Made by a program: the position numbers and the translations under genes
In this document: piece after piece, positions 1-37,482 of the stretch
Layout: each line of letters opens with the position of its first letter
How positions within the stretch are numbered: position 1 is the first letter of the stretch
Source: Geobacteraceae bacterium
Lineage (GTDB): Bacteria > Desulfobacterota > Desulfuromonadia > Geobacterales > Geobacteraceae
Direction of reading: 5' to 3'
Assembly: GCA_028683555.1 (NCBI GenBank)
Contig: JAQUHN010000014.1
Coordinates: forward strand, 1-37,482
DNA length: 37,482 bases
The notes under the pieces: generated by a model
Told to the model about the DNA's origin: nothing
Seen by the model: only the letters and a program-made list of their open reading frames with translations
Databases searched by the model: none

Positions 1-2
1 CG

Positions 3-761
3 CTACAACTCTCCCCGCAGCTTCCACCAAGCCAGACTCAGCCATTCCGCCACAGCAACCGACGAGTTCTTGAGGTTTTCTGCACGTGAAATGAACAGGG
101 CAGCGGCGATTTTCCTGGTTTGTACGAGGTAATAGGTAGGGGCAGGGATGACCGTGAACCCTTGGCGGGTGAACATGACAACCGCTCGCTTCATGTAGTA
201 TGCAGAGGTGGCAAGGATGATGCGATTTCCCTTGAGGAGCTTGCGCACCGCTCGAGCGTTCTCCAACGTATTCCGGGACAATTTTTCGACGAGAATCTGT
301 TTGCGTGGTATCCCCATGGCATAAGCTGCATTAGCCATCACCTCGGCATCGTTCAGTTTCGTCGCAAAAGGTTCACCGTTACCGCCCACCAGAACGAGGG
401 GAATCCCCAGCTTTTTCGCCAGACTCACCCCCAGGACCAGACGGGTATAGGTTTCCCCGTTTGGAACAGCCGGCGCGCCAATCCATGAGCGGTCCACCGA
501 ACCACCTCCGGGCACCACGACCGCATCAGCCTTGCCAGGCAGACCTGTCAGGGGACGGGTGCTCCGCTCGAGGGGTTGTAAAAGGAAATCTGCCACCGGC
601 GCAATACTCAACAGATACAACAGTATCGAACCGACAAAAAGGAAGGCCCTCGCCAGACCGATTCGATTCCGCGTGACCAGCACGCCGAGCAGCATGAAAA
701 GGACTAAACTTGCGGGCGGTAAAAGCAGAAACCAGAGAATTTTCTGGAAGGCGAAAGGCAC
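3..761 (-). CDS. YdcF/ElyC-like DUF218 membrane protein
   Basis: The 252-residue product has two N-terminal hydrophobic segments (about residues 8-28 and 36-56), followed by a DUF218-type domain. That domain starts at the glycine-rich DAVVVPGGG motif (about residues 79-87) and continues through LVLVGGNGE and the SRNTLENA motif. The two-helix plus DUF218 layout and the length match ElyC (about 259 residues), which acts in envelope and peptidoglycan/undecaprenyl metabolism. SanA and YdcF share the domain but differ in topology. The start is GTG at 761, with AGGAGGTGA about 5-10 bases upstream. It is the last gene visible of a minus-strand pair, 191 bases after the double-receiver gene. The family assignment is fairly secure, but the substrate is unknown. 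Confidence 0.8.
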   Translation of the reverse strand: MPFAFQKILWFLLLPPASLVLFMLLGVLVTRNRIGLARAFLFVGSILLYLLSIAPVADFLLQPLERSTRPLTGLPGKADAVVVPGGGSVDRSWIGAPAVPNGETYTRLVLGVSLAKKLGIPLVLVGGNGEPFATKLNDAEVMANAAYAMGIPRKQILVEKLSRNTLENARAVRKLLKGNRIILATSAYYMKRAVVMFTRQGFTVIPAPTYYLVQTRKIAAALFISRAENLKNSSVAVAEWLSLAWWKLRGEL

Positions 762-952
762 GATCTCACCTCCTCTGTGGCAAGATGACGAGACAGGGCA
801 GGAAACAACAGGATAGTGCCGGAAGAAGATCCAGCGTTGAAGTTGGCAGCACAGGCAGCATGGCAGGAAAAGAATTCAGCAAGCGAAACACATGGCTTTT
901 CGGCAATAAGCCAGCCAACTGCCAGAGGAGAGTACAGTTACCATGACAACGG

Positions 953-1690
953 CTAGCCACGCTTGCGGAGATAGCGGAGAAACTCGTCCTGCGACAGTTC
1001 CTTCTTTCGGACAAGGTGTTCAATCTGATGGCCCATGGCCATTTTTTCCCCTTCTTTCATCGATTCCTTCATCAAAACAAAGAAGGGAAGATTCTTCGTA
1101 TGGGGATAAAGTCGGAATCGGTCCATCAGTTCAAAGGCCGACATATCGGGCAACATGAGGGTGGAAAAAGCCATATAACGCGGCTCCGTAGTGGCAAGGG
1201 CAACGCCTTCCTTGCCGGTATAGGCCTTTACCACCTCGAAGCCGAGGGATTCAATTGCCTTGGCAACAGGCTCTTCGCCATTGCGCGAAACAAGGAGAAC
1301 CTGGAGGTCCCAGACTTCGGCTTCTTCTGTGAGACCGAGCACCACCAGCCTTTTTTTCAGGTAATCCGGATCAATCGGCAGGGTAAAAAATCCGGCAGCG
1401 GGAAATACTCCGCCGATCTTTCCCTCCTCGCTGAGGAACAGCGGCAAAACAGCAATGTCCCGGGTCTGCGGATTTTTTTTGAGCTCCAGAAAGATCCCCC
1501 AGCCATCGGTGGAGTATGGTGACAGGTCAAGGAGAATGCCGAGCGGTCTTCGTTCGGCAAGCTCCTCCAGCTTCGCCGTTCGTGCCCGATAGCCCCCTTC
1601 CTTCAAGTACCTGCACACGCTCTTTCCCCGGCTGTCGCAGCCGTTCAGCCCAAGAATCCACAGTTCCTGCTCTAGAATTTTCTCGGCCAT
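953..1690 (-). CDS. Degenerate tandem receiver-domain protein
   Basis: The product has 245 residues when started at the ATG at 1690, which follows a GGGGATC stretch. The same frame stays open to a TTG at 1822, but that 44-residue extension (RTRCC..., ERGAGQYQPEWGSC) looks non-coding. Two CheY-like halves are visible. The first (about residues 1-120) keeps an aspartate in LGILLDLSP at the expected phosphorylation strand. The second (about 122-245) has the receiver-like LMLPDMSAFELMDRFR helix, but Ser/Thr (AFST) where the phospho-accepting aspartate is expected, and no clear acidic pair near VLLVSRNGE. There is no output domain. It probably acts as a protein-interaction or pseudo-receiver module. 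The partner is unknown, and no kinase gene lies nearby. Confidence 0.65.
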   Translation of the reverse strand: MAEKILEQELWILGLNGCDSRGKSVCRYLKEGGYRARTAKLEELAERRPLGILLDLSPYSTDGWGIFLELKKNPQTRDIAVLPLFLSEEGKIGGVFPAAGFFTLPIDPDYLKKRLVVLGLTEEAEVWDLQVLLVSRNGEEPVAKAIESLGFEVVKAYTGKEGVALATTEPRYMAFSTLMLPDMSAFELMDRFRLYPHTKNLPFFVLMKESMKEGEKMAMGHQIEHLVRKKELSQDEFLRYLRKRG

Positions 1691-1938
1691 GCATGATCCC
1701 CATTCTGGTTGGTACTGGCCCGCTCCGCGCTCGGCATGCGTGCCTCGGGCGTTCGGAATAGCCCGAAATACCGCCAAGGCACAGCATCTTGTTCTAGATA
1801 TCATATTTTTCCGCCCCCGCAAAGGAAACTTTCATCTCCCCGGCCTAATAAAACGCGCCTTGCATGTCAGCCGCAGAAGCCCCCCCGGCAACAATGCGCA
1901 CCAGCGGGACGGAACACGGTAGCGGAGCAAAAAAAGCC

Positions 1939-1967
1939 TTGAATTTTACGATATAAATTGTCATAAT
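1939..1967 (+). promoter_or_regulatory. Candidate sigma70 promoter for typA
   Basis: TTGAAT (1939-1944) and CATAAT (1962-1967) are separated by 17 bases, a good match to the housekeeping consensus. The expected start is near 1974, giving a leader of about 130 bases before the typA ATG. Confidence 0.6.
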
Positions 1968-1977
1968 GCTTCGATTA

Positions 1978-2002
1978 GGCGGGCGTCAGCCCGTCTTTTT
2001 TT
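1978..2002 (+). terminator. Orphan intrinsic terminator in typA leader
   Basis: The stem GGCGGGC (1978-1984) pairs with GCCCGTC (1989-1995), including one G-U pair, around the loop GTCA. It is followed by seven T (1996-2002). It is a textbook plus-strand terminator, yet no plus-strand gene lies upstream. It begins only a few bases after the predicted transcription start, which suggests leader attenuation of typA or a very short RNA. Confidence 0.6.
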
Positions 2003-2022
2003 GTCATTGAGAAAAAGACGGG
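1990..2022 (+). repeat. Inverted repeat overlapping the leader terminator
   Basis: CCCGTCTTTTT (1990-2000) is the exact reverse complement of AAAAAGACGGG (2012-2022), with an 11-base loop. The left arm is the 3' arm plus U-tract of the terminator hairpin, so the two structures exclude each other. The right arm can also pair weakly with ATCCGT at 2026-2031. Confidence 0.6.
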
Positions 2023-2105
2023 ATCATCCGTTCAGATTCTACCACTTCAACAGTCCCCTGCCGGTTACCAGGCATGGCGGCACAAATTAATCAGGAGCAG
2101 GATAC

Positions 2106-3908
2106 ATGCAGGAAAAGATTCGTAACATAGCTATTATCGCCCATGTCGACCATGGCAAGACAACGCTTGTGGACGCCCTGCTGAAGCAGTCGGGTGTTTT
2201 CCGGAATAACGAAGCCATCACCGAACGGGTCATGGACTCCAATGACCTTGAAAAGGAACGAGGCATCACCATCCTGGCAAAAAATCTCTCCATCAGACAT
2301 GGTGGACACAAAATCAACATCGTCGACACGCCGGGACATGCGGATTTCGGTGGTGAAGTGGAGCGAGTGCTGAAGATGGTGGACTCCGTTCTCCTTCTTG
2401 TGGATGCCCTCGACGGCCCCATGCCCCAGACGCGGTTCGTACTGAAAAAATCCCTTGATCTCGGCCTGCGGCCGATCGTTGTCATCAACAAAATCGACCG
2501 GCCGGGCGCCCGGCCGACGGAAGTCGTCGACATGGTTTTCGACCTCTTCTGCGAGCTCCAGGCAAATGATCAGCAACTCGATTTCGCGATCGTTTACACG
2601 AGTGCCAAAATGGGCTACGCAAAGCTGGATCTCGACGACGATTCCGAATCGATGGAACCGCTCTTCGAAAAGATAATCAGCAACGTGGCGCCTCCGGAAG
2701 GAGACCTGTCCGCGCCATTCCAGATGCTCGTGACAAACATCGATTATAATGAGTATATCGGCCGAATTGCCACCGGCAAGATCTTTAACGGAAAAGTCAC
2801 CGCTGGTGAGACGTTAGCCCTTGTGAAACGCACCGGTGAAATTAAAAAGGGCCGGATTTCAAAACTTCTCGGCTACGAGGGACTTCAGCAGGTGGAAATC
2901 TCCGAAGCAGTGACCGGAGACATCGTAACCATTGCCGGTTTCGAAGAAGTGGGCATCGGCGAGACGTTGGCAAGCGCCGAAACCCCTATCCCCCTTCCCT
3001 ATGTCGCCATTGACGAACCGACAATCGCCATGAATTTCATTGTCAGCAATTCCCCATTCGCGGGTCGCGAAGGGAAATTGGTAACCTCCCGCAACATCAG
3101 GGAACGTCTGGAAAGGGAACTGCGTACCAATGTATCGCTCCGTGTCGAAGACACCGGCAATCCTGACACCTTCCTGGTTTCGGGACGAGGAGAACTGCAC
3201 CTGTCCATCCTCATTGAGAACATGCGCCGCGAAGGATTCGAAATGTCGGTGTCCAAGCCAGAAGTGATTCTGCGCGACAGGGACGGACAGAAACAGGAGC
3301 CGATCGAATATCTGGTGGTTGACGTTCCCGCCGAGCACCAGGGAACCATTATCGAAAAGATGGGACCACGCAAGGGCGAAATGGTCGCCATGCACCAACT
3401 CGGTGACGTGATTCGCCTCGAGTTCCTGGTTCCGGCTCGGGGGCTGATCGGTCTTCGTGGCGAAATCCTTACCGAAACCCGGGGAACGGGCATCATGACC
3501 CATACCTTCCACGGTTATGCACCTTACAAAGGGGATATTCCGGGACGCAAAAACGGGGTTTTGATTGCCATGGAACACGGGGAAACCACCGCCTACTCGC
3601 TGGATGCCCTGCAGCCGCGCGGTGTGCTCTTCATCGGCCCGGGTACGGAAGTCTACGGCGGAATGGTTATCGGCCAGCACGCCAAGGACAATGACCTGGA
3701 CGTAAACCCCTGTAAAGGCAAGAAACTGACCAATGTCAGAGCGTCAGGTTCCGATGACGCCATCAAACTGACCCCACCGCGGCTGCTGACATTGGAACAG
3801 GCGCTCGAATTCATCGATGACGACGAACTGGTGGAGATCACGCCAGTCTCCATCAGGCTAAGGAAAAAAGAACTGGATCCGACCAAAAGAAAGCGCCATT
3901 CGCGCTAA
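2106..3908 (+). CDS. typA: Ribosome-associated GTPase TypA/BipA
   Basis: TypA/BipA is a translational GTPase that binds the ribosome and helps 50S assembly and growth under stress or cold. The 600-residue length is normal for the family. The GTPase motifs are all present: HVDHGKT (residues 13-19), ERGITI (51-56), DTPGH (74-78), NKID (128-131) and TSAK (about 166-169). An EF-Tu domain 2, an EF-G-like domain ([22 protein letters not shown]) and the BipA-specific C-terminal part ([23 protein letters not shown]) follow in order. The ATG at 2106 has AGGAG eight bases upstream. It appears to be transcribed from its own promoter through an unusual leader, and a long hairpin follows the stop codon. 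Confidence 0.97.
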
Positions 3909-3933
3909 GGAACTATGATTCCGGTCAATCTTA

Positions 3934-3968
3934 CCACGGCAGGGAAAGGCATCCTTGCCCTGCCGTGG
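3934..3968 (+). terminator. Long hairpin after typA
   Basis: CCACGGCAGGG (3934-3944) and CCCTGCCGTGG (3958-3968) form a perfect 11-bp stem. The loop itself can close further through AAGG and CCTT. There is no T-run downstream, so it may be a Rho-type end, an RNA-stabilising 3' hairpin, or a terminator that does not need a U-tract. Confidence 0.5.
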
Positions 3969-4024
3969 CAGAGAAATTGTCACACCCCACGGGGTTTCCC
4001 CACCCTGAACGCGGCAACTTTGCA

Positions 4025-4056
4025 TTGACAAATGGGTACTTTTTCTCTACTACAAA
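4025..4056 (+). promoter_or_regulatory. Possible promoter for bamD
   Basis: A perfect TTGACA lies at 4025-4030. The best downstream -10 candidate is weak (TACAAA at 4051-4056, spacing 20; or TACTAC at 4048-4053, spacing 17). It sits about 50 bases before the bamD start. Confidence 0.35.
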
Positions 4057-4103
4057 GTAAGGATTCCGATATTTTCCGCATCATGAAATGATAAGGAGCT
4101 TGT

Positions 4104-4838
4104 ATGTTCCGAAGATTTGCCCTAGCTCTCACCATCCTGCTTGCTGCCACATCCTGTACCAACAAGAATCTGAAGCTGCCACCCGAGACCTTGTTCAAGC
4201 AGGGTGAAAAGCTCTATGCCAAGGAAAAATACGACGCCGCCGCAGAAAAATGGCAGAAAGCAAAGGATACCACCACCTCCCCGCTTCTCAAAACGGCTGT
4301 CGAACTGAAACTTGCCGACGCACTATATCACGACGAGAAATATATCGAAGCAACCGCGGAATACGAAAGCTTTCGCAAGCTCCATCCGAAAAACCCGAAA
4401 GCACCCTATGCCCTGTACATGATGGGTCTCAGTAATTTTGCCCAATCCGATAAAATTGACATCGATCAGACGCCGGTCAGCAACGCCGCAACCCATTTTG
4501 AAACGTTCCTCCAGGAATATCCCAATTCCGACCTGACAAAACAGGTTCGTGACAAGCTGGCGGAGTGCCGAACCAGGCAGGCAGCCTATGAAATATACGT
4601 GGGCAAATTTTACTACCGCACCGACCAGTACCAAGCTGCCATCGGCCGCTTCCAGGAGGCGTTGGAAAAGTATCCGGGGACGCCCCCGCTTGACGAAGCC
4701 CTCTTCTTATTGGGCAACACCTATCTCCGCTCCGGGGATGCTGCCAAGGCAAAGGAATCGTTGAGCCGTCTCGTTACGGAATTCCCCAAAAGTAAATACG
4801 TGAATGACGCAAAAAAGTTGCTGAGCCGAAATTCCTGA
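4104..4838 (+). CDS. bamD: Outer-membrane assembly lipoprotein BamD
   Basis: BamD is the essential lipoprotein of the BAM complex that folds and inserts beta-barrel proteins into the outer membrane. The 244-residue product has a signal peptide ending in AATSC with the lipidated cysteine at residue 18. TPR-like helical repeats follow, with the hallmark pattern YPNSDLTKQVRDKLAECR...YEIYVGKFYYR. Repeats ending in FPKSKYVNDAKKLL close the protein. The start ATG at 4104 follows AAGGAG with about five bases between. It is the first of three plus-strand genes for envelope proteins. YbgF/CpoB-like proteins are the main alternative, but the pattern and length favour BamD. Confidence 0.9.
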   Translation: MFRRFALALTILLAATSCTNKNLKLPPETLFKQGEKLYAKEKYDAAAEKWQKAKDTTTSPLLKTAVELKLADALYHDEKYIEATAEYESFRKLHPKNPKAPYALYMMGLSNFAQSDKIDIDQTPVSNAATHFETFLQEYPNSDLTKQVRDKLAECRTRQAAYEIYVGKFYYRTDQYQAAIGRFQEALEKYPGTPPLDEALFLLGNTYLRSGDAAKAKESLSRLVTEFPKSKYVNDAKKLLSRNS

Positions 4839-4905
4839 CCGTCGCCGACACCGGTTGCGCATAGTTCCTTCCTGTTGAGTTTCGTTACTGGCTGGAGGTA
4901 ACTCC

Positions 4906-5235
4906 ATGGAAAAAGTGTTGTATGTCTTCCTGTTGCTACTGGCCGCAATCGTCACCCTGCCCGTTGCCGGTTGCCGGGATAGAATGGATAGGCAATCGGG
5001 AGGTGAGTTGTTTTCACTCCACTGTGCCTCCTGCCATCCCGGCGGCGCGAATACCCTAACGCCAACAAAAACGCTGCGAGCAACCGACCTCCAGGCCAGC
5101 GATATCACCACCCCTGAGGATATAGTCGAGAAAATGAGAAACCCCGGTCCCGGAATGCCGAAATTCACCGATGCCATGATTCCGGAAAAACAGGCCTTGC
5201 AGATTGCAACGTATATCCTGTTGTCCTTCCACTAG
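4906..5235 (+). CDS. Small monoheme c-type cytochrome lipoprotein
   Basis: This 109-residue protein begins with a lipoprotein signal peptide (VAGC, lipidated Cys23) followed by a class I cytochrome c fold. A single CASCH heme site lies at residues 40-44. The likely distal ligand is Met84, in GPGMPKF, and a C-terminal helix (EKQALQIATYILLSF) completes the fold. It is expected to sit on the periplasmic face of a membrane and shuttle electrons; the redox partner is unknown. The ATG at 4906 has GGAGG seven bases upstream. It lies 67 bases after bamD and 25 bases before the M48 protease, so the three may be co-transcribed without an obvious functional link. Confidence 0.88.
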   Translation: MEKVLYVFLLLLAAIVTLPVAGCRDRMDRQSGGELFSLHCASCHPGGANTLTPTKTLRATDLQASDITTPEDIVEKMRNPGPGMPKFTDAMIPEKQALQIATYILLSFH

Positions 5236-5260
5236 CCTTCGCAGGATCCTTCCTGAAACC

Positions 5261-6544
5261 ATGAAAAATGCCCTTCTCCTTACCTTTGTTCTGTTAGGCG
5301 CAGTCGAATTTACCCTTTCCTGGACAAATGTGCGTTATCTCAAACGCCACGGCGCGAAAGTGCCGCCAGCTTTCGAGGGCACTCTTGATCCGGAAACACT
5401 TGAAAAAGTAGCGGCTTACACCATAGAAAACAACCGCCTGGCGCTCGCCGAGTCCCTTTTCGGCACTATCCTGATCATCCTGTTTCTTTTCTGCGGACTC
5501 ATTGGCCACTATGATCGCTGGGTTACCAGCCTTGCGGACTCTTTCATTCTTCAGGGGATAACTTTTTTTGTTCCCCTCTTCCTGCTGCAGTCCCTGCTTG
5601 CTATCCCTTTCAGTCTGTACCGGGTTTTTTCCCTGGAAAACCGTTACGGCTTCAACACCATGACCCCGGTTCTGTGGATAACCGATTTTATCAAATCAAC
5701 GTTGCTCAGCCTGCTGCTTATTTGCCTGGTGGTAGCAGCAACCTTTGGCCTGGTAGTTGTCAGCCCGAATGGATGGTGGCTCTGGGTGTGGGGATTCCTC
5801 ACGCTGCTGTCCCTGGTAATCCTCTACCTGTCACCCTATGTCATAGAGCCCCTGTTTTTCCGCTTCGAACCGATCCGTTCCAATGAATTGGAAAAAGAGA
5901 TCAATACCCTCATGCGCCGGGCGGGACTCGAAGTGAGTCGCGTACTCCAGGTTGATGCTTCCCGACGCAGCACTCATTCCAACGCATATTTCACCGGTAT
6001 TGGCAAGGTGAAACGCATCGTCCTTTTCGACACGCTCCTTGAACGCCTGGAAACACCGGAAATTCTGGCGGTACTGGCCCATGAAGCAGGACACTGGAAG
6101 GCACACCATCTCCTGAAACGCCTCCTTACCACCGAAGCCTTGATGCTTGTCTCCTGCCTGGCAGGATTTTACCTTCTACAGCAGGGCGTGCTCCCCTCAC
6201 TGTTCGGCATGGCAACAGCATCGTTCCCGGCACAACTGTTCCTGCTCGGCTTTCTGTTTTCCATTATCGCCGCGGTTCTTTCGCCCATCGGCAACTGGCT
6301 GTCCAGAAGACAGGAACGACAAGCCGATCGTTACGCCGCCGGGCTTTCCGAAACGCCCGAAGCGCTTGCCTCGTCCTTGGTAAAAATGTGCCGGGACAAC
6401 CTCTCCAACCTTCATCCGCATCCACTCTATGCTGCCGTCTATTACTCCCATCCGCCGCTGATCGAGCGAGTACAAACCCTGTTATCCCTGCACCAGACAA
6501 AAACCCGCAGGCATCCGGCAAAAATAGCGAGACCTAGCGCCTAG
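5261..6544 (+). CDS. M48 family membrane metalloprotease (Ste24-like)
   Basis: The 427-residue product starts at the ATG at 5261. The frame is open back to 5204, but that extension overlaps the cytochrome gene. The order of features matches the CAAX prenyl protease 1/Ste24 type. There is an N-terminal transmembrane bundle (segments near residues 4-20, 63-83, 98-118, 147-167 and 173-195). A cytoplasmic zinc-protease domain follows, with HEAGH at 274-278. Two more hydrophobic segments (about 291-308 and 325-345) come next, then the third-ligand motif ERQAD (Glu352). In bacteria these enzymes most likely take part in membrane-protein quality control rather than prenyl-protein processing. No strong Shine-Dalgarno sequence is seen (AGGAT about 14 bases upstream), suggesting coupling to the gene before it. 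Confidence 0.9.
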   Translation: MKNALLLTFVLLGAVEFTLSWTNVRYLKRHGAKVPPAFEGTLDPETLEKVAAYTIENNRLALAESLFGTILIILFLFCGLIGHYDRWVTSLADSFILQGITFFVPLFLLQSLLAIPFSLYRVFSLENRYGFNTMTPVLWITDFIKSTLLSLLLICLVVAATFGLVVVSPNGWWLWVWGFLTLLSLVILYLSPYVIEPLFFRFEPIRSNELEKEINTLMRRAGLEVSRVLQVDASRRSTHSNAYFTGIGKVKRIVLFDTLLERLETPEILAVLAHEAGHWKAHHLLKRLLTTEALMLVSCLAGFYLLQQGVLPSLFGMATASFPAQLFLLGFLFSIIAAVLSPIGNWLSRRQERQADRYAAGLSETPEALASSLVKMCRDNLSNLHPHPLYAAVYYSHPPLIERVQTLLSLHQTKTRRHPAKIARPSA

Positions 6545-6709
6545 GCTACCGGGCAACCAGTGTAGGGCACAACTTTTGATAGAGGCTCGGCAGTGGGATA
6601 ACAAGGCCAGGGGGACGGTGAAGGAGGAATTGAATCGTTCAGGACTTCGGAACGCTATGGCAGCGCAGGAGATGAACAGGGGATAACGGTCAGGGGACCT
6701 ACCCGGCAG

Positions 6710-7549
6710 TTAACGAATTGCAGGATTCATCAGCGTACCGGTAACGGGAATCCGGTAGGAACCGGGGCTCTTCATATATTTCGCCAATACCATAAAGATC
6801 AGTTTCTGCTTTTCGAGAAAATCCGGTTTCGGCATCAATTCGATTGTCAGGTTCAGCGGTGCCGACTCCAGTGGCCCGGTCATGGCGAGAGTGCCCTTCA
6901 GCCTGATATAAATTCCGTCGCCCTGGAAGGTCAGGCTCTCAAGGGTTCCCATTCCTGCAGAAGCTCTGAACATCCCGCGGATGGTCCGGTAGGAAGCATC
7001 CGGAAGCGGCATGCCGCTAACCTTGATGCTACTCAGCTCGGCCTGGCCGATTGCCATCCTCATGTCCCCCTGCAATGCGGTTCCCCGGCCGGCAAATGAC
7101 CCATCCAGGAATAGATCGCCCCGAATGTTTGCACCGGTGACAATTTGCAGCAGGGGAACATCCTGCAGGCGGACTCGTTCAGCATGGAGTGAAATCGTTG
7201 ACGTGCGCGGCTGAAAGTTCGCCGAAAGCTCCCCTTCTCCGATCCGGGCTCGGGCGTCAAAGGCAACTTTGCCGATCAAAAGCGGTAGAAGTTCAACGCG
7301 AAAGGTTGCCGTATCCAGTTTGACGAGCACCCCTCGCTCATCGCTGACAAGAGCATTGCTTACCGTGATCCCAAGGGGAAAGGCTTTTTCGAATTCTTCC
7401 GCCTGCAGTACATATCCCTGTTGTGACAAACCTCTTTCAACAACGCCCTTGATTTCACCGACTGGAATGAAAATTATCGTCAGCACCAAGAGCAGGATAA
7501 GTGAAGCAGCACCAACGACAACGAGAGAAGGAGGTGACCAATGCTTCAT
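6710..7549 (-). CDS. gspN: Type II secretion protein GspN
   Basis: This is the last gene of the T2SS operon, encoding 279 residues. One N-terminal transmembrane segment (about residues 8-28) is followed by a periplasmic beta-rich region with an AsmA-like pattern (GDLFLDGSFAGRGTALQGD, IRLKGTLAMTGPL). It ends in the PVTGTLMNPAIR motif typical of GspN proteins in deltaproteobacteria and Leptospira. GspN is an accessory component whose exact role in secretion is uncertain. Its ATG overlaps the gspM stop by four bases (ATGA), so translation is probably coupled. No clear intrinsic terminator follows in the 165-base convergent gap to the M48 gene. Confidence 0.85.
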   Translation of the reverse strand: MKHWSPPSLVVVGAASLILLLVLTIIFIPVGEIKGVVERGLSQQGYVLQAEEFEKAFPLGITVSNALVSDERGVLVKLDTATFRVELLPLLIGKVAFDARARIGEGELSANFQPRTSTISLHAERVRLQDVPLLQIVTGANIRGDLFLDGSFAGRGTALQGDMRMAIGQAELSSIKVSGMPLPDASYRTIRGMFRASAGMGTLESLTFQGDGIYIRLKGTLAMTGPLESAPLNLTIELMPKPDFLEKQKLIFMVLAKYMKSPGSYRIPVTGTLMNPAIR

Positions 7550-8094
7550 CTCGGACCCTTTGGTGATGACTTCAACAGAGCAATGGTAATGGTCAGATCC
7601 AGTAGCGACGGGTCATCGAAACGAGTCTTGATATTTGCCTTCTTGACAAGAACTGGTCGATTCCCCTTTTCCAGAAGATAGAGGAGGTTAACAGCTTCGT
7701 TGAGCGAAAGTCCTTCAATGTTGACTTCCGCGGAATCCTCGATGTAATTCCCGCGCTCCTCGCCTTTCAGCGGAGTAACCTTGCTCGACTTACCCTTAAT
7801 ACCGATCTCCTCGATAATCTTTGCCGGTGAATCATCGGCTCGGATTGCGGCAAGACGACCGGCAAACCGCTGGGAAGAAAGTTTTGCCGACAGGAAACGC
7901 TGCTTGAGAGTCATCATTTCGACCAGGTCGCTTTCCCGCGCCTTGCGTCGTTTTTCCAGCACGGCAATTCGCTCATTCAAAGTCGAGAAAACGATAACGA
8001 CCAGCAACAGCAAAGCAATGCCGCCCCCCCAATGAAGCCTGGTCCTTTGATCCATGTTCGTATAGTATTCCCGGAGAAGGTCGATATATTTCAT
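7546..8094 (-). CDS. gspM: Type II secretion inner-membrane protein GspM
   Basis: The 182-residue product has a short cytoplasmic N-terminus, one transmembrane helix (about residues 22-38), a coiled-coil stretch (LNERIAVLEKRRKARESDLVEM) and a periplasmic ferredoxin-like domain. That domain is visible as VNIEGLSLNEAVNLLYLLEKGNRPVLVKKANIKTRF. GspM is part of the inner-membrane assembly platform and binds GspL. Sequence identity in this family is low; position between gspL and gspN, size and topology make the call. It overlaps gspL upstream and gspN downstream by four bases each. Confidence 0.88.
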   Translation of the reverse strand: MKYIDLLREYYTNMDQRTRLHWGGGIALLLLVVIVFSTLNERIAVLEKRRKARESDLVEMMTLKQRFLSAKLSSQRFAGRLAAIRADDSPAKIIEEIGIKGKSSKVTPLKGEERGNYIEDSAEVNIEGLSLNEAVNLLYLLEKGNRPVLVKKANIKTRFDDPSLLDLTITIALLKSSPKGPR

Positions 8095-9413
8095 TTCGCT
8101 CCCTCCTTCAGCGTTCCCCGGAAAGAAAAGGAAACACTCTTGTCCGGTCGGGACTTGACCTCTGTCATCTCCGAAGAGTCGAACAGTGGAGCAAGTCGGG
8201 ACTTGAATTCATTCACTGCGTCGAACGAGCGGGCATCACCCTTCAATCGCACCTGACCGGCATCTACATCCGCTTCATAAATTGCCAGAATATTGTCACT
8301 CTTTGCCTTGGCCACACCATCCAAGGCCAGGAGGATTTCCTGGGAGGCGGTGACCCCGCCGAGATTGCGGATTTCCGATCTCAGTTCCGACACTTCATCC
8401 ACGGCTTTCGTTCTGGTGGGAAAAACTTCCCGGTAAATCTGATGGATGGAGCTGTCAAGGGAGGAAAGATCCCTGCTGACAAAATAGTAGCGCAGACCGG
8501 TTTCAAGCAAAAGAAGAACAAGGAATGCTGCAGCAAGGATGGCGGTAATGCGAAGCTTTCTTTTCAGCCGGTCCCTGCCGGCCGTATAGGCAAGCTTGCC
8601 GTGCCGGAAGTTGATCGGTTCTCTGCCCACGGAAGCCACGGCAAGAGCCCAGGCTCCGGCATATTCGAGTGCGGTGCTTTCGCCGGGAAAAGCCGCAGCG
8701 AGATTTCCTGATACCGGTAAAGGTTGAAAAGATATATCGCTCGATTGTCCTGCTGCTGGAGCGGAAGCAGCGGAACCATGAAGCAGCACCTGCTCGACCC
8801 GAATTCCCTTTCCGGCTTCGAGCAGGGCAAGCGTTCTGGTAATTTCTTCCCGGAAATTGCCGTCAACCAGGGAACGGAACAGGATCGGCTTGTTCCCGCA
8901 GTAAACGGCAAGGGAACAGCCATCGGACAGGGCAACGGTAGCGTCCTCAACCGGTTCCGCAAGCAGGTGGTGCCAGTGAAAAAGGGAACAACCGGCAATC
9001 TGCGGTTCCAGGCCAGCTTCGCACATGGATGCAATTTTCGCCTCGAGATCGGCCGCAATGGCCCAGATTGCCATAACTCTTCCCTCTTCGAGGGGCAGAG
9101 CGTCGAAAACAAGTTTTTCCACATCGACAGCGGTTTCCCCCCTTAGTTCCAAGGGAAGGACCTCGCGCTGTTTGCGGCGATCGGTTATGGGAAGCGGCAA
9201 TTCCCGGAAAAAGAGGTTTTCCGCATCAAGAGACAGAATAACCTTGCTCGCGGCGGTTTCCTTCCCGGCGAATTCCCGCACTACCGAGGAAAAAGAATCA
9301 TGGTCCTCGAGATTGTGTCGTTCGGCGCCCTGAAAATAGAATTCCCCGCCCTTTTTCTGGAATCGCATAAAACCGACAGAACTTCGACCGGCTTCAATAA
9401 TTAGATGTTCCAT
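8091..9413 (-). CDS. gspL: Type II secretion platform protein GspL
   Basis: This 440-residue bitopic protein couples the GspE ATPase to the inner-membrane platform. The N-terminal region (about residues 1-270) has the actin/PilM-like fold pattern (IIEAGRSSVGFMRF, VILSLDAENLFFRELPLP). A transmembrane helix lies at about 287-307, and a periplasmic ferredoxin-like domain ends the protein (DNILAIYEADVDAGQVRLKGDARSFDAVNEFKSRL). The start ATG at 9413 shares one base with the end of gspK, and the stop overlaps gspM by four bases. All GspL landmarks are in place and nothing appears truncated. Confidence 0.92.
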   Translation of the reverse strand: MEHLIIEAGRSSVGFMRFQKKGGEFYFQGAERHNLEDHDSFSSVVREFAGKETAASKVILSLDAENLFFRELPLPITDRRKQREVLPLELRGETAVDVEKLVFDALPLEEGRVMAIWAIAADLEAKIASMCEAGLEPQIAGCSLFHWHHLLAEPVEDATVALSDGCSLAVYCGNKPILFRSLVDGNFREEITRTLALLEAGKGIRVEQVLLHGSAASAPAAGQSSDISFQPLPVSGNLAAAFPGESTALEYAGAWALAVASVGREPINFRHGKLAYTAGRDRLKRKLRITAILAAAFLVLLLLETGLRYYFVSRDLSSLDSSIHQIYREVFPTRTKAVDEVSELRSEIRNLGGVTASQEILLALDGVAKAKSDNILAIYEADVDAGQVRLKGDARSFDAVNEFKSRLAPLFDSSEMTEVKSRPDKSVSFSFRGTLKEGAK

Positions 9414-10339
9414 TACAATTCTCTCCAGTACAACACCGTTGACTCTGTGCCGACAACGCGGACAACCGCTTCGATAATTCGCACGGTATCGCCGACCTGG
9501 GCACGGGACTGTATCCTGAAAACCGATCCCTTGGTGGTAATTTTCCCCTGCAAGGCGATACCAATCGATTCCAGCCCTGCTATCTGGGTAATTTCCGAAG
9601 GACTGTTGATGGGAGTCTGGCTCCGATACTCGACAATACGCCCCGCCAATTCGTCCGTCATCTGTTCATCGAGGACGGCAAGCAGTTCCACCGGGGCGGT
9701 ATTGACATTCACCTTGGAATAGGGCGATCCCTTGGATTCGGCATATACGGTCACAAAGGGATGCAACTTTCCGAGGATCGTATCATCGAACCCCGAGACC
9801 ATTCTCATTTCCTCATAGGTTTCCAGCGCATCGTTTTTGGCCTTATAGGGAGTCGGCAACGCCTGGTAAAAAACAGTTTCCGCACCACCCCCCCGGGTCG
9901 AATCATCGGTGTCTATCCAGTCGGCAAGGGCATCGCAAAGGTTCGTGGGAATGCGGAGTTTCTCCAGCAAACGCATGGCGGTTCCATAATAGGCCTCATT
10001 GAGGGTACCATTCGGAAAAACGATCGAGTTGATATCCAGCTTGCCACTTTCCTCGACAATGCTGACCTGGAGCGAGCCCCTCTCGTCCTGGAACGCTTGG
10101 GGAGCAGCCCAGCCATCAAGGAGCGAGGTGTACTCCTGGGCACTTAGTACCATCTTAAGCACCTTGACTCCGCCCTGAACACCGGACTCGGCCAGCAGGC
10201 TTGCCTGTTGGGCATTTTGATAGCCGCGAACCATGGACGTCTCGATGAAGACATCGTGTATGAACTCGGTGGTAACCACAACCAGCAGGGCAGTTACGAT
10301 AAGGGTGATTACAAGGGCAAAGCCCCTTTCTCCCGTCAC
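9413..10339 (-). CDS. gspK: Minor pseudopilin GspK
   Basis: GspK caps the T2SS pseudopilus tip with GspI and GspJ. I choose the GTG at 10339, giving 308 residues with a short prepilin leader (MTGERG, cleaved before Phe7) and a hydrophobic helix (FALVITLIVTALLVVV). This start overlaps the gspJ stop as GTGA, like its neighbours, and has GGAGGG just upstream. The frame is open to 10468, but the extra 43 residues would bury the prepilin motif. Ile rather than Glu at mature position 5 is normal for GspK. The large alpha domain (LCDALADWIDTDD...) and VNVNTAPVELLAVL motif are present. Confidence 0.92.
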   Translation of the reverse strand: MTGERGFALVITLIVTALLVVVTTEFIHDVFIETSMVRGYQNAQQASLLAESGVQGGVKVLKMVLSAQEYTSLLDGWAAPQAFQDERGSLQVSIVEESGKLDINSIVFPNGTLNEAYYGTAMRLLEKLRIPTNLCDALADWIDTDDSTRGGGAETVFYQALPTPYKAKNDALETYEEMRMVSGFDDTILGKLHPFVTVYAESKGSPYSKVNVNTAPVELLAVLDEQMTDELAGRIVEYRSQTPINSPSEITQIAGLESIGIALQGKITTKGSVFRIQSRAQVGDTVRIIEAVVRVVGTESTVLYWREL

Positions 10340-10962
10340 GAGCCCTCCAGCCGCGGAACGACGATGGCCGTGAATCCCACCGGTTTGTCGTCCCCCTGAA
10401 TCAGCAGCGTTATCCGGACAGCCTTCGGCAGCCCCCCGTTCAATGCGGTATCCCAGCTCTTTACCCATTGGCTTCCGTCATAACACTCCACGAGGAAGCC
10501 TTCAATCTGCTCGGTAAAAGGATACGAAACCGGTTTGACATCCAGGTAAATATCCCGTGTCTGCCGGGCAAGAATCAATTGTCGCTCGTCCTTTTCCACC
10601 GGCTTGTAACGTACCGCCATGACATCGGAAGAAGGAACGGAGCCGGTCCTGGGAACGGTAAAGGCGGTAAAATCCAGAATCGAAGCCGGCTTACCGAAAA
10701 CATCACGATCCTCAACGACGAAATGCAGCCGCTCGTTGGCTCGCTGGAAATATACCGCCGCCAATTCACGGCGCAACAAGTCGAGCACGGTACGCGCATC
10801 ACGGAGTGGTTCAGTCCGCTCCCTTCCGGCCTCACTGCCGCGCATCACGGAAAAATAGGTTCCGTAGAGCGTACCGCTGAGCATAACCAGCAGCACCAGG
10901 GCAACAAGCAGTTCGAGAAGGGTGAACCCCCGGTTACTTTGCCTGAAGAAGGTAATGTTCAA
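10336..10962 (-). CDS. gspJ: Minor pseudopilin GspJ
   Basis: The 208-residue pseudopilin has the leader MNITFFRQSNRG and cleavage before FTLLE, so Glu is at mature position 5. The long hydrophobic helix LLVALVLLVMLSGTLYG and a C-terminal beta-rich domain follow. It belongs to the GspH-I-J-K tip complex processed by a prepilin peptidase encoded elsewhere. Its start lies 29 bases inside the end of gspI, and its stop overlaps the gspK GTG by four bases. Confidence 0.93.
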   Translation of the reverse strand: MNITFFRQSNRGFTLLELLVALVLLVMLSGTLYGTYFSVMRGSEAGRERTEPLRDARTVLDLLRRELAAVYFQRANERLHFVVEDRDVFGKPASILDFTAFTVPRTGSVPSSDVMAVRYKPVEKDERQLILARQTRDIYLDVKPVSYPFTEQIEGFLVECYDGSQWVKSWDTALNGGLPKAVRITLLIQGDDKPVGFTAIVVPRLEGS

Positions 10963-11287
10963 GAGACAGGTTTCTCCTATCGGCGCCCCAGGTCACCGTG
11001 ACGGTCAGACTCTTGAAAATCGGCACAGGAGCCGTGGAAATTTCGGCCTTCCAGGAGTAATCCGGCCATTCCGGTTGAAAAGTCCCCTCCTTCACCTGTG
11101 CCAGTTCCTCTTTTCCGAGAAGTTCCAGCTCTTCGAGTTTCGCCCGCGCCAGCAGCAGTGCAACCGTCTCCTCATTGTTCTGTGCCGTTAGAGAAAGGTG
11201 ATAGTTCACTGACGATATGACCGTCAGAACTACCCCGGCCATAATGGCCAAAGCAACCATCACTTCCAGGAGGGTAAAACCTTTCAC
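10934..11287 (-). CDS. gspI: Minor pseudopilin GspI
   Basis: This 117-residue pseudopilin has the shortest possible leader (MKG, then FTLLEVMVALAIMAGVVL) and the NNEETVALLLARAKLEELEL motif typical of GspI. It helps start pseudopilus assembly together with GspJ and GspK. The ATG overlaps the gspH stop as ATGA, and the 3' end overlaps gspJ by 29 bases, so translation of H, I and J is probably coupled. Confidence 0.93.
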   Translation of the reverse strand: MKGFTLLEVMVALAIMAGVVLTVISSVNYHLSLTAQNNEETVALLLARAKLEELELLGKEELAQVKEGTFQPEWPDYSWKAEISTAPVPIFKSLTVTVTWGADRRNLSLEHYLLQAK

Positions 11288-11907
11288 CGGGTCTCCTCCT
11301 GATCTTCCTCAGGCAGCGTGCCCTCCTGATAGCCTTCCAGAACCGTGACCCGCCCACTGCCCGGATACACCACCACAGTATAGTAGCGAGTGTCATCCAC
11401 AGGCTTGAGGTGAATCACCGCGAGTTCTTCCACGCCAAGCGGCCCAAAATCCAGGACGGCCTTGCCTTCAGCAACTTTGCCAAGCTGCGGGGTAACGACA
11501 TCGGCGAATACTATTCCGTCGTGAAGGGAAAGGCGATTGAGTGTTACATCGCTAACAGCCAGTTCGTCGCCTTCCGGAATTACCCGGGTTACGCTGATTT
11601 CATTGGTAACAAGCGTAAAACGAAGCCGATAGTGCTGCTTGCCGGAAATTGCCAGGTCGCCCAGATAGCGCAAGGATGCCGCGAGAGCTCTCGCCGATGT
11701 CTTCAGATCTCTCTCATGGGCAAAAGGCAGCCTGGGCAGCACCAGGAAAGCAACCAACGAAAGGATAACGATGACAACCGTCATCTCGATCAGGGTAAAG
11801 CCGGCCTGCCGGGAGACCCGTTTTCCTGATCGGCTTTTCGTTGCATTCCTTTGTCCGATCAAAAATGACTCACTCTCTGACAACAGAACTCGAATCTGAA
11901 ATAACAA
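11284..11907 (-). CDS. gspH: Minor pseudopilin GspH
   Basis: This type II pseudopilin has the motif RQAG|FTLIEMTVVIVILSLVAFLVLP and a C-terminal beta domain (LDFGPLGVEELAVIHL, YYTVVVYPGSGRVTVLEG). It joins the pseudopilus tip complex. The start is uncertain: the longest frame begins at a TTG at 11907 (207 residues, 36-residue leader). A second TTG at 11862 has a GAGTGAG stretch about six bases upstream and gives a 21-residue leader, which is more usual. The assignment does not depend on the choice. It follows gspG after 58 bases, one of the few real gaps in the operon. Confidence 0.88.
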   Translation of the reverse strand: MLFQIRVLLSESESFLIGQRNATKSRSGKRVSRQAGFTLIEMTVVIVILSLVAFLVLPRLPFAHERDLKTSARALAASLRYLGDLAISGKQHYRLRFTLVTNEISVTRVIPEGDELAVSDVTLNRLSLHDGIVFADVVTPQLGKVAEGKAVLDFGPLGVEELAVIHLKPVDDTRYYTVVVYPGSGRVTVLEGYQEGTLPEEDQEETR

Positions 11908-11965
11908 AGCATTACTTCTACCTTAGAGGAATAGCTGCATTCTCGATTTCCGGCATGGCAAGAAC

Positions 11966-12409
11966 TCAGCGAAGGTTCCAGCTCTCTACGTCCGAATCTT
12001 TCTGCTCACCCCCCCGGACGCCATCGGCCCCCAGGGAAGAGAGATCGTAGTCACCATGCTCGCCGGGCGAAATGTAGATATAATCATTATCCCACGGATC
12101 CTTGGGAACCCGTTTGTTATCCAGGTAGCCGCCGTCCCGATAGTTTTTCGGAATTACGCCAGCGGTAGGCTTTTCCACCAAAGCCTGCAGTCCCTGCTCT
12201 GTTGCCGGATAGACGCCATTATCCAGTTTATAGAGCTTCAGTGCTGTTTCGAGATTTTTGATCTGAATCTTGGCATCGGCAATTTTTGCGTCATCGGTAC
12301 GACCGATAATTTTCGGTCCGACCAGAATTGCCAGCATGCTCAAAATCACGATGACTACCATGATTTCGATCAGGGTAAAACCTCCGGCAGACCTCAAACT
12401 GTTTTTCAT
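11966..12409 (-). CDS. gspG: Major pseudopilin GspG
   Basis: GspG forms the body of the T2SS pseudopilus. The 147-residue product has the leader MKNSLRSAGG, cleavage before Phe11, Glu at mature position 5 and the helix MVVIVILSMLAILVGPKIIG. It also has the GspG signature around YPATEQGLQALVEKP and DPWDNDYIYISPGEHGDYDLSSLGADG, which holds the calcium-binding loop residues. The ATG at 12409 follows GGGGGAAG. It is separated from gspF by 98 bases containing two hairpins, a layout that could raise its expression above the other components. Confidence 0.96.
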   Translation of the reverse strand: MKNSLRSAGGFTLIEIMVVIVILSMLAILVGPKIIGRTDDAKIADAKIQIKNLETALKLYKLDNGVYPATEQGLQALVEKPTAGVIPKNYRDGGYLDNKRVPKDPWDNDYIYISPGEHGDYDLSSLGADGVRGGEQKDSDVESWNLR

Positions 12410-12451
12410 AAACTTCCCCCGTTGTTGATGCGCGAAGGCTGGCAGCCAAAG

Positions 12452-12485
12452 ACGGGAAATCTCCCGTATAGCGACTTTTTCGCTA
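12452..12485 (-). repeat. Two tandem hairpins between gspF and gspG
   Basis: ACGGGA (12452-12457) pairs with TCCCGT (12462-12467), and TAGCGA (12469-12474) pairs with TCGCTA (12480-12485). Both are perfect 6-bp stems with 4-5 base loops. On the mRNA they lie after the gspF stop and about 40 bases before the gspG start. Neither has a strong T-run. They could be mRNA processing or stability elements. Confidence 0.5.
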
Positions 12486-12507
12486 GCCCCGCCGGTTTTT
12501 GTTAGTG

Positions 12508-13719
12508 TTAGTTGACCAATTGATTCAGCTGGAAGATCGGCAGGAGGACGGCAACAACCACCGTGCCGACCACAACACCCATGGCCAGGACCATGAGCGG
12601 CTCCAGAAGGGACATAAAACGTGCCACCGAGGCGACAAATTCTTTTTCAAAGGCGGATCCCGCCTTCGTCAGCATTGCCTCGAGGTTTCCGCCCCGCTCG
12701 CCAACCGCGACCATGTGAACGAGCAACGGCGGAAACAGCGTTGTATCCCGCAGTGCAGCCGACAGACTGCCACCCTCCGCCAGTTCTTCCCGGGCCTTCA
12801 ACAGCACTTCCCGAAACCTGCGGTTGACAACTACCTCGCCGGTAATCTCCATCGCCTTGATCATCGGCACACCGCTCGACAGCAGCAAACCCAGTATTTT
12901 GGCAAAACGGGAAAGGATCAACTTAATCAGTAGCGGACCGACAAGAGGGATCCTTAAGAGCCAGATGTCCCGCTTCAGACGAACAGTTTCTTGCACGATG
13001 AGTTTGCGATAGGCGTATACAACACCGAATCCGGCTGCGGCCAATGCCCACCAGCCCTTTCTCAGCAAAGTACTGACCTTGATCAGCAGGATCGTTATAA
13101 AAGGCAGGGTTGCCTTGTTCTGTTCGAAAATAACAACAATTTTAGGGATAACAAAGGCAAGGAGAAACAGCATAACCCCTGTTCCGACAATAACCATCAG
13201 CGCCGGATAGGCCAGCGAAGTCAAAACACGGCTTCGAACAGCCTCCTGATCTTCAAGGAAGTCCGCCAGTCGGTCCAGGATAGCTTCCAGCGCGCCACTG
13301 GCCTCACCGGCCGCCACCATGCTTACATAGCTTTCACTGAAGACTGCTGGTTCTTGCTCCAGGGCTCGGGCCAGATTCGTCCCCTCGGCAAGTCTTGTCC
13401 GGATCCGGCCGAGTACGTCTTTCAATTCACCCGGCCGCTCCTGTTCAAACAGAGTGGCAATAGCCTCATAGACCGGCACCGAGGAGCCCAGCAGGGTCGA
13501 AAGGCGGCGGGTCATGAGCGAGAGTTCCGGCAACGCAACACCCTTGCCGAAAAACTTCTTCTTTTTCCCTTCGGCAGCACTATGTGCCTCGGCCAACTCT
13601 CGCGGAAAAAGGCCAGATTTCTTGAGTACCTGACGTGCGTCCTGCACGTTGTCGGCCTCGATGACCCCCGATACAGGAGAGCCGTCAGCTCTGAATGCGC
13701 TATAACGGAAGGTCGGCAT
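12508..13719 (-). CDS. gspF: Type II secretion platform protein GspF
   Basis: GspF is the polytopic inner-membrane protein at the centre of the T2SS platform. The 403-residue length is typical. Two homologous cytoplasmic helical domains are visible (about residues 65-170 and 270-370), each with the family motif (FSESYVSMVAAGEASGALEAIL; FPPLLVHMVAVGERGGNLEAML). Transmembrane segments lie near 170-195, 218-240 and 375-398. Its ATG lies within the last 20 bases of gspE. Confidence 0.96.
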   Translation of the reverse strand: MPTFRYSAFRADGSPVSGVIEADNVQDARQVLKKSGLFPRELAEAHSAAEGKKKKFFGKGVALPELSLMTRRLSTLLGSSVPVYEAIATLFEQERPGELKDVLGRIRTRLAEGTNLARALEQEPAVFSESYVSMVAAGEASGALEAILDRLADFLEDQEAVRSRVLTSLAYPALMVIVGTGVMLFLLAFVIPKIVVIFEQNKATLPFITILLIKVSTLLRKGWWALAAAGFGVVYAYRKLIVQETVRLKRDIWLLRIPLVGPLLIKLILSRFAKILGLLLSSGVPMIKAMEITGEVVVNRRFREVLLKAREELAEGGSLSAALRDTTLFPPLLVHMVAVGERGGNLEAMLTKAGSAFEKEFVASVARFMSLLEPLMVLAMGVVVGTVVVAVLLPIFQLNQLVN

Positions 13720-15271
13720 AATCTTCCTGCGTTACCCGCAGCACCTCCTCTATGGTGGTAATCCCGGCAGCAACCTTGAGAAGGCCATCGTCACGGAGAG
13801 TTCTCATTCCCTTTGCAACCGCATGCTCCTTTATCACCCCGGCAGGGGTTTGCTTGATGATCATGGAGCAAATCTCGGAATCGATTAGTAGCAACTCATA
13901 AATACCGGTACGACCCAGGGTACCAAGACCGAAACAGGCGTCGCAGCCTGCCCCCCGGTACAAGACCGGCGGCAGGGTAATACCCGGATATTCCCGGTCC
14001 GAAGTGTATTCCTCGCGACAATGGGGACAGATGACCCTGACTAGACGCTGGGCAAGAACGGCCGAAAGCGATGAGGCAACCAGAAAGGGTTCTATTCTCA
14101 TGTCTACCAGACGCGTCACCGCAGTCGCCGAATCATTGGTATGGAGAGTCGACAGGACCAGGTGACCGGTGAGACTTGCCTGAATTGCTATTTCAGCTGT
14201 TTCCGCATCCCTGATTTCGCCAACCATGATGACATCGGGATCCTGGCGCAGGATGGACCGGAGTCCATTGGCAAAGGTGAGATCGATCTTCGGATTGACC
14301 TGAATCTGGCCGACACCCTTTAATTGATACTCGATGGGATCCTCGATGGTAATGATGTTTTTGTCCGCGGAATTGATACGATTGAGAGCTGCATAGAGGG
14401 TGGTAGACTTACCGCTGCCGGTCGGGCCGGTGACCAGAATAATACCGTTGCTGCGAGCGAGAAGTCGCTCCATTGTCTTGACGCCGAATTCGGACAGGCC
14501 CATGTCTTCCAGCGAAATGAGCCCTTTTTTCTTGTCCAGCAGACGCAGGACGACCCGTTCACCAAAAAACGTTGGAATCAGTGATACGCGGATATCCACA
14601 TCCCGCCCCGCAACAATGACCCTGATGCGCCCATCCTGGGGCAGCCTTTTTTCAGCTATGTTCAGACCGGCCATGATCTTGACCCGGGAAATGATTGCTT
14701 CCTGAACTACCTTGGGGGGAGAAAGGATCTTGTACAGGATGCCATCGATCCTGAAACGTACCTCAACCTCCCGCTCATATGGCTCGATGTGAATATCACT
14801 GGCCCGTTCCTTTACCGCTTGGAACAGAATGGAGTTCAGTAGCCTGATAACAGGCGCCTCATCGGTCAGATCGAGAAGGTCGCGGGGTTCATTGAATTTC
14901 GTGGCTATCGTGGAAAGATCTTCGCCTTCCAGTTCCTCTACCACCTCCTGGGCCGAACCTGTCACCCGGGAATAAAGGTGGTTAATAGCTTCCAAGGCTG
15001 CCTGGGGGGTAGTAAGAACTATCTCCAGCGGGAGCCCGAAAAGGCCTCGCAGCTCATCGAGCGCCGCAAGGTTGGCAGGATTGCCGGTTGCAACCATCAA
15101 CTTGCCGTCGCTCTCCTGAAGGGGCAAGATGTGGTTTGACCGGGCAAACTGGAGGGGCACACGCTCCAGCAGAGCGATGTCCACCTGGGCATCATCAATC
15201 CTTTCCAGAAAGGAAAGACCGAGCCTCCGGGCAAGTGCCTCCATGTCCGTGGGCGTGGTCATGGTATTCAT
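13700..15271 (-). CDS. gspE: Type II secretion ATPase GspE
   Basis: This 523-residue cytoplasmic ATPase powers pseudopilus assembly. The N1/N2 domains (about residues 1-130) are followed by the RecA-like ATPase core. The core shows the Walker A motif GPTGSGKST (282-290), the Asp box around ITIEDPIEYQL, the Walker B motif DPDVIMVGEIRD (344-355) and the His box TGHLVLSTLHTND. A zinc-binding four-cysteine module (C415, C418, C443, C446) marks it as GspE rather than PilT. The ATG at 15271 overlaps the gspD stop by four bases, and its 3' end overlaps gspF by 20. Confidence 0.97.
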   Translation of the reverse strand: MNTMTTPTDMEALARRLGLSFLERIDDAQVDIALLERVPLQFARSNHILPLQESDGKLMVATGNPANLAALDELRGLFGLPLEIVLTTPQAALEAINHLYSRVTGSAQEVVEELEGEDLSTIATKFNEPRDLLDLTDEAPVIRLLNSILFQAVKERASDIHIEPYEREVEVRFRIDGILYKILSPPKVVQEAIISRVKIMAGLNIAEKRLPQDGRIRVIVAGRDVDIRVSLIPTFFGERVVLRLLDKKKGLISLEDMGLSEFGVKTMERLLARSNGIILVTGPTGSGKSTTLYAALNRINSADKNIITIEDPIEYQLKGVGQIQVNPKIDLTFANGLRSILRQDPDVIMVGEIRDAETAEIAIQASLTGHLVLSTLHTNDSATAVTRLVDMRIEPFLVASSLSAVLAQRLVRVICPHCREEYTSDREYPGITLPPVLYRGAGCDACFGLGTLGRTGIYELLLIDSEICSMIIKQTPAGVIKEHAVAKGMRTLRDDGLLKVAAGITTIEEVLRVTQEDYADLPL

Positions 15272-17151
15272 CGCAGTTCCTTGTCAAGGTCAACCTGTTT
15301 GTCCTCGGAAGCCGTTTCTTCGAAACGCTTTTTCTGTTGTTCGGAAACGGCGGCCATATCAGCCGCATCCCTGACGATACGGGGGGACAGCAATATAATG
15401 AGATTGGTTTTGGTGCGTGAGGTGGACTTGGTTTTGAACAGGTAGCCAAGCAACGGGATGTCACCCAGCAGCGGAATCTTATTGACGGTATCTTCATCGC
15501 GACTCTGAATGAGCCCGCCGATGACAACGGAGTCGGAATCCTTGACCACCACCGAGGTCTTGGCGGAGCGTTTCGTGGTGACCAGGTCGGTGGCATCCCC
15601 CTTATTGCTTTTGACAGCGGAAATTTCCTGATAGATGTCCAGTTTTATGTACTCCCCTTCGGTAATCTGGGGGGTTATTCTCAGGGTGATACCGGTATCC
15701 TTCCGTTCAATGGACTGTTGCGAAAGTCCGGTGGAGGAAAGATTCGTCGAGGAAAGGAACGGCACGTTTTCACCGACAAAGATTTCCGCTTCCTTGTTAT
15801 CCGAAGTCAGGATGTTCGGCGTGGAAAGCACGTTCACCGCCCCATTCTGGTCTAGCAGCTTCAGTGCACCTGAGAAATTGACGTTGTTGGCCAAGCCTTG
15901 CAGTATTGTTACGACGGCCTTCTGCTGGGCATTGGTGGCGCCGAGGAAATTGAACGGATCAAAAACACCGGCGGCGGCAATCGTGCCATCAGACCCGCCA
16001 CCGCCGACCCCCAACTGGGTGCCTATCTCCCGCAGTTTGTCAAGTGACACTTCGGCAATGAGCGCCTTGACAAAGACCTGGCGACGCCGCCGATCCAGTT
16101 TTTGTACTACCTGTACCAGGTTCTGGTAATCGGTTGGGGATGCCATGATAACAAGGGAGTTGGTCGCCTTGTCCGGGGTAATACTGATGGTGGTGCCTTC
16201 AAAGGCACTCTGTTGAGCAGAACCGGTTTTTGCCGTTGGCGAAGTTGCCGTAGATGTTGTTTTGAACATGCCCTCCAGCACCTTGGATACCTCGGTGGCA
16301 TCGGCATTCTCGAGATAGTAGACATTGATCTTGCTGCTGGAGGTCGGTGGGACCACGTCCACCATGGCAATCAGTTTCTTTATGTCTTCCTTGTCCTTGT
16401 CATTGCCGAAAATGATCACCGCATTGAGGCGTGCGTCAGGAACCAGCAAGCCCCCGACACTGCCTCCCTGGCTCTGCTGCTGACCGGACCTTGTGGACCG
16501 GTCCCGCCCGAAGAGCCATTCCTGCACGATACTGGCAATGTTATCGGCAGAAGCATGCTGGAGAAAGACCAGTTCAGCCCCGTCCCGGTTCATATCGCTA
16601 TCGATAGCCTTGACAATATCGAGAACCTTCTGGATATTCAGCGCCGCATCCACCACCAGCAGCGAGTTTGACGGCCCGAAGGAAGCAACATAACCATCCT
16701 TCGAGACAACCGGTTTCAGAAAGTTTTCGGCTTCCTTGGCCGGCACCCGGTTCAGGGAAATCACCTGGGCAACATAGGTTTCATTGACGGGTACCCGCTC
16801 AGACCCGGAAAGAATCCTCATCCCCGACTGCTTGGCGGCATTGGAGGGCAGGATTTTATAGAATTTGCCGACCTTGACAACGGAGAAGCCTTTCAGGTCC
16901 AAGACCGAGGTAAAGACGTTAAAGGCCTCGTCGACGGAAATCTTGGCAGGAGAAAAAACCGAGATTTTTCCCTTCACCTTTTCATCCAGGATGAAGTTTT
17001 TCCCGGTCAGGTCGCTGATGAACTTGACCATTGTCGAAATATCGACATCGCTGAAGTTCAGGACGATTCCTTTGGCATGCCCGTAACCAGGGAGAAGCAA
17101 AAGGACTGAAAGGATAGTCGCTGCGACCGTAGTAAGAATTCGCTTCTTCAA
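15268..17151 (-). CDS. gspD: Type II secretion outer-membrane secretin GspD
   Basis: GspD forms the outer-membrane channel. I prefer the TTG at 17151 (627 residues): it has a perfect GGAGG six bases upstream and gives a normal signal peptide (LKKRILTTVAATILSVLLLL, ending near GHA). An ATG at 17220, which overlaps the gspC stop as ATGA, would add 23 residues with an odd, Phe-rich N-region. Domains run N0 (IVLNFSDVDISTMVKFISDLTG), N1-N3, then the secretin core (VFVKALIAEVS) and the signature GLIQSRDEDTVNKIPLLGDIPLLGYLF. There is no obvious C-terminal S-domain and no pilotin gene nearby. Confidence 0.95.
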   Translation of the reverse strand: MKKRILTTVAATILSVLLLLPGYGHAKGIVLNFSDVDISTMVKFISDLTGKNFILDEKVKGKISVFSPAKISVDEAFNVFTSVLDLKGFSVVKVGKFYKILPSNAAKQSGMRILSGSERVPVNETYVAQVISLNRVPAKEAENFLKPVVSKDGYVASFGPSNSLLVVDAALNIQKVLDIVKAIDSDMNRDGAELVFLQHASADNIASIVQEWLFGRDRSTRSGQQQSQGGSVGGLLVPDARLNAVIIFGNDKDKEDIKKLIAMVDVVPPTSSSKINVYYLENADATEVSKVLEGMFKTTSTATSPTAKTGSAQQSAFEGTTISITPDKATNSLVIMASPTDYQNLVQVVQKLDRRRRQVFVKALIAEVSLDKLREIGTQLGVGGGGSDGTIAAAGVFDPFNFLGATNAQQKAVVTILQGLANNVNFSGALKLLDQNGAVNVLSTPNILTSDNKEAEIFVGENVPFLSSTNLSSTGLSQQSIERKDTGITLRITPQITEGEYIKLDIYQEISAVKSNKGDATDLVTTKRSAKTSVVVKDSDSVVIGGLIQSRDEDTVNKIPLLGDIPLLGYLFKTKSTSRTKTNLIILLSPRIVRDAADMAAVSEQQKKRFEETASEDKQVDLDKELR

Positions 17152-17216
17152 GGAAAACCTCCAACATATTTCACGGGATCGGAAGAATGGGAAAAAAAAG
17201 TCCGAAAGGTGCCCGA

Positions 17217-18074
17217 TCATTTAATTTCATAGGTAAAAGTCGTCGGGCTCCCGTTACGAATCAGATCAAGCTTGATCCTGCTCTGGCCCTTCAAGGATAC
17301 CAGCGTCTGCATTGCCTTTTCCGGCGAATCGAGATCAAAATCGTTGATACGGAGGAGCGTATCGCCGTTATTGATCCCCACCATAGCGAAAATCCCGCCC
17401 GGCTTCACCTCGGAAACATTGAAGCCTTGCACCTGGCCATCCTCCGAATGGGGAAGGAGGCGGGCATCGGTCATTGCCTGGCCGATATTATCCAGTGCGG
17501 CATTGAGGGCACGCTGATCAACCACATAACTGCCGGCCGACACCTGGCTGGCAAGGGTGCCATTCGGGGCCCCATTTGCCGGAGTTTTTGCCGTCTCGCC
17601 GAGAACTTCGGTCGGCGCCAGGATCTTGATTCGAGAGCTACCGCTTTGGATTTCGATCTCCTCCCGGCGGACGGAAACCAGCGGCCCGATATCGTAAACA
17701 TCGTCCCCAAGGCGGAACACCCGTTCTTCCCGTGTGCTTTGCCGCAGAATAAGAGCAAACGTTTCACGGAAAGAGCCAACAGCGGTCCCCAGCAGCACCA
17801 GATCAGCCGGAGCAGCCGCGGCAGGGCCTTCAGCCTGGGCAAGGGAGGTAAGCTTACCCTGCGTGGCTTTGCCGAAAAGGCCTTTTTCAAGTATAGCGGA
17901 AAAGGAGGCAAGGTCATCCCTTCGCACCACGCGTTCGGCAGGAATTTCTTTTTTCAGAGAGGAGGGAAAAGTTCTGGAAAGCTTGTAGGCAATCACATCG
18001 GAAGCAATCATGGCAATCACCACGAGGATCAGAACGGACACGATAATGTTGAGAACCACGATTTTCTTATCCAT
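17217..18074 (-). CDS. gspC: Type II secretion coupling protein GspC
   Basis: GspC links the inner-membrane platform to the secretin and takes part in substrate recognition. The 285-residue protein has one N-terminal transmembrane helix (about residues 7-28). A homology region follows (about 90-150: VLLGTAVGSFRETFALIL...RVFRLGDDVYDIGPLVSV), then a linker and a C-terminal PDZ domain (about 205-285: FNVSEVKPGGIFAMVGINNGDTLLRINDF). It is the first gene of the operon, 34-39 bases downstream of a strong promoter with a dyad. Confidence 0.94.
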   Translation of the reverse strand: MDKKIVVLNIIVSVLILVVIAMIASDVIAYKLSRTFPSSLKKEIPAERVVRRDDLASFSAILEKGLFGKATQGKLTSLAQAEGPAAAAPADLVLLGTAVGSFRETFALILRQSTREERVFRLGDDVYDIGPLVSVRREEIEIQSGSSRIKILAPTEVLGETAKTPANGAPNGTLASQVSAGSYVVDQRALNAALDNIGQAMTDARLLPHSEDGQVQGFNVSEVKPGGIFAMVGINNGDTLLRINDFDLDSPEKAMQTLVSLKGQSRIKLDLIRNGSPTTFTYEIK

Positions 18075-18103
18075 GAAAGACCCGATTCCTGAGGCAAAAT
18101 TAA

Positions 18104-18129
18104 ACTCACTATAATCAAAAACAGTGAGT
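18104..18129. promoter_or_regulatory. Operator-like dyad over the gsp promoter
   Basis: ACTCACT (18104-18110) and AGTGAGT (18123-18129) form a perfect 7-bp inverted repeat with a 12-base spacer. One arm overlaps the -10 element and the other lies in the spacer next to the -35. The position fits a repressor site. No regulator gene is adjacent. Confidence 0.45.
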
Positions 18130-18136
18130 GAATCAA
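18108..18136 (-). promoter_or_regulatory. Promoter of the gsp operon
   Basis: Read on the minus strand, TTGATT (18136-18131) and TATAGT (18113-18108) are separated by exactly 17 bases. This is a strong sigma70-type match. The expected start is near 18101, giving a short leader before the gspC ATG at 18074. Confidence 0.7.
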
Positions 18137-18361
18137 GGGAAATCGGGAAACAAGGGCTGTCCGGGAACGGCTTACAAGTGAGTAAAATTGGAGTTTTATT
18201 GGACTTAAAGTCGGTCGACGGCGCGTTGTTCGAGCAACACCGTAGAGAATATGAAGGCGTGTCGGTATAGTGCGGAACAAATTTCCGAACCGAAGGTAAA
18301 CAGAAGGGCGGTCACAAGGCAACGGGAAGACGCTGGATGCTGCAACGAAAAAAGCTAGACC

Positions 18362-18718
18362 TTATTTAACTGTCGAACCGTGGTTCCGGTCGACAATTCT
18401 GGAAGGATTGAAACACTTCTTGAATGCAGGATCGGGAGATGAACACAGCGTCCCCTCCAGCGTCAGTTTTTGCCACTGAAAATTTCTCCGCAGCTCTTCA
18501 CCGAGAGGTCCGACAAGGAGATAGTCCTGATCTCTCGTAGCCGCATCAGGGTTTTCGCCCACAGTCAGCACCACACGGGTAAATGGTTCATTACCAACGA
18601 CCCTGACAGTGCCCGTTATGGACTGTGCCCCGCCACCCTGCATATTCATTGCACACCCCAGCAAAGCACCGAGAAGAACCAGCGCAACAACCACGGTGAC
18701 CGACAGGATTTTTGTCAT
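18362..18718 (-). CDS. Small hypothetical lipoprotein
   Basis: The 118-residue product has a clear lipoprotein signal peptide: MTKIL followed by a hydrophobic stretch ending LLGC, with Cys22 lipidated. A small domain follows (SITGTVRVVGNEPFTRVVLTV...LLVGPLGEELRR...KLTLEGTLC) whose strand pattern suggests a compact beta-barrel or OB-like fold. Two further cysteines (LCSSPDPAFKKC) might form a disulfide. I do not recognise the family. It lies between the gsp operon promoter and the M30-like protease, both on the same strand, and has its own structured leader. Confidence 0.65.
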   Translation of the reverse strand: MTKILSVTVVVALVLLGALLGCAMNMQGGGAQSITGTVRVVGNEPFTRVVLTVGENPDAATRDQDYLLVGPLGEELRRNFQWQKLTLEGTLCSSPDPAFKKCFNPSRIVDRNHGSTVK

Positions 18719-18741
18719 GCTCGCCCTTTCATCGGGTTTCG

Positions 18742-18788
18742 GCGGGAAGCCCGCTCACCTCCTACAAGAGAAGGATACGCGGGCTTCC
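18742..18788 (-). repeat. Alternative hairpins in leader of the small lipoprotein gene
   Basis: GGAAGCCCGC (18745-18754) and GCGGGCTTCC (18779-18788) form a perfect 10-bp inverted repeat with a 24-base loop. The proximal arm can instead fold on itself (GCGGG, AAG, CCCGC at 18742-18754). On the mRNA the loop holds TAGGAGGTGA, a strong Shine-Dalgarno-like string with no start codon at the right distance. There is no T-run. Confidence 0.45.
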
Positions 18789-18897
18789 GGTGAAACTGCC
18801 GACAGCTCTGAATAGTCTTCAAAGAAGACCACGAAATACATCTACGTGAAAATTCTCCGCCCAACGATTGACAAGCAAACCAGCCTCCGCGAACTTT

Positions 18898-20439
18898 TTA
18901 GAACGAAGGCCGTGCGCCCGTATTTCTCAATGCCTGCTCCCTTTCCCTAAAGAACGAATCCATACGGATGGGATATTTCTTGCCGCGCAGCGCAGTGAGC
19001 CTTTTCAGGGCGGGACTTGCATTGACTTCGGCCAGTGTCTGCCGGGGAGACTTCACAACCCTTGTTTCGACAATCGTTGAAAGTTCTACGTCGGCAAGCT
19101 TCGAGGGATTCTGCACCACCGAGCTGTACGTTACCGTTCCGCCGGTTGCAGAAGCCCCGCCGGTTTGCTGCTCGACCAGATAACCGTTGACAGTGTAGTC
19201 ATAGGAAGATCCCGATGCCATGGTGAAAGTGACAGCGGAAGCGCCGTCGTTGATGAATGAGGCAAAGTTGTACGAATTGGATCTCGTCCAGGCAACCGTA
19301 CCGGCAGGGGGAGTCGTAGGGGCATACCAGTAAAAATTCATGCTGTATGGCCGGAGAGCTGCCAGGCTTTCGACATTTAGCCTGCTGTCCGGGAACAATC
19401 CGGGAAGACCATCGTGAACGCCGGAGGTCTCGATCTCGTCATACGACCACTCCGGGTGCTCCGGCCAACTTGAGGTGCCCGAAGCGACCGCAATCGACAA
19501 GTCTCGGAAAGTTGCGTCAAAATCTTTTGCATAACCCGCCCCGGCTAATGCGGCATTCACCGAGCTAATCCCGGTGGAATCCTCGATCATCATCCGCCAG
19601 AAAATGCTGCTGTAAGTGGGATCAGGATACCGATCCTTGAAATACTGCGCCCACATGTAAACCACACCATAATCCTTCCAGCTGCTACCCCACTCGGTTA
19701 GGGAATTCGACACATCCTGCTCATAGGCCCAGACGCTGTACCAGCTTGGCCCATACCCGCAGTAGGTGCCGGCAACGGTGGACATGGCCTCGTTCAACCA
19801 TGTTGCATCGCCCAGGCTTTGGAGGTGATATTTCTGCTCCCAATGAATCATGTGCTGGAATTCGTGGGCAAGGGTATCATTGAAATCCGCGTCACCGGCC
19901 GTGGCGGGATAGATATCCATGTAGAACATTTCCTTTTCATTCGAATATCGATAAACACTCGTGTCATACTCATTGGTCGGATCGAAATAGCCGGCTATGT
20001 AGCCGGTACTGCCTCCAGGAGTATAGCCATCCTGGATATCAAGCAGCAGGATGTACACCTTTCCGTCGCCGTCGATGCCCGGTTTCGGCTCGCTGCCGAA
20101 GGCACCGGTGACACCGGGATAGATATTTGTGTCGAATTCGTCTTTGACCCTGTCGATCGTAGCCTGGTCGACAACCTTGTCTTTCTGGAGGTAGACATAG
20201 CAATTCGTCCCTTCCGCTACAAGAGAAGCGCTGACTGCGTAGTCCCGATCAAGGTCGAAATTATAGGCATAGAAGGTGACATATTCCGTTTCGGGAGGCG
20301 TCTCCGGATCTGTTCCAGGATCCGTTCCAGGATCTGTTGTCGAAATCGGCATGTAATACGACGTACTGTCGCCACCCCCACCGCAGCCGCAAAAAAGTCC
20401 TAAAACAACCAGGCACAAAATGAATCGGAGATATCTCAT
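18898..20439 (-). CDS. Secreted M30-like zinc metalloprotease lipoprotein
   Basis: The 513-residue product has a lipoprotein-type signal (LFCGC, Cys19) and an acidic Pro-Gly-Thr-Asp repeat linker (about residues 35-50). A metalloprotease domain follows, with HEFQHMIHW (zinc motif 192-196) and WLNEAMS about 20 residues later (Glu217 as likely third ligand). This arrangement resembles peptidase family M30 (hyicolysin). A beta-rich C-terminal region follows (VAWTRSNSYNFASFINDG, VTFTMASGSSYDYTVNGYLV), then a basic tail. GGGAG lies nine bases before the ATG. Its place just upstream of the gsp operon makes it a plausible T2SS substrate, which is inference only. Confidence 0.8.
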   Translation of the reverse strand: MRYLRFILCLVVLGLFCGCGGGGDSTSYYMPISTTDPGTDPGTDPETPPETEYVTFYAYNFDLDRDYAVSASLVAEGTNCYVYLQKDKVVDQATIDRVKDEFDTNIYPGVTGAFGSEPKPGIDGDGKVYILLLDIQDGYTPGGSTGYIAGYFDPTNEYDTSVYRYSNEKEMFYMDIYPATAGDADFNDTLAHEFQHMIHWEQKYHLQSLGDATWLNEAMSTVAGTYCGYGPSWYSVWAYEQDVSNSLTEWGSSWKDYGVVYMWAQYFKDRYPDPTYSSIFWRMMIEDSTGISSVNAALAGAGYAKDFDATFRDLSIAVASGTSSWPEHPEWSYDEIETSGVHDGLPGLFPDSRLNVESLAALRPYSMNFYWYAPTTPPAGTVAWTRSNSYNFASFINDGASAVTFTMASGSSYDYTVNGYLVEQQTGGASATGGTVTYSSVVQNPSKLADVELSTIVETRVVKSPRQTLAEVNASPALKRLTALRGKKYPIRMDSFFREREQALRNTGARPSF

Positions 20440-20488
20440 ACGATTGCACTCCCTTGTGAATTTGTAGCAGAATAAACCACATTTCGCT

Positions 20489-20515
20489 TATATACTTTTT
20501 ATGAGAAAAAGTAAA
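20489..20515 (-). promoter_or_regulatory. Possible promoter with dyad for the M30-like protease
   Basis: On the minus strand, TTTACT (20515-20510) precedes TATATA (20494-20489) by 15 bases, a suboptimal spacing. A perfect 8-bp inverted repeat, TACTTTTT (20493-20500) and AAAAAGTA (20506-20513), overlaps it. The rest of the 243-base divergent gap to mqnB holds only weak plus-strand promoter-like strings. Confidence 0.3.
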
Positions 20516-20682
20516 CTTGAAAAACCCGGACGCAGCTGGTTCAGGCTCGCAAGAATTTCTGATGCGTGAATAGGGATTGATCTTGCACTAAAAAATGCTA
20601 CCATAGATTTTTCTACCCTGCGCAGGCCATAGAGTATCTATCGGCTAGTGGAACATAATACTTTAGAAACAAGACTTTTGCC

Positions 20683-21402
20683 ATGAAAACTATCGCCGTC
20701 ACCGCGGCTACGCCCGTGGAACTATCTGCCCTCGTCAAAGCATTTGGCGCCCAACGTAATCCCGAATCGCTGCCGTGGGATATCTTTGTGGCACAAGACT
20801 CTTCCTCTAGAATTATTTTCACTATTTCCGGCATCGGCACGGCAAATGCCTCCGCTGCTGCGGCCCTTGCGGCGCATCTCTTTGCACCGCAGTTGATGAT
20901 TACCACCGGCTGCGCCGGGGCTTACCCCGGATGCGGACTGAATATCGGGGATATCGCGTTGGCAACAGCCGAGATTTTTGCCGATGCCGGGGTAGCAATT
21001 CCGGAAGGTTGGCGCACCCTCGAACACATCGGCATCCCGCTTTTGGAGCAAAACGGAAACCGCTACTTCAATGAGATTGCACTTTCCCGGCAGGCGAACA
21101 GGGCGGCTCTGCACCTGGCGGACAGCCTCGGTACCGCGCTATTTCCCGGCAAGTTCCTTACCGTGGCCACCTGCAGTGGAACAACAGCAAGAGGAGTTGA
21201 GCTGAAAAATCGCTTCGACGGACTTTGCGAAAACATGGAAGGGGCCGCCGTCGCCCTGGTAGCAGCACGCTACGGTATCGAATGCCTGGAAATTCGCGGT
21301 ATCAGCAACCAGGTAGAGAACCGGGATATTAGCTGCTGGGATGTCGGCCTGGCATCCGCCAAAGCCCAGCTTTTCCTTGAACAGTTTATCAGGAATTACT
21401 AG
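20683..21402 (+). CDS. mqnB: Futalosine hydrolase MqnB
   Basis: MqnB hydrolyses futalosine to dehypoxanthine futalosine and hypoxanthine in the alternative menaquinone pathway. The 239-residue protein has the nucleoside-phosphorylase/MTAN fold: an N-terminal VTAATPVELSAL, the glycine-rich FTISGIGTANASAAAAL, and the substrate-binding ENMEGAAVALVAARYGI followed by EIRGISNQVENRD, whose aspartate matches the catalytic acid of this superfamily. No good Shine-Dalgarno sequence precedes the ATG at 20683. It is followed two bases later by mqnD. MTA/SAH nucleosidase is the alternative by fold, but pairing with mqnD decides the call. Confidence 0.9.
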   Translation: MKTIAVTAATPVELSALVKAFGAQRNPESLPWDIFVAQDSSSRIIFTISGIGTANASAAAALAAHLFAPQLMITTGCAGAYPGCGLNIGDIALATAEIFADAGVAIPEGWRTLEHIGIPLLEQNGNRYFNEIALSRQANRAALHLADSLGTALFPGKFLTVATCSGTTARGVELKNRFDGLCENMEGAAVALVAARYGIECLEIRGISNQVENRDISCWDVGLASAKAQLFLEQFIRNY

Positions 21403-21404
21403 TC

Positions 21405-22247
21405 ATGCAGCCCCTGACCCTTGGCTATTCGCCGTGCCCCAACGATACCTTTCTATTTTACCCCCTCGTTCACGGCAGAGTCCCCTGCCACGGACTTCAT
21501 TTTGTCGAACGGCTGGAAGATGTGGAAACCCTCAACCGACTGGCAATGGCAGGTGCCCTGGATATCTGCAAGGTGTCGTACCACGCCTTTGCCCATATTC
21601 GCGAGCGCTATATCCTGTTGCGTTCCGGAGGCGCAATGGGTAAGGGCTGTGGTCCGCTGATCGTGGCAAAAAAGGCTTTTCAACCAGAACAACTCCGGAG
21701 AAAAAAAATTGCCGTCCCCGGTCGCTTTACAACCGCCAGTCTCCTGCTCCAGCTCTTCGACCCGTCGCTGACTGAGCTGATCTTCCTGCCTTTCGACGAA
21801 ATCATGCCCGCCGTGCAAGAAGGAAGAGTCGAGGCAGGGGTTATCATCCACGAATCGCGTTTCACCTTTCATACGTACGGTTTGCAGAAGGTTCTCGATC
21901 TGGGAGAGTGGTGGGAAAAGTGCAGTGGCCTCCCCCTCCCGCTCGGCGGTATCGCCGCCCGACGGTCTCTCGGGCCATCTCTTCTGGCCATGCTCAGCGA
22001 AATCGTGCGTGCAAGCGTCGCATACGCGCGCAACCACCCCGCCGAGACACTCGGCTATGTCCACGGCCATTCCCAGGAAATGAGCGAGCAGGTATGCTCA
22101 TCCCATATCGACCTCTACGTGAACGATTACTCCCTTGATCCCGGCCCTGAAGGAGAAAGCGCGGCGGAATTCCTTTTTGCGCGCGGCGAGCAACTCGGCT
22201 TGCTCCCCGCATCAAGTACCCCCCTTTTCGTGCCCGCGAAAAAGTAG
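21405..22247 (+). CDS. mqnD: 1,4-dihydroxy-6-naphthoate synthase MqnD
   Basis: MqnD converts cyclic dehypoxanthine futalosine to 1,4-dihydroxy-6-naphthoate, a late step of futalosine-route menaquinone synthesis. The 280-residue protein shows the family opening LGYSPCPNDTFLFYPL, the KVSYHAF and GGAMGKGCGPLIVAK motifs, and the periplasmic-binding-protein-like fold expected (FDEIMPAVQEGRVEAGVIIHESRFTF). It starts two bases after the mqnB stop, so the two form an operon. The remaining genes of the pathway (mqnA, mqnC, mqnE) are not in the window. Confidence 0.95.
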   Translation: MQPLTLGYSPCPNDTFLFYPLVHGRVPCHGLHFVERLEDVETLNRLAMAGALDICKVSYHAFAHIRERYILLRSGGAMGKGCGPLIVAKKAFQPEQLRRKKIAVPGRFTTASLLLQLFDPSLTELIFLPFDEIMPAVQEGRVEAGVIIHESRFTFHTYGLQKVLDLGEWWEKCSGLPLPLGGIAARRSLGPSLLAMLSEIVRASVAYARNHPAETLGYVHGHSQEMSEQVCSSHIDLYVNDYSLDPGPEGESAAEFLFARGEQLGLLPASSTPLFVPAKK

Positions 22248-22321
22248 GCTCCCACGTCAACCCACCACACCATATATTCTTGCAATATCAATATGTTACA
22301 TCCATCAAAACCGCAAAGACC

Positions 22322-22351
22322 TTGACACGGCGAGTCCCCATGGTGTATAGA
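22322..22351 (+). promoter_or_regulatory. Promoter of the rlpA-like gene
   Basis: A perfect TTGACA (22322-22327) and TATAGA (22346-22351) have an 18-base spacer. The predicted start near 22358 lies downstream of earlier in-frame ATGs, which supports translation from the ATG at 22379. Confidence 0.65.
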
Positions 22352-22378
22352 AATGGCTCGCCCAAAAAGGAGGTGCCA

Positions 22379-22834
22379 ATGGCATCATTGAACCGAAGGG
22401 GCACGCTGGCACTGTTTATCATCAGCCAGGCGCTACTCCTTCAGGTCCAGACACTTCCCTTGCAAGCAGAATCTTTATTGTCGGACCAAAACCAAGAGAA
22501 AATCCAGCAAACCCTCCCGAAACCGGATTGCACAATCGGCAAGAAGGGAATTGCCACTTATTACGCCAAGAAGTACCACGGTAAACGTACAGCATCAGGA
22601 AGCAAATATTCACCACAGAAACTGACTGCAGCACATCAGAGCCTCCCGCTGGGGACAAAGGTCAAGATTGTAAATCTTGCCAACAAAAATGAGGTGCACG
22701 TCACCGTAAATGACCGCTGTCGCAAAAGATCCTTTCCGTTCATTGATCTATCGCAGGCAGCGGCAGAAAAACTGGGGTTTTTCGGAAAGGGAACCGCAAA
22801 GGTACTGATTATTCCTTTGCATGAAGAATCCTAG
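22379..22834 (+). CDS. RlpA-like double-psi beta-barrel protein
   Basis: The 151-residue product starts at the ATG at 22379 (AAGGAGG five bases upstream, promoter just before). A signal peptide (about residues 1-30, ending LQA) is followed by one RlpA/DPBB domain: GIATYYAKKYHGKRTASG, AAHQSLPLGTKVKIVNL, VTVNDRC, FIDLSQAAAEKLG. In well-studied RlpA proteins the last position of the TANGE motif is a catalytic glutamate; here it is Ser75, although the conserved His86 and Asp112 remain. There is no SPOR domain. It may bind glycan without cutting it. Cys51 and Cys114 could form a disulfide. A strong terminator follows. Confidence 0.82.
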   Translation: MASLNRRGTLALFIISQALLLQVQTLPLQAESLLSDQNQEKIQQTLPKPDCTIGKKGIATYYAKKYHGKRTASGSKYSPQKLTAAHQSLPLGTKVKIVNLANKNEVHVTVNDRCRKRSFPFIDLSQAAAEKLGFFGKGTAKVLIIPLHEES

Positions 22835-22854
22835 CAAACAACTCTTGGGCGAAT

Positions 22855-22899
22855 ACAACAGAAAAAGGCCGGGTATGATACCCGGCCTTTTTCTGTTGT
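22855..22899. terminator. Bidirectional terminator between rlpA-like and TPR genes
   Basis: A perfect 21-bp inverted repeat (22855-22875 with 22879-22899) closes on a 3-base loop (TGA). The core is GGCCGGGTA/TACCCGGCC, flanked by A5 on the left and T5 on the right. It can terminate the converging transcripts from both sides. The remaining 130 bases up to the TPR gene stop show nothing else. Confidence 0.9.
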
Positions 22900-23033
22900 C
22901 TGAGGAAAACCCGACAACAAGCCTTCTCTCCAGCTGATATTTTCACATCACCGGCACAGGGTAGCACGTAGCAGGAAATACCTTCGCAACGACTTGAGAC
23001 AGCCTGTTCCTGGCAGCAGCAGCAGCTAACGAA

Positions 23034-25001
23034 TCATTTCTTCTTTTTTCCCTTGGATGTTTTTTTAGCCTTCTTCCCCCCCTTGACAGTTTTCTTGCTT
23101 TTACTGCTGGATGAGGCTTTCTTTTTTGAGACGCCCTTGGAAGCCTTTCGGGATTTCTTGCCTTTCTTCGCCGATGCAGCACGTTTCGACTTTTTCTTTT
23201 TTCCGCTGGCGTACGATTTCTTTCGGTAGACCTGGGTTTCAGGAGAGATCTCATCCCGAACATTGCCCAGAAGTACTTTCGTCTCCTCCAGCTTGGGATC
23301 GATCTTCTTCGCGATTTCAAGGGTCTCTTTCGCAAGTTCCAGCTGGCCGGTCTTCATATAGACCCGGCCAAGGGCGTTCAGAGCCTTGACATTGTCACCC
23401 TTCAGTTCGATGGCCTTCTGATACGACGGTATCGCCTCATCGTACTGCTTTTTGAATTCATGGATGAGACCCAGCTTGTAATGGTTGACGGAATCATCGG
23501 GTGCCAGCGCAACATTCTCTTTCAGCAGCGAAACCACCTCGGTAAATTTTTTCTTTTTCACATAGATCGCCAGCAAGGCATTTCTTGACTCCATGTCATC
23601 GTTCTTGAGGCGGATCGCTTGCAGGTAATGCTTTTCCGCTTCGTCATCCATGGAACTTCTCCGGTAAAGATTGGCCAGCTCCCGCTGAGCCTCCTGGTTG
23701 TCCGGGTCGAGACGCACGGCAAGTGCAAATTCATTGCGCGCCTCTTTAAAATCCCTGTTGCTCAAATATGCCCTGGCAAGCATAAAATGGGTCCTGGGAG
23801 TATCCTGCTTCATCTTGATGAGTTCCTGGTACAGCTCGATCGCCTGCAAATCGCTGCCACGCAGGGTATAGATATCGGCCAGAAGGCGCAGCGTATCAGG
23901 ATTTTCAGGCTCGCCGGAAAGTGCCTGCCGATACTCGACGACCGCTTCATCCAGCAGCCCTTTTCTTTCGTAGAGAATGCCGAGGTTGCGATGCAGAGCG
24001 GTGGTGCCGCCCTTGAGACGAATTGCTTCCCGGTAGCTGGAAATGGCTTCATCGTCCCGTCCGGCCGCCATATAGGCATCGCCGAGTTTTCTGAGGGTCT
24101 GGATGTCGCCCGGTTTCTCCTTGAGCGCCGTCTCCAGCTCCGGCATGGCCTTGACATAATTTCCCGACTTCAGGTATTCGTTGCCCTTGCGCAACTGCTC
24201 CATCAGTTCTACTGAACGATTTTTCCCAGCCAAAAGGTACTCATACTCCGCAGATTTCAGATCACCCTTCCGCTCATAGACCTGGGCCAGCAGCAGATGG
24301 ATTTTCTTGTTCTGCGGATTTGCCGCCTGCAATATCCGTAAATCCTCGAAAGCCTCGTCCGTTTCATTTAAATCCAGGTTAAGCTCAGCCATCCCGAGAC
24401 GCGCGGCCACATCGGTGCCATCCACCGCAAGGGCTTTGCGATATTCGTCGCGAGACTGATCATAGAGACCCTGCTTCCGATAGATCTCCGCAACCCCCAC
24501 ATGGAGGGACACATCAGCCGGCAGCCCCTTCACCGCCTCACTATAATGGTAAAGAGCAAGTGGGTAGATCTTCTTATCGGCATAGACCCTGGCAAGCCCC
24601 TTGTGATACAGCGGATCCTTGCTCATTGCAAGCGCCTTGGTCAACTCCAGAGCCGAATCGTCAAGCATTCCCTTGAGATAGTAGGCAAAGCCCAGTTTCC
24701 CGTTAGCCAGGGGAAAAGCAGGATCTTTCTTCAGACATTCCCGGTACTCTTCAATAGCGCCATCAAGATCGAAAACGCGCTCGCGCTGCAGTGCCTTGAC
24801 ATAATGGCCCGGAGCGCCATCCGCGCATAGCTCCAGAACACGTTTTTCAGCCTCTTCCCTTTCGGTCGCAAACTTCTTTTCATCAAGAACGGTCACGATC
24901 TTTTTGGCCTGGGTGCACTTGCCCGACAAACCAAAGGTCCAGTCAAAACCGCACGAAAGGGAAGCAAGGAAGGCCAACACAATAACAAGAGACTTTTTCA
25001 T
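23034..25001 (-). CDS. TPR protein with lysine-rich C-terminal tail
   Basis: The 655-residue product has an N-terminal signal sequence (MKKSLVIVLAFLASLSC), possibly lipidated at Cys17. From about residue 65 to 575 it is almost all tetratricopeptide repeats, roughly a dozen or more (GKLGFAYYLKGMLDDSALELTKAL, LRKLGDAYMAAGRDDEAISSYREAIRL). The last 64 residues (592-655) form a low-complexity tail with 29 lysines plus serine, alanine and glycine, like histone H1 or DNA/RNA- or polyanion-binding tails. The function is unknown; it probably acts as an envelope scaffold. The ATG at 25001 follows GAGGA, and it has its own promoter. Confidence 0.8.
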   Translation of the reverse strand: MKKSLVIVLAFLASLSCGFDWTFGLSGKCTQAKKIVTVLDEKKFATEREEAEKRVLELCADGAPGHYVKALQRERVFDLDGAIEEYRECLKKDPAFPLANGKLGFAYYLKGMLDDSALELTKALAMSKDPLYHKGLARVYADKKIYPLALYHYSEAVKGLPADVSLHVGVAEIYRKQGLYDQSRDEYRKALAVDGTDVAARLGMAELNLDLNETDEAFEDLRILQAANPQNKKIHLLLAQVYERKGDLKSAEYEYLLAGKNRSVELMEQLRKGNEYLKSGNYVKAMPELETALKEKPGDIQTLRKLGDAYMAAGRDDEAISSYREAIRLKGGTTALHRNLGILYERKGLLDEAVVEYRQALSGEPENPDTLRLLADIYTLRGSDLQAIELYQELIKMKQDTPRTHFMLARAYLSNRDFKEARNEFALAVRLDPDNQEAQRELANLYRRSSMDDEAEKHYLQAIRLKNDDMESRNALLAIYVKKKKFTEVVSLLKENVALAPDDSVNHYKLGLIHEFKKQYDEAIPSYQKAIELKGDNVKALNALGRVYMKTGQLELAKETLEIAKKIDPKLEETKVLLGNVRDEISPETQVYRKKSYASGKKKKSKRAASAKKGKKSRKASKGVSKKKASSSSKSKKTVKGGKKAKKTSKGKKKK

Positions 25002-25041
25002 CGGTATCCTCGCACAGATTCTCTAATAAAACAGGCAGCAG

Positions 25042-25070
25042 ATTATACACAGCCTCCCAAAATAATTCAA
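25042..25070 (-). promoter_or_regulatory. Promoter of the TPR protein gene
   Basis: On the minus strand, TTGAAT (25070-25065) and a perfect TATAAT (25047-25042) are separated by 17 bases. It is one of the best consensus promoters in the window. The leader to the ATG at 25001 is short. Confidence 0.75.
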
Positions 25071-25173
25071 ATTATTATCGGTAACCATACAGATTCACTC
25101 TGGATTAAACACCTTCGACATATCGGCCGCAATCGCCTGGAACACCATTCCGCCTAGCACTATGCGCCACTCG

Positions 25174-25224
25174 TCACCTGAACGGTGATTTGGGTTGACG
25201 TCGAAAGCGGATATATCTTACAGT
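25174..25224 (+). promoter_or_regulatory. Candidate lon promoter with upstream dyad
   Basis: TTGACG (25195-25200) and TACAGT (25219-25224) have an 18-base spacer. Just upstream, TCACC (25174-25178) and GGTGA (25184-25188) form a small inverted repeat. The start codon of lon is about 140 bases further on. Confidence 0.4.
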
Positions 25225-25275
25225 GCTTGCATAAATAAAACCGAGTCTTGGGAATGTTCGCGAAGTAGTGTACAC

Positions 25276-25306
25276 TTGACAGAACAGGTTGGAATGGTTA
25301 CCTGTT
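25276..25306 (+). promoter_or_regulatory. TTGACA plus AACAGGT dyad upstream of lon
   Basis: A perfect TTGACA (25276-25281) is followed directly by the inverted repeat AACAGGT (25283-25289) and ACCTGTT (25300-25306), with a 10-base spacer. The -10 at the usual distance is poor (TACCTG), so this could be a regulator-dependent promoter or just an operator. Confidence 0.35.
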
Positions 25307-25366
25307 GATGATAGTCGAAATAGACAGACTGCTTCAGAACAGGCTGGACAAATAAAGGAGACGTAC

Positions 25367-27802
25367 ATGGAAAACAATCAGGAAAAGGAAGAGCTCAAAA
25401 TACCGGAAACACTCCCTTTGCTTCCTGTGCGTGACGTGGTGGTATATCCCTATATGATCATCCCCCTTTTCGTGGGGAGAGAAATATCCATCAATGCGGT
25501 CGACTGGGCCTTGTCCCGCGACAGGCTTATCTTCCTGGCAACACAGAAAGAGATCTCCGACGAAGAACCTTCACCGGAAGAAATTTACACGGTCGGCACC
25601 GTTGCAATGATCATGCGGATGCTCAAGCTCCCCGACGGCCGGGTCAAGATCCTCGTCCAGGGTCTCGCCAAGGCCCGAATCACGGAATTCCTGGAATCAA
25701 AACCCTTTTTCTCCGTACGAATCGACAGGATTGTCGAACCGGCGATAATAGAACCGTCCATTGAAACGGAGGCATTTCTCCGCACCATTAAAGAGCAGAT
25801 CACGAAAATCACCTCGCTGGGAAAAAGCATCTCCTCCGAGGTAACCGTCATCCTCGAAAACATGCAGGACCCGGGAAGCCTTGCAGACCTCATCGCCAGC
25901 AACATCGGCCTCAAGGTGGAGGAGGCCCAGAAACTCCTGGAAATAATCGATCCGATTGAACGGCTGAAAAAGGTAAACGAATACCTCAACAAAGAGATAG
26001 AACTGCTTTCCATGCAGGCCCGTATCCAGTCAGCGGCCAAAGAGGAAATGGGCAAGACCCAGCGGGAATATTTCCTTCGCGAACAGCTGCGGGCAATCCA
26101 GCAGGAGTTGGGTGAAACCGATGCCCGGTCGGAGGAGATGGCCGAACTCCGCAAGGCCATCGAAGAGGCAAAGATGCCGTCGACTGTGGAAAAGGAAGCC
26201 ATCAAGCAGCTCGGACGCCTGGAACAGATGCATCCTGATGCCGCGGAAGCCAATATGCTCCGCACCTATCTGGACTGGTTGGTGGAACTGCCGTGGAGCA
26301 AATCGACCAAAGATGTCCTCGACATCACGCGGGCCAAGAAAATTCTTGACGAAGACCACTATTACCTGGAAAAAATCAAGGAACGGATCCTGGAGTTTCT
26401 GGCGGTTCGCAAACTGAAGAAGAAAATGAAAGGCCCGATCCTTTGTTTCGTCGGCCCTCCGGGGGTCGGCAAGACCTCCCTCGGCAAATCCATTGCCCGG
26501 GCAATGGGGCGCAAGTTCCTGCGCATCTCACTCGGCGGAGTCAGAGATGAAGCGGAAATGCGCGGTCATCGACGCACCTATGTGGGAGCGCTGCCGGGCC
26601 GGATTATCCAGGGCCTGAAGCAGGCCGACTCCAACAATCCGGTGTTCATGCTTGACGAAATAGATAAACTTGGCGCGGATTTCCGTGGCGACCCCTCTTC
26701 AGCGCTGTTGGAAATTCTCGACCCGGAACAGAACCACACCTTTTCCGATCATTACATCAATCTCCCGTTCAACCTCTCCAATGTAATGTTCATCGCCACG
26801 GCGAACCAGATTGATCCGGTGCCGAGCGCGCTGCGCGACAGGATGGAAGTCATCACCCTGTCCGGCTATACGGAAGAAGAGAAACTCGAAATCTCGAAAC
26901 GATACCTGATTCCCCGCCAGATAGTGGAAAACGGAATAAGCGAGGAAATCGTCTCCTTCTCCGATGAAGCGCTTAAAACAATCATCGCCAAATATACCCG
27001 CGAGGCAGGCCTGAGAAACCTGGAAAGGGAAATCGGCACCATCTGCCGCAAAGTTGCCCGAAAAGTCGCCGAAGGAAAAAAACAGCGGTTCGTCATTACT
27101 GCGGCAACGGTCGCCAAATACCTCGGGCCGCCGAAGTATCTCCGTGAAATGGAGATGGAAAACAACGAGATCGGCGTTGCCACCGGGCTTGCCTGGACGC
27201 CGGTAGGTGGCGAGGTCCTGTTTGTCGAAGCCACCGTCATGAAGGGTAAGGGCGGCCTGACCCTGACCGGGCAACTGGGTGACGTCATGAAGGAATCGGC
27301 CCATGCGGCGCTTTCCTTCATCCGCTCGAAAGCGGCCGAATTCCAGCTCGCTGACGATTTTTTCACCAACCTGGAAATTCACGTTCACGTTCCCGCCGGA
27401 GCTATCCCCAAAGACGGCCCCTCGGCCGGAATTACCATGGCCACGGCGCTCGTTTCCGCGCTGACGAAGATTCCTGTCCGCCGGGATGTGGCCATGACCG
27501 GCGAGATAACACTGCGCGGCAGGGTTCTCCCCATTGGCGGGCTGAAGGAAAAGATGTTGGCCGCCATCAGGGCCGGCATCACAACCATTATCATCCCCGA
27601 GCAGAACAAGAAAGACCTGGAGGAGATCCCGAAACATATCCTGAAAAAAATCAGCATCGTCACCGCATCGTGCATTGACGATGTGCTGAAACTGGCCCTG
27701 GAAAAGTTCCCGCCAGCACCACCTTCCACGGCCAAAAACACACCACACAAACCGAAGTCAACTGCTCGCCGAATGACTTCACCGCCAAAGGTCGTTTCTT
27801 GA
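25367..27802 (+). CDS. lon: ATP-dependent protease Lon
   Basis: Lon is the soluble AAA+ serine protease that degrades misfolded and regulatory proteins. The 811-residue product starts at the ATG at 25367 (AAAGGAG six bases upstream); a 26-residue in-frame extension to 25289 lacks a good start signal. Domains in order are the LON substrate-binding region ([23 protein letters not shown]), a coiled-coil helical region, the AAA+ module with Walker A GPPGVGKT (363-370) and Walker [11 protein letters not shown], and the protease domain. The catalytic dyad is Ser686 (PKDGPSAG) and Lys729 (GGLKEK), with the same 43-residue spacing as E. coli S679/K722. The C-terminal tail is Pro- and Lys-rich. Its stop overlaps thiL. 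Confidence 0.97.
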
Positions 27803-28794
27803 AAGACGGAGCCAATCTGAAGAAACTTGGCGAGTTCGGTCTGATTGAACGGTTTGCCAGGCAAATAAGCACCGGGAAAGGCGTCGTCCTCGGCATCGGG
27901 GACGACGCCGCTGCCTTTCAGCCCTCTCCCGGTCGTATCAACCTGATAACCACCGACATGTTGATTGAAGGGATCCATTTCGATCTTTCCTTGTGCGACC
28001 CGCTCTCCCTGGGCAGAAAGGCCCTGTCGGTGAACCTTTCCGATATTGCCGCAATGGGAGGCGAACCACGGCACTTCCTCCTGTCCCTGGCGATCCCCCC
28101 CGCAATGACCCTCGACTTTCTGGACAACTGTTTTACGGGCATGTTGCAGCGGGCCGAACAGTTCGGCGTTACCCTGATCGGTGGGGACACCTGCGCTTCA
28201 CCGGCCACCCTGGTCCTCTCCCTGACCGTTCTCGGGGAGCAGTTCCCGGACCGGATTGTGCCACGTTCCGGGGCACGGCCGGGGGACCGGATATTCGTTA
28301 CCGGCACGATCGGTGATTCAGCGCTCGGACTCCGTCTATTGCAGCAGGGCGAACGACAGGGCAGCGCCATCGTGCGCCATCTTGACCCGCTGCCACGGGT
28401 TCTCGAAGGCCGGGCACTGGCCGAGGCAAACATCCCCTCGGCCATGATTGACCTGAGTGACGGCCTGCTGGCCGACCTGGGACATATTCTCGACCTTTCC
28501 GCAGCAGGTGCGCGAATACATTCTGAAGCATTGCCCCTCTCGGCCGATTTTCGCGGGCACTTTCCGGCAATAACGGAACAAACCCTCTCTCTGGCCCTTG
28601 CCGGCGGCGAAGACTATGAACTCCTCTTTACCGTTCCCCCTGAAAAGATCAGCCACGTCTTGCCACTGATGGAAAAACTCGGCACGCCCGTTTCGGCGAT
28701 CGGAACCATAACCGAAGAGCGAAAACTTGCAGTTATCGGCCCGGACGGCACGGAAATATCCCTCGACAGGAAGGGGTTCGACCACTTTTCCTGA
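27799..28794 (+). CDS. thiL: Thiamine-monophosphate kinase ThiL
   Basis: ThiL phosphorylates thiamine monophosphate to thiamine pyrophosphate, the last step of cofactor synthesis. The 331-residue protein matches the family in length and motifs: [11 protein letters not shown], the metal-binding [41 protein letters not shown] and [14 protein letters not shown], and [16 protein letters not shown] near the C-terminus. The start is a TTG at 27799 that overlaps the lon stop as TTGA, with AAAGG seven bases upstream, so expression is probably coupled to lon. No other thiamine gene is nearby. Confidence 0.93.
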
Positions 28795-28814
28795 CCGGGA
28801 GCTACGCCACGCCA

Positions 28815-28842
28815 ACACATGCCAGGCTGCTCTTTCATGTGT
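28815..28842. repeat. Inverted repeat between thiL and cheR
   Basis: ACACATG (28815-28821) and CATGTGT (28836-28842) are perfect 7-bp arms with a 14-base spacer. A second hairpin, TGGGCG/CGCCCA (28858-28874), follows. No T-run is present. They could be an operator and a weak transcription end before the chemosensory genes. Confidence 0.35.
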
Positions 28843-28936
28843 GCAGGCCCTCCTACCTGGGCGGGCTGCGCCCAGAAGCAGCTTCAGCGAAAGGATTCTT
28901 GAAGATTTCCAGGACATTGGAAGTCCGGCAACTGCC

Positions 28937-29791
28937 ATGCAAAAACTCGATCGAAAGCTTAGTGGGAAAGATCCTGCCGAAATTCCGGATCCGGTGTATG
29001 ATAGGATTCGCCAGATCCTGAAAACACTGGCGGGATTCCAGCTGCACGGCTATAAAAATGCCTGCATAAAGCGTCGGATTTCGGCACGGATCCGCAGCGT
29101 AGGCTGTGCTTCGGCACGGGAATACCAGGAATTTCTCCTGCAAAACAGGTCGGAACCGGCGGAGCTGGTCAAAACGCTCACCATCCACGTCAGTAAATTC
29201 TTCCGGAATCCGACTACCTTCAGTATGCTGCGCGATGAAGTTCTCCCAGCCCTCTTCTCGCGCTGCATAGAAGAAGGGAGGGAATCCCTCGATATCCGGA
29301 GCCTCGGCTGTGCAAGCGGCGAAGAACCGTATACAATGGCGATGATCCTGCGCGACTCCTTTACTCAGGAGATGACACGGGTCCCTGTCTCCATCAACGC
29401 GACGGACATTGATCCGGAAGTACTGCGAGTTGCCGCCGAAGCCTCGTATGATCAGGATCGCATGGATGAAACGCCCGCGGCCATCAGGGAGCGTTTCTTT
29501 ACCTGGCAGGGCAACAGCTACCGGCTTGTTCCGGAAATAAGGAACATGGTTTCCTTTCACTATCATGATATGCTGCGCCCGACGCCCCTGGAGGCCTGCG
29601 ATCTGATCCTCTGCCGCAATGTCCTCATCTATTTCGAGCGAGGCCACCAGGAAGCGCTCCTGAAACGCTTTGCCGAATCGCTCCGTAGCGGGGGATTTCT
29701 GGTACTGGGCAAGACGGAAACCCTGCTGGGCGAAGTACGCGACCGGTACCAGACCCTGTGTCCGGTCGAACGCATCTACCGGAAAAAATAA
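28937..29791 (+). CDS. cheR: Chemotaxis protein methyltransferase CheR
   Basis: CheR uses S-adenosylmethionine to methylate glutamates of chemoreceptors. The 284-residue product from the ATG at 28937 has the normal length; the frame is open to 28727 but would run into thiL. The helical N-domain ([33 protein letters not shown]) is followed by KFFRNP and the SAM-binding [15 protein letters not shown] (124-138). [11 protein letters not shown] and [13 protein letters not shown] lie in the catalytic domain. The Shine-Dalgarno match is weak. It opens the cheR-mcp-cheW-cheA cluster. No CheB partner is present in the window. Confidence 0.93.
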
Positions 29792-29870
29792 GCGGTTCGG
29801 TATATGCCGTTGCCGCCGGCGCACCTTTAAGTCGTCCAGGATTTCGGTTTTTCTGAAAGGAGATATATTC

Positions 29871-31151
29871 ATGCGCATACCGATCGGATACAAATTCATT
29901 CTCGGGTTTGTCGTCGTCGTGGCGGCGGTCGCTTTCGTCCCCAGCGGAGTCCAGTTGCTCGGCTATTCGCCTGAAAGCACGAAGATCCTTACCTTCGCCG
30001 TGGCCCTGACCTTCGGCCTGATCCTCGGCTGGATTTTTTCCAAGACCTTCACCAGAAACATCTCGACGCTGAACGAATCCGCCGAGGCGATCAGCCGGGG
30101 AGATCTTACCAAGGACGTGGTTCTCGCCAAAACCCGCTTCCCCGACGAAACGATCGACATGGGAGCATCAATCCACCGTATGATGGAACATCTCCGGGAT
30201 CTGGTCAGGAGCATCCGGGAAGTTTCGGAAAAGGTTTCCGAATCGGCCAAGACCCTCTCTTCCTCAGCCTTGGAAATCAATGCCTCCACCGAAGAAGTCG
30301 CCCTGGCAGTGGAACATATTTCCCGCGGCGCGGAAAACCAGGCGGAGATGGTCAGTAAAAGTTCCAGGGTGATCCATGAAATGGCCATTTCCATAGAACT
30401 GGTCGCAAAAAGAGCAAAGGAAGCTTCGGGAGCAGCCAGGGAGACCAGCATCACCGCCCGGCGTGGTGGCGAACAGGCAGGCGATCTGCTGGAACGAATG
30501 AGATTTTTTTTCGACCGGGTCGAACAGAGCGGGCGGCAGTTCATGGAGTTCAACGCCAAGCTGCAGAGAGTAGGGAAAATAGCCGACTTCATAGGTGAAA
30601 TAGCCCGGCAGACCAACATGCTCGCCCTCAATGCCTCCATTGAAGCGGCGCGTGCCGGAGAATACGGCAAAGGTTTTGCGGTGGTCGCGGAAGAAGTGCG
30701 CAAGCTGTCCGAGGGCGCCGGAAGATCGGCCGAGGATATTCTTGATCTGATCACCGGAATTCGGGAAGAAAGCCATCGCGTCCAGGACACCATCCTGGAA
30801 GTCTCGAAAAATATCGGTGAAGGCAAGAAAAATATCGACATGACGTCGGAATCCTTTCGCGAAATCCTCGAAACAGTCATGGAAACCGAACGCAAGACCA
30901 ACAGTATTGCCGACATGGCGAACATGCAGACGGACGGCGCCGGGCAGATGGTCCAGAACGTGGATGAGATTGCCCGGGTGGCGGAAGACAACGCTGCCTC
31001 GACCGAACAGGTTTCCGCCGCGACCCAGGAGCAGGCGGTGGCGATGCAGGAAATGGCCCAGGCTGCCCGTGAACTGGCAGCCCTTTCCGACAGTCTGCTC
31101 CGTTCCGTCGAGCGTTTTACCCTGCCGCCGAAGGAGGAGCCCGTCCAATGA
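29871..31151 (+). CDS. Methyl-accepting chemotaxis protein with minimal sensor
   Basis: The 426-residue receptor starts at the ATG at 29871, with AAAGGAG eight bases upstream; the frame is open to 29670, inside cheR. Two transmembrane helices (about residues 8-24 and 38-56) are separated by only a dozen residues, so there is no periplasmic ligand domain. A HAMP-like segment (about 57-110: [20 protein letters not shown]) leads into the long coiled-coil signalling region, with the tip [39 protein letters not shown]. There is no C-terminal CheR-tethering pentapeptide. It probably senses an intracellular or membrane signal, or acts through a partner. The stop overlaps cheW by four bases. Confidence 0.92.
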
Positions 31152-31621
31152 GCGGCCGGGGCAGGCGGTTTCTCATCTTCACCCTGCAGGGTGACCGGTA
31201 TGCCGTAAACGTCGAAAACCTCTCCGAGGTCATGGAAACACCTGCCACGTTCCCGATTCCCCGGGTATCGCAAGCTTATCTCGGCGTTATGAATTTTCAC
31301 GGTGCCCCGATACCGATACTCGACCTCGCGTCCTTCCTTAGCGGCGCCCGTCCGACACGTTCCGGCAGAATACTGGTCCTGAACCACAAAGTAGGTTCTC
31401 TGGCACTACGGATAGACACCGTTGAGCGCATCGTTTCCGATATTCGAGGACTAGAGGTCCAGCCGGACGAAGGCCCCTTGGTACGCCAGTCGATTCTGTT
31501 TAATAAGGAAAAGATACCGCTGCTTGCCGTGGAGATGCTCATGGCTGAACTGGAGGAAGAAGTGCGCACCGGCCACAGCAAAATCCGCCGAAACGATGCA
31601 ACAAAGGCAGAACTGCAATGA
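31148..31621 (+). CDS. cheW: Chemotaxis adaptor CheW
   Basis: CheW couples receptors to the CheA kinase. The 157-residue protein has the CheW fold sequence: [53 protein letters not shown], then [23 protein letters not shown], with a short charged C-terminal extension. Its ATG overlaps the receptor stop as ATGA, and cheA begins 23 bases after its stop, so the three are translationally linked. Confidence 0.93.
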
Positions 31622-31644
31622 CCCACGAACGGAGAATCGCATAA

Positions 31645-33306
31645 ATGGACATGTCCCAGTACAAGGATCTGTTCGTCTCCGAAGTCAGGGAGCACCTCCA
31701 GGGCATCAATGAAGCAGTCGTGGCACTGGAAGGCGCACCCGAAGACCGGGAAAAGATCGACTTTCTGTTCAGGATGGCCCACTCTATCAAGGGAATGGCC
31801 GCCTCCATGGGATACGGCGAGATGGCTGAGCTTGCCCATAAAATGGAGGATCTCATGGACCGGGTCCGCAAGGGAACCATCGGCTTCCTTGCCGGTGTTG
31901 CGGATCTGCTGCTGGAAGGCAGCGACCTGCTGTCCGTGATGCTGAACGACGTGGAAGCCGGGGGAAACGGATCACATGAGATCCTTGACCTGGTGCAGCG
32001 CCTGACCGGTTACACTCCGCTGCCGCAAGGCGAATCACCACTTCCAGCGCAAGCCCCGCCCCTAGGGGAACCGGGCCTGTCCCACCCGGACCAGGACAAG
32101 GATACAGCACTGCCGGAACCCCGTCAGCAGGAGGCTGTGCGGGAAAAGCCCGATGCCTCGGCCTCGCATAATGTCCGGGTCAAAACCGAGGTGCTGGACA
32201 GCTTGGTAAACATCACCGGGGAGTTGATCACGCACAAGAACCGGATGATCTCCCTTGCCGGCGACCTGCATGCGCCAACGCTCAGCGAAGCGGTTACCGA
32301 TCTCTCCCGCCTGGTCCGGGAACTTCATGACGAGGTATTGAAGGTCAGGCTCATGCCCTTTGCCACCGTCGCCGACCGACTCCCGCGTATGGTCCGCGAC
32401 CTGGCAAAAAAAAGCGGCAAAGAGGTTGCCTTGCAGGTTTGCGGCAAGGAACTGGAACTGGACCGCGGTATCCTGGAGGGACTCGCCGACCCGCTCCTGC
32501 ATATTTTACGAAACGCCGTGGATCACGGCCTGGAAGCACCCGCCGAGCGCATTGCAGCGGGCAAAGAGGCCGTAGGAACGATTTCCGTGGAGGTTTGCCG
32601 GGAAGCAGACCGGATGCTCATTACCATAACCGATAACGGCAAGGGAATGGATCATCGACGTCTCGTTGCAGCTGCTGTTGAAAAGGGGCTCATCCGGCAG
32701 GAGGAAGCGGCCGTTTTGTCACCGCAACAGGCGCTGATGCTCATCTGCCTCCCCGGTTTTTCCACCGCAACCCAAGTTACCGACGTGTCCGGACGAGGCG
32801 TAGGCATGGATGCCGTGCGGGCCTCCCTGCAGGCCATCGGCGGCAGCCTCGGCATCGAATCTGCGCCGGGGACAGGGAGTCGCTTCAGCCTTTCTCTCCC
32901 GCTGACCATCTCCATTATCCAGATCCTGCTGGTGCGTTGCGCCTCGCTGGAGGTGGCGATTCCGGTGACCAAGATTCTGCGCACCGTAGATCTCAGAAAG
33001 GATGCCGTGCTGACCCGCGGCAAGAGAAAGTACTTCCGGTTGGGCGAGGATGATATCCCCCTCGTGAGCCTTCACCGACTACTCGACCTGCCGCTCTCCC
33101 CCATCAAAGGCGAAAGCGTCCCGGCCGTAGTCGTAGAGATGAAGGGACGCATGGTGGGCCTGGTTGTGGACCGGCTTGTCGGTCAGCAGGATGTTTTCGT
33201 AAAACCACTCGGCAGTCCCCTCAACCGGATGAAAGGCATTTTCGGTGGGGCAATCCTCGGCGACGGACAGGTAATCTTTATCATCGATCCGGCAAATCTC
33301 CTCTGA
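31645..33306 (+). CDS. cheA: Chemotaxis histidine kinase CheA, lacking P2
   Basis: CheA autophosphorylates in response to receptors. The 553-residue product is short for the family. P1/Hpt (about residues 1-105) has phospho-acceptor His46 in MAHSIKGMAASMGY. A proline-rich linker (about 125-175) replaces the usual P2 response-regulator docking domain. P3 dimerisation (VLDSLVNITGELITHKNRM), P4 kinase (N-box HILRNAVDHGLE, G1 DNGKGMD, G2 GRGVGMD) and the P5 CheW-like domain (ISIIQILLVRCASLEVAIPVTKILR) follow. GGAG lies ten bases before the ATG at 31645, and a second ATG six bases on is possible. No cheY or other receiver gene is adjacent. Confidence 0.94.
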   Translation: MDMSQYKDLFVSEVREHLQGINEAVVALEGAPEDREKIDFLFRMAHSIKGMAASMGYGEMAELAHKMEDLMDRVRKGTIGFLAGVADLLLEGSDLLSVMLNDVEAGGNGSHEILDLVQRLTGYTPLPQGESPLPAQAPPLGEPGLSHPDQDKDTALPEPRQQEAVREKPDASASHNVRVKTEVLDSLVNITGELITHKNRMISLAGDLHAPTLSEAVTDLSRLVRELHDEVLKVRLMPFATVADRLPRMVRDLAKKSGKEVALQVCGKELELDRGILEGLADPLLHILRNAVDHGLEAPAERIAAGKEAVGTISVEVCREADRMLITITDNGKGMDHRRLVAAAVEKGLIRQEEAAVLSPQQALMLICLPGFSTATQVTDVSGRGVGMDAVRASLQAIGGSLGIESAPGTGSRFSLSLPLTISIIQILLVRCASLEVAIPVTKILRTVDLRKDAVLTRGKRKYFRLGEDDIPLVSLHRLLDLPLSPIKGESVPAVVVEMKGRMVGLVVDRLVGQQDVFVKPLGSPLNRMKGIFGGAILGDGQVIFIIDPANLL

Positions 33307-33437
33307 GGTACGGCCCACCAGGAACGCATGGTGACCTGTCAGCGCCAATCCGGTTCGGCAGCGGGAAGGCCGCAAAAGAGGTTGCACCAAAAATCGAGTT
33401 ATGGCACTATCAGCCGCGTTTTTCTGAAAGGAACCCT

Positions 33438-34157
33438 ATGAAACGACTAATTTCTCTCGTTTTTTTCTGCGGACTTGTTTCGCTAGGCCTGGTCGCCGTT
33501 CCCCCGGCCCAGGCAGCAGCAAAACTCAAGGACGTCATCGCCACCGTGGAGCAAAGCTACAACTCACTGACCGACCTGCAGGCGGCATTCACCCAAAGGA
33601 CCTACATTCCCTCGCTGAAAAGGGACCAGAAAGGCAACGGCAAGCTCTCAATCAAAAAAAACGGTAAGCGTCCGGCCATGTTCCGTTTCGACTATTCCAA
33701 GCCGCGCCAGCTAATCGTTTCCGACGGTGTCTCGGTATGGTTCTACCTGCCGGAAAACAAGCAGGTAATGGTAACCGACCTGAAAGGGCTTTTTGCAGAA
33801 GGACAAGGAGTAACGCTCAACTATCTGACCGGCATCGGCAGGATTTCACGGGACTTCGCCATTGCCCCGTTGAACGGCGGACGTGATGCGGAAGGCAACT
33901 ATCTTCTTGAACTGATACCGAAAACCCCGAGCCAGAACCTGGCAAAGCTGCAGATGACCGTAGCGGCAAAAGCCGTTGAAGTGTTTCTTAAGAAAGGTAC
34001 GATCAGAAACACGTTTCCGATCCTCACTTCCGTGATATACGACCAGTTCGGCACCAGAACAACCATCGATTTCAAGAACGTAGAAGTAAACAGGGGTCTG
34101 GCCGGTGCTCTCTTCCGGTTCTCGATTCCCGCCGGCGTTGAAGTAATCCGGCACTGA
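33438..34157 (+). CDS. lolA: Periplasmic lipoprotein carrier LolA
   Basis: LolA carries lipoproteins from the LolCDE transporter to the outer membrane. The 239-residue product has a signal peptide (about residues 1-26, ending AQA). The LolA/LppX half-barrel follows: [54 protein letters not shown] is followed by [11 protein letters not shown] and LELIPKTP (the first of these spans about residues 44-97). AAAGGA precedes the ATG at 33438. The weak TTGCAC...CACTAT pair at 33382-33410 may be its promoter. It follows cheA after 131 bases but is functionally unrelated; many lipoproteins in this window would be its clients. Confidence 0.9.
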
Positions 34158-34183
34158 CCGACTTGCTCCGCTTTACAGATCGA

Positions 34184-34221
34184 GACTGGCGGCCTGCCGC
34201 CAGTCGGGACAGTGTTTTTTT
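34184..34221 (+). terminator. Terminator after lolA
   Basis: GACTGGCGG (34184-34192) and CCGCCAGTC (34197-34205) form a perfect 9-bp stem with a CCTG loop. Seven T follow at 34215-34221, nine bases after the stem, which is further than usual. Confidence 0.65.
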
Positions 34222-34252
34222 GCCGGGGAACGGCCCGCTGCTATCCCCCGGC
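34222..34252 (+). repeat. Hairpin in the yajQ leader
   Basis: GCCGGGG (34222-34228) pairs with CCCCGGC (34246-34252) across 17 bases. It begins directly after the T-run of the lolA terminator and ends 11 bases before the yajQ Shine-Dalgarno sequence. Its role is unknown. Confidence 0.4.
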
Positions 34253-34275
34253 CAATACAGAAAGGAGGCATATCT

Positions 34276-34761
34276 ATGCCGTCATTTGATATCGTTTCCA
34301 AGGTTGAAATGCAGGAAGTCGACAATGCGGTCAACCAGACCATCAAGGAAATAGACCAGCGTTACGACTTCAAGGGTTCGAAAAGCGAAGTGTCGCTGGA
34401 AAAGGACACCATCAAGGTCCTGGCGGATGATGATTTCCGATTGAAATCAATCATCGATATTCTCCAGTCGAAGTGCCTGAAACGGGGCATTTCCGTAAAA
34501 TCGCTACAGTATGGCTCCGCCGAAACCGCCTCCGGCGGCATGGTTCGGCAACTGATAACCGTCCAGCAGGGAATTTCCAAGGAAAAGGGCAAAGAAATCA
34601 TCGCCGTCATCAAGGAAAGAAAACTGAAAGTCCAGGGTCAGATCCAGGATGACCAGGTACGGGTGACGGGAAAGAATATCGATGATCTCCAGGAAATCAT
34701 CCAACTCCTCAAGGGCAAAGACCTGGGGATCGAATTGCAGTTCATAAATTTCAGACAATAG
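34276..34761 (+). CDS. yajQ: YajQ-family nucleotide-binding protein
   Basis: The 161-residue product is a full-length YajQ (DUF520) protein. The family opening [26 protein letters not shown] and the blocks [24 protein letters not shown] and [34 protein letters not shown] are present (the first spans residues 1-26). Some members bind cyclic di-GMP and act in virulence regulation; in others the role is unknown. AAAGGAGG lies six bases before the ATG at 34276. It probably shares a transcript with rimO, which starts 96 bases later. Confidence 0.93.
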
Positions 34762-34857
34762 CAACGGGGTATGGATCAAGGAGCACGGGATCGACAGCCA
34801 CATGGCGGCTTTCTTCCGTCCCGCGCCTCATTCCCCACCGACTATACAGAGGTGCCT

Positions 34858-36216
34858 TTGAGCGACAACAGAAAAGAAAAAGTCAGTATGGTAAGTCTCG
34901 GCTGTCCGAAGAACCTGGTGGACGCGGAGATCATGCTCGGTTTTCTCGACCGGGAGGGATATGAAATCACCACCGACGAGAAGGATGCCGACATAATAAT
35001 CGTCAACACCTGCTCCTTCATCAAGGAAGCCAAACAGGAAAGCGTCGATGCTATCCTCGACCTGGCCGATCGAAAGCACGACGGCCGCTGCAGGCTGCTG
35101 ATCGTAACCGGCTGTCTCCCCCAGCGCTACCAGGAAGAGCTCTGCCGGGAGCTTCCGGAAGTGGACATCTTTATCGGCACCGGAGATTATCCCCGCATAG
35201 CCGAAATTATCGCCGAAAAGCATGGCACAGCCGAACAGCTCCGCTATATCGGCGACCCGAATTTCATCTATGACGAAGAATCTCCCCGACTCAAATCAAC
35301 CCCGGTTTATTCCGCCTACCTGAAAATCGCCGAAGGTTGTTCCAATTGCTGCTCCTACTGCGTTATTCCCAGCCTGCGCGGTGCCTATCGGTCCCGCCCG
35401 GTTGAGGCGCTGGTTACGGAGGCCCGGCGATTGGTGGCAGGTGGCGCGCGGGAATTGAATCTCATCGCCCAGGACGTAACCAACTATGGAACGGATCTGG
35501 CTGGAAAACCCAGCCTGGAAGAATTGATCCGCCAACTGGCGAAAATTGAGGATCTCCACTGGATACGCATTCTCTATGCCTATCCCAACGGCATAACCGA
35601 CGGTCTTATCCAACTGATCAAGGAAGAAAAGAAAGTCTGCAAATATCTCGATATCCCCCTGCAGCACATCAGCGATCCGGTTCTTGCCCGAATGAACCGC
35701 AGGAGCACATCTGCCGAAATCCGCACCCTGCTGGAAAAACTCCGTGGCGAAATTCCCGACATAGCCCTCAGGACATCTCTCATTGTCGGCTTCCCCGGCG
35801 AAACAGAGGATGATTTCAAGAAGCTGCTCCAGTTCGTTGAAGAGACCCAGTTCGACAGGCTGGGAGTGTTCTGTTATTCACGGGAAGAAGGAACTCCCGC
35901 CGCCGAGATGACCGACCAGGTCTCGGAGCGGACCAAGCGTGAACGCTACAAAAAGATCATGAAAGCCCAGTCGAGGCTCTCCTTCAAACGTAACCGCCGA
36001 CTGGTGGGAAAGGTAGAAGAAGTAATCGTGGAAGGGTACAGCGAGGAAACCGAACTGCTCCTGAAGGGACGATCTTCCCGCCAGGCGCCCGACATTGACG
36101 GTCAGGTCTATGTTACCGCCGGCAACGCCAACGTCGGCGACATCGTGCGCTTGAAAATTACCGATTCCTCCGACTATGATCTGATCGGTGAAATTCTTGA
36201 GGAAAGTCATGATTAG
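34858..36216 (+). CDS. rimO: Ribosomal protein S12 methylthiotransferase RimO
   Basis: RimO is a radical-SAM enzyme that methylthiolates an aspartate of ribosomal protein S12. I choose the TTG at 34858 (AGAGG five bases upstream), giving 452 residues, close to the E. coli enzyme. An in-frame ATG at 34771 would add 29 residues unlike the family. The N-terminal domain has the three cluster cysteines C16 (SLGCPKN), C52 (NTCSF) and C86 (VTGCLPQ). The radical-SAM motif has C161, C165 and C168 in [17 protein letters not shown] domain ends the protein. The GCSN..C signature separates RimO from MiaB. An intrinsic terminator follows 19 bases after the stop. Confidence 0.95.
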
Positions 36217-36234
36217 CCCGCTGATTCCGGACAC

Positions 36235-36254
36235 CCGCAACATGCGGCTTTTTT
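36235..36254 (+). terminator. Terminator after rimO
   Basis: CCGCA (36235-36239) and TGCGG (36243-36247) form a short stem with an ACA loop, followed by C and six T (36249-36254). The stem is only five base pairs but G/C-rich. Confidence 0.75.
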
Positions 36255-36255
36255 C

Positions 36256-36283
36256 TTGACATCAGGGTAAAGTACGTTATTAT
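36256..36283 (+). promoter_or_regulatory. Promoter of the DksA-family gene
   Basis: A perfect TTGACA (36256-36261) and TATTAT (36278-36283) have a 16-base spacer. The -35 element begins two bases after the T-run of the rimO terminator. The expected start near 36290 leaves a leader of about 40 bases. Confidence 0.75.
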
Positions 36284-36331
36284 GTCCAATCTTAATTGGC
36301 TGCAAGAGAATATTTGTTCTGAGAGGTCTTG

Positions 36332-36751
36332 ATGGTAGAGAGAATTGATGAAATGAAAGCTCTTCTCCTGAAACTGAAGGAGGAGACCCTTAAAGAAATA
36401 AACAAGACGATGAAGTCTACGTCCGAAATTCCCAGTGGGGAACCGAGTGGCGATATCTATGACCAGGCTTCCAGCGAAAGGGACCGGGAACTGGGTCTGT
36501 TGCTGAATGATCGTGAACGGGAAAAGCTGCGCAACATCGACGAAGCGCTGCTACGTATCCAGGAAGGCGATTACGGGATATGTGAGGAGTGCGGCTGCGA
36601 TATCCCGATCGGCAGACTCAAAGTCATGCCCTTTGCCCACTACTGCGTAAAGTGCAAGGAAGATATTGAAAAGATCCAGGCGCAAACCAAGCGCTTTGAA
36701 GAGGAAAAAAGCTACAGCGAAATCCCCATAAATGATGACGAGGACATGTAG
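36332..36751 (+). CDS. dksA: DksA/TraR-family RNA polymerase regulator
   Basis: DksA proteins enter the RNA polymerase secondary channel and, with ppGpp, retune transcription during starvation. The 139-residue product has the expected long coiled coil, with acidic tip residues in GDIYDQASSERDRE (Asp41, Asp44). A four-cysteine zinc finger follows (C84, C87, C105, C108: CEECGCDIPIGRLKVMPFAHYCVKC spans 84-108). An acidic tail ends it. AGAGG lies five bases before the ATG at 36332; a TTG three bases earlier is possible. It has its own promoter and a strong terminator. Several DksA paralogues occur in related genomes, so which one this is remains open. Confidence 0.88.
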   Translation: MVERIDEMKALLLKLKEETLKEINKTMKSTSEIPSGEPSGDIYDQASSERDRELGLLLNDREREKLRNIDEALLRIQEGDYGICEECGCDIPIGRLKVMPFAHYCVKCKEDIEKIQAQTKRFEEEKSYSEIPINDDEDM

Positions 36752-36772
36752 CCGGATTATTCGAAAAAAAAA

Positions 36773-36805
36773 GGGCGCTGCCAAAAGGCAGCGCCCTTTT
36801 TTTTT
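36773..36805. terminator. Strong terminator after the DksA-family gene
   Basis: GGGCGCTGCC (36773-36782) and GGCAGCGCCC (36787-36796) form a perfect 10-bp stem with an AAAA loop, followed by nine T (36797-36805). Nine A precede the stem (36764-36772), so it could also work on the minus strand for kup. Confidence 0.92.
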
Positions 36806-37012
36806 CGGACCTATCCCCCAAAAGAAGGTGGATATGACGTTTGACAAGACCTGCCAGGTTTTCGAAAACCTGGCAGGTCTACCATACAGTTAAAGTATCA
36901 GAAGTTGTGTCAACAACGTACATATCTCGGCAATGTCAGCTACTTATGCTCAAGTCGATTTTGGCATTGGCTGTAGTGTTATCCTGCTACCTTCTTTTGG
37001 GGGCTAGGTCCG
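36806..37012. mobile_element. MITE-like non-coding element with 24-bp terminal inverted repeats
   Basis: The ends at 36806-36829 and 36989-37012 are reverse complements at 23 of 24 positions. The outer ends read CGGACCTA..., and the inner part is CCCCCAAAAGAAGGT. Between them lie about 160 bases of A/T-richer sequence with no reading frame, including a perfect 34-bp palindrome. T-runs of nine and seven bases flank the two ends, which could be a T-rich target duplication. No transposase is present, so any movement would depend on an enzyme encoded elsewhere. I cannot name the parent insertion-sequence family. Confidence 0.65.
36847..36880. repeat. Perfect 34-bp palindrome inside the MITE-like element
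   Basis: The half AGACCTGCCAGGTTTTC (36847-36863) is followed without a spacer by its exact reverse complement (36864-36880). Similar CCTGnCAGG-type palindromes are, as I recall, scattered through several unrelated bacterial genomes; I could not check this here. Confidence 0.85.
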
Positions 37013-37017
37013 TTTTT

Positions 37018-37482
37018 TTACATCTCCACCCGGGTCACAACCCCATGCAGACGGCTGGCGGGAAGCTTGTTGAACTGCACGAAGTTCGGCGTCAGCTTCT
37101 TGATAACGCTGAAGACCTTCCAGACCGGGTTCCTGGTATTAATATCTTCTATGCCGTAGAAGATTACCTTTTCCTTGATGCCGTTCATCTTCAAGAGGCT
37201 TTCGATATCCAGCACGACCATGTAGCCGGCGCGGACCTCGAAGGCTTCCAGGCCGGGAGCCAGATCTTCCTTGAGAACGGTTTTCAGGCCGAACGGGTTA
37301 TCGGTTCTGACAATGGAAATCAGAATGTTCCGTTCATAGACAATATTGCTGCGGATAATGCAGTGAATGACATAGGGCGGAATGATATTCCATTCACGGG
37401 CAAAGAACAGCGCTGTACCGGAAAGCACTCTTCCCGATGCATAGATCTGCTCATAGCTCACCTTGAAGGTCTCGATATCCAG
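37018..37482 (-). CDS. kup: Kup-type potassium transporter, C-terminal part
   Basis: This is the 3' end of a gene that runs off the window at 37482; the visible frame encodes about 154 residues. It matches the hydrophilic C-terminal cytoplasmic region of KUP/HAK/KT potassium uptake proteins: GTALFFAREWNIIPPYVIHCIIRSNIVYERNILISIVRTDNP spans the first recognisable block, then KVIFYGIED and the closing LPASRLHGVVTRVEM. A GTG at 37461 is in frame but is almost certainly an internal valine codon, because the frame stays open beyond it (LDIETFK). The TAA stop at 37018-37020 lies only five bases from the MITE-like element. Confidence 0.82.
   Translation of the reverse strand: MDIETFKVSYEQIYASGRVLSGTALFFAREWNIIPPYVIHCIIRSNIVYERNILISIVRTDNPFGLKTVLKEDLAPGLEAFEVRAGYMVVLDIESLLKMNGIKEKVIFYGIEDINTRNPVWKVFSVIKKLTPNFVQFNKLPASRLHGVVTRVEM

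Follow-up and report, generated by a model that had tools for sequence, protein, structure and literature searches.

The dksA-kup gap and the block within it

The DNA analysed here, a stretch of 37,482 nucleotides from a Geobacteraceae genome (the window), closes with two convergent genes, a dksA-like host gene on the forward strand (36329-36751; Pfam PF01258/PF21157) and the 3′ part of the K+ transporter gene kup on the reverse strand (37018-37482; Pfam PF22776). Between them lies a block bordered on its left by a two-way terminator that serves both genes, a hairpin with an A-tract and a T-tract (36762-36807) that is still intact and also present in G003 and G007; the block begins directly behind the T-tract and stops 5 bp short of the end of kup. 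The 24-nt arms of the block, the left terminal inverted repeat CGGACCTATCCCCCAAAAGAAGGT (36806-36829, forward strand) and the right one (36989-37012, reverse strand), are complementary at 23 of 24 positions and delimit an element of 207 bp, in agreement with a first-pass annotation that had described a 207-base block bounded by 24-bp inverted repeats with a single mismatch. No second inverted repeat of equal quality was found in the 37.5-kb window, where the 24-bp ends are unique, and none as good was found in 40 first-order Markov random windows.

With a G+C content of 46.4% (40.8% once its ends and the REP palindrome described below are left out), the element is modestly A/T-richer than its surroundings (47.8 and 50.0% G+C in the immediate flanks, 53.8% in the window), so that the earlier statement that the block exceeds its neighbours in A/T holds to a modest degree. 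The absence of a coding frame was likewise borne out: the open reading frames examined include no credible gene within the 207 bp, and the frame that crosses the element, a TTG frame at 36841-37482, runs antisense into kup and is not credited as coding. Missing from that annotation were a perfect 34-bp palindrome (REP, AGACCTGCCAGGTTTTCGAAAACCTGGCAGGTCT; 36847-36880), a second, imperfect inverted repeat inside the element (left arm GATATGACGTTTGACA, 36831-36846, forward strand; right arm TGTCAACAACGTACATATC, 36908-36926, reverse strand) and the flanking T9 and T7 runs.

Empty sites in sister genomes

The first-pass annotation had proposed comparing the dksA-kup gap between relatives, and the comparison returned a gap without the element in both G003 and G007. 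Where the window has CCC-T9-[207 bp]-T7-ACATCTCC, the sister genome G003 has CCC-T8-ACATCTCC; in a longer alignment, GGCAGCGCCC-TTTTTTTT-ACATCTCCACCCG in G003 corresponds to GGCAGCGCCC-T9-element-T7-ACATCTCCACCCG in the window. In G007 the kup stop codon follows directly on the terminator hairpin, and G001 and G004 likewise have no element in this gap. The block is therefore an insertion whose edges lie at the terminal repeats.

The T9 run to the left of the element (36797-36805) is the T-tract of the dksA terminator, and its last eight T form the left target duplication; the right one, TTTTTTTA (37013-37020), matches it at seven of eight positions and includes the kup stop codon, which is the reverse complement of 37018-37020. 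The 16 T of the window against the 8 T of G003 fit an 8-bp duplication, of which a T-run cannot be proof; the duplication of this copy, a T-run matched at 7/8, is weak evidence taken alone. The effect on the host is probably small, as the insertion has left the terminator hairpin whole and would add a structured tail to the kup transcript only, and it is probably near neutral.

Further copies in the genome and its relatives

A BLAST search of the own genome with the element returned, besides many matches to the palindrome, contig C252, which matches positions 1-67 of the query (96%), and contig C89, which matches positions 65-207 (92%). Both matches break at one point within the REP, at the ends of one insertion sequence (IS) and near the contig ends, and their outer flanks, ...GTTGAAAAAATT in C252 and AAAAAATTTATG... 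in C89, carry the exact 8-bp sequence AAAAAATT on both sides. On the simplest reading, C252 and C89 would represent one complete second copy, interrupted by an IS that assembly failed to bridge. The number of full copies is low (n=2 only, the second being reconstructed from the ends of two contigs).

One-sided copies are also present, five with only the left side and the REP (C96, C183, C215, C40 and C29) and two with only the REP and the right side (C118 and, in G003, G003:C75). The search for further copies that the first-pass annotation had suggested thus yielded a second full copy and several partial ones. Beside the left-side copies of the own genome (C96, C183, C215, C40, C42), no right terminal repeat scored above shuffled sequences; the right-end scores beside G007:C71 (23; shuffle 95% 19, maximum 25) and G003:C392 (20; shuffle 95% 19, maximum 27) are at most suggestive. 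C183 shares its flanks with its counterpart in G007, and C215 with G003:C392; these one-sided copies are therefore old. Decay is the plain reading of the one-sided copies, and REP-mediated exchange is possible. A search of the relatives with the right half of the element (E<=1) returned only the own copies and short end matches.

Folded as single-stranded RNA, the element forms a single extended hairpin (-98.7 kcal/mol, z -11), which would suit a structured non-coding RNA or an attenuator in the transcript of dksA or kup. That the element is such an RNA by origin is extremely improbable: a MITE with nested, long inverted repeats folds in this way by construction, the whole window has no match to an Rfam family, and the place is empty in sister species while a copy lies elsewhere in the genome (C252/C89). 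The first-pass annotation had named a single-copy RNA conserved in relatives as the finding that would speak against a mobile element; the sister species searched contain no full-length match, and the missing Rfam match together with the empty sites in the sisters excludes a conserved RNA.

In a separate observation, loci L104 and L107 (G013:C15) contain a tandem array of ~364-bp units, each starting with the CGG-CTATCCCCCAAAAGAAG end immediately behind a terminator-like stretch; right ends of these units were not found.

Assignment to the IS1595 family

Ends resembling those of the element recur in other genera of the same bacterial family, and full insertion sequences sharing them, for which the first-pass annotation had recommended a search, were found at two loci. 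L095 (G014:C103) is an intact IS1595-family element of 1084 bp with the ends CGGAACTATCTACCAAAAGAAGGT and CGGAACTATGTCACATAAAAAGGT, the target site duplication (TSD) TTCACAGA and a transposase of 325 aa (PF12762, 2.5e-38; NF033547, 2.8e-42); its terminal repeat is identical to the end of the element at 21 of 24 positions. L314 (G094) measures 1231 bp, has the ends CGGACCTATAACCCAAACAA(AGGT/AGGC), the TSD TTCCCACT and a terminal repeat 20/24 identical to that of the element, and its transposase pieces are 54-63% identical to the L095 transposase. More distant IS1595 elements of the same bacterial family have quite different ends (CCTGATTAGCGCC), so that shared ends track the transposase subgroup. 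G015 contains another MITE with such ends (155 bp, TSD AAAAAGAA).

L095 and L314 have the 8-bp duplication in common with the element but are autonomous, each with a transposase. Beyond the ends no internal similarity between the element and these full IS elements was found, which leaves direct descent by internal deletion unsupported. Duplication length by itself does not separate IS1595 from ISL3, IS256, IS66 or ISAs1, and a MITE of one such 8-bp-duplication family might match IS1595 by coincidence. This is highly improbable given that two intact IS1595-family elements from two genera match the end at 21/24 and 20/24 and that a decayed IS1595 transposase adjoins such an end in G007:C66.

Judged by these sequences, the element is very probably an IS1595-family MITE. 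It is short and non-coding, has terminal inverted repeats, a target duplication and an empty site, and occurs in more than one copy; its ends agree with those found on insertion sequences that encode an IS1595 transposase, and its 8-bp duplication is typical of the family (PMC8101967). The first-pass description of a small non-autonomous, MITE-like element is thus supported by the ends, the copies, the empty site and the IS1595 elements sharing the ends, whereas its label “probably unclassified” has to be replaced, as the ends and the target duplication place the element in the IS1595 family.

An IS1595 transposase was not detected in the own genome (93% complete assembly), and the same-genus genomes G002, G003 and G007 contain only partial or interrupted ones. 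The element is therefore probably stranded, and present-day mobility is unsupported; the transposase that moved it appears to be absent from the assembly. At L149 (G007:C66, ~1325-1980), a decayed IS1595 transposase with in-frame stops lies beside the end CGGAACTACCCTCCAAAAGAAGGT and is what remains of a full element within the genus.

Having no transposase gene, the MITE would have depended for its movement on a DDE transposase of the IS1595 type acting in trans, one that recognises these ends and joins the element to an A/T-rich site via an 8-bp staggered cut; in the window it landed in the T-tract bordered by the dksA terminator and the kup stop codon. With this reading a previously uncharacterised MITE can be assigned to a family and given a target preference as well as an empty site.

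The kind of element is already known. Its nearest counterpart is the ISHwa6 MITE of Haloquadratum walsbyi (IS1595 family, 165 bp, inverted repeats of 25 bp, 8-bp duplication, seven copies; PMC3852290), which is likewise non-coding, similar in size and comparable in its terminal repeats and duplication. The H. walsbyi element differs in being archaeal and in its seven copies, and the likeness is one of family, size, repeat length and duplication length; no REP is mentioned for it in the description compared here (PMC3852290). The nested REP is the sole unusual feature of the element described here.

A probable REP palindrome inside the element

The REP accounts for most of the 81 matches of the element in its own genome (each site being counted on both strands), and 39 distinct REP sites were read there. 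REPs of TnpA_REP subclass 2.4 are expected to be palindromes of 20-40 bp with a GT[AG]G foot and many extragenic copies. The window copy has a GTAG foot on the reverse strand (CTAC, 36879-36882), as do most MITE-linked copies, whereas most other REP copies have NNAG. The REP is present in each of the other seven genomes of the genus; outside the genus it is sporadic. Among the matches listed, its exact core occurs in Bacteroidota, Chloroflexota, Gammaproteobacteria, Calditrichota and Geobacteraceae. A literature search with the letters of the palindrome returned no relevant paper.

The abundance of the palindrome allows for the reading that the element is a product of a REP/RAYT system, similar to a REPIN or BIME, in which mobility lies with the REP and the 24-bp ends travel along, their complementarity being fortuitous. 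In addition to the 39 REP sites, many copies share the REP alone or one side of it, and contig C198 carries a REPtron. Products of RAYTs are, however, expected to end at REPs and to lack a target duplication (IS200/IS605-type mechanism), whereas the boundary with the empty site lies exactly at the 24-bp ends, the second copy has an 8-bp duplication and IS1595 elements share the ends. The left end at C42, moreover, exists without an adjoining REP, and altogether we consider a REP/RAYT origin of the element very unlikely. A REPIN needs two REPs in inverted order and a spacer between them; the element holds one REP.

The left end at C42 contains the same subterminal sequence GGTGGATATGA but has no REP at the corresponding place, whereas both full copies have one, which points to a later arrival of the REP. 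On the reading as an IS1595-family MITE, the REP of a RAYT system (TnpA_REP subclass 2.4-like) entered it before the copies split and was then copied along. A composite that could be spread by two unrelated systems, a DDE transposase via the 24-bp ends and an HUH RAYT via the inner REP, is conceivable though unlikely; RAYT activity or REP-to-REP recombination would then have made the copies that have the left end and the REP and lack the right half.

A candidate cognate RAYT gene

At C198 (L148) we found a RAYT-like gene of 199 aa, whose Y1_Tnp match (PF01797, 19.2 bits) is just below the Pfam cut-off of 23. One REP lies on each side of the gene (L148 3154-3182 and 3850-3878) and a third inside it, in frame (3557-3586), where it encodes QTCQVSENLAGL between the HUH motif (NHFHLL) and FSNFFNSY. 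The gene is likely the cognate RAYT of the REP. Relatives of the RAYT were detected in about 18 of the 32 genomes with the REP core that were searched (~40-81% identity, E below 1e-30); the relatives of the window's genome that were searched, except G004, have only distant RAYTs (~25-38% identical). In-frame REPs inside the RAYT gene recur at about nine other loci.

In-frame REP insertions have already been described as characteristic of TnpA_REP subclass 2.4 (Quentin et al, 2018; PMC6006769), in which, as here, the RAYT is flanked by REPs, contains an internal in-frame REP and is scattered over phyla. By its layout the C198 RAYT may be called 2.4-like. Different from the REPs of subclass 2.4 (PMC6006769), one REP copy here resides in a DDE-type MITE and multiplies together with it. 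The distribution of the palindrome suggests that the REP core has spread together with the RAYT clade. As a lead, the REP is of greater use than the MITE around it, since a 34-bp sequence and a RAYT clade across phyla make co-transfer of RAYT and REP testable.

Independently of the element, an almost unchanged 34-bp REP core was seen in at least four phyla (loci L154-L233), and the layout of a RAYT with flanking and internal REPs also in Bacteroidota and Beggiatoa-like genomes (L283, L285, L287, L288, L296-L299 and L304).

An IS1111-like element in the REP

The IS that splits the second copy at C252/C89 also lies in the REP copies at C84, C107 and C29, and its right end opens C13. It has the subterminal repeats ATGGCTGTCAGTA, a feature of the IS1111 group. 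The REP also serves as a landing site for an IS1111-like element, and three transposition systems are stacked at one kind of site, an IS1595-type MITE, a REP inside it and an IS1111-like IS inside the REP.

REPs are known targets of IS110-family elements such as ISPpu9 of Pseudomonas putida (PMC8450116), which resembles the IS described here in entering REP copies at one point. The latter differs in having IS1111-type subterminal repeats, and it is described here by its ends. Insertions of this kind at the same REP point, breaking contigs, were observed at L004 1568-1681, L002 1-116, L043 1-100, L044 1490-1603 and L145 1-111.
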